Part shown: positions 1-64,000 of the stretch, piece by piece
How the letters are laid out: each line of letters starts with the position of its first letter
Numbering within the stretch: position 1 is the first letter of the stretch
Assembly: GCA_024408335.1 (NCBI GenBank)
Contig: JAKSVB010000003.1
Location: 1 to 64,000 of the forward strand
Length of the DNA stretch: 64,000 nt
Source: Bacilli bacterium
Lineage (GTDB): Bacteria; Bacillota_I; Bacilli_A; RFN20; CAG-826
Reading direction: 5' to 3'
Translations under genes and position numbers: made by a program
Notes under the pieces: model-generated
Databases searched by the model: none
Told to the model about the DNA's origin: nothing
Seen by the model: the letters and a program-made list of their open reading frames with translations, nothing else

Positions 1-4
1 ATAT

Positions 5-46
5 AAGAAAAGACCCTCCTGTTAGTTGGTCTAACATTTGGGTCTC
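5..46 (-). terminator. Intrinsic terminator of the DJ-1-like gene
   Basis: On the minus strand AGACCC (45-40) pairs with GGGTCT (16-11), with an inner GTTAG/CTAAC stem, and is followed by a T-rich tail. It lies about 50 nt past the stop codon of the DJ-1-like gene. Confidence 0.7.
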
Positions 47-96
47 ATCTCAAAATTCAGCTCCTTTTCTATTTCATGCGGTTTTTGCCACGGTTT

Positions 97-642
97 TTAT
101 AAACCTTTGACGCCTTTTTGGATGCCTTCGAGTGAAGCTTCCCCAAGAAGAAGGCGAACGATATTAGATGCAAATTCAATCGTGTATCCCATTGAATGAC
201 CTGTGACTAAATCTCCATCGATTACAGAACCTGTGTTGATGTAGTTGCCATTTCCTTTTTGGAACCCTGGGAAACATGTGTATTCTTTGCCATCGAGATA
301 ACCGAGTTCTCCTAAAATCGAAGGTGCAGCACATATTGCAAAATGCTTCTTACCTGCTTCATGGAATTTCTTAACTGTATCGATGACTAATGATGACGCT
401 TTAAGGTTGTCCACGCCGCCTTTTCCACCAGGAAGAACAAGGAAGTCATAATCTTCCACGCGTTTGTCTTTTAATAAGCCTAAGGCCTCAACACGAAGAC
501 CCATTGAGCTTGTGACCATTAGAGAGTCGTTAATTGAGACGTATTCAAGATCAATTTCGTGGGTTCTTGTCAATATGTCGTGAGTGGTTAGGGCTTCTGT
601 TTGTTCAAAGCCATCGGCTAATAGCATTAATCCTTTAAGCAT
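97..642 (-). CDS. DJ-1/PfpI family protein
   Basis: A 181-aa protein covering a whole DJ-1/PfpI fold (class I glutamine amidotransferase-like). The N-terminus has the GFEQTEA segment, whose Glu supports the nucleophile in this family. VLPGGKGG lies near residue 70, and the nucleophile-elbow Cys is in AICAAPS near residue 104. Members act as glyoxalase/deglycase-like stress enzymes or chaperones; the exact activity cannot be read from sequence. The start is supported by AGGAAAGAGG upstream of the ATG. It lies downstream of eno on the same strand but behind the eno terminator, so it probably has its own transcript. Confidence 0.85.
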   Translation of the reverse strand: MLKGLMLLADGFEQTEALTTHDILTRTHEIDLEYVSINDSLMVTSSMGLRVEALGLLKDKRVEDYDFLVLPGGKGGVDNLKASSLVIDTVKKFHEAGKKHFAICAAPSILGELGYLDGKEYTCFPGFQKGNGNYINTGSVIDGDLVTGHSMGYTIEFASNIVRLLLGEASLEGIQKGVKGL

Positions 643-685
643 AGGTAAAACCTCTTTCCTAATAATTATATGCGTATGTGGGCGT

Positions 686-714
686 AAAAAAAGGAACCGA
701 GGTTAATCGGTTCC
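686..714 (-). terminator. Intrinsic terminator of eno
   Basis: GGAACCGA (minus strand 714-707) pairs with TCGGTTCC (700-693) around a 6-nt loop and is followed by seven T residues on the minus strand. It begins 19 nt after the enolase stop codon. Confidence 0.9.
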
Positions 715-732
715 AGATTTTTTCAAGATAAG

Positions 733-2287
<1,555 letters not shown>

Positions 2288-2953
2288 ATGCTTAAAGACT
2301 GGAAAAACCTCTTTGATCAAATCGGGAAGAAGGAGTACTCAAAAACCCTTCATGCTTTTCTTGACGAAGAATACCAAAATCAAACAGTTTACCCTCCAAG
2401 AGACATGATGTTTCAGGCTTTTAAGTTTACCGATCCACAATCCTTGAAGGTCGTAATCATTGGCCAAGATCCATATCACAATCCAGGAGAGGCAATGGGT
2501 ATGTCTTTCAGTGTTCCTCGTGGAATCGATGTTCCTCCATCGCTTGTTAACATTTATAAAGAGATTCAAAAAGATTTAGGCTTCCCAATGAATTTTGAAA
2601 ATGGAGATTTAACTCCATGGGCTGAACAAGGAGTTTTGCTTTTAAATGCCTATTTAAGCGTAAGAGCAGGCGTTCCTTTGTCCCACAAACGTCCTGAATA
2701 TGAGAAGTTTATCAATGACGCTCTCGATTATATTGAAACTTTAGATCAACCTGTTGTTTATATGCTTTGGGGAGGCTTTGCGAGAAAGTATGCCTCAAAG
2801 GTAAAAAACCCAAAACATATAGTCTTAGAATCAGTTCACCCATCCCCGTTATCTGCCAATAGGGGAGGCTGGTTTGGGAACCGCCTTTTCAGCAAGTGCA
2901 ACGAGTATTTAGAAAAGAATGGTGTCTCCGCCATTGACTGGCAAATAAAATAG
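2288..2953 (+). CDS. ung: Uracil-DNA glycosylase, family 1
   Basis: A 221-aa base-excision repair enzyme that removes uracil from DNA. The water-activating loop GQDPYH is at residues 59-64, YPP near 35, and the HPSPLSANRGG DNA-intercalation loop near 183. The ATG at 2288 is preferred over an upstream in-frame TTG (2249) because MLKDWKNLF aligns with family N-termini. Neither candidate has a Shine-Dalgarno sequence; TAGATA eight bases upstream suggests a leaderless transcript. The stop codon touches the first stem of the TPP riboswitch. Confidence 0.93.
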   Translation: MLKDWKNLFDQIGKKEYSKTLHAFLDEEYQNQTVYPPRDMMFQAFKFTDPQSLKVVIIGQDPYHNPGEAMGMSFSVPRGIDVPPSLVNIYKEIQKDLGFPMNFENGDLTPWAEQGVLLLNAYLSVRAGVPLSHKRPEYEKFINDALDYIETLDQPVVYMLWGGFARKYASKVKNPKHIVLESVHPSPLSANRGGWFGNRLFSKCNEYLEKNGVSAIDWQIK

Positions 2954-3053
2954 ACTATACTTTAACCGAACCGGAGCCACCAATAAGTTGGCTGAGAGGA
3001 GTCTGCTTCGACTCGACGGAACCTGATCCAGGTAATGCTGGCGGAGGTAGTCC
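2953..3053 (+). promoter_or_regulatory. TPP (THI-element) riboswitch
   Basis: The conserved thiamine-pyrophosphate aptamer sequences are present in order: GGAGCC, GGCTGAGAGGA, then ACCTGATCC.GGTAATGCTGGCGGAGG. The closing stem GACTA/TAGTC starts at the last base of the ung stop codon. Downstream, CCTC (3065-3068) can pair with the GAGG Shine-Dalgarno (3083-3086) or with GAGG inside the aptamer 3' arm (3044-3047), which suggests translational control. It sits directly upstream of a ThiT-like gene. Confidence 0.92.
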
Positions 3054-3094
3054 ATTAGTGAATCCCTCTGTACTCAGGTATGGAGGTATTTTTT

Positions 3095-4099
3095 ATGTCA
3101 GTAGAAACTGAAAAACCACAGCAAAAACGCAATATTTTTGCTAAAGAATGGACAAAATGGGCTGCTTTATGCGCTGCAGTTTTGGCCATTTGCATGCTCT
3201 TTTTACCTTTAATTGAGCAAAAAATCGCCAAAGGTGATGACCCAAGCCTTGTTTACCTTTGGGACTTGTTTAAAGTCCAATCTTTGATGGTAAACCTTAT
3301 TGTTGTGCTTGTTCTTCTTGTTGGAAGCATCCCTCTTATTTTATTTAGCTCAAAAAAGAGTTCTTTAGCGGTTGGCGCAACAATGGCTTTAATGATTGCT
3401 GGTGCTTTGATGGTCGTCATTCCAAGCATCTATCTTGGCGAAACTGGATACAAATCAGCAGATATCAATGCAGGTCTTGTCTTTGGCTTTGCATTCGCTG
3501 TTTTATCAGCAGCGTTCTCCCTTGCTTTCTCATACAAGAAGATGCCTATGTCAATCAGAGACATGGCAGAAGATGCTGTTTTAGTTGCTACATCATTCGC
3601 TCTCAACTTTGTTAAGATTCCTGTTGGCGCAAGCGGCGGTTCAATCAACTTCCAAATGCTCCCTCTCTTCATCATTGCTTTAAGACATGGCCCACTCCAA
3701 GGTCTTATCAGTGGTGGTATCGTCTTCGGTGTCCTTACTTGCTTCACCGATGGCTATGGCTTCACAACTTTCCCATTTGACTATCTTATCGGCTTTGGTT
3801 CAGTTGCAGTCCTCGGCTTCTTAAAAAACAAGATACTCGGCGAAGATCAAAAAGGCTACAACGTCAAAGGCATCATCTACTTAGTTTGCGGCGCAGTCGC
3901 TGCAACCGCTGTTCGTTTAATCGGCAGCTCAGTTAGCTCAATGGTCTTCTACGATTACTCTGTTGGCGCTGCACTTGCTTACAACATCCCTTACATCCTT
4001 CCAAGCGGCGCAATCGCTCTTGCAGTTTTATTGGCCTTATACGGACCACTTCTCAAACTCAACAAGCGTTTTCCAGTTAGTGAAAAGACCGATAACTAA
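3095..4099 (+). CDS. ThiT-like thiamine ECF transporter S component with extra N-terminal membrane domain
   Basis: A 334-aa polytopic membrane protein. From about residue 155 it resembles the thiamine-binding S component ThiT: a GGSINFQMLPLFIIALRHG segment followed by GLISGGIVFGVL. Thiamine specificity is strongly supported by the TPP riboswitch just upstream. ThiT proteins are usually about 180-200 aa. This one has an additional region of about 150 residues with roughly four predicted membrane helices (near 22-40, 65-85, 92-112 and 125-147), of unknown role. The start is set by GGAGG 9 nt upstream. Shared ECF energising subunits are not in this window. Confidence 0.8.
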   Translation: MSVETEKPQQKRNIFAKEWTKWAALCAAVLAICMLFLPLIEQKIAKGDDPSLVYLWDLFKVQSLMVNLIVVLVLLVGSIPLILFSSKKSSLAVGATMALMIAGALMVVIPSIYLGETGYKSADINAGLVFGFAFAVLSAAFSLAFSYKKMPMSIRDMAEDAVLVATSFALNFVKIPVGASGGSINFQMLPLFIIALRHGPLQGLISGGIVFGVLTCFTDGYGFTTFPFDYLIGFGSVAVLGFLKNKILGEDQKGYNVKGIIYLVCGAVAATAVRLIGSSVSSMVFYDYSVGAALAYNIPYILPSGAIALAVLLALYGPLLKLNKRFPVSEKTDN

Positions 4100-4121
4100 A
4101 TAACACTGAATAGTGTAATTT

Positions 4122-4164
4122 AACCTTTCTTCGTGTAATATTTTGCATGAACGAAAGGTTTTTT
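4122..4164 (+). terminator. Hairpin: terminator of the ThiT-like gene that also contains the next gene's SD
   Basis: AACCTTTC (4122-4129) pairs with GAAAGGTT (4153-4160), extended by TTCGTG/CATGAA, and is followed by TTTTAT directly before an ATG (4167). The 3' arm includes GAAAGG, the only plausible ribosome-binding site of the following gene. A weaker ACACT/AGTGT hairpin precedes it. Confidence 0.6.
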
Positions 4165-4166
4165 AT

Positions 4167-5246
4167 ATGGCTGAAAATGAAAAAGAATTAGAAATCGTCG
4201 AAGAAGAAAGCGATTTCGCAGATGAAATTAAACCTGCTGTTGCTCCTGAGGCTGCCCCTGAAAATGAACCAGAGGAGCCTGAAGAAAAAGTTGATATGTA
4301 TGCTTCAGAAGAAGAGGCTGCTCCAGCAGAAACAAGCGCCGAAGAGTCAAATAGTGGTTATTACGATGACGAACATCTCGTTAACATTGAGAAAAACCGT
4401 CAAGACTTCTATAAGCACTATTCAAAATTTAACAAGATTAAGTGGATCATCACCGCATTCTCGGTTCTTACCATCATTTGTGGTTGGTTAATCCCAAATG
4501 CAATCGATGCACTTAAAAATATCTCCATGATCATTGCAATCGCATGCTGTGGTGTTGGTTTAGTTACGCTCCTTGTCTTCAATTCAATCTTCAAAAAGAA
4601 GATGGGCGAACACATGAATCGTTATTTCCGTGAATACTATGCAAATACTAACGCATATGTTTTCCCAGAAGAAATCACCGACATCCAAGGAAGCGTCGAC
4701 AACAAACTTGATGAAGCGGAATTCAGAGAATGCAATCTCTACAAAGACGTTTCAAAAGTTGGCAGCAGAGCTTGTTACACCTTTAAAAAAGGTGAAAAGG
4801 TTTTCAAAATCGCTGACGCAGCTGCTCAAGTCATCGTTGGCAAAGCCATGGGCACAGCTTATGTTGGCAAATTCTTAATTACATCAAACAACTACGAAGG
4901 TTCAGATATTCTTATCTACTTCAAAGGCAATAAGAGAGCGCTTCCTCCAACCAATTTAGCAGGACGCAAAGTTTTCTCAGACTCAAAGAACATTGTCATC
5001 TATGGTGACAAAGGAACTGAAAAAGTCATCACTGAAAAAGTTAGGGAAGCTCTTGGTAAATTCCATACAAACAAGACCTTTGTTGATATGGCTATTGCAA
5101 TCAGAGCAGGAAAAACTTTCTACGCTATGGGTTATGAAGATGATTTGATGGTCATCAACCTTGAAAAGCCATTTGATCCAAACCCAACAAAGCAATTCAA
5201 AGAGGATCTCGCTAAAGTCTTAGCTTTGGCTGAGGTATTGAAATAA
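4167..5246 (+). CDS. Acidic membrane protein of unknown function, upstream of PiT transporter
   Basis: I do not recognise the family. The 359-aa protein has three parts. Residues 1-80 are a Glu/Pro/Ala-rich, strongly acidic and probably disordered cytoplasmic tail. Two membrane helices follow (near 97-115 and 122-142). A soluble region of about 215 residues then ends the protein. The start at 4167 lies just after GAAAGG; an upstream TTG would give a poorer start. Its TAA overlaps the ATG of the PiT gene by one base, so the two are translationally coupled. A role in phosphate uptake or its regulation is inference from context only. Confidence 0.7.
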   Translation: MAENEKELEIVEEESDFADEIKPAVAPEAAPENEPEEPEEKVDMYASEEEAAPAETSAEESNSGYYDDEHLVNIEKNRQDFYKHYSKFNKIKWIITAFSVLTIICGWLIPNAIDALKNISMIIAIACCGVGLVTLLVFNSIFKKKMGEHMNRYFREYYANTNAYVFPEEITDIQGSVDNKLDEAEFRECNLYKDVSKVGSRACYTFKKGEKVFKIADAAAQVIVGKAMGTAYVGKFLITSNNYEGSDILIYFKGNKRALPPTNLAGRKVFSDSKNIVIYGDKGTEKVITEKVREALGKFHTNKTFVDMAIAIRAGKTFYAMGYEDDLMVINLEKPFDPNPTKQFKEDLAKVLALAEVLK

Positions 5247-6352
5247 TGATGTCGTTTAACGAGTTTATTACTCTAGCAAACGTTTATCCTTGGGCATATG
5301 TCGCCGTGCTTTTCGACTTAGGTGTCGTTTTCATGAATGGCTGGACTGATGTTCCTAACTGTATTGCAACTTGTGTCACAACTCGTTGTATGAAGCCAAA
5401 TTGGGCTATCTTTATGGCGGCTGTTGGAAACCTATTAGGCACTCTTGCAGCAGGCTTCTTTGCAGCGATATTAGGAGACGTTTCCGGAACCGTTGCTGGC
5501 ATTGTTGATTTCAGTGCTTTGGGCGTCACTCCAAACCAAATGTTCATTGCCTTAGCCTTTGGCTTGCTAGCAAACGTTATCGTTTCTCTTGTCTGTACAA
5601 AATTCGGTTTCCCATCATCGCAAAGTAACGCTTTAGTTGGTGGTCTTACTGGTGGTGCAATCGCTCTTGCGGTTCTTGCGGGAAGCAACAACATCTTTAG
5701 CGCAGTTGGCGCAGCAAGCTGGATTAAAGTCATCATTGGCTTCTTCGGTTCAATTGTCGTCGGTTTAGCTCTTGGTTATGGCCTTGCTTGGCTCATCGTT
5801 TTCTTATTTAAGAAAGTCCATAGAGGTACAACCACTAGATTCTTCTCCAGGGGGCAAATCGTTGCAAGTGGAATCATGTCTCTTGCTCACGGCCTTCAAG
5901 ACGGAGCTAAGTTCCTCGGCGTCTTTATGGTTATTGCCGTTATGCTTAAAGCTGGTGGAGCTGGATATGCATCAAGCGATTTCAACGCTGTCACAGGCGT
6001 TTGGTGGATTGTTATTCCAGTTGCTCTCGTCATCTTTGGTGGCACATTTATGGGTGGCAAATCAATCATCAAAACCATGGGTTCAGGAATGGCAAAACTT
6101 CACAAATACCAAGGATTTGCTACGGATATTGCAGCTGGACTTGGTTTAATTGCTGCTACAGTCTTTGGTCTTCCAATCTCAAGCGGAAGCATCAAAGCGA
6201 CAGCGATCATGGGCGTTGGCGCACAACGTAATCCAAGGCGTGTTAACTGGGGCAAAGCAGGTACAATGGTTCTTTCATGGATCGCCATTTTCCCTGGCAC
6301 AATTATCATCGGATTTATATTGACCGTAATCTTTGCGGCAATCTTTCACTAA
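5246..6352 (+). CDS. pit: PiT family inorganic phosphate transporter
   Basis: A 368-aa membrane protein with the duplicated PiT signature. The first copy is GWTDVPNCIATCVTTR near residue 30. The second half has SLAHGLQDGAKFLGVF near 210 and GLPISSGSIKATAIMGVGAQ near 310. Members take up metal-phosphate or phosphate by cation symport. The FPSSQSNALVGG and ISSGSIKATA motifs replace the usual His of the STTH-type motif with Asn or Gly, so ion coupling may differ. It is followed 19 nt later by a DUF47 gene, the usual PiT partner. Confidence 0.9.
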   Translation: MMSFNEFITLANVYPWAYVAVLFDLGVVFMNGWTDVPNCIATCVTTRCMKPNWAIFMAAVGNLLGTLAAGFFAAILGDVSGTVAGIVDFSALGVTPNQMFIALAFGLLANVIVSLVCTKFGFPSSQSNALVGGLTGGAIALAVLAGSNNIFSAVGAASWIKVIIGFFGSIVVGLALGYGLAWLIVFLFKKVHRGTTTRFFSRGQIVASGIMSLAHGLQDGAKFLGVFMVIAVMLKAGGAGYASSDFNAVTGVWWIVIPVALVIFGGTFMGGKSIIKTMGSGMAKLHKYQGFATDIAAGLGLIAATVFGLPISSGSIKATAIMGVGAQRNPRRVNWGKAGTMVLSWIAIFPGTIIIGFILTVIFAAIFH

Positions 6353-6371
6353 GCAAAAAGGAGTCATAACT

Positions 6372-6998
6372 ATGGCTAAGAAAATCAAATCAAATTATTA
6401 CTTCGACGCATTCCCAGTCCTTGCTAACTATGCAGTCAAATGTGGCGAAATGATTCTCGACTTCATGAAGAATTTCGATCACGGAAGACTTCTTGAAATT
6501 AAGGTCGGAGTTCACGAACTCGAGCACCAAGCTGACAAAAAGAAACATGAAGTTACCGAAAAGCTCATGGAAGAATTCATCACTCCAATCGATCGTGAAG
6601 ATATTCTTAACATGATGGTCATGTTCGATGATATTACCGACGCAGTTGAGGAACTCTCATTGAAGTTCTATCTCTATGACTACAAAGAGCTTCCAGAAAA
6701 CAGCGTTGAGTTTATGGAACTTACACTTAAGTGCTTACAAGAAACTGAAGAAGTTGCAAAACTCTTCCCTCACTACACCGAACCAAAAACAATTCTCCCA
6801 GCAATTAAGAGAGTTGTTCGTATGGAAGAAGAATGTGACACCATCTATATTGATGCAACCGCTAAACTTTACCGCACCGAGACTGACGTCTTGGCAATTC
6901 GTAAATCTGAAGCTGTCTATTCAATCCTTGAAGGTATCAGCGATAAGTGTCGCGAAGTTTGTCGTTACATCCAAACAATCATCTACAAGAATTTATAA
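6372..6998 (+). CDS. DUF47 family PiT-associated protein (PhoU-like)
   Basis: A 208-aa all-helical cytoplasmic protein of the DUF47/COG1392 group, related to PhoU and normally encoded next to PiT transporters. Family hallmarks are the repeated acidic helices (MVMFDDITDAVEELSLKFYLY; RMEEECDTIYIDA), which bind metal clusters in PhoU-like proteins. AAAAAGGAG precedes the ATG at 6372, which was chosen over a longer frame that overlaps the transporter. It probably controls PiT activity. Confidence 0.88.
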   Translation: MAKKIKSNYYFDAFPVLANYAVKCGEMILDFMKNFDHGRLLEIKVGVHELEHQADKKKHEVTEKLMEEFITPIDREDILNMMVMFDDITDAVEELSLKFYLYDYKELPENSVEFMELTLKCLQETEEVAKLFPHYTEPKTILPAIKRVVRMEEECDTIYIDATAKLYRTETDVLAIRKSEAVYSILEGISDKCREVCRYIQTIIYKNL

Positions 6999-7014
6999 GC
7001 AAATAAAGGAGATA

Positions 7015-7041
7015 AGCTCCCGAGAAGGGGGCTTTTTAATT
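7015..7041 (+). terminator. Intrinsic terminator of the pit-DUF47 operon
   Basis: AGCTCCC (7015-7021) pairs with GGGGGCT (7027-7033, one G-U pair) around GAGAA and is followed by TTTTAATTT. Confidence 0.85.
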
Positions 7042-7104
7042 TATGTGAAATAAAGTATTGACCAGTTGCTATTTTTTTGTAAAGTTTAACAGAGGTGAAG
7101 AAAC

Positions 7105-8109
7105 ATGGTATTTGAAACATTAATCTTAGCGACATCAATTTGTCTTCCGATAGGCAAAGAATTAGGCTACTCGGAAAAGTTTTGTCAACAAGCTAAAATA
7201 GTATCTTATTTAGCAAAGGAAACAATTGATTACGGGAAGGCGGAATCTCTTTCTATGAATGAACTCGATTTAGTAATCGAGAAAGGATTCATGGATTACG
7301 ATTTTCGAAATATAAATAGGGAGCCTGAAACAAGAGAAGGGATTAGAAAGCAATTCATTGAATCAGGAAAAGAAGAGAAGTACTACCATCTTGAAAAAGA
7401 GCTCTTTGATAAAGGCATCCTCAACGATATAACTAAAAAATCGTTTGACTATGAAAAAACGCATTTATTCGACTTTGCATATGATTTTGAATCCATCCTA
7501 AGGGAAAAAACTAAAACGATCAGCTATGATGATTTAGAAAAATCTGGTTTAGATTATGAAGAAGTAGATGATGGAACCATAAAAGCGGAAGAAAAGAAAG
7601 AAGCAAGCAAGGATTGGTTTGCCGAACCGTTCGATGATTTAGAATTCGACGAAGACAAAGCAGTGATTATTTCTGGGGGTCTCCTTGACGGGAAGCCACT
7701 CAACGGATATATTCTTTCGGCTGATTTTTGCAAGTCGGTTTTCAATATAGTAAATGAGTTTCTTCAAACGGTTTGTAAGACAACTCTTTCTGCCTTCGGC
7801 TTTTATGGAATTCTTACAGCCTTTTTTAAAAATGCGGCAGCTGCTGTTGCAACGCTTGCTACAAAACTCGCCTCTTTAATTGGCTCTTTATTAAGTTATA
7901 TTTTTGCGATTCCTGTTGTAGGAAAAATTATATGCGTACTGCTAATAGCCGTTTCCGTAGGCGCCGCTTGCATATTGGCCATGATAATGATTGCTGCCTG
8001 CTTGGATTACGGCTATGCAATAGGATATCAAGGCAGCATTTGGAACTGGGATTTGAGGTTTGTTTCTAACCTTGTAAAAAATCGCGACGGAGATTATTAT
8101 AGAGCGTAG
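7105..8109 (+). CDS. Hypothetical protein with C-terminal membrane segments
   Basis: I do not recognise this 334-aa protein. The first 200 residues are hydrophilic and rich in Glu, Lys, Asp and Tyr, with no known motif. The last 130 residues contain three or four hydrophobic stretches (near 220-250, 252-275, 277-300), some rich in Ala. GAGGTGAAG lies before the ATG. It has weaker C-ending codon bias than its neighbours, uses ATA and AGG more often, and may be recently acquired. It is followed five bases later by another membrane protein, so the pair probably forms one operon. Confidence 0.65.
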   Translation: MVFETLILATSICLPIGKELGYSEKFCQQAKIVSYLAKETIDYGKAESLSMNELDLVIEKGFMDYDFRNINREPETREGIRKQFIESGKEEKYYHLEKELFDKGILNDITKKSFDYEKTHLFDFAYDFESILREKTKTISYDDLEKSGLDYEEVDDGTIKAEEKKEASKDWFAEPFDDLEFDEDKAVIISGGLLDGKPLNGYILSADFCKSVFNIVNEFLQTVCKTTLSAFGFYGILTAFFKNAAAAVATLATKLASLIGSLLSYIFAIPVVGKIICVLLIAVSVGAACILAMIMIAACLDYGYAIGYQGSIWNWDLRFVSNLVKNRDGDYYRA

Positions 8110-8114
8110 AAATT

Positions 8115-8624
8115 ATGGGCGATTCTAAGAAAAAATTCACGAATGAAGAGAAAATTAGGCTCTTCTACAAAGATAATAAGCGCGCCCCTCTAGTGGCTTA
8201 TTTCTTAATGAACTTATTTGGCTTATTTGCCGCAATAATCATTACGTTTTTAGGTATTTCTTTTGATTCCTTTTTTGGCATCAGAAATTTTGTCCTTCTC
8301 GTTTTGATGGTTGTTTTTGCTGCCTTATGTGCCGTTTTGTTTGTGACTGGATGCAACAAATATCAACTCATAAATGGCAATAAAAAAAGCATGATCTTGG
8401 TCATCCCTTTTATTGTTCTACTTGCTGTGTTCGTAACATATCAATCTTTTGTCACGAAGATTGTTGACTCTAATATTTATGGCGGTTTTGAGGTAAAGAC
8501 AAACCTCATAGGTTTCCTTTTTGTCTTCCTGCCATTAATGCTGGCGTCGTACATTCTCTACTATTGTCTGTTTGGCAGATTTGCTGAAAAGTACGCTAGA
8601 TTAAAAAGAAAAAAGAAACTTTAA
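8115..8624 (+). CDS. Hypothetical four-helix membrane protein
   Basis: A 169-aa protein with four predicted membrane helices (near 27-48, 55-78, 91-109, 132-153) between basic N- and C-terminal ends (the C-terminus reads LKRKKKL). No recognisable family motif. It starts five bases after the preceding hypothetical gene with no strong Shine-Dalgarno of its own, which suggests coupled translation, and is closed by a terminator at 8642. Confidence 0.6.
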   Translation: MGDSKKKFTNEEKIRLFYKDNKRAPLVAYFLMNLFGLFAAIIITFLGISFDSFFGIRNFVLLVLMVVFAALCAVLFVTGCNKYQLINGNKKSMILVIPFIVLLAVFVTYQSFVTKIVDSNIYGGFEVKTNLIGFLFVFLPLMLASYILYYCLFGRFAEKYARLKRKKKL

Positions 8625-8641
8625 GGAGCTTTTCATAATAT

Positions 8642-8667
8642 AGGGCTAAAACGCCCTTTTCTTTTTG
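8642..8667 (+). terminator. Intrinsic terminator
   Basis: AGGGC TAAAAC GCCCT followed by TTTCTTTTT, 17 nt after the hypothetical membrane gene. Confidence 0.85.
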
Positions 8668-8759
8668 CTATTTTTCGTTGCACAAGCTTTGCTTTAAGTC
8701 CACAATAATAGACGAAGGTATGCTTTATAAAAAGCAACCAGATGTACTGGTAAATATTT

Positions 8760-9317
8760 ATGAATCGTTTTTTTCGTTGGTTAAATGTACAAGCGTACAA
8801 GCATAATGGGACACTTCACCGTCAATGGAGTCCTGCATATTTAGCTGAGGAAACCGAGGATTACTGGGCACTTTGCTCTAAATCTTCTTTGGTTACTGAA
8901 AGTGATGGCAGACGTTGGATGACCAACGAACACGCTGTTTTTCTTCTTTTTAAGAAGAGATGGCTTAACGTTATCGCAATGAAGAAGGCCAACGGATATT
9001 GCTATTACGTCAATATCGCAAGCCCAACAATCAACGATCAAGGATTCCTTCGTTACATCGACTATGATCTTGATTTGAAGCTTTTCCCTGATGAGACTAT
9101 CAAAGCGTTAGACGAACAAGAATTTGAACACCACGCTTCACTCTATAACTATTCTCCTGAACTTAAGAGAGCCATCAAAAAATCATTCAAAGAAGTCAGA
9201 GAAATGATGGAAAAAGGAACCTTCCCATTTGTCGACAGCGAAGCAGATAGAATCTACAAGAGATTTATCGATCAAACAGGACCTTTTGTTGAATCGTTCC
9301 AACCAAAAACTAAATAA
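8760..9317 (+). CDS. DUF402 family nucleoside tri-/diphosphatase (Ntdp-like)
   Basis: A 185-aa protein closely resembling Firmicutes Ntdp (YgaC-type, DUF402) proteins, which hydrolyse nucleoside tri- and diphosphates with divalent metals. Shared segments include YKHNGTLHRQW near residue 13, LVTESDGRRWMT near 44, YYVNIASPTI near 82 and the metal-binding YIDYDLDLK near 99. Length matches the family. The start has no strong Shine-Dalgarno sequence. It is transcribed alone between two intergenic gaps. Confidence 0.85.
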   Translation: MNRFFRWLNVQAYKHNGTLHRQWSPAYLAEETEDYWALCSKSSLVTESDGRRWMTNEHAVFLLFKKRWLNVIAMKKANGYCYYVNIASPTINDQGFLRYIDYDLDLKLFPDETIKALDEQEFEHHASLYNYSPELKRAIKKSFKEVREMMEKGTFPFVDSEADRIYKRFIDQTGPFVESFQPKTK

Positions 9318-9331
9318 TTATTTAGTATCAC

Positions 9332-9360
9332 TTTAACGGGACGATATTTGAGACTATAAT
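9332..9360 (+). promoter_or_regulatory. Sigma-A-type promoter of the t6A operon
   Basis: TTTAAC (9332-9337), a 17-nt spacer and a perfect TATAAT (9355-9360), 21 nt before the tsaE ATG. AAGG upstream of the ATG serves as Shine-Dalgarno. Confidence 0.75.
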
Positions 9361-9381
9361 CGTTTCGCTTAAGGTAGCAAA

Positions 9382-9843
9382 ATGAAACACACATTTACAT
9401 CACACTCAAGAGAAGACACAAGAAAGCTTGGCAAGATTATTGCCTCTCTTTTTGTTCCTTCTGATGTCGTTCTTTTACGCGGAGATTTAGGGGCAGGAAA
9501 AACCACTTTAGTTGGTGGAGTTGCAGAAGCTCTTAAAGTCAATGAAGACGTTATCTCTCCAACTTTTAACATCATGAAATGCTACTTCAAAGGCACTCTT
9601 CCAATGTATCACATTGATGCTTACCGTCTTGAAGGGCAAAACATTGAACTTGGTTTAGAAGAGTTCATTGAAGGTGACGGAGTCACTTTCATTGAGTGGC
9701 CTCAATATATTGAACCACTTTGGCCTGATGAATATCTTACAATCACCCTTCTTCACGCTGGAGAAGACACAAGAGAGATTTCTGTCGAGTCAAACTCGCC
9801 ACGTTTAGATAAGATTGTCGAAGCAGTTAAGGAGGCGTTCTAA
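9382..9843 (+). CDS. tsaE: tRNA t6A biosynthesis ATPase TsaE
   Basis: A 153-aa P-loop ATPase. Walker A GDLGAGKTT spans residues 34-42, and the typical SPTFNIMKCY segment lies near 58. TsaE cycles the TsaB-TsaD complex that makes threonylcarbamoyl-adenosine at position 37 of ANN-decoding tRNAs. First gene of tsaE-tsaB-rimI-tsaD; its TAA overlaps the tsaB ATG by one base. Confidence 0.95.
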   Translation: MKHTFTSHSREDTRKLGKIIASLFVPSDVVLLRGDLGAGKTTLVGGVAEALKVNEDVISPTFNIMKCYFKGTLPMYHIDAYRLEGQNIELGLEEFIEGDGVTFIEWPQYIEPLWPDEYLTITLLHAGEDTREISVESNSPRLDKIVEAVKEAF

Positions 9844-10433
9844 TGGTCACCTTATTAATGGACACCAGCAATACCAACCTTTCAATTGGTTTAGCAAAAG
9901 ATCACAAAGTGATCGATAGCATTTGTTATGAAGCTTGGCAAAAGCAATCAGAGTTTTTGGTTCTTGAGCTCGATGCCATTCTAAAGAGAAATGGCTTAAC
10001 AAGAAAAGACATTGAAATGGTCGTTTCCGCTAAAGGACCTGGTTCATATACAGGCGTTAGAATTGCGTTAACCGTTGCCAAGGTTGTGGCCTTTGCTCTT
10101 AATGTCCCTCTTTATCTCGTTTCAAGCCTTGAGGCTTTAAAAGATGAAAATGCTCCATCAATCTGTTTGATGAACGCCAGAAGCAAACGTTCATATATTG
10201 GCGTTTATGACAAAGAAAGCGTCATTATGGAAGACAAAATCATGGATAACGTTGAAGTATTAAAGTACATTTCAGAACATCCAGATTACAAAATCTGCGG
10301 CTTAGTCAGTTACCTTGGCCTTGAGGCAGCAGAACCAAAGAATCTCGACATCCTTGCAATTAGCGATATCGAAAGAAATTTCGTTAGTGACCCTGTTGCC
10401 GCAAAGCCTGTTTACTTAAAGGATCTTTATTAA
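9843..10433 (+). CDS. tsaB: tRNA t6A biosynthesis protein TsaB
   Basis: A 196-aa actin/ASKHA-fold protein that partners TsaD in t6A synthesis. It has the LLMDTSNTNLSIGL phosphate-loop-like N-terminus and the family motif KGPGSYTGVRIALT near residue 62. It is somewhat shorter than many TsaB proteins, as in other Firmicutes. One-base overlap with tsaE and one base before rimI, so co-transcribed. Confidence 0.95.
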   Translation: MVTLLMDTSNTNLSIGLAKDHKVIDSICYEAWQKQSEFLVLELDAILKRNGLTRKDIEMVVSAKGPGSYTGVRIALTVAKVVAFALNVPLYLVSSLEALKDENAPSICLMNARSKRSYIGVYDKESVIMEDKIMDNVEVLKYISEHPDYKICGLVSYLGLEAAEPKNLDILAISDIERNFVSDPVAAKPVYLKDLY

Positions 10434-10434
10434 A

Positions 10435-10887
10435 ATGGCAGATTTCAAAATCCACAAAATCAAAGAATCCGAATATCAGGCTGTCGCAGTGTTAGAAAGC
10501 GCATGTTTCGTTGATCCTTGGCCTATTGAGCAAATCGAATACGAAGACAAAAAGAACCCAATTGCCAATTTATATACCGCAACAGTTGATGAAGAGGTCG
10601 TTGGCTATATTGATTTCTTTATCACATGGGACAGCGCTTCAATCGCTAGAGTCTGCGTTGCCGACGAATGCCGTAGAAACGGTATTGGCAAAGCTCTCAT
10701 AGAGAAGATGGTTGAGGTGTGTAAGAAGCAAGAGGAAGAAGTGGCAAATATCACTCTTGAAGTTCGTGTCTCAAACGAAGCTGCAATAAGCCTCTACAAG
10801 AAGAATGGTTTTGAGGCAGTTACCACAAAGAAAATGTATTATGAAAACGGCGAGGACGCCCTTTATATGGTGAGGTGCATCTTATGA
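10435..10887 (+). CDS. rimI: Ribosomal protein S18 alanine N-acetyltransferase
   Basis: A 150-aa GNAT-family acetyltransferase. The acetyl-CoA loop is RRNGIGKAL near residue 80, preceded by ARVCVADEC, with VRVSNEAAISLYKKNGF near 103. The position between tsaB and tsaD is the conserved location of rimI in Firmicutes. It probably acetylates the ribosomal protein S18 N-terminus. Its TGA overlaps the tsaD ATG (ATGA). Confidence 0.9.
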   Translation: MADFKIHKIKESEYQAVAVLESACFVDPWPIEQIEYEDKKNPIANLYTATVDEEVVGYIDFFITWDSASIARVCVADECRRNGIGKALIEKMVEVCKKQEEEVANITLEVRVSNEAAISLYKKNGFEAVTTKKMYYENGEDALYMVRCIL

Positions 10888-11900
10888 CAAGAATATTAGC
10901 AATTGAATCAAGTTGTGATGAAACAGCGGTTGCCATTACAGAAGATGGCAAACTTCTTTGCAACGTTATCTCGTCACAGGTTCCAGTCCACGCAAAATAC
11001 GGCGGAGTCATGCCGGAAATCGCATCAAGACTCCACTGCGAGAACATTGATGTTTGTCTCAAAGAAGCATTAGAACAAGCAAAGCTTGGATTTGAGGATA
11101 TGGACGCTATCGCAGTCACTCGTGGCCCTGGATTAATTGGTTGTCTTCATATCGGTTTGCAAGCCGCTAAAACCATCGCTGTTTTGTATAACAAACCACT
11201 CATCCCAGTCCATCACCTTTGCGGACACATATACGCAAACGAATATGCTGGCGAATTCAAATTCCCAATGCTTTGCGTTGTCGTTAGCGGTGGCAACACC
11301 GAACTTGTCCTCATGAAAGACCATATGGACTTTGAAGTTATCGGCGAGACAAAAGATGACGCGGTAGGTGAGTGCTATGACAAGGTCGCAAGAGTCCTTG
11401 GATTCCCTTACCCAGGCGGACTTCCAATTGATCAACATTCAAAGCTTGGTGAGCATACATACAATCTTCCTAAGCCACTCGCTCATGACGATAGCTACGA
11501 CTTCTCATATTCCGGTTTAAAGACCAGCGTTATCAACCTTGCAAACCAACTTCAAATGAAAGGCGAAGCAATCAGAGTTGATGATATGGCTAAGTCCTTC
11601 CAAGACGTCGCTATTGGAATGATCGTCGAAAAAGCCACAAGAGCCGCTAAAGAATTTAATGTCAAACAAGTCGTCTTAGCAGGCGGTGTCAGTGCTAACT
11701 CATACCTTAGAGAACAAATGAAGTTGGCGCTCGAAGGAACCAGCGTTGACCTAATCATTCCGCCGCTTTGGTGCACAACGGATAACGCCGCAATGGTCGC
11801 AAAAGTAGCTGAAAGATTATACAAAGAAGGTGTCTTTGCACCTCTCTCGTTAGGCGTTGATCCTAACTGGAAAATCAGCGATTATAAAAAGTTCGATTAA
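10884..11900 (+). CDS. tsaD: tRNA N6-adenosine threonylcarbamoyltransferase TsaD
   Basis: A 338-aa ASKHA-fold transferase that moves threonylcarbamoyl to A37 of tRNA. It begins with ILAIESSCDETAVA. The metal-binding histidines are in VHHLCGHIYAN near residue 112, VVSGGNTELVLM follows near 134, and the C-terminal DNAAMVA near 295. ATG at 10884 was chosen over one three codons upstream because GAGG is correctly spaced and the ATGA overlap with rimI is typical. Last gene of the t6A operon. Confidence 0.96.
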   Translation: MTRILAIESSCDETAVAITEDGKLLCNVISSQVPVHAKYGGVMPEIASRLHCENIDVCLKEALEQAKLGFEDMDAIAVTRGPGLIGCLHIGLQAAKTIAVLYNKPLIPVHHLCGHIYANEYAGEFKFPMLCVVVSGGNTELVLMKDHMDFEVIGETKDDAVGECYDKVARVLGFPYPGGLPIDQHSKLGEHTYNLPKPLAHDDSYDFSYSGLKTSVINLANQLQMKGEAIRVDDMAKSFQDVAIGMIVEKATRAAKEFNVKQVVLAGGVSANSYLREQMKLALEGTSVDLIIPPLWCTTDNAAMVAKVAERLYKEGVFAPLSLGVDPNWKISDYKKFD

Positions 11901-11960
11901 TAAAATTTATTGAATTATTTAAAAAATAATCAATACTAATAAAACCGAAAGGAGATAAGC

Positions 11961-13343
11961 ATGCAGAAAAAAGCTATCAGCGTCAAAGAGCTCTACGCAA
12001 CACCAATCGAAGAATTGGAAAAGCTCGAATCAGTTACAGTCCAAGGATGGATTCGTACCAATCGAAATAGCGGAAACGTCGGATTTATTCACCTCCACGA
12101 TGGAACTTGCTTCAAGAATATCCAAGTCGTTTATACTGCCGATTCACCTTTCTTTGAAGAGGTTTCCAAATATCCATTTGGCGCAGCAGTCAGATTTGAT
12201 GGAAAAGTCGTTGCAACACCAACTCTTCAACAACCATTCGAAATTCAATCAACATCAGCTGAACTCTTAGGCGGCGTTGATTCAGATTACCCACTTCAAA
12301 AGAAGAAAACTTCTTTCGAGTTCTTACGTGAAGAAGCATACCTCCGTCCAAGAACAAACACATTCGACGCAGTCTTCAGAGTTAGAAGCGTTCTTGCTAT
12401 GGCAGTTCACCAATTCTTCCAAGATCGTGGATTCGTCTATGTCCATACACCAGAAATCACTGGAAACGACGCAGAAGGCGCAGGTTCAGTCTTCACAATC
12501 ACGACCGATTCAAAAGATAATCCATACACCGATTTCTATGGCCGTCGCGCTTCACTTACTGTCTCAGGACAACTTCACGTTGAAGCCTTCGCAATGGCAT
12601 TCAAAGATGTCTATACATTCGGCCCTACATTCCGTGCTGAAAAGAGTAATACCACTCGTCACGCTAGCGAATTCTGGATGATTGAACCAGAACTTGCTTT
12701 CGCAGATCTCGATGATGATATGGAATGCATCGAAGCATGTATCAAATACTGCATCGAATACATCCTCACACACTGTCCAGATGAAATGGATTTCTTCAAC
12801 AAATGGATCGACAAAGGCGTTATCGAGAAGTTAAAGAAAGTCTTAGCATCAGACTTCAGAAAAATGGAGTATACCGAAGGTATCGAAATCCTTAAGAAGG
12901 CTGTCGCTGGTGGTCACAAGTTCCAAAACAACAACATCTATTGGGGCATGGATCTCCAAAGCGAACACGAAAGATATATCACCGAAGAATTCGTCGGTGG
13001 ACCTGTCTTCCTTTATAACTATCCAAAAGAGATCAAGGCCTTCTATATGAGAGAAAACGACGATGGCAAGACCGTTGCAGCAGTTGACCTCCTTGTTCCA
13101 GGAGAAGGTGAAATCGTAGGTGGTTCACAACGTGAAGAACGTTATGACATCCTCAAAACTAAGATGGACGCTCTTGGAAACACTGAAGGCTTAGAATGGT
13201 ATCTCAACCTCCGTAAATACGGCGGCTGCATCCACAGCGGCTTCGGTATCGGCTTCGACCGTCTCTTAATGTATATCACTGGTATCAACAATATCCGTGA
13301 TACAGAACCATACCCAAGAACCGCAAACGCTTTAAAATACTAA
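11961..13343 (+). CDS. asnS: Asparaginyl-tRNA synthetase
   Basis: A 460-aa class IIb aminoacyl-tRNA synthetase. The N-terminal OB-fold anticodon-binding domain (VTVQGWIRTNRNSG near residue 26) is followed by the catalytic core: motif 2 TFRAEKSNTTRHASEFWMIE near 218 and motif 3 GFGIGFDRLLMYITG near 432. GSVFTI and SGQLHVEAFA distinguish AsnRS from AspRS. AAAGGAG lies before the ATG. The upstream 60 bases are very AT-rich with an imperfect hairpin. Confidence 0.95.
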   Translation: MQKKAISVKELYATPIEELEKLESVTVQGWIRTNRNSGNVGFIHLHDGTCFKNIQVVYTADSPFFEEVSKYPFGAAVRFDGKVVATPTLQQPFEIQSTSAELLGGVDSDYPLQKKKTSFEFLREEAYLRPRTNTFDAVFRVRSVLAMAVHQFFQDRGFVYVHTPEITGNDAEGAGSVFTITTDSKDNPYTDFYGRRASLTVSGQLHVEAFAMAFKDVYTFGPTFRAEKSNTTRHASEFWMIEPELAFADLDDDMECIEACIKYCIEYILTHCPDEMDFFNKWIDKGVIEKLKKVLASDFRKMEYTEGIEILKKAVAGGHKFQNNNIYWGMDLQSEHERYITEEFVGGPVFLYNYPKEIKAFYMRENDDGKTVAAVDLLVPGEGEIVGGSQREERYDILKTKMDALGNTEGLEWYLNLRKYGGCIHSGFGIGFDRLLMYITGINNIRDTEPYPRTANALKY

Positions 13344-13346
13344 ACG

Positions 13347-13478
13347 ATGAGTAAGGATTTAACTGTTCAAGAGAAAAAACAAAAATCCAAGAACCGCATC
13401 TTTATATTGATGCTCGTCTTGGATATCTTGTTAGCGCTTATTATCGTTTACGAAGTAGTTGATCTCTTCGTATTCTAA
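13347..13478 (+). CDS. Small single-pass membrane protein (43 aa)
   Basis: A short reading frame starting three bases after the asnS stop. It encodes a basic, Lys/Gln-rich N-terminus of 17 residues followed by one hydrophobic helix (near 19-36) and a short acidic end. A charged tail plus one complete membrane helix is unlikely by chance, and it ends right before a terminator. No clear Shine-Dalgarno, so it probably depends on coupling to asnS. Function unknown. Confidence 0.6.
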   Translation: MSKDLTVQEKKQKSKNRIFILMLVLDILLALIIVYEVVDLFVF

Positions 13479-13482
13479 TAAA

Positions 13483-14148
13483 CTATTTCTTAGGGGTGCT
13501 ATCCACATTTGGGGCACCCTTTTCTTTGTCGTCTTGGAAGTAGTTGAATCCCTCAAGAGATTTACCGAATACAGTATGGCATCTTCTATTGAGCAAGAAT
13601 CCGCGTGCTATGAATGCTTGAGTGACAATTGCCAAGTAGACCATAGCGAGAATCCAAAGAAGGCATAGAACGTATGAACCAATATGTGCGACTTCGATGT
13701 GTGGGGCATTAGATACTGCAGGCCACTCAGAGAGGACTTCAAGGCCAAAGACTTTGACCATTACAGCGTTATCCCAATCCCATTGATAGAAGAGATCTCC
13801 GAAGTTGGCGAAATATGTATCTGCCCATTTGCCTGTAACAAATGAGTTAACTAAATAGGCGATAACAGAAGCGATGATGATGCAGAATACAGGTATGGAT
13901 TCTAAGAAGAAACGTCTTCTGTTTTTGATGGATCCGTATTTTCTAAGTTGCTCAGGTGTCGAGATGACTCTTTTGATAACGGCCTCATGGATTTCGTAGT
14001 CCATTCTGGTTTCCATCAATTTAGTGATTCTACGGATAACAACACCGATTAATCCGATGAGGATAAAGATGATTATGAAAACAAATAAGAAGATGAATAT
14101 TAATCTCTTATCGCTTTGACTGAGTGTGACATCAACAAAAGCTCTCAT
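13483..14148 (-). CDS. Hypothetical polytopic membrane protein
   Basis: A 221-aa protein with about four hydrophobic segments (near 17-38, 86-104, 155-180 and around 120), and a charged loop between the first two. No recognised family. It is last of three minus-strand membrane genes; its ATG overlaps the preceding TAA by one base, so translation is coupled. Its 3' end carries the plus-strand asnS terminator on the opposite strand. Confidence 0.65.
   Translation of the reverse strand: MRAFVDVTLSQSDKRLIFIFLFVFIIIFILIGLIGVVIRRITKLMETRMDYEIHEAVIKRVISTPEQLRKYGSIKNRRRFFLESIPVFCIIIASVIAYLVNSFVTGKWADTYFANFGDLFYQWDWDNAVMVKVFGLEVLSEWPAVSNAPHIEVAHIGSYVLCLLWILAMVYLAIVTQAFIARGFLLNRRCHTVFGKSLEGFNYFQDDKEKGAPNVDSTPKK
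13492..13527 (+). terminator. Terminator of asnS and the small membrane gene
   Basis: GGGTGC (13494-13499) pairs with GCACCC (13514-13519), extended by two weak pairs, followed by TTTTCTTT. It lies inside the last codons of the convergent minus-strand gene. Confidence 0.75.
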
Positions 14149-14651
14149 TATTCTTCTCCTTTCTCATCAATAACAACGCCGATTTGAGCTGGTTGCTCAT
14201 TTTGGCTAGGGATTTGCATAGGATTTTGATTTGGATATTGAGGATTTCCATATCCTTGGTTTATGTATTGTGGGTTTTGATATTGTGGAGGAACGCCATA
14301 ACCTTGATTTGGGATTTGACCTCCGTAAGGTGGGACAGGTTGTTGAGGTTGATAATAATTTTGTTGAACGTAGACTGGTCCTTGTTGAGCAGGAGCAGCT
14401 GGTTGTTCTTGCTGCTGGTTGCCCTTGCCTGTCTTTGCGTTCATTTCTTGTTCCATGATTTGTTTCACGGTCTCATCTTCCTTTAAGACCTTGAAGAAAG
14501 AATCGCCTTTGAAGAAGCGAATCAAACCAACGAAAAACATAACGAACCATTCAACAAGCAAGACTATGCCTGTTCCAACGATTGCGACTAAGAATACTGG
14601 CAGTGCCAGTACATAAAGTAAACCTAAACCAAATTCTCTAATAAATTTCAT
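14148..14651 (-). CDS. Membrane protein with Pro/Gln/Tyr/Asn-rich low-complexity tail
   Basis: A 167-aa protein: a hydrophobic N-terminal region with one long or two short membrane helices (residues 7-45), a charged juxtamembrane part, then from about residue 75 a low-complexity tail built from PQY, GYG, NPQY and PNQ-like units. Such tails are disordered and resemble adhesive or assembly-promoting segments. Family unknown. It lies between a DUF2232-like gene and a membrane protein, with 2-nt and 1-nt junctions. Confidence 0.65.
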   Translation of the reverse strand: MKFIREFGLGLLYVLALPVFLVAIVGTGIVLLVEWFVMFFVGLIRFFKGDSFFKVLKEDETVKQIMEQEMNAKTGKGNQQQEQPAAPAQQGPVYVQQNYYQPQQPVPPYGGQIPNQGYGVPPQYQNPQYINQGYGNPQYPNQNPMQIPSQNEQPAQIGVVIDEKGEE

Positions 14652-14653
14652 GA

Positions 14654-15553
14654 CTATATTTTAACTCTTTTGTTTTCAAAAATTGAAACAAAACTAGTAA
14701 AGGCGATAGACATGGAGAAGACAGAAGTTAGATTTAACTCTGTGCCTTCATGAAAGAATTGGTTGAAGAGAGCGTACATAAATAGAGATGCAATGAGCAA
14801 AATAACTAAGAGAACGTATACCCAAATAGGCCTTTTCTCTAGTAACAGGTGCGATCCGACAAACGAAAAGAAAATTGATGCAAAGAGTGAAACATATGCC
14901 ACAGGGGAATATATGAAGGCAAATAAAATACTCAAAGCCCCAAAAGCAAACCCAAGGATCGGGCTTAAGAACCTTTCGTATGGCATATCAAAAGAATCTT
15001 TTGAAAACTTGCTGGTTACTATCTCAATGACTAACAGATTAACTACAGATTCGGCAAACGAATAAGCAAGAATAAAGGCTGGAACAATATCTCTGATGTG
15101 GGCGCTTTCTGAAAAACCGACGAGTTTTAGGGCGACGTCAATCACATCTACTCCAGTAATCGTTTTGAGTATGAAGAAAGCCAAAATATTAAGAATGAAT
15201 TGAAGGACTGCGGTTAAGGCTACGAGCATTTGGGAAGGAATTCTTTTGCTTCTTAAAAGCCCATAAAAGCACCCTGAGAAAACACTAGGGATAACAATGA
15301 AAACCGTGTCTCCAATATTGAAGAAAGAGACGCCCAAACAAAGGGCTATTGAGCCGATGATATAGATTGGCAAATACTTAGGTTCTACAAAGTAGGCTAC
15401 CATTGCGCTGATGAGAGGCAAAAAGAACGCTAAGACAAAGCTTGCGAAAGGAACAAAAGCCATAAAAAGCGAAAAAGAGGCGAGAATTGCCGCGAAAATC
15501 GCCATCAAAGTGATGTTTCCTACAGGTTTTGTTTGCTTCACAAAAAGTTTCAT
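14654..15553 (-). CDS. Polytopic membrane protein, DUF2232/ECF S-component-like
   Basis: A 299-aa membrane protein with eight or more hydrophobic helices. The start, a basic N-terminus followed by TLMAIFAAILASFSLFMAFVPF, resembles ECF-transporter S components and DUF2232 (YybS-type) proteins; assignment is tentative. The ATG at 15553 is preceded only by AAGGTG with no spacing, but GATAAT (15560-15565 on this strand) lies six bases upstream, suggesting a leaderless mRNA. It is divergent from pcrA and heads a three-gene operon. Confidence 0.65.
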   Translation of the reverse strand: MKLFVKQTKPVGNITLMAIFAAILASFSLFMAFVPFASFVLAFFLPLISAMVAYFVEPKYLPIYIIGSIALCLGVSFFNIGDTVFIVIPSVFSGCFYGLLRSKRIPSQMLVALTAVLQFILNILAFFILKTITGVDVIDVALKLVGFSESAHIRDIVPAFILAYSFAESVVNLLVIEIVTSKFSKDSFDMPYERFLSPILGFAFGALSILFAFIYSPVAYVSLFASIFFSFVGSHLLLEKRPIWVYVLLVILLIASLFMYALFNQFFHEGTELNLTSVFSMSIAFTSFVSIFENKRVKI

Positions 15554-15676
15554 CACCTTATTATCTCAATTACGAATACGTTTTTTAACAAAAAAGAATA
15601 TCTTTCGATGGGGCTTAATAAAAACCTCAAATCGTTAAAATCGGCTTCCTCTTTTGTGGAAGAGAACCATTAAAAA

Positions 15677-15685
15677 TGATATAAT
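15677..15685 (+). promoter_or_regulatory. Extended -10 promoter of pcrA
   Basis: TG-A-TATAAT (15677-15685) is a full extended -10 box. The ATG of pcrA is 15 nt downstream with no Shine-Dalgarno between, so the expected leader is only about 8-9 nt. Confidence 0.65.
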
Positions 15686-15700
15686 TTAACTACGTTAATT

Positions 15701-20013
<4,313 letters not shown>

Positions 20014-20065
20014 AAATTTTTAAAAAAATATCGTTTTTCTCCTCTATAAGATAGTGGAGGAACAA

Positions 20066-21208
20066 ATGATGTTTATTTGTGAAAGATGTGGCAATAGCGA
20101 TGAACGCTATATAGGCCACATGAATGGAAAACCATATTGCAGAAAGTGCATTGCTTTTTCAGGCAAGTCTGCTGAATGTTTTGAGTCTATGCCGAAAAAG
20201 GCCCCTTTGGAACTTCACTACAAGCTTTCCGAAGAACAAAGCAATATCTCACGCAGGATAATCGAAAACTACGTTAACGGGGTCGATACTCTTGTTTATG
20301 CAGTGTGTGGGTCAGGGAAAACCGAAATTAGCTATGGCGTATTGGCCTATGCCATTTCCCATGGGCAAAAAGTTGGATTCGCCCTTCCTAGAAGGGATGT
20401 TGTAATTGAACTCTATTGGCGATTAAAGGAGGCGTTTCCTGAGAATAATGTTGTGGCAGTTTATGGGCAACACTCAGAAAGGCTTGAAGGCGACATCGTG
20501 ATCCTTACAACCCATCAGCTATACCGTTATCCATCATATTTTGATTTGCTTGTCATGGACGAAATAGACGCATTCCCATTTAAAGGAAGCGATGTTTTGA
20601 TATCGCTATATAGGAAATCATTAAAAGGTAACTGTGTGATGATGAGCGCAACTCCAAGCAAAGATGTCTTAGAGGAATTCAAAGCACCGAATCATGAGAT
20701 TTTGGAACTTAGAACCAGATTTCATAAGCAACCAATCCCCTTGCCACAGCTTGTAGTTAACCTCTCTCCAATCCAAGAGATGCTCATTTTGAAGAAGCTC
20801 TTTGAATACAAGAAAGAAGGGAAGCCTTGTTTGATATTTGCTCCGACTATCAATCTATGTGAGAGCCTCTTCCATAAACTGAAATTGCTTGCAAAAAGCG
20901 GTTCTTTTATCCATAGCAAAGTCGAAAATCGCGAAAGAATACTTAGCGATTTCAAGAAAGGCAAATATAGGTACCTCGTGGCTACATCGGTTCTCGAACG
21001 CGGCGTTACAGTAAAGGATCTACAGGTTCTCGTCTATCACGCAGACGAAAAGAGAGTCTACGATTCCTCGACCCTCATACAAATCGCAGGAAGAGTCGGA
21101 AGAAAGATGGACGCGCCAGAAGGAGAAGTCATTTTCTATGGCGAAAGGGCAACCGAGGAAATGAATAATGCAATCAGCGAAATCGAATACTGCAACACCT
21201 TTTTGTAA
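20066..21208 (+). CDS. comFA: ComFA-like DNA uptake helicase
   Basis: A 380-aa DEAD-type ATPase of the competence protein ComFA family. An N-terminal four-Cys zinc finger (CERCG...CRKCIAF, residues 4-30) precedes Walker A AVCGSGKTE near 90 and the MDEIDAF box near 170. The helicase C-domain carries ATSVLERGVTVKDLQV near 305 and QIAGRVGR near 345. It would power import of single-stranded DNA in natural transformation. GGAGG sets the start. It overlaps comFC by 41 bases. Confidence 0.9.
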   Translation: MMFICERCGNSDERYIGHMNGKPYCRKCIAFSGKSAECFESMPKKAPLELHYKLSEEQSNISRRIIENYVNGVDTLVYAVCGSGKTEISYGVLAYAISHGQKVGFALPRRDVVIELYWRLKEAFPENNVVAVYGQHSERLEGDIVILTTHQLYRYPSYFDLLVMDEIDAFPFKGSDVLISLYRKSLKGNCVMMSATPSKDVLEEFKAPNHEILELRTRFHKQPIPLPQLVVNLSPIQEMLILKKLFEYKKEGKPCLIFAPTINLCESLFHKLKLLAKSGSFIHSKVENRERILSDFKKGKYRYLVATSVLERGVTVKDLQVLVYHADEKRVYDSSTLIQIAGRVGRKMDAPEGEVIFYGERATEEMNNAISEIEYCNTFL

Positions 21209-21884
21209 GGTTTGCTTTAAGCCTTTAAAGGGCTATGACACAAACGATTTATTTGAGGATTTTCCTATATGTTCTAAATGTTTTCAGGCGATGGAGCCTA
21301 AAACCATAACAACAAAAATCGTTGGGATAAAGGCCACATCGTTCTTTGTCTATAACGGAAAAGTAAGGGACATGCTTTATCAATGTAAGGGATGTGCTGA
21401 TTACGAGATGGCAGAAGTTTTCCTCTCTAGGTACAAGAGTTGGCTTAGATTCAAATACAGAGACTGGTTCCTTGTACCCGCTCCTAGTTTTGCTGAGAAA
21501 AACGAAAAGAGAGGATTTAATCAAGTTGAGGAAATATTTCGTGCCATAGATCGGCCTTATCTACTTGCGATAAAGAAAACGGATAATGTCAAACAAGCCG
21601 ACCTTAATTATGTCCAAAGACAAAAGATAGGGGAGCATCTTGCGTGGGTTGATGGCATATCGGTCCATGGCAAAAAGATTCTTTTTGTGGATGACCTTAT
21701 GACAACGGGAGCAACCGCGAAAGCATGTGTTAAGCTTCTCTTAGAACATGGTGCATCCAAAGTAGAAATACTCACTATGGCTAGGACGACGAATCCAAAA
21801 GAAAGAAAAGAGAGTAAAATCTCTTTTACTCAAAAACTCCTGCAAATCGTGGATAAATTGAAAAAAAGAAAGGAAAATTCGTAA
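21168..21884 (+). CDS. comFC: ComFC-like phosphoribosyltransferase family protein
   Basis: A 238-aa ComF/GntX family protein. N-terminal zinc-finger cysteines CKVCF...CSKCF (residues 13-39) precede a phosphoribosyltransferase-like domain with the PRPP loop ILFVDDLMTTGAT near 173 and the family segment RGFNQVEEI near 117. ComFC works with ComFA in DNA uptake; its biochemical activity is unclear. The long overlap with comFA and a GAGG before its ATG indicate coupled translation. Confidence 0.88.
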   Translation: MQSAKSNTATPFCKVCFKPLKGYDTNDLFEDFPICSKCFQAMEPKTITTKIVGIKATSFFVYNGKVRDMLYQCKGCADYEMAEVFLSRYKSWLRFKYRDWFLVPAPSFAEKNEKRGFNQVEEIFRAIDRPYLLAIKKTDNVKQADLNYVQRQKIGEHLAWVDGISVHGKKILFVDDLMTTGATAKACVKLLLEHGASKVEILTMARTTNPKERKESKISFTQKLLQIVDKLKKRKENS

Positions 21885-21903
21885 TAATTGCTTTTAATAG
21901 TGG

Positions 21904-21932
21904 TTGTCTTACCATTTATGGTAATGTACACT
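21904..21932 (+). promoter_or_regulatory. secA promoter with a palindrome filling the spacer
   Basis: TTGTCT (21904-21909), a 17-nt spacer, TACACT (21927-21932). A perfect inverted repeat TTACCAT-TT-ATGGTAA (21909-21924) occupies almost the whole spacer and is a candidate operator. Confidence 0.6.
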
Positions 21933-21961
21933 ATCGTAGTTATCTTGTTTAGGAGATTAGT

Positions 21962-24352
21962 GTGGCAAATTTTATTGAGAAACTCTTTCACCTCGAAAAA
22001 AGAGAATTAGACCGTATTGGTCGTGTGGCCGATCAGGTCATGGCTCTAGATGAGCAAATGAGCGCTTTAACCGATGAAGAACTCGTTGGTAAAACCGCTG
22101 AATTCAAACAACGTTTAGCCAATGGCGAAACACTTGAAGACATCAAAATCGAAGCTTTCGCTGTTGCTCGTGAAGCTGGCTGGCGTGTCTTAAAACAAAA
22201 ACCATATAAGGTCCAAATCATTGGTTCCTTGGTTTTAGACAATGGCGATATCGCAGAAATGAAGACCGGTGAAGGTAAAACCTTAACCTGTACTATGGCC
22301 GTCTATCACAATGCTCTTGCTGGCAAAGGCGTCCACGTCGTTACAGTCAACGAATACTTAGCATCACGTGACGCTGAATGGATGGGAAGCGTTTATCGTT
22401 TCTTAGGCTTAACAGTCGGTGTTAACCTTGCATCGAAAGACACAGCTGCAAAGCGTGAAGCATACGCTTGCGATATCACATACACAACGAACTCAGAACT
22501 TGGTTTTGACTATCTTCGTGACAACATGGCTCCAAGCCTTGAAGGCCGTGTTCTCCGTGGACTTTTCTTCACCGTTGTTGACGAAGCAGACTCAGTCCTC
22601 GTTGATGAAGCACGTACCCCACTTATCATTTCTGGCGGCCAAAAGAGCGCTGCATCTCAATACCAAGTCGCTGACCGTTTCGTTAAGTACCTCAAAAAGG
22701 ACAAAGATTACGAAATCGATGTCAAAGATAAAGCATGTTCTCTTACCGAAGAAGGTACCCACAAAGCTGAAAGAATGTTCGGCGTTAATAACCTCTACGA
22801 TCCAGAGAACGAAGACCTCATCCACCGTATCTACCAAGCTCTTAAAGCAAACTACATCATGGCACGTGATGTCGAATATATGGTCGACGAAGAACACAAG
22901 ATTCAATTAATTGACCAATTCACCGGACGTATCATGCCAGGCCGTGAATACAACGATGGTCTCCAACAAGCAATCCAAGCTAAAGAAGGCTGCGAAATCA
23001 AACAAGAAACAGTTGTTCTCGCAACCATCACATATCAAAACTTCTTCCGTCTCTACGAGAAACTCTCAGGCATGACTGGTACTGCAAAAACAGAAGAAGA
23101 GGAATTCAACTCAATTTTCAATATGAAGGTTGTTTGCATCCCAACCAACCGTCCAGTCCAACGTATCGATGATGGCGACCTCATCTTCGGTACTCATCAA
23201 GCTAAACTTAAAGCGCTTGTCCAAGCTGTCAAAGAAAGACACGCAACAGGACAACCAATCCTTATCGGTACTGTCTCAGTTGAATCCAACTTAGAAATCT
23301 CTGCTCTTCTTACAGAAGCAGGAGTTCCACACGAAGTCTTAAACGCTAAGAACCAAGCACGTGAAGCAGAAATTATTTCTCACGCTGGTGAGAAAGGTGC
23401 AGTCACACTTGCTACTAACATGGCAGGCCGTGGTACCGATATCAAACTCACAGACGAAATCAAAGCTCTTGGCGGTCTTTGTGTCTTCGGCACAGAACGT
23501 CACGAATCAAGACGTATCGACAACCAGTTACGTGGTCGTAGTGGACGTCAAGGCGACCCAGGCTATTCCCGTTTCTACATCTCATTCGATGATGAACTCA
23601 TGAGAAGATTCGCACCAGACAACCTCCGTAATTTATTCGTTAAGAATCTCCAAGACGAAGCTTATGAGAACAAGATGTTAACAAACGCTGTCACAAACGC
23701 TCAAAAGCAAATCGAAGGTAAGAACTTCGACGTTCGTAAGAACCTTAAAGACTACGACGACGTTTTAGCTAAGCAACGTGACATCATCTATAAAAAGCGT
23801 GACGCTATTCTTATGGCAGATGACATCGTCGACTTAATCCGTGAATTCTTCAAAACAACAGGTATGTTCCTTGCTCAAAAGGCAATCGATACAACCAACG
23901 CAGCAGGCATCATTTCTGGCGATTCTCTTAAGAGACTCGTTGAGCCTCAATTCTTACCAGTCGGTTCAATCGATGCAGCCGCATATGATAATGCACCATA
24001 CGAAGAAGCAGGCGATGACCTTGGCGATCTTCTTTATAACGCATACCTCGAAAAGAGAAAGACATGGTCTACAAAAGAAGCAGACAATGTCGAACGTACC
24101 ATCTCACTTAAAGTCATTGACCGTAACTGGCAAGGACACATCGATACAATGTCACACCTCCGTGACGGCATCTCATTAAGAAGCTACGCTCAACGTAACC
24201 CACTTCAGGACTACGTTAACGAAGGTTACGACCTCTTCAAAGAGATGAACGATAAAGCAGCAGTTGATACTGCATTCAACCTTATCAACGTTAAACTCGA
24301 AAGAAGAGTTCAACCACAACCTCAACAACAAGAAACCCCAGCAAACGAATAA
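21962..24352 (+). CDS. secA: Preprotein translocase ATPase SecA
   Basis: A 796-aa SecA, the motor that drives secretory proteins through SecYEG. Walker A TGEGKTLT is near residue 103, the VDEADSVLVDEARTPL DEAD region near 207, and TNMAGRGTDIKL plus RQGDPGYSRFY near 485-540. A GTG start follows AGGAGATTAGT. The C-terminus stops in a Gln/Pro-rich tail and lacks the zinc-binding SecB/lipid motif of longer SecA proteins, as in many Tenericutes-related species. Confidence 0.97.
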   Translation: MANFIEKLFHLEKRELDRIGRVADQVMALDEQMSALTDEELVGKTAEFKQRLANGETLEDIKIEAFAVAREAGWRVLKQKPYKVQIIGSLVLDNGDIAEMKTGEGKTLTCTMAVYHNALAGKGVHVVTVNEYLASRDAEWMGSVYRFLGLTVGVNLASKDTAAKREAYACDITYTTNSELGFDYLRDNMAPSLEGRVLRGLFFTVVDEADSVLVDEARTPLIISGGQKSAASQYQVADRFVKYLKKDKDYEIDVKDKACSLTEEGTHKAERMFGVNNLYDPENEDLIHRIYQALKANYIMARDVEYMVDEEHKIQLIDQFTGRIMPGREYNDGLQQAIQAKEGCEIKQETVVLATITYQNFFRLYEKLSGMTGTAKTEEEEFNSIFNMKVVCIPTNRPVQRIDDGDLIFGTHQAKLKALVQAVKERHATGQPILIGTVSVESNLEISALLTEAGVPHEVLNAKNQAREAEIISHAGEKGAVTLATNMAGRGTDIKLTDEIKALGGLCVFGTERHESRRIDNQLRGRSGRQGDPGYSRFYISFDDELMRRFAPDNLRNLFVKNLQDEAYENKMLTNAVTNAQKQIEGKNFDVRKNLKDYDDVLAKQRDIIYKKRDAILMADDIVDLIREFFKTTGMFLAQKAIDTTNAAGIISGDSLKRLVEPQFLPVGSIDAAAYDNAPYEEAGDDLGDLLYNAYLEKRKTWSTKEADNVERTISLKVIDRNWQGHIDTMSHLRDGISLRSYAQRNPLQDYVNEGYDLFKEMNDKAAVDTAFNLINVKLERRVQPQPQQQETPANE

Positions 24353-24369
24353 TCAGGAAAAAGGAATAT

Positions 24370-25480
24370 ATGAAAGAGTTAGTCGAATTAAGACAAGACG
24401 CCCAAAACATTGGGAAGCTTGTTTCGCAACTCGGTGGTTCTCTTTGACCTCGATAAGTTAAACGCTGAGATTGCTGCATTAGATGCAAAGCAAAACGAAG
24501 CAGATTTTTGGAATGATCAAAAGTCTGCTTTAGAAGTTGTCAATAAACTCAACGATGCCAAAGGCAAAGTTGAAGGATATCAATCTGTTAAAGATGAGTT
24601 TGACGAACTCGTTCTTCTTTTGGACGAACCAGACTCATCAAGCCAAGAGATGTGCGAACTTCTTGAGGGAATGGAAAAGGAACTTTTAAAGAAAATCAAA
24701 GTTCTTAGAACAAACCTTCTCTTCAGAGGTGAGTACGACTCACTAAACTGCACACTTGAAATTCACCCAGGCGCTGGCGGAACGGAAGCAATGGATTGGG
24801 CTGACATGCTATTCCGTATGTATAGCCGTTATGCTGAATCGCACCATCTTAAGTGGCAGGTTCTCAACTATGAGAACGGCGAAGAAGCTGGATGCAAAAG
24901 CGCGACAGTCAAAGTCAGTGGCAAGAATGTCTATGGCCTTCTTAAAGGAGAGAAAGGCGTCCATCGTTTGGTGCGTATTTCCCCTTTTGATTCAAACGCA
25001 AGAAGACATACTTCGTTCGCATCGGTAAACGTCATTCCAGAATTCGGAAAGGTTAGCGATGTCGTCATTGATCAAAAAGATTTAAGAGTCGATACGTTTA
25101 GAAGTGGTGGCGCTGGCGGACAAAACGTCAACAAAGTCTCTTCTGCCGTACGTATTACCCACATCCCTACAGGAATTGTTGTCTCTTGCGAAATCGAGAG
25201 AAGCCAATTGTTTAACAAACAGACCTGTATGGAAATGCTCGCTGATAAGCTTATGCAAAGAAAAGTTGAAGAACGCGAAGCTAAGCTCAAGTCGGTAGTC
25301 GGCGAACAAAAGAACATTGAGTGGGGAAGCCAAATCCGTTCATATGTTTTCTGCCCATACACCATGGTTAAGGATCACCGCATTGGCACTGAAACAAGCG
25401 ATGTCCAAGGAGTTATGGATGGAGATTTGGATCAATTTATCGACGCATATTTGGAGTCACTTTCGTTTAATTCAAAATGA
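24370..25480 (+). CDS. prfB: Peptide chain release factor 2 (programmed +1 frameshift)
   Basis: Release factor for UGA and UAA, about 369 aa after frameshifting. The first 25 codons end at CTT TGA C (24442-24448), after which the reading frame continues at +1 as DLDKLNAEI. The stop-recognition tripeptide SPF (RISPFDSNARRHTSF) and the peptidyl-hydrolysis GGQ motif (GGAGGQNVNKVSSAVR) are intact. AAGGAA precedes the ATG. The last codons overlap yitT (ATGA). Retaining the frameshift shows that UGA is a real stop here. Confidence 0.95.
24431..24448 (+). other. prfB autoregulatory frameshift site
   Basis: CTT TGA C is the canonical +1 slippery stop. GGTGG six bases upstream of CTT is a weak Shine-Dalgarno-like stimulator. 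Low RF2 levels favour slippage and so restore RF2 synthesis. Confidence 0.92.
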
Positions 25481-26493
25481 GCAATCAAGAGATAGTAGTA
25501 GATAAGAAAATCATAAGGAAAGAAGTCTTTGATGTACTTCTTGTTGTTCTTGGATGCATCGTCATGGCTTTTGGCGACGCTCTTTTCATCGCGCCATGCG
25601 GAATCATATCCGGTGGTGTTTCTTCGATCGGTATTATCGTTAACTACTGGGTCGAAGGGTTGACCGGTTTCAAGTGCACGGATATCGTTGTTGCTATTTC
25701 CCAAGTAAGCTTATGGCTTGTCGGTCTTATAGTCGTAGGAAAGAAGTTCTCCCTTCATACCCTTGTAGCGATGATTGTCTATCCTCTTGTCTTCGCCTTG
25801 ATTTACCGTTTTGATTTAGGAAGCCTTGTTGGTCTTGACGATATTTATGAAAGCGCCATTGCAGGCGGCCCTCAAGGCGTAGGATCACTTCTTCTTTGCT
25901 CTGTTGTCGGTGGCATCCTTTGTGGTGCTGGCGTCGCTCTTGCTTATAGAGGAAACGGCTCAACCGGTGGCTTCAACATCGTTTCATTCATCATTGCTCG
26001 CTATAGTGAAATCAAAGAAGGCACATCAAGTCTTGTAATCGATAGCTCGTTAATCATCCTTGGCGCTTTCGTTAGGCTTGGTGATAAGAATAACTTTGTG
26101 CTCACTGTTATCGGTATTTTATGTGCGGTTTGCTGTGCAATTGCTATTCAAATCATGTACGTTAACGCTTCTGCGTTTGTCATTTGTGACATCATCAGTG
26201 AGAAGCACGAAGAGATTAAGGACTATGTCATTAATAGAATGGAACATAGTGCAACCGAATTCGACACAATTGGCGCATACACTGGCGAAACAAGAAAATT
26301 AGTCCGCGTTGTTATTAACGAAGTCGAGACAACTGAACTCAAGCAATTCATTGCTTCAGTTGACCCAAGAGCATTTGTCTCATTCACCAAAGCCAAGACA
26401 ATCAATGGCGAAGGATTTGAGCCTTTCTATATTAGAAGAAAGAAAAAGAAGATCCGTAGACTCATAGATGAGAGTGAGAAGAAGGGTAAATAG
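25477..26493 (+). CDS. YitT family membrane protein (DUF161 + DUF2179)
   Basis: A 338-aa protein with five or six membrane helices of the YitT type (APCGIISGGVSSIGIIVNYW near residue 30; YRGNGSTGGFNIVSFIIARY near 152) followed by a C-terminal cytoplasmic DUF2179 domain (near 250-320, TETTELKQFIASVDPRAFVS). The molecular function of the family is not established; a transport role is usually assumed. It overlaps prfB by four bases and abuts uvrB. Confidence 0.85.
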   Translation: MSNQEIVVDKKIIRKEVFDVLLVVLGCIVMAFGDALFIAPCGIISGGVSSIGIIVNYWVEGLTGFKCTDIVVAISQVSLWLVGLIVVGKKFSLHTLVAMIVYPLVFALIYRFDLGSLVGLDDIYESAIAGGPQGVGSLLLCSVVGGILCGAGVALAYRGNGSTGGFNIVSFIIARYSEIKEGTSSLVIDSSLIILGAFVRLGDKNNFVLTVIGILCAVCCAIAIQIMYVNASAFVICDIISEKHEEIKDYVINRMEHSATEFDTIGAYTGETRKLVRVVINEVETTELKQFIASVDPRAFVSFTKAKTINGEGFEPFYIRRKKKKIRRLIDESEKKGK

Positions 26494-28485
26494 ATGGCGT
26501 TAAACGATTCGCATAAATTTGAACTCGTCTCTCCTTTCAAGCCAACAGGCGATCAACCTGCTGCAATTGAAAAAATCTTAAAAGGAGTTGAGGAAGGCAA
26601 GAAGGTCCAAGTTATTTTAGGCGCTACCGGTACTGGTAAGACTTTTACTGACGCCAATATCATCGCTGCCTTAAATCGGCCTACATTAGTCCTTGTTCAT
26701 AATAAGACTTTAGCCTCTCAGCTTTATGGCGAATTCAAAGAGCTCTTCCCAAATAACAGGGTCGAATATTTTGTTTCGAACTTCGACTTTTACCAACCTG
26801 AAGCCTATATCCCGAAGACCGATACATATATTGCAAAAGACGCAATGATGAACGAAGAGATTGAGATGCTTAGAACAAGCGCAGTCAACTCCATCATCGA
26901 GAGAAGAGACACCATTGTCGTCGCTTCTGTCGCGGCTATCTATGGCCTTGCTGATCCTGATGAATATCGTGGCCTTGTTTTCGAGGTTCGTGTTGGAGAA
27001 ACCATTGACCGCAAAGCCTTCTTCGATAAACTCGTTGAAGCCCAATACTCTAGAAACAACTTCGACTTAGGCCCAGGCAACTTCAGGGTCCATGGAGACA
27101 TCATCGATATCTGTCCTATGTTTGCCTCGGAATTCTATATACGTATCGACTGCTTTGGCGATGACGTTGAAAGAATCTGCGCCGTCGATAAGGTGAGTGG
27201 CGAAGTTACTCAATCATTCTTAACTTATCCAATCTATCCTGCCTATGATCACGCTTCATCAAGAAAGAGAATTGAAGAAGCGTGCGTCACAATCTCCGAA
27301 GAATTAGAAGATAGACTTGCCTACTTTAAAGCTGAAGGAAAATACCTTGAAGCAGAACGTCTTGAAATGAGAACAAGACAAGACATGGAGTCATTGAAAG
27401 AGTTTGGTCGTTGCCCAGGCATCGAAAACTATTCAAGACACATCGATAAGCGTAAACCAGGACAACGTCCTTTCTGCTTGATGGATTACTTCCCAGAAGA
27501 TTATCTCTTGATGGTTGATGAATCACACGTCAGCTTCCCTCAAGTAAAAGGCATGTATAACGGCGATCGTTCACGTAAGGAAACCCTTGTTGAATTTGGC
27601 TTCCGTTTGCCAAGCGCCTTGGATAATAGGCCATTAAACTTCTCCGAATTCGAAGGACTTATGCCTTCTTCGGTCGTTTGCACATCCGCTACGCCAGGTG
27701 ACTACGAGCTCGATAGATGTGGTCATGAAGTTGCAGAGCAAATCATCCGTCCTACAGGGCTTCTTGATCCAATAATCGAGGTAAGAAAGCCTCTTGGCCA
27801 GATTGATGACATCATGTCAGAAATCAAGGAACGTATAGAGAGAAACGAACGCGTCATGATCGTCACTCTTACAATCAGAATGGCAGAGGATTTAACCGCA
27901 TATCTTAAAGGAGCAGGCATCAAAGTCACCTATCTCCAAAACGAAACCAAAACCCTTGAAAGAACCGAGATCATATATCAATTAAGAAAAGGCAAATATG
28001 ACGTTCTTGTTGGTATCAACCTTCTTAGAGAAGGTCTCGATATCCCTGAAGTATCGCTTATCTGCATATTAGACGCTGACAAAGAAGGATTCCTTAGATC
28101 AACAACATCTCTTATTCAGATCACTGGCCGTGCCGCAAGAAACGCGAATGGCAAAGTCATCATGTACGCAGAGCACATCACTCGTTCGATGAAGGAATGC
28201 ATTGATGAGACAAATCGTCGTAGGGAGATACAAAAAGCCTACAATGACGAATATGGAATCGTCCCTCAAACAATCATCAAAGAAATTAGACCTCCGCTTA
28301 CAAATAACGACAAAGACGAAGACAAACTTCTTGCCAACGCAAGCAAGATGTCCAGGAGCGAAATCGATAAGCGTCTTAAGACTCTAGAGAAAGAAATGAA
28401 GGAAGCAGCAAAGACTTACGACTTCGAAAGAGCTGCTCAAATTCGTGACGTTATTCTTGAGATAAAGGCAAGCATCGGAAAGTAA
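26494..28485 (+). CDS. uvrB: Excinuclease ABC subunit B
   Basis: A 663-aa nucleotide-excision repair helicase-like subunit. Walker A GATGTGKTF near residue 46, the beta-hairpin region FDFYQPEAYIPKTDTYI near 95 that clamps damaged DNA, helicase motif VGINLLREGLDIPEV near 508, QITGRAARN near 543, and a C-terminal UVR domain (near 625-660) for UvrC contact. Starts directly at the yitT stop. uvrA and uvrC are not next to it. Confidence 0.96.
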   Translation: MALNDSHKFELVSPFKPTGDQPAAIEKILKGVEEGKKVQVILGATGTGKTFTDANIIAALNRPTLVLVHNKTLASQLYGEFKELFPNNRVEYFVSNFDFYQPEAYIPKTDTYIAKDAMMNEEIEMLRTSAVNSIIERRDTIVVASVAAIYGLADPDEYRGLVFEVRVGETIDRKAFFDKLVEAQYSRNNFDLGPGNFRVHGDIIDICPMFASEFYIRIDCFGDDVERICAVDKVSGEVTQSFLTYPIYPAYDHASSRKRIEEACVTISEELEDRLAYFKAEGKYLEAERLEMRTRQDMESLKEFGRCPGIENYSRHIDKRKPGQRPFCLMDYFPEDYLLMVDESHVSFPQVKGMYNGDRSRKETLVEFGFRLPSALDNRPLNFSEFEGLMPSSVVCTSATPGDYELDRCGHEVAEQIIRPTGLLDPIIEVRKPLGQIDDIMSEIKERIERNERVMIVTLTIRMAEDLTAYLKGAGIKVTYLQNETKTLERTEIIYQLRKGKYDVLVGINLLREGLDIPEVSLICILDADKEGFLRSTTSLIQITGRAARNANGKVIMYAEHITRSMKECIDETNRRREIQKAYNDEYGIVPQTIIKEIRPPLTNNDKDEDKLLANASKMSRSEIDKRLKTLEKEMKEAAKTYDFERAAQIRDVILEIKASIGK

Positions 28486-28492
28486 AAACCCC

Positions 28493-28531
28493 TGCAAATT
28501 CCGTATATTTTGGAAAAAACGGCATTTTGCA
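28493..28531 (+). repeat. Long imperfect hairpin after uvrB
   Basis: TGCAAATTCCGT (28493-28504) pairs with ACGGCATTTTGCA (28519-28531) with one bulge. It starts 8 nt after the uvrB stop. It has no clean T-run, so it is a weak terminator or RNA-end stabiliser. It shares a sequence block with the hairpin at 52414. Confidence 0.5.
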
Positions 28532-28558
28532 CTGAAAAACTCACTATTTATATAGTGA
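28527..28558 (+). promoter_or_regulatory. Probable secG promoter with palindrome over the -10
   Basis: TTGCAC (28527-28532), 18-nt spacer, TATAGT (28551-28556). A perfect inverted repeat TCACTAT-N4-ATAGTGA (28541-28558) covers the -10 element. A second, weaker promoter (TTGATA 28566, TATAAA 28587, 15-nt spacer) is also possible. Confidence 0.45.
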
Positions 28559-28628
28559 TTCTTCGTTGATAAAAGAGCCGAACTAATATAAACTTTTTTA
28601 GCGCGAATAGCGTTCGGAGTATTAACGT

Positions 28629-28928
28629 ATGAAATTTTATGACATCTTATTCATCATCGTTTCCCTTATATTGATCATTTTAAGCTTACTTCAAGGCGGT
28701 AAGTCAGAAGGTGCTTCTGGCGCTATCACCGGTGGCGGTCTCAACGTCTTCGTCAAAACCAAAGAACGTGGTTCAGAGAAGATCATCAGCTGGTTTACAT
28801 TCGGATTCGCTGTTCTCTTCCTCTTCCTCGCTCTTCTCATCATGGTTCTTAACTCAGGCGTCGAATCATCTTCAACATCAAGCACAAGCGGCGAAGCAGC
28901 AAAATTATTAATCAACCTCGTTAAGTAA
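28629..28928 (+). CDS. secG: Preprotein translocase subunit SecG
   Basis: A 99-aa SecG. Two membrane helices (near 3-20 and 55-78) flank the conserved loop LLQGGKSEGASGAITGG. It assists SecA-driven translocation at SecYEG. GGAG lies upstream of the ATG. A low-complexity Ser/Thr stretch follows the second helix. Monocistronic, closed by a strong terminator. Confidence 0.92.
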   Translation: MKFYDILFIIVSLILIILSLLQGGKSEGASGAITGGGLNVFVKTKERGSEKIISWFTFGFAVLFLFLALLIMVLNSGVESSSTSSTSGEAAKLLINLVK

Positions 28929-28947
28929 TTTTTAACGAAAAGAAACA

Positions 28948-28972
28948 AGGTCAGGGGAACCTGACCTTTTTT
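28948..28972 (+). terminator. Intrinsic terminator of secG
   Basis: AGGTCAGG (28948-28955) and CCTGACCT (28960-28967) form an 8-bp stem followed by a T6 run. Confidence 0.93.
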
Positions 28973-29016
28973 AGTGTAATAAACGTCATATCGTTGTATT
29001 ATGGTCTTAGAAACCT

Positions 29017-29805
29017 ATGGAAATAAAAGAATACGTTCAATTAGAAAAAGACAAGATCAGAGAGTCTGTCGAAAAAATGGCTGAAGTCCCAGTTCTTTCA
29101 ATCATTACTGTTGGCCACAATCCTGCCAGCGAAAGCTATGTTCGTGGCAAGAAAAAGGATGCAGCGGAAGTTGGTATCACCGCCATTCAAACCGTCTTTG
29201 AAGAAGATGTAACAGAAGAGGAAGTCCTCGAGCTTATAAGAAAGCAAAACGCGAATCCATCAATCACAGGAATCCTCGTCCAGCTTCCTGTGCCAAAGCA
29301 CATTAGAGAAGAAAAGATTAACGAAACCATTTCACCTGCTAAAGATGTTGATGGATTTGTCCTTGGTTCACATTATGTTTGCTGTACCCCAAAAGGCATA
29401 GTTGATTATCTTGGCGACAACGGATTTGATTTTAATGGCAAAAACGCTGTTGTGTTAGGAAGAAGCGATATCGTAGGAAAACCTATGGCAAGACTCCTTC
29501 TTGAAAGAAACTGTAACGTCACTGTTCTTCACTCAAGAACAAAGGACGAGGATAGAAGAATGTTCATAAAGAACGCTGACCTCATTGTCGCGGCAATCGG
29601 AAAGCAAGGATACATTGATGAATCATATGAGTTTAAACCAACCGCGTGGTTAGTCGATGTCGGCATCAATAAAGGCGAAGATGGAAAACTCCATGGAGAC
29701 GCCGTTCCAAACCTTCCAATCGAAAAACAAACACCTGTTCCAGGAGGGGTTGGGTTATTAACAAGACTCGCCCTGCTTAAGAACTTGATGGAAGCAAAAA
29801 AATAA
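29017..29805 (+). CDS. folD: Bifunctional methylenetetrahydrofolate dehydrogenase/cyclohydrolase
   Basis: A 262-aa FolD for one-carbon metabolism, interconverting 5,10-methylene- and 10-formyl-tetrahydrofolate. Catalytic Lys in SYVRGKKKDA near residue 46, GILVQLPVPKHI near 87, DVDGF near 112, nucleotide-binding GRSDIVGKPMARLL near 149, and VPGGVGLLTRLALL near 240. It lacks 15-20 residues at the N-terminus compared with many FolD proteins. No Shine-Dalgarno; TATTAT (28997-29002) implies a leader of about 8 nt. Confidence 0.93.
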   Translation: MEIKEYVQLEKDKIRESVEKMAEVPVLSIITVGHNPASESYVRGKKKDAAEVGITAIQTVFEEDVTEEEVLELIRKQNANPSITGILVQLPVPKHIREEKINETISPAKDVDGFVLGSHYVCCTPKGIVDYLGDNGFDFNGKNAVVLGRSDIVGKPMARLLLERNCNVTVLHSRTKDEDRRMFIKNADLIVAAIGKQGYIDESYEFKPTAWLVDVGINKGEDGKLHGDAVPNLPIEKQTPVPGGVGLLTRLALLKNLMEAKK

Positions 29806-29806
29806 A

Positions 29807-29826
29807 GGAGCCAAGCGGCTCCTTTT
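29807..29826. terminator. Bidirectional terminator between folD and a convergent gene
   Basis: GGAGCC-AAGC-GGCTCC with TTTTCC on the plus side and TTTATTTTTT on the minus side, so it can end both convergent transcripts. Confidence 0.85.
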
Positions 29827-29839
29827 CCTTTTGTTTCTT

Positions 29840-30568
29840 TTACTTCTTGGATTTCTTGGAATCTTTTTTCTTTTCGATTACTTCAACTTCGACTGCGTCT
29901 TTTTTGTCTTTTTTGGTGTAATCGCTTTTCTTGGTTTTTTGTTTTGATATTACTCTGATTGTCATGACGATTTCGCTAATACCGAAGATGGCTAAGCAAA
30001 GGCCGATGACGAAGAATAAGATTGTGAATAAAATGTCTTTTTTCAAAACCAAGATGACGATGCCTAATGCTAATAAGATAACACCGAGAATGATTTCGAA
30101 GATTGGCAAGTGGATTTTATAGAACTTTGCGACGATGAATGCAATTGCAAAGATAATGAGAGCACCGCCACCCGCAATAAGAAGAATAGAGGTTGCAGAG
30201 ACAAGAAGGTTCTTGATGGTTTCGAATATGCTTGAGTAGTTCATGCAAAGAACGATACCAAGAGTGAGTTCGATGACGCCGAAGATAGCTAAGTCATAAG
30301 AAATCTTGGCTCTGACTGCTTCTTTAGTTTCATAATCGGTTCCAACACAAGTGATGATTGGCAAGAAGTTCGAAATGATTCTAAATGAACCTGCTGCCAT
30401 CATTACGATTGAAAGGATTAAGAATAATGATGATTGGAATCCTCCGTTGTTGCTGTTGATCATTGCGAAAACGCCAAGAGTGATCAAAACGATAGCTTCA
30501 ACAAAATTCCAGATTGACCAAATTAGGCCGCCTTTTTTTAAATTGATAGGTTTTCCTGCTTTTGCCAT
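29840..30568 (-). CDS. DUF308/HdeD-like membrane protein
   Basis: A 242-aa protein with six or seven hydrophobic segments arranged as two repeats, with motifs such as FGVIELTLGIVL and FEIILGVILLALGIVILV typical of DUF308 (HdeD-like) proteins. It ends in a Lys-rich cytoplasmic tail of about 35 residues. AGGAGG is correctly placed before the ATG at 30568. Function unknown; family assignment is moderate. Confidence 0.65.
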   Translation of the reverse strand: MAKAGKPINLKKGGLIWSIWNFVEAIVLITLGVFAMINSNNGGFQSSLFLILSIVMMAAGSFRIISNFLPIITCVGTDYETKEAVRAKISYDLAIFGVIELTLGIVLCMNYSSIFETIKNLLVSATSILLIAGGGALIIFAIAFIVAKFYKIHLPIFEIILGVILLALGIVILVLKKDILFTILFFVIGLCLAIFGISEIVMTIRVISKQKTKKSDYTKKDKKDAVEVEVIEKKKDSKKSKK

Positions 30569-30604
30569 AAGAAACCTCCTACATGATAAAAACAATTATA
30601 CTCT

Positions 30605-30916
30605 TCAAGCGGCCTTTGTTAAACCTACCAAGTTTCTAAAGTCCACTCTTTTCTCATTTATTATTAGATATTTAAAAGGCGCGTTTATGTATGAGATTAT
30701 TCCTTTTATCTTATTGATATAGCCATCTTCGTAATATGAAACTATGACTTTTTGGCCGCGATAGTTAACCAGTATCTCGTTTATTGAGTTGACGGTTTCT
30801 TCCATAAGTTTTGGTTTTTCTACTTTTGTCTTTTGATAACGCATCTTCGCCAAAAAATCGGCTTGGGAGTCTAATGATTTGTATGGCGCCCATTTCTTCA
30901 TTCCTCGTTCGTTCAT
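30605..30916 (-). CDS. YolD-like protein
   Basis: A 103-aa protein matching the YolD-like family: N-terminal RGMKKWAPYKSL, central KPKLMEETVNSINEIL, then the small beta domain VIVSYYEDGYINKIKGIISYI. YolD proteins are encoded with Y-family polymerases in Firmicutes and may act as UmuD-like partners. Its ATG overlaps the polymerase stop (ATGA), so the two are made together. Confidence 0.85.
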   Translation of the reverse strand: MNERGMKKWAPYKSLDSQADFLAKMRYQKTKVEKPKLMEETVNSINEILVNYRGQKVIVSYYEDGYINKIKGIISYINAPFKYLIINEKRVDFRNLVGLTKAA

Positions 30917-32154
30917 CGTCTATGTCCTCCAATCTGATCATGTCTTCTTCTTGCTGTGCTACGCTCATATAGGGAGCTTGCTCTTAGAACGCTGTTTTTG
31001 CCAAACATCGACCTAATGCCATCTAGCGTCTCGTCGAGGGCTGATCTTTCTATCTGTCTTTCAATCTTTTCAAAGAAAGAGAGCTGTTTTGCATATGTTT
31101 CTCTTATAGACGAATAAGAGATACTGATGTTTCTTATGAGTCTCTCTTCGGTATTTGTCATAAGGATGTCTTCAAGCGCCTCATAAAGTGTATCGGTATC
31201 GTTTGTTAGGTATGGCATGGTCCAACTTTTTGCAAAGGTATCGCCTCCATCGTAGCCAATGAATAGTGAGACTTTCCCCGCAGAACACCTTTGCGCTCTT
31301 AATCTATTGGATAAATCGTCATTCATCTCTCTTAAAATCAGGCGAAGCTCATCAGGGTAATAGCCTTGTATTAACGTTTGTCCGTTTGATAAAGAAGTGT
31401 TCTTAGGTATGTACTTTTCTGGTATCTCACTTCCATCAAGCCCGTTAGCGAGATCTTTTAGCTGAAGGCCCATAATACCGAATTCTCTTTCTAGAAGTTC
31501 GGTAGGGGCAAGGGCTAAATCTTTAAGTGAACGGATGCCAATTCTTGATAGATGTCTTGATGTGCCAGTGCTGATGCTCCAAACATTGGTTATTGGGTTT
31601 ATGTTCCATAGTTTGGATGGCACGTCTTCATAACCCCAGTGGGCGATATATGGAGCTCTCTTCTTTCCTTCATTATCTAAGGCTGCTTTTGCTAAAAACA
31701 TATTTGGGCCAATGCCAGCAGTCGCTAACAAACCAAGCTTGTCCTTTATATCTTTTTGAATACGGGAAACGAGCTCTTCAGGCGTGCACCCATACATCTT
31801 CAGATAAGGCCCTATATTAAGGAATGATTCATCGACTGAATATACGTGTAAATCCTCCTCTGCAACGTAATCCAAGAATATGGAAACGACCCTGCATGAC
31901 ATATTTAGGTAATAGGACATCCTTGGGACTGCATAAATCATGCCTGGAACGTCTGGAAGTTCCTTCCTTCTACAAACGTTGCTTACCCCATACTTTTCCT
32001 TAAGGAACGGCGTAACGCTCATTACGACGCTGTTTCCGCTTCTATATGGGTCAACGCAGACTAAAGGCGTAGTGAAAATATCTAAATGTCTGCATGCGCA
32101 TTCGCAAGAGGCATAAAAACTTTTCAAATCGATAATCGCGATAACCTTATCCAT
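30913..32154 (-). CDS. Y-family DNA polymerase (UvrX/PolV-like)
   Basis: A 413-aa translesion polymerase. First catalytic motif AIIDLKSFYASCE near residue 5, with the metal-binding Asp; second motif YSVDESFLNIG near 103; helix-hairpin-helix region near 175-200 (TSRHLSRIGIRSLKDLA); little-finger domain to the end. Pairing with YolD identifies the UvrX/UmuC-like subgroup rather than DinB. GGAGG precedes the ATG. No LexA box of the Bacillus type was seen upstream. Confidence 0.88.
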   Translation of the reverse strand: MDKVIAIIDLKSFYASCECACRHLDIFTTPLVCVDPYRSGNSVVMSVTPFLKEKYGVSNVCRRKELPDVPGMIYAVPRMSYYLNMSCRVVSIFLDYVAEEDLHVYSVDESFLNIGPYLKMYGCTPEELVSRIQKDIKDKLGLLATAGIGPNMFLAKAALDNEGKKRAPYIAHWGYEDVPSKLWNINPITNVWSISTGTSRHLSRIGIRSLKDLALAPTELLEREFGIMGLQLKDLANGLDGSEIPEKYIPKNTSLSNGQTLIQGYYPDELRLILREMNDDLSNRLRAQRCSAGKVSLFIGYDGGDTFAKSWTMPYLTNDTDTLYEALEDILMTNTEERLIRNISISYSSIRETYAKQLSFFEKIERQIERSALDETLDGIRSMFGKNSVLRASSLYERSTARRRHDQIGGHRR

Positions 32155-32456
32155 AAGTCCTCCAAGAAAAGGGACTTAATTAAAACGGCTTTGTAAACGG
32201 TTTAGAGGAAATTTTTCTGAATATGTTGTTTTTGTAGCCCTTTCTCTAACTAATTTTTACAATCAAAAATTTGGAGATTTATACATTGTATGGAAAGAGC
32301 CAAAAAGTTCGCCCATCAAGCCTCGTATATAAAATCTTTTTCAATGAACGGTAACGAAAAACCATATCTTTTTGACTGCGTTTACGAAAAATTTGATGAC
32401 AAATCGCGTATCAAATCTGCCATTTTACAATTTGGGTTTCGAAGAAGCCGCTTACC
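32155..32456. other. Intergenic region without a supported gene
   Basis: AT-rich gap between the polymerase operon and the tRNA promoter. It holds the direct repeat AAACGG spaced 12 nt apart (near 32184-32201), possibly upstream control of the polymerase. A 64-codon frame at 32290-32484 runs into the tRNA promoter and looks random. Confidence 0.4.
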
Positions 32457-32485
32457 TTGTAAGTGTTCTATAAAATATTTATAAT
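32457..32485 (+). promoter_or_regulatory. Promoter of tRNA-Ala
   Basis: TTGTAA (32457-32462), 17-nt spacer, TATAAT (32480-32485). The expected start is about six bases before the mature tRNA 5' end. Confidence 0.8.
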
Positions 32486-32497
32486 ACAAGCGCGCTT

Positions 32498-32573
32498 GGG
32501 TCTGTAGCTCACTTGGGAGAGCGTCTCGTTCGCAACGAGAAGGTAGCCGGTTCGATCCCGGTCAGATCCACCA
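32498..32573 (+). tRNA. tRNA-Ala (anticodon CGC)
   Basis: A 76-nt cloverleaf. The acceptor stem GGGTCTG/CAGATCC contains the G3-U70 pair, the alanine identity element. D stem GCTC/GAGC; anticodon stem TCTCG/CGAGA with loop TTCGCAA (anticodon CGC at 32531-32533, reading GCG); T arm GCCGG-TTCGATC-CCGGT. CCA is encoded (32571-32573). Confidence 0.95.
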
Positions 32574-32585
32574 ACAAGATTTTAT

Positions 32586-32611
32586 CCCAGCTGCTTGCTG
32601 GGTTTTCTTTT
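32586..32611 (+). terminator. Terminator after tRNA-Ala
   Basis: CCCAGC-TGCTT-GCTGGG followed by TTTTCTTTT, 12 nt after the tRNA 3' end. Confidence 0.9.
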
Positions 32612-32656
32612 ATCGTCTTCTTTTACAACGCTTTTTTGAGGATGTATCATTTTCGT

Positions 32657-33544
32657 ATGAATATCAAAGGTCTTGGAAACACTAAACTAATCAGATTAGT
32701 TAATTTAGAGAAGGCATATGCTTTAGAATCGGAGTTATACGCTAAGGTTGAGAACACTAACCCTACAGGTTCGATAAAGGATAGAGCAGCCTACAACATG
32801 CTTGTCGAATATAAAAAGGAAGGCAAGCTGAAGGAAGAGGGAACAGTCATCGAAGCCACAAGCGGAAACACCGGCATTTCCCTTGCTTATTTCTCAAAAG
32901 CTTTTAACTATAGATGCATCATCGTTATGCCTGAATCTGCATCCGTCCAAAGAAGAGAAATCATTAAGTCATATGGCGGTGAGCTTGTTCTTGTTAAGGG
33001 TGGCATGAAAGAATGCAATGATAAGGCCGCTTCGTTACTAGAAGAAATACCCAACTCATTCATATTCTCCCAATTTGATAACATCAATAACCCTTTAGCC
33101 CATTACAAAACGACTGGCCCAGAAATCCTAAACGATCTTTGCGATGTTGATTATGTCTTCGCAGGCATTGGAACGGGTGGAACGATATCTGGAATCGGCA
33201 AGTTCTTCAAAGAAGCCAAACCTGAGGTAAGGATTATCGGAGTCGAACCTGAAGAATCCCCTCTTTTAACAAAAGGAGTGGCAGGCCCTCATCTCATTCA
33301 ATGCATTGGAGCAAACTTCGTCCCTAATACATATTTAGAAGAATATGTTGATGATATTGTTGCCGTTAAAGGATTAGAGTCCATAGAGATGGCCAAGCAA
33401 ATTAGAGAAGTCGAATCGATTGATATCGGTATCTCTAGTGGTGCTTCACTTCTTGGGGCGATTAATTACATCAAGTCAAATAACATCAAAGGAAAGAAAG
33501 TCGTAGCGATTTTCCCTGACAAAGGAGATAGATATACATGGTAA
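32657..33544 (+). CDS. cysK: Cysteine synthase (O-acetylserine sulfhydrylase)
   Basis: A 295-aa PLP enzyme making cysteine from O-acetylserine and sulfide. PLP lysine in NPTGSIKDRAA near residue 38, the TSGNTGISLA asparagine loop near 66, phosphate-binding GTGGTISGIG near 170. The ATG at 32657 matches family starts (NIKGLGNTKLIRL); an alternative ATG lies five codons upstream. A longer open frame runs through the tRNA and is not coding. It overlaps cysE by seven bases. Confidence 0.93.
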   Translation: MNIKGLGNTKLIRLVNLEKAYALESELYAKVENTNPTGSIKDRAAYNMLVEYKKEGKLKEEGTVIEATSGNTGISLAYFSKAFNYRCIIVMPESASVQRREIIKSYGGELVLVKGGMKECNDKAASLLEEIPNSFIFSQFDNINNPLAHYKTTGPEILNDLCDVDYVFAGIGTGGTISGIGKFFKEAKPEVRIIGVEPEESPLLTKGVAGPHLIQCIGANFVPNTYLEEYVDDIVAVKGLESIEMAKQIREVESIDIGISSGASLLGAINYIKSNNIKGKKVVAIFPDKGDRYTW

Positions 33545-34221
33545 AAGACATTCTTAACCCAATATATAATCACGTCATTAAAGGAATCGAATCCTCTAAA
33601 GAAATCCAAGAACTCTTTTTTAAGGAAATCGAGCAAAACAAAGAGAAGTGTGACGATTTCATTTCTTCGCTAGATGAGGTCAAATCAAAATTAAAGGAAG
33701 ACCTTGCCTTCTATATGGAAAGCGATCCAGCTGTCGACAGCGAAGAAGAAGTAATACTCGCTTATCCTGGATATAAAGCTATTTCTTATCACCGTGTCGC
33801 TCACTTGTTAGATAGTTTAGGCTACAAACTTCAAGCGAGAATCATTGCTGAAGAAGCTCACTCATTAACGGGAATCGACATCCACCCAGGCGCAACGATT
33901 GGTTGTCCGTTCTTTATCGACCATGGCACTGGTGTCGTTATTGGTCAAACAACCATCATCGGAAAGAACGTCAAAATCTATCAAGGCGTTACATTAGGCG
34001 CATTATCTTTAGCAAAAGGCATAAAGATGAAAGGCACTAAACGTCACCCAACGGTAGGAGACTATGTCACTATATATTCCGGCGCTTCAATTCTTGGAGA
34101 TATTCAAATTGGAGATCATGTAACCATTGGCTCTAACGTCTTCTGCATTGAAAGCATCCCATCGTATACGAAAGTTACGATCGGTAAGCCTGAACTAGTG
34201 ATGATTGAAAGGCAAAAATAA
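33538..34221 (+). CDS. cysE: Serine O-acetyltransferase
   Basis: A 227-aa hexapeptide-repeat acetyltransferase supplying O-acetylserine to CysK. An N-terminal helical domain (1-100) is followed by left-handed beta-helix repeats with GIDIHPGATIGCPFFIDHG near 112, where the catalytic His lies, and VTLGALSLAKG near 152. The C-terminus ends MIERQK without the long tail and terminal Ile that binds CysK in enteric bacteria, so the CysK-CysE complex may not form in the usual way. AAGGAG lies 11 nt upstream. Confidence 0.93.
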   Translation: MVKDILNPIYNHVIKGIESSKEIQELFFKEIEQNKEKCDDFISSLDEVKSKLKEDLAFYMESDPAVDSEEEVILAYPGYKAISYHRVAHLLDSLGYKLQARIIAEEAHSLTGIDIHPGATIGCPFFIDHGTGVVIGQTTIIGKNVKIYQGVTLGALSLAKGIKMKGTKRHPTVGDYVTIYSGASILGDIQIGDHVTIGSNVFCIESIPSYTKVTIGKPELVMIERQK

Positions 34222-34225
34222 AAAT

Positions 34226-34247
34226 GCCGCCTCATAAGGCGGCTTTT
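34226..34247. terminator. Bidirectional terminator after cysE
   Basis: GCCGCC-TCATAA-GGCGGC with TTTT on the plus side and an A-rich left flank that gives ATTTTTAT on the minus side; it ends cysE and the convergent small gene. Confidence 0.88.
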
Positions 34248-34254
34248 ATGATGC

Positions 34255-34521
34255 TTAGTTTTCTTCTTTTTCTTCGGTATCGAGGTCGATCCAGAGAGGA
34301 ATCACTCCCTTAAACGCATAGATGACGTCAATGATTACAAAGATGAAACCAACCGCAGGAATAATCGTTAGAATGAAGTAAGCAAGTTGAGCTGTTGGAA
34401 TCTTTTCATGAATTAAGATCAACTTAAAGAGACGATAGAAGAATGCTGGAAACCAAAAGATTGCCAAAACAACCTTAACCCAGATTTTTTGTTCGTTGTA
34501 CCATTCAATATATTTTTCCAT
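34255..34521 (-). CDS. Small membrane protein (88 aa)
   Basis: Two predicted membrane helices (near 12-30 and 44-68) and an acidic C-terminus (DTEEKEEN). The longest frame starts inside fba, but the ATG at 34521 after AAGGG gives a better start, past the fba terminator. I do not recognise the family. Confidence 0.6.
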   Translation of the reverse strand: MEKYIEWYNEQKIWVKVVLAIFWFPAFFYRLFKLILIHEKIPTAQLAYFILTIIPAVGFIFVIIDVIYAFKGVIPLWIDLDTEEKEEN

Positions 34522-34554
34522 ATTTTTACCCTTTTTCTTGTCTGCTAAGTATAC

Positions 34555-34584
34555 CAAAAAAGAAAGACCCCCATAAAGGGGGTC
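34555..34584 (-). terminator. Intrinsic terminator of fba
   Basis: On the minus strand GACCCCC (34584-34578) and GGGGGTC (34572-34566) pair around TTTAT, followed by TTTCTTTTTT. Confidence 0.93.
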
Positions 34585-34603
34585 AATGAATTTTTTGCTG
34601 GAA

Positions 34604-35485
34604 TTAGCAAGCTTTGCCAACTGAGCCAAAGAGTTCCATCTTTTCTTTGGTTTTGGCTTTGATTGCTTCGAATCCTGGCTTAAGAAGCTTACGTGGGTCG
34701 TAGCCTTTGCTTGCGTTGTCAGCTGTTGGGCTGGCTTTGCCTGCTAAGCAGTATTCTTGAGTTGCAGCAGCGAAGACGAGTTGGCAGTCGGTGTTGACGT
34801 TGATTTTTGCCATGCCGTTTGCGATAGCGTCTTTGATTTGTTCATCTGGGATGCCTGTTCCGCCGTGGAGAACGAGTGGGATGCCACCTGTTGCTTCTTG
34901 GATCTTCTTAAGAGCATCGATCTTGAGGCCTGACCAGTCAGCTGGATAGAGACCGTGGATGTTGCCGATACCAGCAGCTAAGAAATCGACGCCAAGGGCA
35001 ACGATCTTTGCACATTCTTCTGGATCTGCGACTTCGCCATCAGCAGTGATGCCGTCTTCGGTTCCGCCGATTGCACCGACTTCAGCTTCGATTGATAAGC
35101 CTTTGTCGTGAGCAAGGTTAACGAGTTCTTTTGTTTTTGCGATGTTTTCTTCAAATGGGAGGCTGCTTCCATCAAACATAACTGATGAGAAACCAGCTTC
35201 GATGCATTTTTTAACACCATCGTATGAGCCGTGGTCTAAGTGAAGAGCGACTGGAACGGTGATGCCGAGGCATTCGTCTAAAGCACGAACCATAGCAGCG
35301 ACGACTTTGAAGCCGCCCATGTACTTGGCAGCGCCTTCGCTGACACCAAGGATAACTGGTGATTTTTGCTCTTCAGCGGTGAGAAGAATGGCTTTGGTCC
35401 ATTCAAGGTTGTTGATGTTGAATTGTCCGACAGCGTAGTGGCCTGCGCGGGCTTCTCTCAACATTCTAGCAGCATTAACTATCAT
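34604..35485 (-). CDS. fba: Class II fructose-1,6-bisphosphate aldolase
   Basis: A 293-aa zinc-dependent glycolytic aldolase. Start region YAVGQFNINNLEWTKA; zinc ligands in LHLDHGS near residue 84 and in IHGLYP and LHGGTG near 179 and 209; catalytic Asp in LDHG. GGAGG precedes the ATG. Strong promoter and C-ending codon bias indicate high expression. Confidence 0.96.
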   Translation of the reverse strand: MIVNAARMLREARAGHYAVGQFNINNLEWTKAILLTAEEQKSPVILGVSEGAAKYMGGFKVVAAMVRALDECLGITVPVALHLDHGSYDGVKKCIEAGFSSVMFDGSSLPFEENIAKTKELVNLAHDKGLSIEAEVGAIGGTEDGITADGEVADPEECAKIVALGVDFLAAGIGNIHGLYPADWSGLKIDALKKIQEATGGIPLVLHGGTGIPDEQIKDAIANGMAKINVNTDCQLVFAAATQEYCLAGKASPTADNASKGYDPRKLLKPGFEAIKAKTKEKMELFGSVGKAC

Positions 35486-35519
35486 GTATTTGAACCTCCA
35501 TGTTCAATTTTCATAGAAA

Positions 35520-35548
35520 ATTATCCTTCTTCTTAATCAATCTTGCAA
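35520..35548 (-). promoter_or_regulatory. fba promoter
   Basis: On the minus strand TTGCAA (35548-35543), 17-nt spacer, GATAAT (35525-35520), 34 nt before the fba start. Confidence 0.7.
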
Positions 35549-35558
35549 CTTTGAGAGT

Positions 35559-35583
35559 AAAAAAAGGACCACGTGAGTGGCCC
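35559..35583 (-). terminator. Terminator of the GH3 operon
   Basis: On the minus strand GGGCCAC-TCAC-GTGGTCC (one G-U pair) followed by seven T residues, 23 nt after the downstream gene of the operon. Confidence 0.88.
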
Positions 35584-35606
35584 TAAGAGATTAATTTGTT
35601 GTGGGA

Positions 35607-36335
35607 TTATTCTGGAATGGTGACGCTAACGTCAGTTGCAACAGCGACATTGCGGATGTTTGGCATGACGTATAAGTCAGTTCCACCTAATGTGTTATAG
35701 ACAGCAGTCTTGATTGTTAAGGTGTTATTGCCTTCGATAAGGTGAGTGTTCTTAAGGATAAGGTGCTGATATGAACCATCATCAGGAATTTCGCATTCTT
35801 CAGTCTTAACAAGAAGACCGTTCATCTCGATCTTGATGTAATCACTGATGTTGCTGATTGCTTGCATTTCGCCTTTAGCATTTTTCCAGCATGATGCGAG
35901 AACGATGTCGATGTCTGAAAGGCCGTAAGAAGTAGTGGTGATTGTGAATGTGACGTTGCCACCTTTCTTCTCGAGACCAGCAATGGTTTTCCATGCGGTT
36001 CCTGCAACATCAACGTATGAAGCTGGAGCGGTTGCATCGTTAAGAGCGATGGTTGCGGCTTCTGCTTCATAGACATATGCGCCTTTGAAAGCGGATTTTG
36101 TATTGCTGACAGTTTTTTCAGTGTCATCGTAGGTGAAGTAACCGTTATCGATGAATACTTCCTCAGGAAGTTGTGGTAATTTGGCTTTGAGTCTTTCTCT
36201 GTCTGCGTTGATCTTTGCAACTTTTGTGTTGTATTCGGCTGAGTAGGTGCCAAATGAAACGCCGGAAACGATTGCAGCAACTGCGAGAACGGCGATTGAG
36301 ACGGAAGCTACTGGGTGTTTTTTAATGAAACTCAT
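35607..36335 (-). CDS. Membrane-anchored extracytoplasmic protein, possible carbohydrate-binding domain
   Basis: A 242-aa protein with a short basic N-terminus and one hydrophobic helix (residues 9-30), probably an uncleaved anchor, and a beta-rich outer domain. From about residue 88, YEAEAATIALND begins a region of about 150 residues resembling the CBM6/CBM35 jelly-roll style (EAE start, later HLILKNTHLIEGNNTLTIKT). That reading is tentative. AGGAGG precedes the ATG, two bases after the GH3 gene, so the two are co-expressed and probably act on the same glycan at the cell surface. Confidence 0.65.
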   Translation of the reverse strand: MSFIKKHPVASVSIAVLAVAAIVSGVSFGTYSAEYNTKVAKINADRERLKAKLPQLPEEVFIDNGYFTYDDTEKTVSNTKSAFKGAYVYEAEAATIALNDATAPASYVDVAGTAWKTIAGLEKKGGNVTFTITTTSYGLSDIDIVLASCWKNAKGEMQAISNISDYIKIEMNGLLVKTEECEIPDDGSYQHLILKNTHLIEGNNTLTIKTAVYNTLGGTDLYVMPNIRNVAVATDVSVTIPE

Positions 36336-36337
36336 GA

Positions 36338-39300
36338 TTAGGCCTCCTGTTCTTTCTTGCCAAAGTATTTGATGATTGAGCTAACAGCTGCGAATCCACC
36401 GATGAGGAGTCCGCCATAAGCGAAGGCATCGAGAGAGATAAGAGCTGGTCTCCACCATTCGTAAGCACCGACTGATGGTAATGAAACGACAACATCTTGT
36501 GGATCTGCTGATGCGTTGTATGTTGCGTTCTTCCAGAGTGAGTGGGTGTATGAATATGCGATTTCGTGGATAGCTTCACGCATACGCCATTGAACACGGA
36601 CTGGTGTGGTTGCTTCTGTGCCGATTGCATTAGCAACGGTGCCGGTTGCAGAGATAAGGTTGATGTTGCCGCCATATCTGAAGTGGAAGCCAACGTCCAT
36701 GTTTGTTGCGTTTTCGGTCATATCAGTGATGATTTGGCCATGGAATCCCCATTCATTACGGAGGACACCTTGGAGAAGAGCTTCGTTACCGCCAGCCCAG
36801 ATACCGCCGACACGGTTGAATGAAGTCATAACAGCACAGCTGTCGCCGTTCTTGATAGCTTCTTCGAATGAGCGGAGATAAAGTTCACGTAAAGCTTGTT
36901 CTGTAAGCCATGTGAATTGAGCCATACGGTTGAAGTCTTGGTCGTTACAAACAAAGTGTTTGACGAATGTGGTTTTACCATAGACGCCGATACCTTTGAT
37001 GATTTCAGCGACATAGTGACCTGAGAGATATGGATCTTCTGATTGGTAACCGCAGTTTCTGCCGCCGTAAGTTGAACGGTGGAGGTTGCAGTTTGGAGAG
37101 TAGATAGCGTCTTTACCAGCAGAGTTCATATCGTTACCCATACTCTTACCGAGCATGTAGGTGAGAACTTTGTTCCAAGCTTGGCAAACCATTGTTGGGC
37201 CTGGGTATGCTGGACAGTTGATGTCTTCGTTTTGGCCAAGACCGCCACCGATCATAGCAGCGCCTTCAGCGTGGACGAATATGCCATCGTCGTTGGTACG
37301 TAAGCCGATTTCTTCGACGCCGGCTGACTTATATTGTGAGTTCATTGTGACGATCTTCTTGGCTTGGTTGAAGGTGACTTGATCGAGAAGACCATTCCAG
37401 CCTTCTGCGTTGTAGTCAGCACCGAGTTCCATACCAAGTTCAGTAAGTTCACCGTTAACGATGAGTCTTCCTGATCCGCCTGAGCTCCATGTTGGTTTTT
37501 CTGTTGGGATTGGGTTTCCGAAGTAGTCTTCGGTAGCGTTGTCCCAGTTGTCACTCATTTCCTTTGAGAATGAGTAGTTTGCTACTGTGATGTTATTAGC
37601 ACGTTGCATGAGCTTGTCAGTCCATGGTTTGTCTGGTTCACAGTCAGTAAGAAGAGGTGGGAAATCGGCACGGCTGACGTATTTGACGTCTTGGTCAACT
37701 GATGAGCCGTCGATTGGCATATCTTCGTATGCGGTATCACCTGTGAAACGGTTTTCGACAGTGTTGCCGGTCTTTTCGTCTTCGGTGATTTGGATGTCTC
37801 TTGAGACTTTGTATGTGACTTTGCTCTTTGCCATGTCTTTGACATTGTGAGCGTCTGTCATGAAGTAGAGGTCGTAGTTACCAGCTTCTAATTCGTAACC
37901 GGTAAAGCCGTTCTCATTTTTGTCATAGTCGTCATATGACTTGAAGTCTTTGGTGAGGACTTCGATGGTGACTGTTGCTGAATCGCCAGGGTTGAGTAAT
38001 GGAGTTTTAGCAAAGCCGACGAGTTTACGGACTGATTTTTCGATGCCGCCTGGGGTGTATGGAGCAGTGAGGTAAACCTCAACAACGTCCTTACCAGCGA
38101 CTGAGCCAGTGTTGGTGACTTTGACATCAAGGTTGATGGTGTCATTTTCTTCGATTTCGCTTTCTTCGTTCATGCTGGCTTTAACGAATTCCCAGCTGAA
38201 GTCGGTGTAGCTCATACCGAAGCCGAATGGATATTGAACGACACTTTCGTATCCTTCGTATGGATCGTTGTCCCAGAAACCTTCTTCATCAGCGGTTTCG
38301 AACCAACGATAGCCCATGTAAATGCCTTCAGCATATTCTGAGTAGCAAGCGTAGTTGTAGAAGATACCACCGCCTGAACCTCTACCAGCTTTGCTGAAGA
38401 AGTCTGATGATTTGCCGCCAGTGTAGTGACGTGTGTGTTTTGCACATGAGCGGTAGTAGGTGATGTTGTATTCTGGTCTATATGGGAGTGTATCAGTTAA
38501 GTGGCCTGATGGGTTGACATCGCCGAAGAGAACTTCAGGGATAGCAAGAGCGCCTTGACCACCGGTAACACCGACGCTGATACATGCATCAACACCTTCA
38601 ATTGCTTCGACAAAGTCGAGAGTCATATTGTTGGTTGAGTTGATGACGACGATAACGTTTTCAAAATCTTCAGCGAGTTTGCGAAGTGTGTATTCTTCTT
38701 CTGTTGAGATTTCAAGGTAGTCACGGGTTTCGTCTGTTGGTTGGCCTTTAACCTTGTTTTGGTAGTGAAGACAGTCTGAGTTTTCACCAGCGTGACGTGA
38801 GAGGACAAAGAGAGCAGTGTCACTGTATGTCTTTGCTTCTTCGTAGATTTGTTGGTACTCAGTTTCGGTTTCTAATGAAGGCTCACGAATTTGGAAGTAA
38901 CTGTTGAGATCGCTGAAAATTGTATTTTTATCACCGACAGGTTCTTGCCACTTCTTGTAGTAGTCTGAGATTTTGGTATTAACTTCAATACCATAGTGTT
39001 CCAATGCTGAGTTAAGGTCATAAGCATCGTGACCTTTTGTACCGACCATTTCAGAGCCGGAGGACATAATGTACCAGTCGACGGAACCATGACCGAATAC
39101 ATTGACCTTTGTGACGTCTGACTTAGCGAGTGGGAGAGTACCATCGTTGTGAAGCAAAACAATACCTTCACGTTCACATTCAACTGCAAGTTCATCGCCC
39201 ATGCCTGGAACGCTTGTTGTACGAGCGTCGTCTTCAGGGGCTTTGCAAAGATAGGTTGTTAATGTGTTGGCGTACTCGTTGAAGCCGAGACTGTTAGCTA

Positions 39301-39400
39301 CGCCTAGACCGATGCCAGCGGCAATCATAAGAGGAAGAGCGACGACAGAAGCGACGAACTTTCCCTTTCCAGGCTTAGATAAGGATTTTTCCTTTTCCAT
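36338..39400 (-). CDS. Glycoside hydrolase family 3 protein with permuted domains, membrane-anchored
   Basis: A 1020-aa protein with membrane helices near both ends (about 12-35 and 985-1008). Order of parts is unusual: the GH3 C-terminal domain comes first (GIVLLHNDGTLPL near 62, candidate acid/base Glu in SRHAGENSD), then a fibronectin-III-like domain (KLVGFAKTPLLNPGDSATV near 470), then the GH3 catalytic barrel (GGRNCGYQSEDPYLSG near 800, VKHFVCND near 835, nucleophile Asp in GQIITDM near 912). Such swapped GH3 enzymes are known from rumen bacteria. Expected activity is beta-glucosidase or similar. AAGGGA sets the start at 39400. Confidence 0.85.
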   Translation of the reverse strand: MEKEKSLSKPGKGKFVASVVALPLMIAAGIGLGVANSLGFNEYANTLTTYLCKAPEDDARTTSVPGMGDELAVECEREGIVLLHNDGTLPLAKSDVTKVNVFGHGSVDWYIMSSGSEMVGTKGHDAYDLNSALEHYGIEVNTKISDYYKKWQEPVGDKNTIFSDLNSYFQIREPSLETETEYQQIYEEAKTYSDTALFVLSRHAGENSDCLHYQNKVKGQPTDETRDYLEISTEEEYTLRKLAEDFENVIVVINSTNNMTLDFVEAIEGVDACISVGVTGGQGALAIPEVLFGDVNPSGHLTDTLPYRPEYNITYYRSCAKHTRHYTGGKSSDFFSKAGRGSGGGIFYNYACYSEYAEGIYMGYRWFETADEEGFWDNDPYEGYESVVQYPFGFGMSYTDFSWEFVKASMNEESEIEENDTINLDVKVTNTGSVAGKDVVEVYLTAPYTPGGIEKSVRKLVGFAKTPLLNPGDSATVTIEVLTKDFKSYDDYDKNENGFTGYELEAGNYDLYFMTDAHNVKDMAKSKVTYKVSRDIQITEDEKTGNTVENRFTGDTAYEDMPIDGSSVDQDVKYVSRADFPPLLTDCEPDKPWTDKLMQRANNITVANYSFSKEMSDNWDNATEDYFGNPIPTEKPTWSSGGSGRLIVNGELTELGMELGADYNAEGWNGLLDQVTFNQAKKIVTMNSQYKSAGVEEIGLRTNDDGIFVHAEGAAMIGGGLGQNEDINCPAYPGPTMVCQAWNKVLTYMLGKSMGNDMNSAGKDAIYSPNCNLHRSTYGGRNCGYQSEDPYLSGHYVAEIIKGIGVYGKTTFVKHFVCNDQDFNRMAQFTWLTEQALRELYLRSFEEAIKNGDSCAVMTSFNRVGGIWAGGNEALLQGVLRNEWGFHGQIITDMTENATNMDVGFHFRYGGNINLISATGTVANAIGTEATTPVRVQWRMREAIHEIAYSYTHSLWKNATYNASADPQDVVVSLPSVGAYEWWRPALISLDAFAYGGLLIGGFAAVSSIIKYFGKKEQEA

Positions 39401-39776
39401 ATTTTCCCTTTCTTTTATTGGGGAGCACAAACAGGAGGCCTACATACGAAAACCATGTGCTGTGTTCCAAAGTTGCTAATATCTTTAGATATTTTAGGTT
39501 TTTCTAATATGACAATCTTGCTGTTCCTTTTAGCGGTTTTGTGTTGATTTTTACAACTTTTTATTAAAAAAGTATCAGTTTTTGTCACTTTAGTTTGAAA
39601 AAAGACTAGGAACCATCGAGAAAAATGTCGTTTTTTTGAAAAAATTTTTAGTTTTTGACAATTTTTAGGGCAATTCATAAAAAATGAAAAAATTGAGATA
39701 AAGAATTTACAAGGTTTTTCACACATTCTCTTTTAGAGGTCTATAATCTCGTTGTAATACTTGAAAGAGGGTATTT
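39401..39776. promoter_or_regulatory. Intergenic region between GH3 operon and a small unknown gene
   Basis: Very AT-rich divergent region of 376 nt. Plus-strand promoter: TTCACA (39718-39723), 18-nt spacer containing CTCT-TTT-AGAG, TATAAT (39742-39747). Candidate minus-strand promoter for the GH3 operon: TTGTCA (39515-39510), 18-nt spacer, TATCTA (39491-39486). No gene is supported inside. Confidence 0.5.
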
Positions 39777-40109
39777 ATGAAACGAATTCTATTCCTTATT
39801 CTCGAAAACGGCTCTGCTGCTATTAGGGCCTTAGAAAACATCCGTTCAAGCGGATATAATGGCACCCTTCTTGGAGGATCTTCTCTTAGACACGCTTTAG
39901 AAGGAAAACTCCCTGAAGAACATTCATTTTTCCATCTCGCACACTGGGAAGCTGAAAACAAAGACGAATCAACTGTTTCGATGTTCGTCATTGATAGCGA
40001 TAAAGTGGAAGAACTCAAAAAAACCATCCGCGAACATACAGAGAACTTCCAAAGCGTTAAGGGCGCAATGTTCACCCTTCCACTTGAAGACTACGAAGGC
40101 GCATTCTAA
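39777..40109 (+). CDS. Hypothetical small protein upstream of an antiporter
   Basis: A 110-aa soluble protein starting KRILFLILENGSAAIRALENI and ending AMFTLPLEDYEGAF. Alternating strands and helices would fit a ferredoxin-like fold similar to PII-type regulators, but no PII signature is present, so this is only a suggestion. AAGAGGG precedes the ATG. Its TAA overlaps the antiporter ATG by one base, so it may regulate that transporter. Confidence 0.6.
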   Translation: MKRILFLILENGSAAIRALENIRSSGYNGTLLGGSSLRHALEGKLPEEHSFFHLAHWEAENKDESTVSMFVIDSDKVEELKKTIREHTENFQSVKGAMFTLPLEDYEGAF

Positions 40110-41020
40110 TGGAACCATATATCTTCCTTTATGTGGCCGCTCTTGTATTAGTCGGCCTTCTTTCAACAAGACTCATGAAGGTAATCAAAATGCCAAACGT
40201 CACAGGTTATATTGTCGCTGGCATTTTAATGGGACCTTTTGTTTTCGGGCTCTTCTTTAATGGTTTCGACTTCCTTAATGCTGGAACCTCCGCAAACCCG
40301 GTTTTTAGATATGTTGAGCGATTATCTTGGGTTAACAATGCAGCACTTGGCTTCATTGCCTTTTCAATCGGCTCTTCATTTAAGCGTTCAACCCTTAAAG
40401 CCGTTGGTAAGAAAGTTTTAGTCATCACCGCTCTTGAGAGCTTGTTTGCTTCGTTAGCGGTAGTCGCAATTTTGATTGTCGCTTATTTGTTATTCCCAAA
40501 TAACATTCCTCTCCCTCTTGTACTTTCATTGGGCGCAATTGCAGCCGCCACAGCTCCAGCTGCAACCATCATGGTCATCAAACAATATCGTGCCCATGGT
40601 CCTGTGTCACAAACGCTTCTTCCAGTTGTCGCTTTGGACGATGCTGCTGCCTTGATTCTTTTCGCAGTTCTTTTCCAAATTGCAAAAACAGTGGCAGTTG
40701 GCAGTGGATTTGATCCATACGCTATGTTCTTAAAGCCACTTTTGGAAATCCTTATTTCTCTTGGAATCGGTGCCGTTCTTGGACTTATCCTCTCCTTTGC
40801 GTGTAGATTCTTCCTTTCAAGAGCGAATAGAACCGGATGGGTTTTATTTATCGTCTTTGCGTCATTAGGTTTCTACTATCTATTCAAACAAGAGTTTATG
40901 GGTGAGTTTGAACTTAGCTCCCTTCTTACATGTATGGCAGCGGGTGCTATATACGTCAACTTACGTAGCGACAGTATCAAGACATTCGAATTCCTTGATA
41001 GGTTCACAACCCCAATATAG
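40109..41020 (+). CDS. Cation/proton antiporter (CPA2 family), N-terminal part, cut by in-frame TAG
   Basis: The first 303 residues of a monovalent cation:proton antiporter of the KefB/NapA type, with helices from residue 4 onward, MGPFVFGLFFNGF near 38, GAIAAATAPAATIMVIKQYRAHG near 142 and LDDAAALILFAVLF near 180 (the ion-site Asp pair region). It stops at TAG (41018-41020) after RFTTPI, in the middle of a conserved helix. The same frame resumes at once as MMFFLLSGAHLNL. One base change in TAG would restore a protein of about 430 aa. Either a recent pseudogene, a split gene, or stop read-through. Confidence 0.75.
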   Translation: MEPYIFLYVAALVLVGLLSTRLMKVIKMPNVTGYIVAGILMGPFVFGLFFNGFDFLNAGTSANPVFRYVERLSWVNNAALGFIAFSIGSSFKRSTLKAVGKKVLVITALESLFASLAVVAILIVAYLLFPNNIPLPLVLSLGAIAAATAPAATIMVIKQYRAHGPVSQTLLPVVALDDAAALILFAVLFQIAKTVAVGSGFDPYAMFLKPLLEILISLGIGAVLGLILSFACRFFLSRANRTGWVLFIVFASLGFYYLFKQEFMGEFELSSLLTCMAAGAIYVNLRSDSIKTFEFLDRFTTPI

Positions 41021-41401
41021 ATGATGTTCTTCCTTTTAAGCGGAGCCCATCTTAACCTCACCATCTTCGCTGGAGACAATGGCTTAGTCGTCATTACCGT
41101 TGCCGCTTTATACCTCTTCTTCAGATTTGCTGGAAAATGGTCAGGAGCCTTCCTTGGAGCGAAAATCACGGGTGCTGAACCTACCGTTAAGAAGTTCCTT
41201 GGCTTCTGTCTTGTTCCTCAAGCAGGTGTTGCAATCGGTTTAGCCACAACGGCTGGTAACATTCTAGCGGCTTCAAAACCTGAGCTTGGCTCGATGATCG
41301 TCGCAGTTATTCTTTCCTCAACGCTCGTCTACGAACTATTTGGCCCAATCATCACAAAAACAGCCCTTCAAAAGGCTGGCGAAATTGCTCCTAGAGCCTA
41401 G
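41021..41401 (+). CDS. Cation/proton antiporter, C-terminal part after in-frame TAG
   Basis: A 126-aa continuation, in the same frame, of the antiporter: helices near 1-12, 18-35 and 65-90 with the family segment LVPQAGVAIGLATTAGN near 66. The ATG follows the TAG without a gap, so a terminating ribosome could restart here and produce a second polypeptide. Its final TAG shares a CTAG palindrome with the stop of the convergent YhhN gene. Confidence 0.7.
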   Translation: MMFFLLSGAHLNLTIFAGDNGLVVITVAALYLFFRFAGKWSGAFLGAKITGAEPTVKKFLGFCLVPQAGVAIGLATTAGNILAASKPELGSMIVAVILSSTLVYELFGPIITKTALQKAGEIAPRA

Positions 41402-42108
41402 GCTATTAGCGATAAAGAGTAGAGGCTAATACTCGCAACGATTAATAACTCTGCAATAAGATACGTGACCATTATTGGCACGTTTTCTTTTTTGATTTTC
41501 TTATGGAAATGGGAATAGACGAGAATCAAATCGCTAAGAAGGAAAATGACTCCTCCAACGATCATCATAATGAAAAGAGGGGATTTCGTGATAACTAAGC
41601 CCACAATTGCAGCGGCCGTATCTCCAGAAAGAATGGCGCCATACACTCCGCCACCAACGCTTAAAGCGACATCCTTCTTAGTAAGGAATAACCCAAGAGA
41701 CAGCATGCCACCGAAGACAACGAAGAAATACACGATCGCACAGAACCAATATAAACCACCTTCCGATGCCGTTTTTGATTCGATGATGAGTAGAGTCACT
41801 TGAACAATATAGAGGATATGCCCGATCATGAATGAGAAAATCCCTAGCAAAAGCGGCTTCTTTTTGTCTTTTTGTAACAAAAACAAGTCACCTAGTCCTC
41901 CAAATATCGCGCCGATATAGATTAGAGGTCTAGAAGGAACGAAGCAAACCGCACTTAAAGCAAGCAAAGGCATGCACATCACTTTGGTAATGGCTCTCTT
42001 TTTCTCGTCTTCTTTATAGCAGAAACCGATGTGGATAATCGAAACCACAAAAAAGAGGGCCAGCAAAGAAAGGCCTATGTAGGTGAAGGGAGAAGAAAAA
42101 TTAATCAT
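41398..42108 (-). CDS. YhhN family membrane protein (lysoplasmalogenase-like)
   Basis: A 236-aa protein with about eight membrane helices and the YhhN/TMEM86 conserved polar positions: GAIFGGLGDLFLL near residue 68, FMIGHILYIVQV near 94, and GGVIFLLSDLILVYSHF near 182. Characterised relatives hydrolyse lysoplasmalogens; plasmalogens occur in many anaerobes, which fits. Stop codons of this gene and the antiporter overlap. Confidence 0.8.
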   Translation of the reverse strand: MINFSSPFTYIGLSLLALFFVVSIIHIGFCYKEDEKKRAITKVMCMPLLALSAVCFVPSRPLIYIGAIFGGLGDLFLLQKDKKKPLLLGIFSFMIGHILYIVQVTLLIIESKTASEGGLYWFCAIVYFFVVFGGMLSLGLFLTKKDVALSVGGGVYGAILSGDTAAAIVGLVITKSPLFIMMIVGGVIFLLSDLILVYSHFHKKIKKENVPIMVTYLIAELLIVASISLYSLSLIA

Positions 42109-42149
42109 CTATACTTAATATTGTATTTGGGAAAATGAAAAGTGGTAAC

Positions 42150-43475
42150 TTATTTTTTGATTGGGTGGTCTTTCTTCCACTTTTTGATGGCTTCTAGTCT
42201 TTCTTTGTATTTTGATTCTAAGCCCTGCGTTCCTGGGTTGAAGTATTCTTTGTCTACTAGCGAATCAGGAAGGCACTGCATAGCAGTAATTTTCTCTTCG
42301 TAGTCGTGAGCGTACATATACCCATCATTATAGCCTAACTCGCTCATTAATTTGGTTGGGGCATTTCTAATATTGAGAGGGACAGGTTCATCAATCATGT
42401 TTTTAGCGTCTTTTGCTGCGGAAAGATATGCGACTTCCATCGCATTTGATTTTGGAGACATCGCCATATATATGACTGCTTCAGTTAAAGCGACATTGCA
42501 TTCAGGAACGCCTATGAAATGGCAGGCTTGGTATGCTGATATTGCGACTTGAAGAGCTTTTGGATCAGCTAAACCAACATCTTCAGAAGAGAAGCGAACA
42601 ACGCGTCTAGCGATATAAAGAGGATCTTCTCCTGCTTCAAGCATTCTAGCGAGCCAGTAAACTGCAGCATCAGGGTCGCTGTTTCTCATTGATTTATGAA
42701 GGGCGCTGATTAAGTTGTAATGTTCCTCGCCTTTCTTGTCGTATAAGAAAGATTTCTTTGAAGTGACTTGCTCAACGATTTCCTTTGAAACGGTTATCGT
42801 ATCGTCTTGTCTATCTCCATTTAGGACAACCATTTCAAGAGTGGAAAGTGAGCCTCTAGCGTCGCCATTAGAGAAATTTGCGATCATTCTAAGAATCTCA
42901 TCACTAATAACGATTTCTTGTCCTCCAAACCCTCTCTCGTCGCTAATTGCTTTCTTAAGAAGAGAGGCAATCGAATCCACGCTTAAAGGATTGAGAACGA
43001 ATACTTTGCAGCGTGACAAAAGAGCGTTATTAATTTCGAAGGATGGGTTTTCTGTTGTTGCGCCAATTAGGATGATACTTCCTTTTTCGACATATGGAAG
43101 GAAAGCGTCTTGTTGAGCTTTGTTAAAACGATGAATTTCATCAACGAAAACGATTGTTTTGCCCCCAAAAAGGCGATTCTTTTCTGCCTCTTTCATGACG
43201 GCTTTGATTTCTTTGATTCCGCTAGTGACGGCAGAGAAGGTAATGAAATCAGCTTTCGTCATGTTTGCTATCACTTTTGCGATTGTAGTTTTTCCAACTC
43301 CTGGAGGGCCCCAGAAAATCATCGAAGAGACTCTGTCGTTTTCAATGAGGTTTCTAAGAATTTTGCCTTCGCCTAATAGGTGTTCTTGCCCAACGATCTC
43401 GTCGATTGTGGTTGGACGAAGTCTTTCTGCTAAAGGCTCGCTATAGTTATTCCAAATAGATTCGTGTTTTGTCAT
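42150..43475 (-). CDS. rarA: Replication-associated recombination protein A (RarA/MgsA)
   Basis: A 441-aa AAA+ ATPase of the clamp-loader group that acts at stalled forks. N-terminal RPTTIDEIVGQEHLL near residue 20, Walker A GPPGVGKTTIAKV near 56, Walker B VDEIHRFNKAQQDAFLPYVE near 110, sensor SRCKVFVLNPL near 152, and the C-terminal tetramerisation region. No Shine-Dalgarno: TAGAAT lies six bases before the ATG. Divergent from nrdG. Confidence 0.95.
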   Translation of the reverse strand: MTKHESIWNNYSEPLAERLRPTTIDEIVGQEHLLGEGKILRNLIENDRVSSMIFWGPPGVGKTTIAKVIANMTKADFITFSAVTSGIKEIKAVMKEAEKNRLFGGKTIVFVDEIHRFNKAQQDAFLPYVEKGSIILIGATTENPSFEINNALLSRCKVFVLNPLSVDSIASLLKKAISDERGFGGQEIVISDEILRMIANFSNGDARGSLSTLEMVVLNGDRQDDTITVSKEIVEQVTSKKSFLYDKKGEEHYNLISALHKSMRNSDPDAAVYWLARMLEAGEDPLYIARRVVRFSSEDVGLADPKALQVAISAYQACHFIGVPECNVALTEAVIYMAMSPKSNAMEVAYLSAAKDAKNMIDEPVPLNIRNAPTKLMSELGYNDGYMYAHDYEEKITAMQCLPDSLVDKEYFNPGTQGLESKYKERLEAIKKWKKDHPIKK

Positions 43476-43481
43476 GGCATT

Positions 43482-43511
43482 ATTCTACTTTATTTTTGGT
43501 TGGTTTATAAT
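43482..43511. promoter_or_regulatory. Face-to-face leaderless promoters of rarA and nrdG
   Basis: Within 43 bases between two ATGs lie TAGAAT on the minus strand (43487-43482, six bases before the rarA ATG) and TATAAT on the plus strand (43506-43511, seven bases before the nrdG ATG). Neither gene has a ribosome-binding site. The -35 regions are poor, and each overlaps the other promoter. Confidence 0.6.
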
Positions 43512-43518
43512 ATGACAT

Positions 43519-44217
43519 ATGGATTTTAGTGGATTAGAGAAGCTTTCGCTTCTAGATTTTGATGACAACATCACGGCAACTCTCTTTATGGCAGGGTGCA
43601 ATATGCGTTGTCCTTTTTGCCATAACTCTTCGTTAGTTATCAATCCTGGACAAGCGCCAAAGATTCCATGGGAAACAATCATGGACTTTTTGAAGAAACG
43701 TCAGAATGTTTTAGATGCAGTGTGCGTTACTGGTGGAGAAGCCACTTTAATGCCGGATTTGTTAGAGAAACTTGGAGAAATCAAGTCTCTTGGATATAAA
43801 GTCAAACTAGACACAAACGGATCAAATCCTGAGATATTAAGAATTGCAGTGGAACAAGGCCTTATTGATTACGTGGCAATGGATATCAAGAACAGCAAAG
43901 CCAAATACTATAAGACAATCGGCACAGAAAACGTCAGCATGGACGCCATTGAAGCGTCGATCGATTATCTTTTGAATAATGACAGGATCGATTACGAATT
44001 TAGAACCACCATCATCGAGGAATTCCATTCAGAAGAGGACATGATGGCTATTGCCTCATGGCTTGGTGGTGCCAAACGTTTCTTTTTACAGCACTACGTA
44101 GACCGCGAAGATTGCATTGAACACGGCTTCCATGATGTACCAAAAGAAAAGGCCCTCCGTTGGAAGGCCATACTTGGTAAGGAAATCCAAGAAGTCAGTA
44201 TCCGTGGATACGATTAA
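43519..44217 (+). CDS. nrdG: Anaerobic ribonucleotide reductase activating protein
   Basis: A 232-aa radical SAM enzyme. The iron-sulfur cluster motif CNMRCPFC (CX3CX2C) near residue 29 is followed by VCVTGGEATL near 70. It forms the glycyl radical on NrdD, encoded nearby on the opposite strand. Starts with no Shine-Dalgarno. Its TAA overlaps the stop codon of the convergent flavoprotein gene. Confidence 0.9.
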   Translation: MDFSGLEKLSLLDFDDNITATLFMAGCNMRCPFCHNSSLVINPGQAPKIPWETIMDFLKKRQNVLDAVCVTGGEATLMPDLLEKLGEIKSLGYKVKLDTNGSNPEILRIAVEQGLIDYVAMDIKNSKAKYYKTIGTENVSMDAIEASIDYLLNNDRIDYEFRTTIIEEFHSEEDMMAIASWLGGAKRFFLQHYVDREDCIEHGFHDVPKEKALRWKAILGKEIQEVSIRGYD

Positions 44218-45140
44218 TCTTTTTGGAATAAATAGTTACTAGCACTTAAGGCAGCGATTGCACCGTCGTTACAAGCGGTTGTGAGCTGTCTTATTTTTTT
44301 GACTCTGCAGTCACCTGCAACAAAGACACCTGGTGTTTTGGTGGCCATGGTCTCGTCGCAAACAAAGAAGCCACGATCTAATTCAACAAGGTTTGCGAAT
44401 CTGTCGTTATCTGGAATCTGGCCAATTGCTACGAATGCGCCCTTGGTTTTAAGTTCCATTGTTTTTCCTTCGTTGGAAGTCCCTTCACGGCCTGCAAATG
44501 AGACGCTTTCAAGTTTCTCGCCATTTCCATTGAAGCTGACTGAGTTCCAGTCGTGATAAATGGTAACGTTTTGCTGTGCTTTTAATGAATCGACAAGAAC
44601 CTTATCGGCGAAGAATTTGTCAAATAGGGTAACGACGTCGACATGCTTTGAGGTCTTAGCTAGTAGAAGGGCGTATTGGAGAGCGCTATTAGCGTCACCG
44701 ATGACCATGGTGTCTTGGCCTGTGTAGAATGCGCCATCGCAAACTGCGCAGTAGCTGACGCCTTTGCCTTTGTAGTGATCCTCACCTTCGATGCCAAGGT
44801 GGCGGTGTTTAACGCCAGTAGCAAGGATGACGGATCTTCCTTTGTGATCGCCATAGGTGCAGTGAGCGACGAAGTCGTCGCCATCTTTTTCGACGGATAA
44901 AACTTCATCGAATTCGGTTTCGACACCTAAATCGACTATTTGGGTGAATAACTTATCTGACCATTCTAAGCCAGAGATTTCTTTGATGGTTGGGAAGTTT
45001 TCGACTCTTGGAGAATCGGCGATTTGTCCGCCGAACGCTTCTTTCTCGATGAGCTTAACACTTCTTCCTGCTCTTAACGAATAAAGGGCCGCGGTCATTG
45101 CCGCGGCGCCTCCACCGATAATTAGAACATCAGGCAGCAT
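44214..45140 (-). CDS. Thioredoxin reductase-like flavoprotein
   Basis: A 308-aa FAD-dependent disulfide reductase. FAD loop LIIGGGAAAMTAALY (residues 6-20), redox-active CAVC (131-134), C-terminal FAD motif GVFVAGDCRVKKIRQL. The nucleotide-binding loop reads VIGDANSALQYA and the following strand VDVVTLFDKFFADK, without the GGGDSA and HRRxxxR motifs that bind NADPH in classical TrxB, so the electron donor may not be NADPH. AAGGA sets the start at 45140, overlapping nrdD by 11 bases. It probably reduces the glutaredoxin-like tail of NrdD. Confidence 0.88.
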   Translation of the reverse strand: MLPDVLIIGGGAAAMTAALYSLRAGRSVKLIEKEAFGGQIADSPRVENFPTIKEISGLEWSDKLFTQIVDLGVETEFDEVLSVEKDGDDFVAHCTYGDHKGRSVILATGVKHRHLGIEGEDHYKGKGVSYCAVCDGAFYTGQDTMVIGDANSALQYALLLAKTSKHVDVVTLFDKFFADKVLVDSLKAQQNVTIYHDWNSVSFNGNGEKLESVSFAGREGTSNEGKTMELKTKGAFVAIGQIPDNDRFANLVELDRGFFVCDETMATKTPGVFVAGDCRVKKIRQLTTACNDGAIAALSASNYLFQKD

Positions 45141-47517
45141 TGCCATCCTTGACCTTTTGGATATAGCCTCTGATGTTTGAAGCGTTATCGTAAACATCAT
45201 AGGAATCACCATTAGGAACTAAGAGTGTTGGAGCATTGGTAATGCCAAATGCATTTGTTGTTTCTTTGTTAGAGACTGCGTCGATTTGTTCGTATTCGAT
45301 GCCTTCTTTATCAAGCATCATCTTTGCCATCTTGCAGTTTGGGCAAGTTGGAGATGTGAAGAGCATGACTTTAGTTACTTTTGGAGCTTCTGCAGCATGT
45401 TCTTCGCAGCATTCGCAGTGTTCTTCATGAGCGTGAGGCATAGCGTTTTCGTCATGGACGTATTCCTTACGATCCTTGAATTCTTGGGTCTTACCTTCGT
45501 TCCAGTTTTTGATTGGACGGTAGTAGCCAGTGATACGTGACCAAACTTCTGCTTCCTTACCACAAACTGGGCAGTTGTGGACTTCGCCAGTGATGTAGCC
45601 GTGATCTGGACAGACAGAATAGGTTGGGGACATGGTGTAGTATGGGAGCTTGTAGTTGACAGCAATCTTACGAACAAGCTTCATGCAGCTTTCCCAGTTT
45701 GGAAGTCTTTGGCCAAGGAATGTGTGGAAGACAGTACCAGATGTGTAGAGGGTTTGGAACTTATCTTCGATATCAAGGGCTGCAAAGATATCGTCTGTGT
45801 ATCCAACTGGAAGGTGTGATGAGTTGGTGTAGTAAGGAGTTGCGCCTTCGCCACCTGCAGTGATGATGTCTGGGTATTTCTTACGGTCGTGCTTAGCAAG
45901 ACGGTATGAGGTACTTTCTGCTGGTGTAGCTTCTAAGTTATAGAGATCGCCATATCTTTCTTGGTAGTCAGAGAGGCGTGTTCTCATGTGGTTAAGAACT
46001 TCGACGGTGAAGTCTTGAGCGTTTTCGTGGGTAAGATCTTGTTTGACCCAACGAGCGTTAAGGCATGCTTCGTTCATACCAACGAGACCGATGGTTGAGA
46101 AGTGGTTGTTGAATCCGCCGAGATAGTGTTTGGTGTATGGGTATAAGCCTGCTTCAAGAAGCTTTGTAACGGTTTTACGCTTGATACTTAATGAACGTGC
46201 AGCGATATCCATCATTTTGTCGAGTCTTGCGTAGAAGTCATTCTTATCTGTTGCTAAGAAAGCAAGACGTGGCATGTTGATGGTGACGACACCGATTGAA
46301 CCGGTGCTTTCGCCTGAACCGAAGTAACCACCTGATTTCTTACGGAGTTCACGGAGGTCAAGACGGAGACGGCAGCACATTGAACGGACATCGCTAGGTT
46401 TCATATCGCTGTTGATGTAGTTGCTGAAGTATGGGGTGCCGTATTTAGCGGTCATTGTGAAGAGAAGTTTGTTGTTCTCGGTCTCATTCCAGTCGAAATC
46501 GCTGGTGATTGAGTATGTTGGGATAGGATATTGGAATCCACGGCCATTAGCGTCACCTTCGATCATGACTTCGATGAAGGCTTTGTTGACCATATCCATT
46601 TCTTTCTTACAATCGCCGTATGTGAATGGCATTTCTTTGCCACCAACAATAGCTGGAAGGTTCTTTAAGTCCTCTGGAACTGTCCAGTCGAGTGTGATGT
46701 TGGTGAATGGAGCTTGAGTACCCCAACGTGATGGGGTATTAACGCCAAAGATGAATGATTGGATACATTGTTTGACTTCTTTGTAGCTTAAGTTGTCGTT
46801 CTTGACGAAAGGAGCAAGGTATGTGTCGAATGATGAGAATGCTTGTGCGCCAGCCCATTCGTTTTGCATGATACCAAGGAAGTTGACCATTTGGTTGCAA
46901 AGTGTTGATAAGTGGCTAGCAGGGGTGCTGGTGATCTTGCCAGTGACGCCGCCTAAACCTTGTTGGATTAATTGTTTGAGTGACCAACCTGCACAGTAGC
47001 CGGTTAACATGCTTAAGTCGTGGAGGTGGATATCAGCATTACGGTGTGCGTCTGCGATTTCCTTGTCATAGACTTGGCTTAACCAATAGTTAGCTGTGAC
47101 AGCACCTGAGTTTGAAAGGATGAGACCGCCAACTGAGTAGGTGACTGTACTATTCTCTTTAACACGCCAGTCTGCGAGTTGAAGATATGAATCAACGACT
47201 TGCGCGTAGTTAAGGTCTGTGGTTTTAAGTTGTCTGATGTTAGCGTGTTTGCTACGGTAATCCATGTAACTGTGTGCAACATCAACATAGCCAGCTTGAA
47301 TTAAAACGATTTCAACGCTGTCTTGGACGTCTTCAATGTTAACGACACCGCTGACGACCTTTTTGTTGAACTCTGCTGTGACACGGAGAGCTAAGATCTC
47401 AATGATTTCCTTTGTGAATTCTTTGTGTTCTGCGACGAATGCTCTTTCAATGGCTCTTTCGATTCTTGATAGATCGAAGTCAACAATGGAGCCATCTCTT
47501 TTTTTGACTTGTAACAT
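45130..47517 (-). CDS. nrdD: Anaerobic ribonucleoside-triphosphate reductase fused to a glutaredoxin-like domain
   Basis: A 795-aa class III reductase making deoxyribonucleotides without oxygen. An N-terminal ATP-cone (residues 1-90) precedes the barrel with CAGWSLKQLI near 186 and CCRLRLDLREL near 380. A zinc site (CPDHGYITGEVHNCPVCG) precedes the glycyl radical loop RITGYY, with Gly at about 664. After a His/Cys-rich linker (HAHEEHCECCEEH) comes a domain of about 80 residues, VMLFTSPTCPNCKMAK, with CPNC at 725-728 and cis-Pro loop NAPTLLV. The fused domain probably supplies electrons in place of formate. Confidence 0.93.
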   Translation of the reverse strand: MLQVKKRDGSIVDFDLSRIERAIERAFVAEHKEFTKEIIEILALRVTAEFNKKVVSGVVNIEDVQDSVEIVLIQAGYVDVAHSYMDYRSKHANIRQLKTTDLNYAQVVDSYLQLADWRVKENSTVTYSVGGLILSNSGAVTANYWLSQVYDKEIADAHRNADIHLHDLSMLTGYCAGWSLKQLIQQGLGGVTGKITSTPASHLSTLCNQMVNFLGIMQNEWAGAQAFSSFDTYLAPFVKNDNLSYKEVKQCIQSFIFGVNTPSRWGTQAPFTNITLDWTVPEDLKNLPAIVGGKEMPFTYGDCKKEMDMVNKAFIEVMIEGDANGRGFQYPIPTYSITSDFDWNETENNKLLFTMTAKYGTPYFSNYINSDMKPSDVRSMCCRLRLDLRELRKKSGGYFGSGESTGSIGVVTINMPRLAFLATDKNDFYARLDKMMDIAARSLSIKRKTVTKLLEAGLYPYTKHYLGGFNNHFSTIGLVGMNEACLNARWVKQDLTHENAQDFTVEVLNHMRTRLSDYQERYGDLYNLEATPAESTSYRLAKHDRKKYPDIITAGGEGATPYYTNSSHLPVGYTDDIFAALDIEDKFQTLYTSGTVFHTFLGQRLPNWESCMKLVRKIAVNYKLPYYTMSPTYSVCPDHGYITGEVHNCPVCGKEAEVWSRITGYYRPIKNWNEGKTQEFKDRKEYVHDENAMPHAHEEHCECCEEHAAEAPKVTKVMLFTSPTCPNCKMAKMMLDKEGIEYEQIDAVSNKETTNAFGITNAPTLLVPNGDSYDVYDNASNIRGYIQKVKDGNAA

Positions 47518-48157
47518 AACTCTACTTCCTTTCCTTATTTATATATGTGTGTGGTAGTTGGAGGGTAAAAAAAGACCAAAATCTTTTCCCCCTGTATCAT
47601 GAAGGGGGAACTATTTCCCTCTTGCACGGATAATATTAATTAAAGATATAGCAATTGCAATCAAAATGCTTAGGAAAAATTTATGAAAATTTCGAAAAAA
47701 ATTTCATGTGGATTTCTCATGTGGAAAACTTGCGATTATATGCCCATTTTTTAGGGCCATATTTTTCGGCGTTTCATGTCAATAGATAAAAATACATTTT
47801 TGGACACTGTATAAGAAGAAACAAAAACAACCGATAAATAGTGCTTTTTGGCAATTTGTAAAAATTTTGCGAACAAAAAATGTCTCGTTTAAAGCTTGAT
47901 TGACAAATCAATAAATTGACTAAATTTTTTTAATGTGGAAAACTCTGTTTTTCTAGTGTGCAATCGGCATTTTTTGGCAAACGCAAATTTATGGATTTAA
48001 GTAACGGAAAACTACTAATTTTTTAGATACAGAAATTGTTCAAAACTGGTTAGAAAAGACACTTTTGACTAAAAAGAGATTGGACATAATTAAAAGTGCC
48101 TTTATTAGAGTCGCTAGATCTAAAAAGAAAACCGCTGAATTTGTATTGGTTCAGCGG
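47518..48157. promoter_or_regulatory. AT-rich nrdD upstream region with hairpin and DnaA-like boxes
   Basis: A gene-free stretch of 640 nt, far more AT-rich than its surroundings. Near nrdD the leader has a CCCCCT/AGGGGG hairpin (47589-47609) and a weaker AAAAGA/TCTTTT hairpin. Further away are three TGTGGA-type sites: TGTGGATTT (47707-47715), TGTGGAAAA (47720-47728) and TGTGGAAAA (47934-47942), each 7-8 of 9 matches to the DnaA box. No convincing NrdR box pair was found. Confidence 0.45.
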
Positions 48158-49045
48158 TTATTGTCTTGTTAGTGAGTTTAGAATGTGCTCAGCGTATAGC
48201 TTTGCTAAATTCTTTCCTGAGATTTTCTCGATTTCGGTTAAGAAGGCGTTTGAATTAACTTCGCATAGGATCGGTTTTCCTTCTGAGGAGGAAAGAAGAT
48301 CGATTCCGCAGTAGTCTAGCTTCATTATCGATGCGGCCTTTTCCGCCATTGCGATATACGAATCAGGCAATTCTGCTTTCTCTCCGTGTCCGCCTAGCGA
48401 TATGTTGCTTCTGAAATCGTTGTCATTAACTCTCTTCATTTGAGCTTCAACCTTGCCGTTTACCAAGATTAGTCTGTAATCAAAACCCTTGCTTGATGCA
48501 ATATATTCCTGGTAGTGGTGGGCAACAAACTTGTGTTCTTTTTCATAAGAAACGAGTTCGTCCCAGTTATTAAGCAATCTAATTCCTTTGCCAAGGCTTC
48601 CATAGTTTTCCTTGGCGATCATAGGGAAAGAAATCTGTTTTACGAGATTTTTTAAGAAACAGTCACTATCTGAACCGATGTAGTTTAATGGAGCGGACAC
48701 TGTGACAGGCATATCGATGCCGTTATTGGCCAATACGATATGCGTAAGCATCTTATCGTCGCATAGACGAATTGCCTCAGAAGTGTTGAAAAGTCTCATT
48801 CCTTGTTTTGTCAAAAGTTCGGCAACATATAGGTCTTTGTCTAAATATAAAACAAAATCATATTTATCTTTAATGGAGTCTAATATGTCGCCTTTTGAGT
48901 CGATATAGGTAAGGATTTCGGCGTTTGTAATCTGTTTTAAGCCAACGCCTAAAGCATTAAGCTCTTCCTTCATTCGATCGTAGAAGTATGCGAAGGAGGC
49001 TGATTGGTTGTAGGCATTAAGAATAGCAAGTCCTGTCATTTTCAT
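48158..49045 (-). CDS. RimK-like ATP-grasp ligase
   Basis: A 295-aa ATP-grasp protein: N-terminal pre-ATP-grasp half, then the nucleotide-binding region FPMIAKENYGSLGKGIRLL near residue 150 with the conserved Lys and Gly-rich loop, and metal ligands in CGIDLLSSSEGKPILCEVNSNAF near 245. Relatives (RimK, LysX, MptN) add amino acids such as glutamate to a carboxylate; the substrate here is unknown. No Shine-Dalgarno; TAAAAT lies seven bases before the ATG. The start codon is inside a palindrome shared with the divergent nadE promoter. Confidence 0.82.
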   Translation of the reverse strand: MKMTGLAILNAYNQSASFAYFYDRMKEELNALGVGLKQITNAEILTYIDSKGDILDSIKDKYDFVLYLDKDLYVAELLTKQGMRLFNTSEAIRLCDDKMLTHIVLANNGIDMPVTVSAPLNYIGSDSDCFLKNLVKQISFPMIAKENYGSLGKGIRLLNNWDELVSYEKEHKFVAHHYQEYIASSKGFDYRLILVNGKVEAQMKRVNDNDFRSNISLGGHGEKAELPDSYIAMAEKAASIMKLDYCGIDLLSSSEGKPILCEVNSNAFLTEIEKISGKNLAKLYAEHILNSLTRQ

Positions 49046-49049
49046 GACA
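49034..49049. promoter_or_regulatory. Operator candidate 1, TGTCAT-N4-ATGACA, over the ligase start
   Basis: TGTCAT-TTTC-ATGACA is an exact 6+4+6 palindrome. It contains the ATG (49045-49043, minus) of the ATP-grasp gene and its expected transcription start. The same 12 bases recur at 49095-49110. Confidence 0.65.
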
Positions 49050-49052
49050 ACA

Positions 49053-49106
49053 ATTTTAAGACTAACTGAAAAATCTTCAACACATTACATAAAATGTCAT
49101 TATAAT
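49053..49106. promoter_or_regulatory. Back-to-back promoters of the ATP-grasp gene and nadE
   Basis: Minus strand: TTGAAG (49080-49075), 16-nt spacer, TAAAAT (49058-49053). Plus strand: TCAACA (49077-49082), 18-nt spacer, TATAAT (49101-49106). The two -35 elements overlap. Confidence 0.6.
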
Positions 49107-49110
49107 GACA
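49095..49110. promoter_or_regulatory. Operator candidate 2, TGTCATTATAATGACA, over the nadE -10
   Basis: A perfect 16-bp palindrome that contains the TATAAT -10 box of nadE. It overlaps a second inverted repeat, ACATT-N6-AATGT (49082-49097). Its half-sites are identical to those of the palindrome 61 bp away. Confidence 0.7.
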
Positions 49111-49124
49111 ATGAGGAAAATATT

Positions 49125-51227
49125 ATGAATGACATCAAACCAATTACATTATTAAGGAATACAGAGAAACTTAAACAAGAATTAGAAGAGAATGGCGGCA
49201 GGATTTTTATAACCAAAAATGGCCAAAAAGATTTTGTTGTTTTAAGCGATGAAGAGTTTCAAAAACTAAGCAAAAACGATATTAAATCGAAAAACGACAT
49301 AGTTTTTAAGCAATCTGACCCTCTTGGATTTGTCAAAGTTTCTTCGCAATCAATACAAGTTGAGGTTGCTGGCGTGTCCCATAATGTTGAAGAGATAAAA
49401 AGAGCAATCAAAGAAGCAAATGATGATGATGTCAAAATCCTTGTTTTGCCAGAATTATGTCTAACTGGCTATACTTGCGGAGATTTGATTCTTCACGACG
49501 AGCTCTTGGATAAAGCAGAAAATGCCATCAACGATTTGAAGATGTTCTCCAAAAACTACAGCTTATTCTTCGTTGTAGGTGCTCCTTTAAGAAAAGATGG
49601 TAAGTTATTCAACTGTGCTGTTGCAATTTGCAAAGGTGCTATCCTTGGCGTTGTTCCTAAAACATTCATTCCAAACTACGCGGAATTCTATGAGATGCGT
49701 TATTACTCAAGCGCACCAGAAGAAAATAGCGCGATCCACATTTGTGGCGAATCGGTGCCTTTTGGCGTTAAACAGATCTTCGTTGATGAAGATTATAGAA
49801 AACTCAAGATTGCAATCGAAATATGCGAAGACGCATGGGCTGTTGAAACGCCTTCTAGCAAAGCGGCTTTGGCTGGAGCTAATGTCATCTTGAACTTAAG
49901 CGCATCGAACGAAATCGTTGGTAAGGCATCATATCGTCTTAACCTCGTTAAGATGAACTCCTCTAGATTAAAAGCGGCTTATGTTTATGCCGATGCAGGA
50001 GATGGAGAAAGCACAACCGATTTAGTGTTTGGTGGCCACAATATCATCGCCGAAAATGGCAAAATCCTATGCGAAACCCCATTATTCTCAATGAAGAAGG
50101 CTGTTTCTGAGATCGATCTAGACGTCTTGCTAAACGAAAGAAGAAGAAACACATCCTTCGAACATAAATACTGTGAAGAGTTCAAATTCATTAGATTCTC
50201 TATGCCTTTAGAGAGACCTTCATCATTAACAAGAGTGTACAAAACAAACCCTTTCATTCCGTCGACAAAGAATACCGACCTCACAAGAGTCCAATCCATT
50301 TTGGATATTCAATCAATGGGATTGGTAAAACGTCTAAAAACAACTAGACAGAATAAAGTCATATTAGGCCTATCTGGCGGGCTTGATTCAACTCTTGCCC
50401 TTTTAGTCTGCGTTGAGGCATTCAAAAAGCTTTCATATGATCCAAAAAACATCTTATGTATAACAATGCCTGCTTTCGGAACCAGTAAGAGAACATACGA
50501 AAACGCCCTTCTTTTATCCAAGGAAACAGGCGTAAGTCTTAGAGAAATCAACATTGGAGCCAGCGTTCTCCAACATTTCAAAGATATTGGACATGATCCA
50601 AATGTCACAAACATCGCATATGAAAACTCACAAGCCCGTGAAAGAACTCAAGTCTTAATGGACTTAGCAAACGATGAGAACGCTTTGATGATTGGCACCG
50701 GTGATTTAAGTGAAATCTGCCTTGGATGGTGCACATATAATGGCGATCATATGTCAAATTACGGTGTTAATGGATCAATTCCAAAGACACTAGTTAGATA
50801 TTTGGTTGAGGGATACGCAATCATGCACCCAGAAACAAGAAAGTCTCTTCTTGGCATTATTGAGACACCTATCAGCCCTGAACTTTTACCACCTGATCAC
50901 AAAGGTGAGATTGCTCAAAAGACAGAATCGGTCGTTGGACCATACGAAGTCCATGATTTCTATATCTATCATTATTTGAGACACGGCTTCACTCCAAGAA
51001 AGCTTCATTTCATTGCAAACGAGGCATACAAAGGCAAATATAGCAGTGAAGAGCTCAAGAAGTACCTAGGGATCCTCTTCAACAGATTCTTTAAGAGCCA
51101 GTTCAAGAGAAGTTGCATGCCTGATGGCGCTAAAGTTGGTACTGTTGCAGTTTCGCCTAGAGGAGACTGGAGAATGCCTAGCGATGCCTCTAGCGAAGAA
51201 TACATGAAAGAGATCGAATCTTTATAA
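49125..51227 (+). CDS. nadE: Glutamine-dependent NAD synthetase with N-terminal Phd/YefM antitoxin-like domain
   Basis: A 700-aa protein. Residues 1-50 (IKPITLLRNTEKLKQELEE, IFITKNGQKDFVVLSDEEF) read as a Phd/YefM-type antitoxin fold, which binds operator DNA. After a linker, the NadE glutaminase domain starts near 68 with the Glu-Lys-Cys triad at E110 (VLPELCLTGY), K179 (VVPKTFIPNY) and C234 (EICEDAW). The ammonia-dependent synthetase domain has the ATP loop SGGLDS at 417-422 and GTGDLSEICLGWCTY near 550. It converts nicotinate adenine dinucleotide to NAD. The ATG at 49125 is set by GAGGAA. No toxin gene is nearby. The extra domain probably binds the palindromes upstream. Confidence 0.92.
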   Translation: MNDIKPITLLRNTEKLKQELEENGGRIFITKNGQKDFVVLSDEEFQKLSKNDIKSKNDIVFKQSDPLGFVKVSSQSIQVEVAGVSHNVEEIKRAIKEANDDDVKILVLPELCLTGYTCGDLILHDELLDKAENAINDLKMFSKNYSLFFVVGAPLRKDGKLFNCAVAICKGAILGVVPKTFIPNYAEFYEMRYYSSAPEENSAIHICGESVPFGVKQIFVDEDYRKLKIAIEICEDAWAVETPSSKAALAGANVILNLSASNEIVGKASYRLNLVKMNSSRLKAAYVYADAGDGESTTDLVFGGHNIIAENGKILCETPLFSMKKAVSEIDLDVLLNERRRNTSFEHKYCEEFKFIRFSMPLERPSSLTRVYKTNPFIPSTKNTDLTRVQSILDIQSMGLVKRLKTTRQNKVILGLSGGLDSTLALLVCVEAFKKLSYDPKNILCITMPAFGTSKRTYENALLLSKETGVSLREINIGASVLQHFKDIGHDPNVTNIAYENSQARERTQVLMDLANDENALMIGTGDLSEICLGWCTYNGDHMSNYGVNGSIPKTLVRYLVEGYAIMHPETRKSLLGIIETPISPELLPPDHKGEIAQKTESVVGPYEVHDFYIYHYLRHGFTPRKLHFIANEAYKGKYSSEELKKYLGILFNRFFKSQFKRSCMPDGAKVGTVAVSPRGDWRMPSDASSEEYMKEIESL

Positions 51228-51240
51228 GAAGGAGCGGAAT

Positions 51241-52401
51241 ATGAGAATTGGAATTATCGGAAGCGGCCCAAGTGGACTATACTTATCAATCTTTTTGAAG
51301 ATCAAACACCAAGATTTTGATGTCGTTGTCTTTGACAAAGAACAAAAACTCGGAAAGAAGCTCTACGCGACAGGAAACGGAAGATGCAACCTTCTAAACA
51401 AAAACTTAAGTGGGAAAGCCTATAACCACGAAAGGCAAATGAACAGCTTACTCAAATCCTATCCATATGAATACTTGGATAAGGTGTTGAAGAGTATAGG
51501 CGTCCAAACAACCGAAATAGGGGATTATGTATACCCTCTTACTATGAGCGCTCCAGCATACACGCAATACTTAATAAAACTTGCAGAACGTGTAGGCGTA
51601 AAGTTTGTTTCGGAAACCAAAATAGTTGGTTATGAGCAAAAACAAAACCAATACGTTTTAAGATGCGAAGGAGGCAAAGAGCAACTTGTCGATAAAGTTG
51701 TCATCGCATGCGGTGGTTGCAGCAGTCCTAAGCTTGGAAGCGATGGATCTTTCTTCAAGGAAATCAAGAGACATGGCTATAAAGTTATTGAACCTAGGCC
51801 TGGTTTAACACCTTTGGTTCTTGCTGATAGAGACATAAAAGACCTTTCAGGAATCCGTCATGACGCAAAAGTTGAAGCCTATGTTGACGAGAAGAAGATT
51901 TTCGAAGAAGTAGGCGAAGTGTTATATAAAAACGATGGAATATCCGGAATCGTTATTTTCAATGCAGAAAGCGCTATTTACCGTTTAGATAGCTTTGCGA
52001 ACGCTGAACTCGTTGTCGATCTATTCCCAGAGCGTTCTGAAAAGGAACTTGAAGACATGCTGTTGCATGATGAATCTATTAACCATGATTTCTATCTTGA
52101 TTCATATCTTCTCCCAGCCCTCCAAAAGCATGTTTTAGGACGTGCCAAAAGGAAAGACGCTTATAGCTTAGCAAAGGCGATGAAACACTTAAAATATACA
52201 GTCAAAAACCATTATGGTTTCGACTCTTCACAAGTCACAATCGGCGGAGTTGCCCTTGAGGAACTTTCAGGAAATCTGGAATCCACAAAAGAAAAAGGCG
52301 TCTTCTTTGTCGGGGAAGTCGTGGACATCGATGGCAACTGCGGCGGATATAACCTTACTTGGGACTTAATATCAGCAATGCTTGTTTATCAGGCACTTTA
52401 G
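51241..52401 (+). CDS. HI0933-like flavoprotein (NAD(P)/FAD-dependent oxidoreductase)
   Basis: A 386-aa FAD-binding protein of the HI0933/YhiN group: N-terminal dinucleotide loop IGIIGSGPSGLYLSIFL, the family hallmark GKKLYATGNGRCNLLN near residue 38, VIACGGCSSPKLGSDG near 155, and C-terminal KGVFFVGEVVDIDGNCGGYNL near 352. The physiological substrate of the family is not settled. AAGGAG lies 13 nt after the nadE stop, so it is co-transcribed with nadE. Confidence 0.88.
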   Translation: MRIGIIGSGPSGLYLSIFLKIKHQDFDVVVFDKEQKLGKKLYATGNGRCNLLNKNLSGKAYNHERQMNSLLKSYPYEYLDKVLKSIGVQTTEIGDYVYPLTMSAPAYTQYLIKLAERVGVKFVSETKIVGYEQKQNQYVLRCEGGKEQLVDKVVIACGGCSSPKLGSDGSFFKEIKRHGYKVIEPRPGLTPLVLADRDIKDLSGIRHDAKVEAYVDEKKIFEEVGEVLYKNDGISGIVIFNAESAIYRLDSFANAELVVDLFPERSEKELEDMLLHDESINHDFYLDSYLLPALQKHVLGRAKRKDAYSLAKAMKHLKYTVKNHYGFDSSQVTIGGVALEELSGNLESTKEKGVFFVGEVVDIDGNCGGYNLTWDLISAMLVYQAL

Positions 52402-52413
52402 AGCGAAAACCCA

Positions 52414-52436
52414 TGCAAAAACCGCATATTTTTGCA
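52414..52436 (+). repeat. Hairpin after the flavoprotein gene
   Basis: TGCAAAAA (52414-52421) pairs with TTTTTGCA (52429-52436). The flanking block AAACCC.TGCAAA..CCG.ATATTTT is shared with the region after uvrB. It may act as a weak terminator. Confidence 0.5.
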
Positions 52437-52488
52437 GAATGCTCTTTTGTAAAAACAAAAAGAATTTTATAAAAAACTCGTTTCTAGA

Positions 52489-52517
52489 TTGACTATCTTT
52501 TTAAGATAGATTTTAAT
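52489..52517 (+). promoter_or_regulatory. Promoter with palindromic spacer, membrane protein gene
   Basis: TTGACT (52489-52494), 17-nt spacer, TTTAAT (52512-52517). The perfect inverted repeat CTATCTT-TTT-AAGATAG (52493-52509) lies in the spacer. Downstream, GCTAGG (52527-52532) and CCTAGC (52554-52559) can form a leader stem just before the Shine-Dalgarno. Confidence 0.6.
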
Positions 52518-52574
52518 AAGTAGGTTGCTAGGCATCATTCGTTTTTGAAGACCCCTAGCGAGCGAGGTTGTTTT

Positions 52575-53516
52575 ATGAAATATGCAAACACATCAAGATC
52601 ATTGAGCTTCTTAGCACATTTGCTCCTTGTTCTTCTCTTTGGATTCCTCGGAATCTACTTCGGCTGCTTAGTCACTCCATTCTTCTTTGTCGCAGCAGTT
52701 GACCCAATCGTTCCTGTTATTGAAGGTGCATACCTCCTTTACTTGGAATTATCTGTTCTTGGCTGGAGCTTAGCTATTCTTAGCGCAATCGGCCTTTGGA
52801 ACGCTGTCAAAGCTTTAAAGAATCCACGTGATGATGAACCAGTCGTCAAATCATTCACCCTTCTCATCAGCGAAGGATGGATTGCTAGCTTATTCTTCCT
52901 TCTCCAAGCTTGCTTATTCTTCGATTTAACTGGCAGAAACAGCGCAGCTGATAACAGAGTCTTCGTTATCATCGCTAGCTTGCTCATCACCATCGGCCTT
53001 CTCATCGCTACAAACATCCCAATGGTTAAGCTTTACGATGGCAAAGATCAAAAGCCTCTCGTCCGTAGCTTCGTTGGCGCTGGCCTTGTTGTTACTGGTG
53101 CAACATTTGTTGAATCAGCAATAACTTTAGTTGGTCTTCTTTCAAACCAAACCATGACCCCATCACTCCGTGAAAAGTTCATGTGGCTCCTTATCGCTAT
53201 CGTTGTTCCAAGCTTCATCGCAGCACTTCTTCTTTGCTTAGGATACTTCGTCTTCTTCAAGAAGAATGCCAAACTCGTTTCATTACTTGCTGGCTTTGCA
53301 TTTGCCGCAATCGCTCTTGGCTTAGTTGCCTTTGGCGTTCTCAACATTGTTTGGTACGAAAGCAACGTTGCACTTAACGCTATCGGCAAAGACAGTGCAT
53401 TCGCATTCAAACCATACGGCTATGGCTTCGCAGTTATGAACTTCGTCGTCGCTGCATTCACCTGTGCATTAAGCGTCATTCTTATGTCAACAGGCCTTAG
53501 CAAAAAAGCTAAGTAA
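52575..53516 (+). CDS. Hypothetical polytopic membrane protein
   Basis: A 313-aa protein with about eight membrane helices in pairs separated by short polar loops; no motif that I recognise. The ATG at 52575 follows GCGAGG and was chosen over an upstream in-frame ATG. Strong C-ending codon bias, a good promoter and a strong terminator suggest abundant expression as a single gene. Confidence 0.65.
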   Translation: MKYANTSRSLSFLAHLLLVLLFGFLGIYFGCLVTPFFFVAAVDPIVPVIEGAYLLYLELSVLGWSLAILSAIGLWNAVKALKNPRDDEPVVKSFTLLISEGWIASLFFLLQACLFFDLTGRNSAADNRVFVIIASLLITIGLLIATNIPMVKLYDGKDQKPLVRSFVGAGLVVTGATFVESAITLVGLLSNQTMTPSLREKFMWLLIAIVVPSFIAALLLCLGYFVFFKKNAKLVSLLAGFAFAAIALGLVAFGVLNIVWYESNVALNAIGKDSAFAFKPYGYGFAVMNFVVAAFTCALSVILMSTGLSKKAK

Positions 53517-53533
53517 TCAATCCCAAAAATTAT

Positions 53534-53557
53534 AACCGCTCGAAAGGGCGGTTTTTT
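53534..53557 (+). terminator. Intrinsic terminator
   Basis: AACCGCTC-GAAA-GGGCGGTT (one G-U pair) followed by a T-run, 17 nt after the membrane protein gene. Confidence 0.9.
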
Positions 53558-53591
53558 CTTTGCTTTTTCCTTTATTAATATTATGATTGTC

Positions 53592-53635
53592 GCAACGTGT
53601 TGCTCCTCTTGCTCCACGTATAAAAAACAGGGAGG
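53592..53635 (+). promoter_or_regulatory. preQ1-I-type riboswitch
   Basis: Stem ACGTG/CACGT (53595-53599, 53615-53619) encloses a pyrimidine-rich loop and is followed by the diagnostic tail ATAAAAAACA and then GGGAGG, the queT Shine-Dalgarno. Loop CTCC can pair with GGAG to form the H-type pseudoknot, hiding the ribosome site when preQ1 is bound. An alternative hairpin GCAAC/GTTGC (53592-53603) competes with the first stem. The downstream gene is a queuosine-precursor transporter. Confidence 0.8.
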
Positions 53636-53644
53636 CCCTAGTAT

Positions 53645-54223
53645 ATGGCTAAAAACAATACCGCCAGTCAAGAGACTGGAAAAACCAAGAAATCACTACG
53701 CGATTTATTAACAGTTCGCGTTATTGCCGAAAACAGCATCTTAGCAGCGATTTATGTCGTTCTTGTTTTAGTTGTGCCGTTTTTGTCATTCGGTCCGGTT
53801 CAATGTCGTTTTAGTGAAGCTCTTGTATTGCTTTGCTTCTGGAGACCGGACTTCACAATTGGATTGTCGGTAGGTTGCCTAATTTCCAACGTAGTTGGAG
53901 CGGCAATAGGATCAGCTTCGCCATTCGATATTCTTATTGGCACAGCTGCTACCACATTATCCTGCTTATTAATTTCATACTTCTCAAAGCGTTTATTAAT
54001 CGCCGTCGTTTGGCCAGTTATCTTTAACGCTGTAATCGTTGGTGCAGAACTTTATTTCTTAGGATTCGCTGGCGATCTTTCAATCTGGTTCAGCATCCTT
54101 TATGTTGTCATTGGCGAAGCAATTGCCGTTGGCGTCGGTTACCTCATTTGGATGGGGCTTTCGCACATGGCGTTTTTCCAAAAAGTGTTCCAACCAACCG
54201 CTCATATTGGCATTAAGTGGTAA
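53645..54223 (+). CDS. queT: Queuosine precursor ECF transporter S component QueT
   Basis: A 192-aa membrane protein with six helices. Family segments SFGPVQCRFSEALVLLCFW near residue 47 and GLSVGCLISNVVGA near 73 match QueT, the S component importing preQ1 or related bases through an ECF transporter. A hydrophilic N-terminus of 20 residues precedes the first helix. The upstream preQ1 riboswitch and downstream tgt support the function. Confidence 0.9.
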   Translation: MAKNNTASQETGKTKKSLRDLLTVRVIAENSILAAIYVVLVLVVPFLSFGPVQCRFSEALVLLCFWRPDFTIGLSVGCLISNVVGAAIGSASPFDILIGTAATTLSCLLISYFSKRLLIAVVWPVIFNAVIVGAELYFLGFAGDLSIWFSILYVVIGEAIAVGVGYLIWMGLSHMAFFQKVFQPTAHIGIKW

Positions 54224-54248
54224 TAGGCATTTGCCTATTATCCTTTTA
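54221..54248 (+). terminator. Palindromic terminator of queT, overlapping the tgt -35
   Basis: TAATAGGCA-TT-TGCCTATTA (54221-54240) is perfect and begins at the queT stop codon. TCCTTTT follows. The right arm contains the TTGCCT -35 of the tgt promoter. Confidence 0.65.
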
Positions 54249-54259
54249 AGCCTTAGAAT
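54231..54259 (+). promoter_or_regulatory. tgt promoter (leaderless)
   Basis: TTGCCT (54231-54236), 17-nt spacer, TAGAAT (54254-54259), eight bases before the tgt ATG. No Shine-Dalgarno fits in the gap. Confidence 0.7.
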
Positions 54260-54261
54260 AG

Positions 54262-55394
<1,133 letters not shown>

Positions 55395-55395
<1 letters not shown>

Positions 55396-56453
55396 TGAAT
55401 ATCTCATTGTTTGATTATTTTTTGCCTGAGGAGCTTATTGCTCAGTTCCCTATGGAACAACGTGATGAGTGTCGCTTGATGGTCGTCGATAGAGAAAAGA
55501 AGGAATTCTCTCATAAGAAGTTCCATGACATCCTCGACTATATTGGTCCTAATGACGTTCTCGTAAGAAACAACACCAAAGTCATTCCTGCTAGACTCAT
55601 CGGCAAGAAAGAAGCAACCGGTGGAGCTGTTGAAGTTCTTCTTTTGAAGCAACTTGAAGGCGATACCTGGGAATGTCTTGTCGGCAACGCTAAAAGCGTT
55701 CGCGAAGGCAGCGTCTGCGTTTTCGGTAACGGCGAGCTCAAGTGTGTTTGCCAGTCTGTTAAGGCAGAAGGCATAAGAGATATGAAATTCATCTACGAAG
55801 GCATCTTCTTAGAGGTTTTGGAAGCTCTTGGACAAATGCCTCTTCCTCCATATATCAAAAAGCAATGCGAGAATAATGACGAATACCAAACCGTGTATGC
55901 TAAAGTGCCTGGAAGCGCTGCAGCCCCAACGGCAGGATTCCATTTCACCGAAGAACTCTTTGAGAAGATCAAAGCCAAAGGCGCCAAAGTCTTAGATGTC
56001 ACATTAAACATCGGCTTAGGCACATTTAGGCCAGTCAAAGTTACAGACACAAAAGACCACGTCATGCATAGCGAGGTCTTTGAAATAACAGAAGAAGTGG
56101 CAGAGGAGCTCAATAAAGCTAAAGCAGAAGGCAAGAGAATCATCGCCATTGGAACGACTTCAGTTAGAACCTTAGAAGCCACATATGCCAAATATGGCAA
56201 ATTCGTCGCGACACGCGAGCCAACATCAATCTTTATTGAACCAGGCTACGCCTATAAAGCGGTTGATGCCTTAATCACAAACTTCCACCTTCCTAAGAGC
56301 ACTCTCGTAATGCTCGTCAGCGCTTTTATGGGAAGAAAGTGGACCCTTGCTTGTTATGAAGAAGCCGTCAAAGAGAAATATCGTTTCTTCTCTTTTGGTG
56401 ACGCTATGTTCATCCATGGCGATTTCGATTATTCAAAGAACGTAGATGTATAG
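55395..56453 (+). CDS. queA: S-adenosylmethionine:tRNA ribosyltransferase-isomerase QueA
   Basis: A 352-aa enzyme adding an epoxy-cyclopentanediol moiety from SAM to preQ1-tRNA. Family segments: FDYFLPEELIAQFP near residue 6, NDVLVRNNTKVIPARLIG near 53, GSAAAPTAGFHFTEELFE near 175, and GLGTFRPVKV near 205. One-base overlap with tgt and an 8-base overlap with queH. Confidence 0.95.
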
Positions 56454-57120
56454 GCCTGAATTAACAAAAACAAACTTCTATAAGAAGAGTTTGAGTGAGA
56501 TAGATAAGATTCATAAGGGAAACAAAAAGCCAACCCTTCTTTTACATGGTTGCTGCGGCCCTTGCTCATGCTGGCCTCTTCTTTTCCTTTGCCCTCATTT
56601 TGATGTCACGATTATGTATAACAACAGCAACATCTATCCTGAGGAAGAGTACAACAAACGCTACGAGGAACTCATTAAACTTCTTGATTTTATCAAGAAG
56701 GACTATGGCTACGATGTCGGATTAGTAAAGACTCCATACGACAACGAAGAGTATGATAAAGAACTCGCTCCATACAAAGATCTTAAAGAAGGTGGAGTGC
56801 GCTGTATCATTTGCTACAGAAAGAGAATGAAGGAAGCCTTCGATTATGCTGAAGAGCATGACTTTGATTACTTTACGACAGTCATGACGATCTCAAGGCA
56901 AAAGAACTCAAAGATCCTTAACGTGATGGGCAAAGGTCTTGAAACAACACATAAGAGAACCAAATATTTCTATAGTGATTTCAAGAAGGACGGCGGCATT
57001 GGAAAAGGCCAAGAATTAAGAGACAAATATGGCTTATACCAACAACTCTGTTGCGGTTGCAAATACACATACCAAGATGGCTTAAAAAGAGCAGCTGCTC
57101 TTGAAGAAAGCAAAAAATAA
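56446..57120 (+). CDS. queH: Epoxyqueuosine reductase QueH
   Basis: A 224-aa QueH (DUF208), the non-homologous alternative to QueG for the last step of queuosine synthesis. Conserved cysteines: HGCCGPCSCWP near residue 34, VRCIICYRKRM near 122, and QQLCCGCKYTY near 200, which hold the iron-sulfur and metal sites. With queT, tgt and queA it completes a preQ1-to-queuosine salvage route. Confidence 0.92.
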   Translation: MYRPELTKTNFYKKSLSEIDKIHKGNKKPTLLLHGCCGPCSCWPLLFLCPHFDVTIMYNNSNIYPEEEYNKRYEELIKLLDFIKKDYGYDVGLVKTPYDNEEYDKELAPYKDLKEGGVRCIICYRKRMKEAFDYAEEHDFDYFTTVMTISRQKNSKILNVMGKGLETTHKRTKYFYSDFKKDGGIGKGQELRDKYGLYQQLCCGCKYTYQDGLKRAAALEESKK

Positions 57121-57140
57121 GAGGAGCATAGCTCCTCTTT
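57121..57140. terminator. Bidirectional terminator between queH and a hydrolase gene
   Basis: GAGGAGC-ATA-GCTCCTC starts right after the queH stop. T-rich flanks occur on both strands (TTT on plus; TTATTTTTT on minus), serving both convergent genes. Confidence 0.85.
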
Positions 57141-58272
57141 AGGCTTTTTCCTTTTTCTTTCGCTTGCCTTTGCCTTCAACTTCTTCTTGAGCGGCTTTCT
57201 TAATTTTGATGAATTCAGTGACGTTCTTGATAAGGAACGCTCTTTTCTTGCTGTCGTATCTAAAGAGAAGCTTTCCTAAGAGGAAAAGCATATCGACCTT
57301 ACTTAAAGAAGTGACTTCATAAAGGGTTGTTCTGCCATCCCACCTAAGGATCTCAAATAATGTATTAACAAGGAGTTCCCTGTCGTCGTGGCTCATTGGT
57401 TCAAGCCAATCTTTGATGACTTTTTCCATCTGTTTACTGCCACTAGTTCTATCTTCCAAAAGGATAATTTCGCCTTTGCTATCAATGCACCATTTGAAGA
57501 TGCTATGTTGCCACATCGGAGCCTTTTCAGCCTGGCAAACTTTGTATTCGAATGGTTGCTTTAAAAGAAGTCCGATAACACTTTCGCCTGGGACGATTTT
57601 GTGTTGTTTCTTGGCGATTTTTTTGAATTCTTTTTGATCGAAAATCGAAAGATCATCGAAGCCTGGACCATCGTGATTGTAGACGCCTTTGAATCTAAAA
57701 CTATGACGTTTCTTCATTTTTAATGAAGAATATGTTGCAAGGTTTCCGCCTTTGCTATGTCCGATGATGTGGAATGGGAAGAGGTGTTTGCAGACTGTTT
57801 CGTCGACATATTTCACGGCTTCTAATTCAGCAGGAATCTCTTTCAAAACTACGAGATTGCAATCTTCTTTCCAACCGACAAGCGTGCCATCTGTTCCTCT
57901 AAAAACAATATATCTTGTCCAGCCTTCGCTTTTGAATGTCATAGCGAAGAATTGGACGTCTTTCTCAACGCTGAAAACGGTTTTTGGATTGCAGATTTCA
58001 AGTGTCCCAAATCTTTCGGTTTTGATAAGGTGATCCCATAACTCTCCGTAAGCTTCTGGATTACTCGTTCCCTCAATCAAAAGATCTCTGCCATTAGGAA
58101 GAGAAAGGACTTCTTTGATTGGTACCATCTTTCTTCCTTTCGAAATCGTATCGAATACTCTCTCCCACTTGAGGTAAGAGATGGAAGAAAAGACCAAACT
58201 ATCAGTTTCTGAGAACTTTCTTTTCTTGAAACTGTAGCGACCAAATTTGTCTAAATAACCAAAAATATTCAT
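57139..58272 (-). CDS. DUF2974 family alpha/beta hydrolase (Mbeg1-like)
   Basis: A 377-aa lipase-like protein. FVFRGTDGTLVGWKED-type strand near residue 125 and nucleophile elbow GHSKGGNLATY near 173 mark the DUF2974/Mbeg1-like group of alpha/beta hydrolases. YNHDGPGFDD near 200 and QHSIFKWCIDS near 262 fit the acid and His regions. The C-terminal tail is Lys-rich (GKGKRKKKEKA). No signal peptide, so probably cytoplasmic. Substrate unknown. GATAAT lies nine bases before the ATG and there is no Shine-Dalgarno. Confidence 0.8.
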   Translation of the reverse strand: MNIFGYLDKFGRYSFKKRKFSETDSLVFSSISYLKWERVFDTISKGRKMVPIKEVLSLPNGRDLLIEGTSNPEAYGELWDHLIKTERFGTLEICNPKTVFSVEKDVQFFAMTFKSEGWTRYIVFRGTDGTLVGWKEDCNLVVLKEIPAELEAVKYVDETVCKHLFPFHIIGHSKGGNLATYSSLKMKKRHSFRFKGVYNHDGPGFDDLSIFDQKEFKKIAKKQHKIVPGESVIGLLLKQPFEYKVCQAEKAPMWQHSIFKWCIDSKGEIILLEDRTSGSKQMEKVIKDWLEPMSHDDRELLVNTLFEILRWDGRTTLYEVTSLSKVDMLFLLGKLLFRYDSKKRAFLIKNVTEFIKIKKAAQEEVEGKGKRKKKEKA

Positions 58273-58329
58273 GTCAGTATCATTATCCTACAAATGGCAA
58301 TATTTGTCCCAAAAAACTTGAAAAACCAA

Positions 58330-58421
58330 ATGGCGAAAAATCGATTTTTGAGATGCTGTTCAAATGATAAAATGTGCACGGTGCACAATAAAACAGATAA
58401 AAACCACTGATTTTTCGCCAT
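58330..58421. repeat. Nested inverted repeats upstream of the S10 operon
   Basis: A perfect 13-bp inverted repeat ATGGCGAAAAATC (58330-58342) / GATTTTTCGCCAT (58409-58421) surrounds a perfect 15-bp palindrome TGTGCACGGTGCACA (58373-58387). An extended -10 TG-A-TAAAAT (58365-58373) immediately precedes the palindrome, so a regulator could sit over a start site. Confidence 0.6.
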
Positions 58422-58488
58422 TTTTAACGATCTTTGAGTAAATCACGAAAAATATCGATAACCATCGAAAAAAAGTTTGAAAAAAGTG

Positions 58489-58518
58489 TTGACTCACCTA
58501 CGTACGCAGGAATATACT
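58489..58518 (+). promoter_or_regulatory. Main S10-operon promoter
   Basis: TTGACT (58489-58494), 18-nt spacer, TATACT (58513-58518). The spacer contains CCTACGT/ACGCAGG, a 14-bp near-palindrome. Confidence 0.8.
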
Positions 58519-58524
58519 CTAACA

Positions 58525-58640
58525 CGCTGGCGCCAGCGATGAAGTGCGATGTTGCTGACACACCGAAGTGCGTTGTCTAGTACCCCGGCTTAGTCAGGGA
58601 ACTCGCATAGAGCTAGCCACAGCAAGCCTGAAGAAATAAA
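58525..58640 (+). promoter_or_regulatory. Structured 5' leader of the S10 operon
   Basis: The leader of about 125 nt is GC-rich compared with its surroundings. It begins with a self-complementary CGCTGGCGCCAGCG (58525-58538) and repeats GAAGTGCG twice. In Bacillus the S10 leader is a target of ribosomal protein L4 autoregulation; a similar role here is inference. Confidence 0.45.
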
Positions 58641-58652
58641 GGAGGAAAATTC

Positions 58653-58967
58653 ATGGCGAAACAGCAAGTCCTGCGCATTCGTTTGCAGGCTTACGATCAC
58701 AAGATTCTCGACTTAGCAGTCCAAAAGATCGTAGAAATAGCGAATCACTTCAACGTGAAAATCGTTGGACCTGTCCCACTCCCAACCGAGAAACAGGTTT
58801 ACACAATTCTCCGCGCTACCTTCAAGTACAAGGATAGCCGCGAACAGTTCGAAATCAGAACTCACAAGAGACTCATTGACATCGTCGGTCCAAACAAAGA
58901 GACCATTGATGCCATCAGAAAGTTAGACCTTCCTAATGGTGTTGACATCGATGTCACTGCTAAATAA
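58653..58967 (+). CDS. rpsJ: 30S ribosomal protein S10
   Basis: A 104-aa S10, first gene of the operon: [20 protein letters not shown] start and [13 protein letters not shown] near residue 44, with a conserved KRLIDIVGP end region. AGGAGG precedes the ATG. Besides assembly of the 30S head, S10 links ribosomes to NusG/NusB complexes. Confidence 0.98.
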
Positions 58968-58981
58968 GGAGGACCTCAAGA

Positions 58982-59665
58982 ATGAAATCCATCATCGGAA
59001 GAAAAATGGGCATGACTGAAGTCTTCGCAGCAGACGGAACAATGTATCCTGTTACCGTTATCGAAGTCTTACCAAACGTCATCGTCGACAAGAAGACCGT
59101 TGAAAAAGACGGTTATGAAGCCCTTAGAGTTGGCTACGAAGACATCGCAGAACGCCGCCTCAACAAACCTGAGCTCGGTGTTTACAAAAAAGCAGGCGTT
59201 GCCGCTAAAGAACATCTCTTAGAATTAAAAGGAGATGAAATCTACGGAAAGAACATTGGTGAAACCCTCACCGCTGATCTCTTCCAAGCTGGTGAAGTCG
59301 TTGACATCATCGGCACATCAAAAGGTCATGGTTACACTGGCGTTATCAAAAAGTATGGCCAACACATCGGTCCTAAAGGACACGGTTCAGGCTATCACCG
59401 TCAAATCGGTTCACTCGCCAACAACGGTCGTGACAACAACCGTGTCATTCCAGGAAAGAGAATGAGCGGCCACTGGGGCGGACAACAAACCACCCTCCTC
59501 AATGTCACAGTCATTGAGACCAGCGCAGAAAAGAATTACATCCTTGTCAAGGGTGGCATCCCAGGCGCAAAGAAATCAATCGTTATGATCAGAAGTGCTG
59601 TTCTTGAACAATTCAGCAAACCTGAAGTCAAGCCACTTGTCGATCTTAGCAAGAAAGGAGAATAA
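58982..59665 (+). CDS. rplC: 50S ribosomal protein L3
   Basis: A 227-aa L3 that reaches toward the peptidyl-transferase centre. Signatures IIGRKMGMTEVFAADGTMYPVT at the start and GHGSGYHRQIGSLANN with KRMSGHWGGQQ near residues 138-168. Follows rpsJ by 14 nt with AAGGAGG upstream. Confidence 0.98.
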   Translation: MKSIIGRKMGMTEVFAADGTMYPVTVIEVLPNVIVDKKTVEKDGYEALRVGYEDIAERRLNKPELGVYKKAGVAAKEHLLELKGDEIYGKNIGETLTADLFQAGEVVDIIGTSKGHGYTGVIKKYGQHIGPKGHGSGYHRQIGSLANNGRDNNRVIPGKRMSGHWGGQQTTLLNVTVIETSAEKNYILVKGGIPGAKKSIVMIRSAVLEQFSKPEVKPLVDLSKKGE

Positions 59666-59667
59666 CA

Positions 59668-60300
59668 ATGGCAGAAAAGAAAGTTACCTTAGCAGTTGTT
59701 AATCTCGCTGGTGAAAAAGTCGCAGACGTCAAGCTCAGCGCAGAAGTCTTCGGCCTCACCGAAACAAACGAACAACCTGTTCATGACGCAGTCATTACCC
59801 AAATGGCTAATGCTCGTCAAGCAACCGCAAAAACCAAGAAGAGACACGAAGTCTCAGGTGGCGGTAAGAAGCCATTCCGTCAAAAAGGAACCGGCCGCGC
59901 ACGTGCAGGTAGTAGTCGTTCACCAATCTGGGTTGGCGGCGGAACCGTCTTCGGACCAGATGGTAATCAAAATTACACCGTCTCTCAAAACAAGAAAGCT
60001 CACGCACTTGCAATGAGAACCGTTCTCTCACAAAAGGCTGCTGCAAAAGCACTCCTTGTTGTTGAAGAACTTAAGATGGCAAAAGTCAGCACCAAAGAAA
60101 TGGCAGCAGCTCTTGCAGCTATCAAAGCTACAGGCAAAGTCCTCTTAGTCGCTGACGAAAACGTTGCTATGAGCGCAGCAAACCTCGACAAGGTTGAGGT
60201 CCGTGCTCTTAACAACATCAGCGTTTACGACATCCTCAATGCTGAATACATGGTTATCAGCCAAGAAGATGTCAAAGCTCTTGAAGGAGGTCTCAAATAA
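59668..60300 (+). CDS. rplD: 50S ribosomal protein L4
   Basis: A 210-aa L4, with the exit-tunnel loop region KKRHEVSGGGKKPFRQKGTG near residue 57 and ARAGSSRSPIWVGGG after it. L4 is also the usual autoregulator of S10 operons. Two bases after rplC; AAGGAGAATAAC precedes the ATG. Its stop overlaps rplW by one base. Confidence 0.97.
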   Translation: MAEKKVTLAVVNLAGEKVADVKLSAEVFGLTETNEQPVHDAVITQMANARQATAKTKKRHEVSGGGKKPFRQKGTGRARAGSSRSPIWVGGGTVFGPDGNQNYTVSQNKKAHALAMRTVLSQKAAAKALLVVEELKMAKVSTKEMAAALAAIKATGKVLLVADENVAMSAANLDKVEVRALNNISVYDILNAEYMVISQEDVKALEGGLK

Positions 60301-60614
60301 TGGCAAAAACTATCGCACTTCCAGTCGAACACGACTACAAAGTTGTCTTAGAACCAGTTATCACCGAAAAGACCATGGCTCTTCTCCAAAACGAGAACAA
60401 AGTCACCGTTAAGGTTGGCGACTTCTGCAATAAGGATGAAATCAAAGCCAGCTTCGAGAGACTTTATCAAGTCAAGGTAACAGATGTTAAGATCATCAAC
60501 GTCGCTCCAAAGGCTAAGAGCCGTGGTGGACGTTACAAAGGTCACATCGCTGGTTACAAGAAAGCGATCGTCGCTATCGCCGAAGGTGAAGCAGTCGATC
60601 TCTTCAAAGAGTAG
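60300..60614 (+). CDS. rplW: 50S ribosomal protein L23
   Basis: A 104-aa L23, docking site for trigger factor and SRP at the tunnel exit. EPVITEKTMALLQNENKVTVKV near residue 19 is typical. The rplW-rplB gap of 77 nt is the longest within the operon and is AT-rich with two AGGCTTA copies. Confidence 0.96.
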   Translation: MAKTIALPVEHDYKVVLEPVITEKTMALLQNENKVTVKVGDFCNKDEIKASFERLYQVKVTDVKIINVAPKAKSRGGRYKGHIAGYKKAIVAIAEGEAVDLFKE

Positions 60615-60691
60615 GAAACACCCTTAGGCTTATATCCTTATATATAAATAAGAAAAAGGCTTAAAAAGAAAACCACTATAGGAGAAAGAAA

Positions 60692-61522
60692 ATGGCAATC
60701 AAAGTTTACAAGCCTTATACCAAGAGTCGCCGTGCAATGCAAACACTCTCGTATGAGGAAATCACAAAAGCCACTCCTGAAAAATCCCTTCTCGCTACCA
60801 AGAAACATTCTGGTGGCAGAAACAATCAAGGAGTGATCACCTGCCGTCACCACGGCGGTGGAAACAAGAACCGTTACAGAATCGTCGACTTCCGTCGTAA
60901 CAAGGACAACATCCCTGCAACTGTCGCGGCAATTGAATACGATCCAAACCGTACCGCATTCCTCGCTCTTCTCAACTATGCAGATGGCGAAAAGCGTTAC
61001 ATCATCAGACCAAAAGGACTCAACGTTGGTGATAAGGTCATCAGCGGTGAGGCTACTGATATCAAGACCGGCAACAACTTAGCTCTTAAGAACATCCCAG
61101 AAGGCTCATTCATCCACAACGTTGAATTAAAACCTGGTAAGGGTGGACAAATGTGCAGAGCCGCCGGTTCAATGGCCCAGGTTCTCGGTGTCGATGGCAA
61201 ATACACCATCCTCCGTCTTGCCTCAGGCGAAGTTAGAAAAGTTCTCAGCGTCTGCCGCGCTACCATCGGTATCGTTGGCAATGACGATTGGAACCTCGTC
61301 AATGTCGGTAAAGCAGGCCGCGTCCGCAACATGGGTATCCGCCCAACAGTTCGTGGTAGCGCAATGAACCCTTGCGATCACCCTCACGGTGGTGGTGAAG
61401 GTAAATGTCCTGTCGGCCGTGATGCACCACGTACCCCATGGGGTAAGAAAGCAATGGGCGTCAAGACCCGTCACAACAAGAAGAATAGCAGCCGTCTCAT
61501 CGTAAGACGTCGCAATGCTTAA
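60692..61522 (+). CDS. rplB: 50S ribosomal protein L2
   Basis: A 276-aa L2 needed for subunit association and peptidyl transfer. [20 protein letters not shown] near residue 50, [18 protein letters not shown] near 150, and the conserved [14 protein letters not shown] loop near 224 with its catalytic-centre His. AGGAGAAAGAAA precedes the ATG. Confidence 0.98.
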
Positions 61523-61539
61523 GGAAAGGAGATCGAACT

Positions 61540-61824
61540 ATGTCACGTTCTAGCAAAAAAGGACCTTTCGTGGACGCATACCTTCTCAAGAAGGTTGAAG
61601 AACTCGAAAAGGCCGGTAAAAAAGAAGTCATCAAGACCTGGTCAAGACGTTCGACCATCTATCCTGCCTTCGTTGAACACACCTTCGCTGTTTACAATGG
61701 CAAAGAACACATCACAGTCTTCGTTACAGAAGATATGGTCGGTCACAAACTCGGTGAGTTCGCACCAACCAGAACATACGCTGGTCACCACGGCAACAAT
61801 GCTGGCGACCAAGGCGGTAGATAA
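61540..61824 (+). CDS. rpsS: 30S ribosomal protein S19
   Basis: A 94-aa S19: [19 protein letters not shown] start, [19 protein letters not shown] near residue 29, and the [15 protein letters not shown] end. AAAGGAG is upstream of the ATG. Confidence 0.98.
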
Positions 61825-61835
61825 GGAAAAAAACC

Positions 61836-62411
61836 ATGACAGAAACTAAGAAAAAGAAAGCTGCTGCAGAAGTTGAAGAAGCCCCAAAGGCTCCTGCTAA
61901 GAAAGCTCCTGCTAAGAAAGCTCCTGCAAAAAAGAAAGCTGCTCCAAAAGCTGAAGCTCCAGTCGCTGAAACACCAGCTGCTGAAACACCAGTCGTTGAA
62001 GCTCCAAAAGCTGAAAAGAAACCAGCTAAGAAAGAAAAGGCTCCAAAGGCTCCAGTCGAAGCTCCAAAGGCTCCTGTCACTGAAGCTCACGCAGTCGCTC
62101 GCGACGTCCGCGTCACCCCACGTAAAGTCCGTCTCGTTATGGACATCGTCCGTGGCAAAAACGTCAACGAAGCACTCGAACTTCTCTATCACGTTAACAA
62201 AGCTGCTAGCGATCCAGTCGCTAAGCTCATCAAGAGCGCAGCTGCCAACGCTACCAACAACTTCGGTATGAATGGCGACAAGCTCTACATCGCTGAAATC
62301 CAAGCAAGCGATGGTGTCAGAATGAAACGCTTCGAACCACGTGGTAAAGGTTCAAGCTCACCAATCATCAAGCGTACAAGCTTCATGAGAATCACTGTTA
62401 AAGAAAGATAA
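61836..62411 (+). CDS. rplV: 50S ribosomal protein L22 with N-terminal Ala/Lys/Pro extension
   Basis: A 191-aa L22. The ribosomal domain occupies about residues 87-191 (VRVTPRKVRLVMDIVRGKNV, then KRFEPRGKGSSSPIIKR, the exit-tunnel hairpin region). L22 is normally about 110-115 aa. Here about 85 extra residues of APAKKAPAK-like repeats precede it; they are basic, low in complexity and probably disordered, and could contact rRNA or the cell interior. Confidence 0.95.
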   Translation: MTETKKKKAAAEVEEAPKAPAKKAPAKKAPAKKKAAPKAEAPVAETPAAETPVVEAPKAEKKPAKKEKAPKAPVEAPKAPVTEAHAVARDVRVTPRKVRLVMDIVRGKNVNEALELLYHVNKAASDPVAKLIKSAAANATNNFGMNGDKLYIAEIQASDGVRMKRFEPRGKGSSSPIIKRTSFMRITVKER

Positions 62412-62425
62412 GGAGGTAAATATCA

Positions 62426-63115
62426 ATGGGTCAAAAAGTTAATGCTTGCGGTCTTAGAATCGGTATCAACCGCGGCTGGGAAGCCAATTGGTATGCTTCC
62501 AAAAAGGATTACGCAAAATTCCTCGGTGAAGATATCGCTATCCGTAACTTCCTCGAACCAAAACTCAAGGATGCTATGCTTAGCCACATCGACATCGCTC
62601 GTGTCAAAACAGACGCAGAATACAAAGTCACCGTCAGCCTCTATGTGGCTCGTCCAGGTGCAGTCCTTGGCCAAGATGGCAGCAACGTCGCTGCTCTCAA
62701 AGCTGAGCTCGCAAAAATCGTCAAGAGTGGCAACCCACATCTTGAAGTCGTCGAAGTCAAGAACCCAGACGTTGATGCTACATTAATCGCAAAATGGATC
62801 GCTTCAGAACTTGAAAATCGTCAATCATTCAGAAGCACCCAAAAGAAAGCTATCCAACGTATGAGAAAAGCCGGCGCATCAGGTTGCAGAACCCAATGCC
62901 AAGGCCGTCTCGGTGGTGCAGAAATCGCTAGACGCGAAGGTTACAAAGAGGGCGTTGTCCCACTCGAAACACTCCGCGCTGACATCGACTATGCCTCAAT
63001 TAGCGCTCATACAGCCTATGGCCGTATCGGTGTTAAAGTCTGGTGCTGCAGAAGCACCAATAAGAGCGGATTCGCTGAAGAAGTGAAAGCTCCTAATAAC
63101 GAAGGAGGAAAATAA
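62426..63115 (+). CDS. rpsC: 30S ribosomal protein S3
   Basis: A 229-aa S3 near the mRNA entry channel. [21 protein letters not shown] start, a KH domain near residues 40-110, and C-terminal [21 protein letters not shown] near 155. AGGAGG lies upstream. Two bases separate it from rplP. Confidence 0.97.
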
Positions 63116-63116
63116 G

Positions 63117-63527
63117 ATGCTCCAACCAAGTAGAACAAAATACCGTCGTCCTCATGGCTTAAAGTATGAAGGCGTCGCAACCAAAGGTAACTATGTTGCC
63201 TTCGGCGAATATGGCATCGCTGCTGAGGAAGGTTGTTATATCACCGACCATCAAATCGAAGCCGCACGTATCGTCTTATCACGTTACACTGACCGTTCCG
63301 GTAAGGTCTGGATCAGAATCTTCCCTCACCTCGCCTTCACAAAGAAGCCTGCTGAAGTCCGTATGGGTTCCGGTAAAGGTTCACCAGAAGGATGGGTCGC
63401 TGTTGTTAAGAAAGGCAAAGTCCTCTTCGAAATCGGCGGTGTCCCAGAAGAAGTTGCACTCCACGCACTTCGTCAAGCAACATTCAAACTTCCAATCAAC
63501 TGTAAGATTGTGAAGAAAGGAGAATAA
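63117..63527 (+). CDS. rplP: 50S ribosomal protein L16
   Basis: A 136-aa L16: [19 protein letters not shown] start, [20 protein letters not shown] near residue 47, and [15 protein letters not shown] near 80, which contacts the A-site tRNA. The AGGAGG ribosome site lies within the end of rpsC. Confidence 0.98.
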
Positions 63528-63529
63528 CA

Positions 63530-63730
63530 ATGGATATCAAAGAACTCCGCGCATTATCTCCAAAAGAGTTAGACGAGAAGCTTGCAAGCCTCCGTCAAAG
63601 AATGTTCGAACTCAACAGACAAAGAGCTGTTGGTCAAATCGAACACCCAGATGAGATTCACTATGTCCGTAAGGATATTGCGAAAGCAGAAACCGTTAAG
63701 AGAGAAAGAGCTCTTAACGAAGCTAAGTAA
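63530..63730 (+). CDS. rpmC: 50S ribosomal protein L29
   Basis: A 66-aa helical L29: DIKELRALSPKELDEKLASL start and QRMFELNRQRAVGQIEHPDE near residue 22. Two bases after rplP, with AAAGGAG upstream. Confidence 0.97.
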   Translation: MDIKELRALSPKELDEKLASLRQRMFELNRQRAVGQIEHPDEIHYVRKDIAKAETVKRERALNEAK

Positions 63731-63744
63731 AGGAGACCACTACA

Positions 63745-64000
63745 ATGGAAGAAAGAAACAGCAGAACTTCTCTTCAAGGGGTTGTCACCGGTGTTAAGAT
63801 GGCTAAAACCATCATCGTTACCGTCAGCACCAAACGTAATGATCCACTTTATAAGAAGAGAGTCGGATACTCAAAGAAGTATTACGCTCACGACGAGAAC
63901 GAACAAGCCAAGCTTGGTGACGAAGTTACCATCATGGCATGCCGTCCATTAAGTCATTTAAAGAGATGGAGACTCGTTTCCATCGATAAGGCCGCATTAG
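63745..64000 (+). CDS. rpsQ: 30S ribosomal protein S17 (partial, runs off the window)
   Basis: The first 85 codons of S17 from the ATG at 63745, preceded by AAAGGAG: LQGVVTGVKMAKTIIVTVST near residue 10, then a YKKRVGYSKKYYAHDE region and KLGDEVTIMACRPLSHLKRW. The window ends before the stop codon. The 14-nt gap after rpmC continues the standard operon order. Confidence 0.95.
   Translation, partial: MEERNSRTSLQGVVTGVKMAKTIIVTVSTKRNDPLYKKRVGYSKKYYAHDENEQAKLGDEVTIMACRPLSHLKRWRLVSIDKAAL

Follow-up and report, generated by a model that had tools for sequence, protein, structure and literature searches.

A NAD synthetase with an N-terminal Phd/YefM-type domain and operator-like boxes at its own promoter: a predicted self-regulating enzyme in Bacilli

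Introduction

The nadE gene analysed here encodes a glutamine-dependent NAD synthetase whose N-terminal domain is, by its modelled fold, a Phd/YefM antitoxin domain, and its promoter carries a pair of TGWCA boxes that accompanies this domain across the genus. By computation, we establish the identity of the domain, the box array, the co-occurrence of the two, and the presence of related arrays in front of free-standing antitoxin genes. Given that NadE carries the DNA-binding half of an antitoxin and that a matching operator precedes its gene, it most likely switches its own gene off. We therefore regard it as highly probable that NadE is a self-regulating enzyme that represses nadE through its Phd/YefM domain on the TGWCA boxes, with binding and repression predicted from sequence. 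The gene lies in a 64,000-bp stretch of Bacilli bacterium contig JAKSVB010000003.1, referred to below as the window; its features are collected in Table 1.

Table 1. Features of the nadE/ATP-grasp region (window coordinates)
Feature	Position	Strand	Remarks
RimK-like ATP-grasp ligase gene	48158..49045	-	Divergent to nadE; apparently leaderless
Second box pair	49034..49049		TGTCA 49034-49038 and TGACA 49045-49049, over the ATP-grasp start; this species only
ATP-grasp -10-like TAAAAT	49053..49058	-	Consensus match; -35-like TTGAAG at 49075-49080
Third inverted repeat ACATT-N6-AATGT	49082..49097		Unconserved
nadE operator (predicted)	49095..49110		TGTCA 49095-49099 and TGACA 49106-49110, 11 bp apart; conserved in fused nadE promoters of the genus, family and order
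nadE -10 TATAAT	49101..49106	+	Consensus match; sits within the operator
nadE fusion gene, 700 aa	49125..51227	+	Phd/YefM-like, glutaminase (CN_hydrolase) and NAD synthetase domains
Phd/YefM-like DNA-binding domain, residues 1-51	49125..49277	+	Fold match; separate module in the full model; below Pfam and NCBIfam cut-offs

Results

Two identical dyads occur between nadE and the ATP-grasp gene

The dyads TGTCATTTTCATGACA (49034-49049) and TGTCATTATAATGACA (49095-49110) are each 16 bp long, with perfect 6-bp arms and no outward extension. The first-pass annotation had described them as identical palindromes with centres 61 bp apart, one over the start of the minus-strand ATP-grasp gene and the other over the TATAAT at 49101-49106, and both descriptions are borne out. 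The only two exact copies of TGTCAT-N4-ATGACA in the 1,350,666-bp genome are these, against 0.13 expected from base composition. For the looser form TGWCA-N6-TGWCA, composition predicts 0.0004 sites per 92 bp, while two are present between the nadE and ATP-grasp starts. The -35 elements of the two promoters had also been said to overlap between the dyads; the hexamers TCAACA (plus strand, from 49077) and TTGAAG (minus strand, from 49080) do so, although both are weak consensus matches. The third inverted repeat noted there, ACATT-N6-AATGT, is present but is not kept in relatives, and is probably incidental. An Rfam scan of 48850-49300 returned no RNA family match up to E 1.

The conserved unit is a TGWCA box that accompanies the fused domain

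The 12-base palindrome itself did not withstand comparison as a conserved unit, as aligned relatives keep TGWCA or TGTACA-like boxes instead. Among the 15 exact pairs of the genus, the TGTCA...TGACA orientation is seen in two (L010 and L021; by eye), and the centre base of a box differs in close relatives; the nearest relatives have TGACA-N6-TGACA or TGACA-N6-TGTCA at the nadE site. What is conserved upstream of fused nadE is the 5-bp palindrome TGWCA, which recurs at intervals of 11 or 22 bp over the -10 region. Thus the YefM-type layout, with two short palindromes about one helical turn apart over the -10, is present with a spacing of 11 or 22 bp. In the 22-bp form, a degenerate middle box (TGGTA or TGCTA) overlaps TGnTATAAT and doubles as an extended -10, and hence part of the conservation belongs to the promoter. 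In the window's clade, the pair is kept though the -10 is not of the extended type.

For counting, loci with identical upstream DNA were removed (57 fused loci reduced to 46), and start codons were chosen throughout by script. An exact TGWCA pair at 11 or 22 bp is found in 15 of 26 distinct Phd/YefM-fused promoters of the genus (shuffle mean 0.01), rising to 24 of 26 when up to one mismatch is allowed (shuffle mean 0.45); the spacing rule was set after viewing the genus alignment, and related sequences are not independent. In contrast, no such pair is found in any of 82 promoters of nadE genes that lack the domain. Four of the 82 belong to the window's genus (L074-L077) and further ones to its family, so that loss of the domain is accompanied by loss of the boxes. 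The non-fused set includes two XRE fusions (L120 and L174), whereas L036 was counted as fused; L073 and L147 were left out, having no nadE ORF under the script rule, and the upstream region of L073 shows no TGWCA by eye.

Under the strict TGWCA rule, 20 promoters of sister genera yield no exact pair and three with one mismatch, because their boxes resemble TGTACA or ATGTA: TGTACA occurs in several promoters of sister genera and families, and TGWCA in the window's genus. A 27-column matrix trained on family 1 was applied to fused promoters of three other families and, at p<0.01, detects the array in 14 of 15, compared with 2 of 81 non-fused promoters; the held-out promoters were not used in training, but had been inspected before the matrix was run. 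The suggestion that the fused antitoxin-like domain is the likely reader of the nadE site is supported: throughout the genus and order the site goes together with the domain, nadE promoters without the domain lack it, and in related form it also precedes free-standing Phd/YefM antitoxins.

The N-terminal domain of NadE has a Phd/YefM fold

The N-terminal domain scores 21.5 bits against Pfam PF02604 when the first 92 residues are scanned (cut-off 29.8) and 18.6 bits against TIGR01552 of NCBIfam (cut-off 20.8), thereby missing both curated cut-offs. Models of the domain alone (mean pLDDT 61.8) and of the full-length protein both give the element order beta-alpha-alpha-beta-beta-alpha. In a PDB fold search the top 37 matches are all antitoxins, mostly named Phd or YefM and several of them DNA-bound, the best having E 0.017 and probability 1.00. 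On these models, the domain is Phd/YefM by fold. Residues R11, K31, N32 and G33 are invariant (alignment A4); R10 and R31 of YefM are described as essential for DNA binding (PMC4803016), and by our reading R11 and K31 of NadE would be their counterparts.

The C-terminal part of Phd is described as the toxin-binding one (PMC4803016). In sequence and model, no such toxin-neutralising segment is seen in NadE, given that residues 52-60, a low-confidence linker after the module in the full-length model, are predicted to be disordered and that the stretch from there to the enzyme is poorly conserved among 17 aligned proteins. On reading the ORFs at 44000-54000, no toxin-like gene was found.

The enzyme part scores 802.6 bits against NF002730 (cut-off 473), which makes it an equivalog-level glutamine-dependent NadE. 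Its best match is the M. tuberculosis enzyme 3dla (E 2.3e-128, residues 67-697), with which it shares the glutaminase plus synthetase architecture; in contrast to 3dla, however, the present protein has a DNA-binding domain before the match, and since the match begins at residue 67 this domain is an addition. The M. tuberculosis NadE is described as octameric (PMC6946656; PMC7196632), and by homology an octameric assembly would be expected here.

The fusion occurs in four families of the order

Among 37 genomes of the genus, 27 encode the full-length fusion and two a domain-bearing fragment (G005 and G026), while five have nadE without the domain (G021, G025, G028, G029 and G031) and three could not be assigned (G007, G013 and G019). 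Fused-length frames are found in four families of the order (279 genomes). In 395 genomes drawn from the class, there are four matches outside the order, all of them antitoxin-sized frames of 95-103 aa.

Several variants were noted among these proteins. Four NadE without the Phd domain (L074-L077, from G028, G029, G031 and G021, respectively) are shortened to 553-565 aa with a diverged N-terminal half, and their genes are still divergent to the ATP-grasp gene. Three Phd-fused NadE (L011, L038 and L112) lack a residue aligned to Cys234 of the glutaminase domain (alignment A1), which we take to be the nitrilase-family nucleophile, and have also lost the nearby YxEFYE loop; this suggests that they may be ammonia-dependent enzymes. 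In G144 (L092 and L095), a long linker with many His, Pro, Arg and Met residues joins the Phd domain to the enzyme.

NadE has also been joined to DNA-binding domains of another type. L120 (G059:C52) has an N-terminal XRE-type domain in place of Phd/YefM (HTH_3, E 6.2e-11), and 2 bp upstream of a TATAAT stands the palindrome ACCCATTGGGT; L174 (JAFTKX010000021.1, from a Clostridia genome) has an N-terminal XRE-type domain as well (HTH_26, E 5.8e-7). These cases suggest convergence, NadE having apparently gained unrelated XRE domains in at least two other lineages; they are suggestive only, because the G059 form is the sole fusion-length match among the 279 genomes and its palindrome is short. 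About 1.6 kb from its Phd-fused nadE, G148 also encodes a separate XRE protein (G148:C50:13033-13191, L251), which shares 51% identity with the XRE portion of the G059 fusion.

Related arrays precede free-standing antitoxin genes

Of 14 promoters of free-standing Phd/YefM antitoxins from the same bacterial family, a set that includes near-duplicates, the family-1 nadE matrix detects an array at p<0.01 in eight; the other six fall short of this threshold. In the clearest case, L081 (genome G160), TGGCATAATTATGCTATAATTTTGTCA precedes an antitoxin gene whose reading frame overlaps that of a ParE-type toxin (Pfam E 1.9e-11), and this operator is nearly identical to the nadE array. The L081 antitoxin is closer to the fused domains (31 of 47 residues shared with L107) than to the other free antitoxins tested. 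Given these related arrays and the operators of the YefM type, the domain and operator look like one captured module. The best explanation, on sequence grounds, would be that nadE acquired both the operator and the DNA-binding domain of an antitoxin, and that NadE represses its own promoter; the two may have been captured together, or the operator may have been fitted later. Among the free-standing antitoxins L078-L091, ATGATA boxes at an 11-bp repeat often stand in front, and several of the genes are followed by RelE/ParE-like genes.

The ATP-grasp side and further targets

The first-pass annotation had envisaged a repressor controlling both divergent genes. This is supported on the nadE side, but on the ATP-grasp side the dyad at 49034 was detected in this species alone: at that position its nearest relatives have GTCTTTAACATCTCA or similar, and lack the dyad. 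Control of both genes is thus not general, as no other usable locus of the genus has a box pair at the ATP-grasp start, and co-regulation as a general rule was rejected on the same grounds. Loci L020, L025, L037, L094 and L096-L098 were unusable here, their ATP-grasp start not being placed by the script, and a 22-bp pair with one mismatch at L095 is not firm, since the start chosen there is doubtful. The nadE array is kept in L018 and L022, which have no ATP-grasp gene upstream, and in many loci of other genera that likewise have none. Within this species, we put the chances that the 49034 pair is a real second operator at about even. Beyond the ATP-grasp gene, a minus-strand gene at 45130-47517 encodes a 795-aa protein that reads as an anaerobic ribonucleotide reductase with a glutaredoxin-like tail (CPNC), and overlaps, by reading, a thioredoxin-reductase-like gene.

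Across the 37 genomes of the genus, the 22-bp form with up to three mismatches matches 18 sites, of which 17 lie immediately upstream of nadE, against none for its reversed control. In the window's own genome, there are six TGWCA-N6-TGWCA sites versus 6.2 expected from composition (reversed control, one), and the four outside the nadE/ATP-grasp region all lie within ORFs; the 22-bp form occurs once, versus twice in its control. Seven one-mismatch dyads are present in the genome: L003, L006, L007, L008 and L009 inside ORFs, L005 in a coding stretch read as secE-like, and L004 in an intergenic stretch, away from any evident start. No genome-wide regulon was accordingly found, as neither spacing form is in excess elsewhere and no one-mismatch dyad stands at an evident gene start.

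Discussion

We propose that residues 1-51 of NadE would read the TGWCA boxes (TGTACA-like in sister genera), which span the -10 at intervals of one or two helical turns, and that the bound enzyme would block RNA polymerase and lower nadE transcription. Since the boxes straddle the -10, repression would be by occlusion, as at the L palindrome of yefM-yoeB, which is described as covering the -10 box (PMC7730913). The enzyme body, if octameric as expected, could bring several Phd/YefM dimers to neighbouring boxes, and may thereby supply the multivalency that the toxin supplies in YefM-YoeB; in Phd-Doc, the toxin bridges antitoxin dimers (PMC4803016). In this species, the second box pair could let NadE act on the ATP-grasp gene too.

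Other readings of the same observations are all improbable by comparison. Possible cross-binding by the free-standing Phd/YefM antitoxins of the family, which have related operators of their own, raises the possibility that a separate regulator, be it such an antitoxin or some other repressor, reads the array while the fused domain is otherwise employed. Against this, the array accompanies the domain encoded by the same gene and is missing from nadE without it, and a search of the window's own genome (P0003, G000) finds a single match, the fusion itself, and no separate relative; we consider this reading unlikely. The Phd/YefM membership of the fused domain and the related antitoxin-toxin operons of the same bacterial family could also mean that this domain is a working antitoxin that neutralises a toxin, with the boxes a remnant of the promoter that came with it. 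However, NadE has just the N-terminal DNA-binding part, the toxin-binding C-terminal part not being seen, no toxin-like gene is recognised among the neighbouring ORFs, and the conservation of the boxes across four families argues against a leftover, which makes this account very improbable.

The motif could also be promoter and start-codon sequence only, that is, an extended -10 plus chance repeats: the middle box of the 22-bp form overlaps TGnTATAAT, and the ATGACA arm of the 49034 dyad is also the Met-Thr start of the ATP-grasp gene. Nevertheless, the outer boxes lie outside the -10, their spacing of 11 or 22 bp is kept, they are missing from non-fused nadE promoters, and the pair persists in the window's clade without an extended -10; we give this explanation very little credence. 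Repression of nadE by NadE through its own Phd/YefM domain hence remains the reading that we favour.

The operators of YefM-YoeB and Axe-Txe are described as pairs of palindromes that overlie the promoter, their TGTACA cores spaced by 12 bp (PMC7730913). The present system resembles them in its Phd/YefM-type fold, in its paired short palindromes about one turn apart over the -10, and in the TGTACA cores found in sister genera; it differs in that there is no toxin and the domain is fused to an NAD synthetase, and in that the boxes of this genus are 5-bp TGWCA at 11 or 22 bp. NadR of Salmonella and E. coli, an enzyme of NAD metabolism that is also an NAD-dependent repressor (PMC7221760; PMC7196632), has the dual role of enzyme and transcription repressor that is predicted here for NadE. 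NadR, however, is another enzyme and represses several NAD genes (nadB, nadA-pnuC and pncB), whereas NadE, the final enzyme of NAD synthesis, appears to target its own gene via an antitoxin domain. More broadly, BirA, NadR, PepA, PutA and PyrH are listed as trigger enzymes of E. coli (PMC8249747), metabolic enzymes that act as transcription factors on few targets, a role that NadE is predicted to share; as far as the list in that source goes, NadE is not on it and none of its members is credited there with a Phd/YefM domain. In the open-access literature on NadE or NAD synthetase and on YefM/Phd fusions, we found no report of such a NadE, although such a search does not prove absence.

A further-reaching proposal, to which we give somewhat less than an even chance, is that an essential metabolic enzyme acquired an antitoxin together with its operator, as one unit, early in the order. 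The octamer would then serve as a multivalent co-repressor in place of the toxin, so that the abundance or ligand state of NadE, instead of the toxin:antitoxin ratio, would set promoter occupancy, and conditional cooperativity would have become metabolic feedback.

If true, the fusion would exemplify how a toxin-antitoxin module can turn into housekeeping feedback, in which the DNA-binding half and the operator survive and the toxin is gone. The last enzyme of NAD synthesis would have become its own repressor, giving these little-studied bacteria an NAD control circuit distinct from NadR, NrtR and NiaR.

Follow-up and report, generated by a model that had tools for sequence, protein, structure and literature searches.

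Why should an NAD(+) synthetase begin with what looks like the DNA-binding domain of an antitoxin, and could such an enzyme repress its own gene? The question is raised by the nadE gene found in the window, the stretch of 64,000 nucleotides of a Bacilli bacterium analysed here (contig JAKSVB010000003.1 of assembly GCA_024408335.1). A sequence-only reading of the locus had taken the first 50 residues of the protein for a Phd/YefM antitoxin-like domain standing before a complete enzyme, and had regarded repression of its own promoter as the simplest model. The best explanation, which we consider very probable, is that NadE is both an enzyme and an autorepressor, that is, a "trigger enzyme", with head and operator derived from one fusion. 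In this explanation DNA binding, repression, bridging by oligomers and dependence on ligands are inferred, while the DNA itself documents the fusion and its probable single origin, the selection acting on it, the putative operator, the joint occurrence and loss of operator and head, and the likeness of this operator to that of free antitoxins.

The coordinates originally given for the gene are correct: the open reading frame extends from an ATG at 49125 to 51227 on the forward strand, is preceded by GAGGA, and encodes a product of 700 amino acids. The claim that the enzyme behind the head is complete also holds, as the protein matches NF002730 (NAD(+) synthase) over its full length with 802.6 bits (cut-off 473), and E110, K179 and C234 of the glutaminase are all present together with the SGGLDS P-loop. 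The alignment with M. tuberculosis 3dla begins at residue 67, and 80 named unfused homologues from other lineages start at approximately residue 68 of the window protein, without a Phd-like extension. Thus, residues 1-66 are extra, because these homologues start at about the same residue as the enzyme part. The features of the locus are collected in Table 1. Elsewhere in the window, an anaerobic ribonucleotide reductase-like frame (45130-47517, reverse strand), which adjoins a thioredoxin reductase-like gene, seems to have a glutaredoxin-like segment, KVMLFTSPTCPNCKMAKMMLD, at its end, although this has been judged by eye only.

Table 1. Features of the nadE locus, in positions of the window
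Feature	Positions	Strand	Basis or remark
Divergent RimK-like ATP-grasp gene	48158..49045	-	PF08443, E 2.2e-34; shares a 79-bp intergenic region with nadE
Second exact palindrome, TGTCATTTTCATGACA	49034..49049		Its centre is 61 bp upstream of that of the predicted operator; overlap with the first codons of the RimK-like gene
Predicted operator, TGTCATTATAATGACA, exact 16-bp palindrome	49095..49110		Contains the nadE -10 hexamer TATAAT (49101-49106)
Phd/YefM-type DNA-binding head of NadE, residues 1-52	49125..49280	+	Pfam, NCBIfam and PDB profiles, antitoxin alignment, purifying selection
Variable linker, residues 53-66, where the toxin-binding tail would sit	49281..49322	+	Low identity, higher dN/dS, length varies
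Glutamine-dependent NAD(+) synthetase, residues 67-700	49323..51224	+	NF002730, 3dla alignment, active-site alignment

Taken alone, the head of the window protein remains below the accepted thresholds. Residues 1-72 reach 22.2 bits against PF02604 (PhdYeFM_antitox; E 1.2e-4, cut-off 29.8), and the head scores 19.3 bits against TIGR01552 (phd_fam), just below its cut-off of 20.8. The AlphaFold model of the head shows the expected beta-alpha-beta-beta-alpha order, but with a pLDDT of only 52-59 and without a significant Foldseek match. The homologous heads are more informative: PF02604 matches 18 of 20 of them at E<0.01, with a best E-value of 8.7e-10, and the NadE of another genome of the same genus (G004) passes the cut-off with 37.7 bits. 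When a profile of NadE heads was compared with all PDB sequences, seven chains were retrieved at E<=1, all of them Phd/YefM-type antitoxins, Rv2865 being the best match (E 0.002). Thus, the Pfam comparison that had been suggested falls short for the window protein and succeeds for its homologues, and the identity of the window head is secure only together with them. On these profile matches, residues 1-52 of the 700-residue NadE are confirmed as a Phd/YefM antitoxin head fused before a complete NadE, as had been proposed.

A translation start located after this segment would have refuted the proposal. If the annotation were an artefact, with translation beginning at residue ~60, the head would not be made at all; only the sub-threshold Pfam score of a single protein speaks for this, and the idea can hardly be maintained against the in-frame conservation of the head in about 60 genomes, the dN/dS values near zero within it, and the ribosome-binding site or leaderless-type start that sits exactly before it. 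Between close pairs, dN/dS amounts to 0-0.14 in the head, 0.14-0.87 in the linker and 0.02-0.10 in NadE, and in several of these pairs the head is conserved at least as well as the enzyme part. The head is under purifying selection, the linker much less so, and this selection supports translation through the head. At the window gene, the ATG is preceded by a Shine-Dalgarno sequence. In many homologues the -10 hexamer lies 6-9 bp before the nadE ATG, without a Shine-Dalgarno sequence, which suggests that their nadE mRNAs are leaderless, a prediction made from promoter position. Upstream of nadE in L007, L009, L011-L018 and others, the ATG follows 6-9 bp behind the end of an extended -10, TGNTANAAT.

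A survey of NadE homologues for the same fusion, as had been recommended, yielded 57 fused proteins from four families of the order. Fused NadE is present in most genomes of the genus, the exceptions holding a different, a shorter or no long NadE, and it also occurs in other genera of the same family and in families f3, f5 and f8. In a FastTree phylogeny of the catalytic part of NadE, all 57 fused proteins are placed in one branch, with a support of 100, together with four unfused proteins. The fewest changes of the fused or unfused state that parsimony allows on this tree are three, a count that one gain and two losses of the head would explain. The fusion of head and NadE is real and old, and its single origin, as judged from the tree, is probable. 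Outside the order, the Phd-like extension is absent from the unusually long NadE frames that were inspected.

Other NadE forms were observed in the course of this survey. Four genomes of the same genus (G010, G017, G025 and G032; loci L044-L047) have a NadE frame of 559-577 amino acids without a Phd head, and the match to the glutaminase domain has been lost from its N-terminal half. In a locus from Christensenellaceae (L078), an HTH_3 (Cro/C1) domain (3231-3520, E 5.3e-11) stands in front of NadE, and an HTH-like stretch, recognised by eye, is N-terminal to NadE in genome G172 (L201/L242). DNA-binding domains seem to have been joined to NadE more than once, independently.

Regarding the DNA that the head might recognise, the segment originally proposed as its target, 49034-49110, spans exactly both perfect palindromes of the window. 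The upstream one is not seen in the sister clade L002-L006, and its role as a conserved operator is therefore doubtful. The pattern TGNCAT-N4-ATGNCA has five sites in the window genome (1.35 Mb), two of which flank nadE. A wider regulon of exact palindromes was considered and rejected, the three remaining sites of this genome being inside long coding sequences.

At most homologous fused loci, two or three TGNCA-like modules are found 11 bp apart, with the -10 inside them. A generic search for the best palindrome was uninformative at most homologues, because the operator is imperfect and modular, and fixed-pattern and profile tests were used instead. The pattern TGNCA-N6-TGNTA-N6-TGNCA has 12 matches in 37 genomes of the genus, all but one of them (11/12) directly upstream of a fused nadE. 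A 27-bp operator profile, built from 37 fused loci that lie outside the genus, matches most fused loci within it (shuffle p<1/300 each), and its median score is 15.1 at fused versus -5.1 at unfused nadE genes (Mann-Whitney p=1.6e-7). It has to be noted that, since many of the loci are related to one another, the p-values of the single loci are not independent and overstate the independence of the matches. No convincing match to the profile was found at unfused nadE loci; the two low-p matches among these genes (L196 and L197) have modest scores of 6.7 and 7.8, and appear, by inference, to be located in the coding end of the upstream gene. In the window's own clade a single palindrome of two modules is left at nadE, giving a weak score of 2.3 with the three-module profile, and the fused genes L022, L164, L177, L188 and L202 are also without a complete three-module operator. 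Moreover, the central TGNTATAAT module is also an extended -10, and part of the conservation may therefore reflect the promoter and not an operator.

Nor is the operator found by profile at the unfused nadE genes that lie within the fused clade (L190; L192, L049 and L200). It is thus gone in both lineages that lost the head, head and operator being kept and lost together. This joint behaviour over a deep tree bears on the possibility that the head is a dimerisation or stability tag which does not bind DNA, the palindrome being left over from a promoter or serving another regulator. Such a possibility draws on the lack of binding data and on the coincidence of the central module with the extended -10, but it does not account for the joint retention and loss, for the strong constraint on the head sequence, or for an operator that matches that of free antitoxins, and it is considered unlikely.

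The operator of free antitoxins came to light in viral sequences. Searching them with the window head gave no match, and a search with a related head identified stand-alone antitoxins of the same subfamily on 15 viral contigs (L210-L224). In 13 of the 15, an open reading frame lies directly downstream of the antitoxin, and one of these frames, when scanned, matched ParE_toxin (PF05016, E 3.5e-16). The window head aligns with these antitoxins without gaps over 52 residues, at 31-37% identity, and shares with them P6, I7, L10, T13, T30-G33 and D36; identity is higher for other fused heads (53-57% for L182). The profile trained on nadE loci only detects the operator in front of 12 of these 15 stand-alone antitoxins, the other three having a single palindrome, TGGTATAATTATACCA. 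The presence of the same operator at free members of the subfamily indicates that head and operator were probably taken together from a toxin-antitoxin module, as inferred from these comparisons, and such sharing is the expected outcome if the fusion carried over the promoter and operator of the module with the head. YefM-like genes that stand alone were also sampled across the genus, including two from the window genome; their upstream sequences mostly differ from this operator, which argues for specificity and against general cross-talk. In the window genome (G000), two stand-alone YefM-like antitoxin genes, at C2:31495 and C17:23741 (L243 and L244), are followed by toxin-like frames and differ in their upstream sequences from nadE.

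Taking into account that the closest stand-alone relatives adjoin ParE toxins, and that the window genome contains two ParE-family genes (on C17 and C4), it could be argued that the head is still an antitoxin, neutralising a ParE/RelE-type toxin and so tying NadE to survival. This is very improbable. No counterpart of the C-terminal toxin-binding tail of the stand-alone antitoxins is present in fused NadE, which has instead a variable, poorly conserved linker; no toxin frame adjoins nadE in the window, where its neighbours are the RimK-like gene and an HI0933-like gene; and the ParE-family gene on C17 has its own Phd/YefM partner. With tail and toxin missing, fused NadE does not, as far as can be judged, function as an antitoxin.

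For autorepression by NadE, the explanation preferred here, the following mechanism is proposed. A single fusion would have brought head and operator from a Phd/YefM-ParE module, the linker and NadE replacing the toxin-binding tail. The N-terminal head would dimerise, favoured by the oligomeric state of NadE, and the dimer would bind the TGNCA modules, which are spaced by one helical turn and cover the nadE -10 box. Accumulated NadE would then block RNA polymerase at its own promoter, concentration-dependent autorepression being the simplest account. In phd-doc, the toxin acts as a co-repressor and bridges antitoxin dimers (PMC4803016); the NadE oligomer could take this role, although this is an inference. 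The model of self-repression is supported, in the absence of binding or expression data, by an operator that resembles that of free antitoxins, covers the nadE promoter and is missing at headless nadE genes. A bolder version can be offered only tentatively: the toxin-antitoxin unit of promoter, operator and head would have been captured whole as an autorepressor, with NadE as a co-repressor that senses its amount or its ligand state and whose oligomer bridges operators.

Whether the repressor also senses NAD metabolism deserves separate consideration. In several close relatives (L002-L006, L024 and L026), the glutaminase nucleophile Cys is replaced by Ser (VELSEDI) and a deletion follows the catalytic Lys, and NadE of L033 has VADE at the nucleophile site. 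The glutaminase half of these proteins looks inactive, judging from the alignment, and the fused head has been kept nonetheless. The retention of the head where this Cys is Ser (L002-L006) or the site is degenerate (L033) indicates that its function is not tied to glutamine hydrolysis. It also lends some support to a reading in which the binding of NaAD, ATP, NAD or glutamine would alter the affinity of the head for DNA, as occurs with NAD in NadR, and which has in its favour an architecture like that of the trigger enzymes NadR and PutA (PMC8249747; PMC6800001). This would be a stronger form of autorepression, not an explanation exclusive with it. There are no ligand data. The linker varies in length and is weakly selected, and nothing in it points to tight allosteric coupling; such variability is evidence against a finely tuned joint, and ligand sensing, though possible, is therefore not the favoured reading.

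In the open-access literature, to which the search was limited, no published description was found of a Phd-NadE fusion, of a NadE with a DNA-binding domain, or of an enzyme-repressor built from an antitoxin head. Within this limit, the search agrees with the statement of the sequence-only reading that no NadE of this type had been described. Three types of regulators have been described in NAD metabolism, NadR, NiaR and NrtR, none of them based on NadE (PMC6800001), and the fusion points to a way of controlling the final step of NAD synthesis, in uncultured bacteria, that is unlike all three. More generally, the fusion indicates that a DNA-binding domain and its operator can pass from a toxin-antitoxin module to a host gene in one step, and that the resulting head-operator circuit, as inferred from sequence, has been kept across families of an order of such bacteria.

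Fused NadE can be compared, in the first place, with the Phd/YefM antitoxins (PF02604), such as P1 Phd, E. coli YefM, Axe and Rv2865, which have a similar DNA-binding head, PI[TR]xLRNT...ITKNG...V, and whose operator likewise consists of short cores, repeated at intervals of one helical turn, that cover the -10 box. The short palindromic cores repeated over the own promoter that are characteristic of this family are found at nadE. In E. coli yefM-yoeB, the N-terminal domain of YefM binds TGTACA cores at a spacing of 12 bp, of which the primary one covers the -10 box (PMC7730913), whereas the TGNCA cores at nadE have a spacing of 11 bp. The nearest stand-alone antitoxins by sequence are the viral ones beside ParE-type toxins. 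Fused NadE differs from all these antitoxins in having neither a toxin-binding tail nor an adjoining toxin gene, and in carrying a complete NadE behind the head. The HTH_3-NadE of L078 and the HTH-like form of G172 have a DNA-binding domain at the same end of the same type of NadE, but these heads are of an unrelated fold and rare.

Trigger enzymes include BirA, NadR, PepA and PutA (PMC8249747). What is required of them, an intact enzyme with a DNA-binding domain and a site at its own promoter, is fulfilled by fused NadE, albeit on sequence grounds alone. NadR of enterobacteria is also a NAD-biosynthetic enzyme with an N-terminal DNA-binding domain, but its repressor domain is a different one and its activities are those of an adenylyltransferase and a ribosylnicotinamide kinase; moreover, it is a multi-target regulator in E. 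coli, whereas the NadE operator occurs essentially only at nadE itself. PutA, the proline dehydrogenase repressor, differs in its DNA-binding domain, which is of the ribbon-helix-helix type, in being a catabolic enzyme, and in having a known inducer. Nevertheless, its binding is confined to the stretch that separates its gene from a divergent one, and it is the closest parallel to the function proposed for fused NadE.
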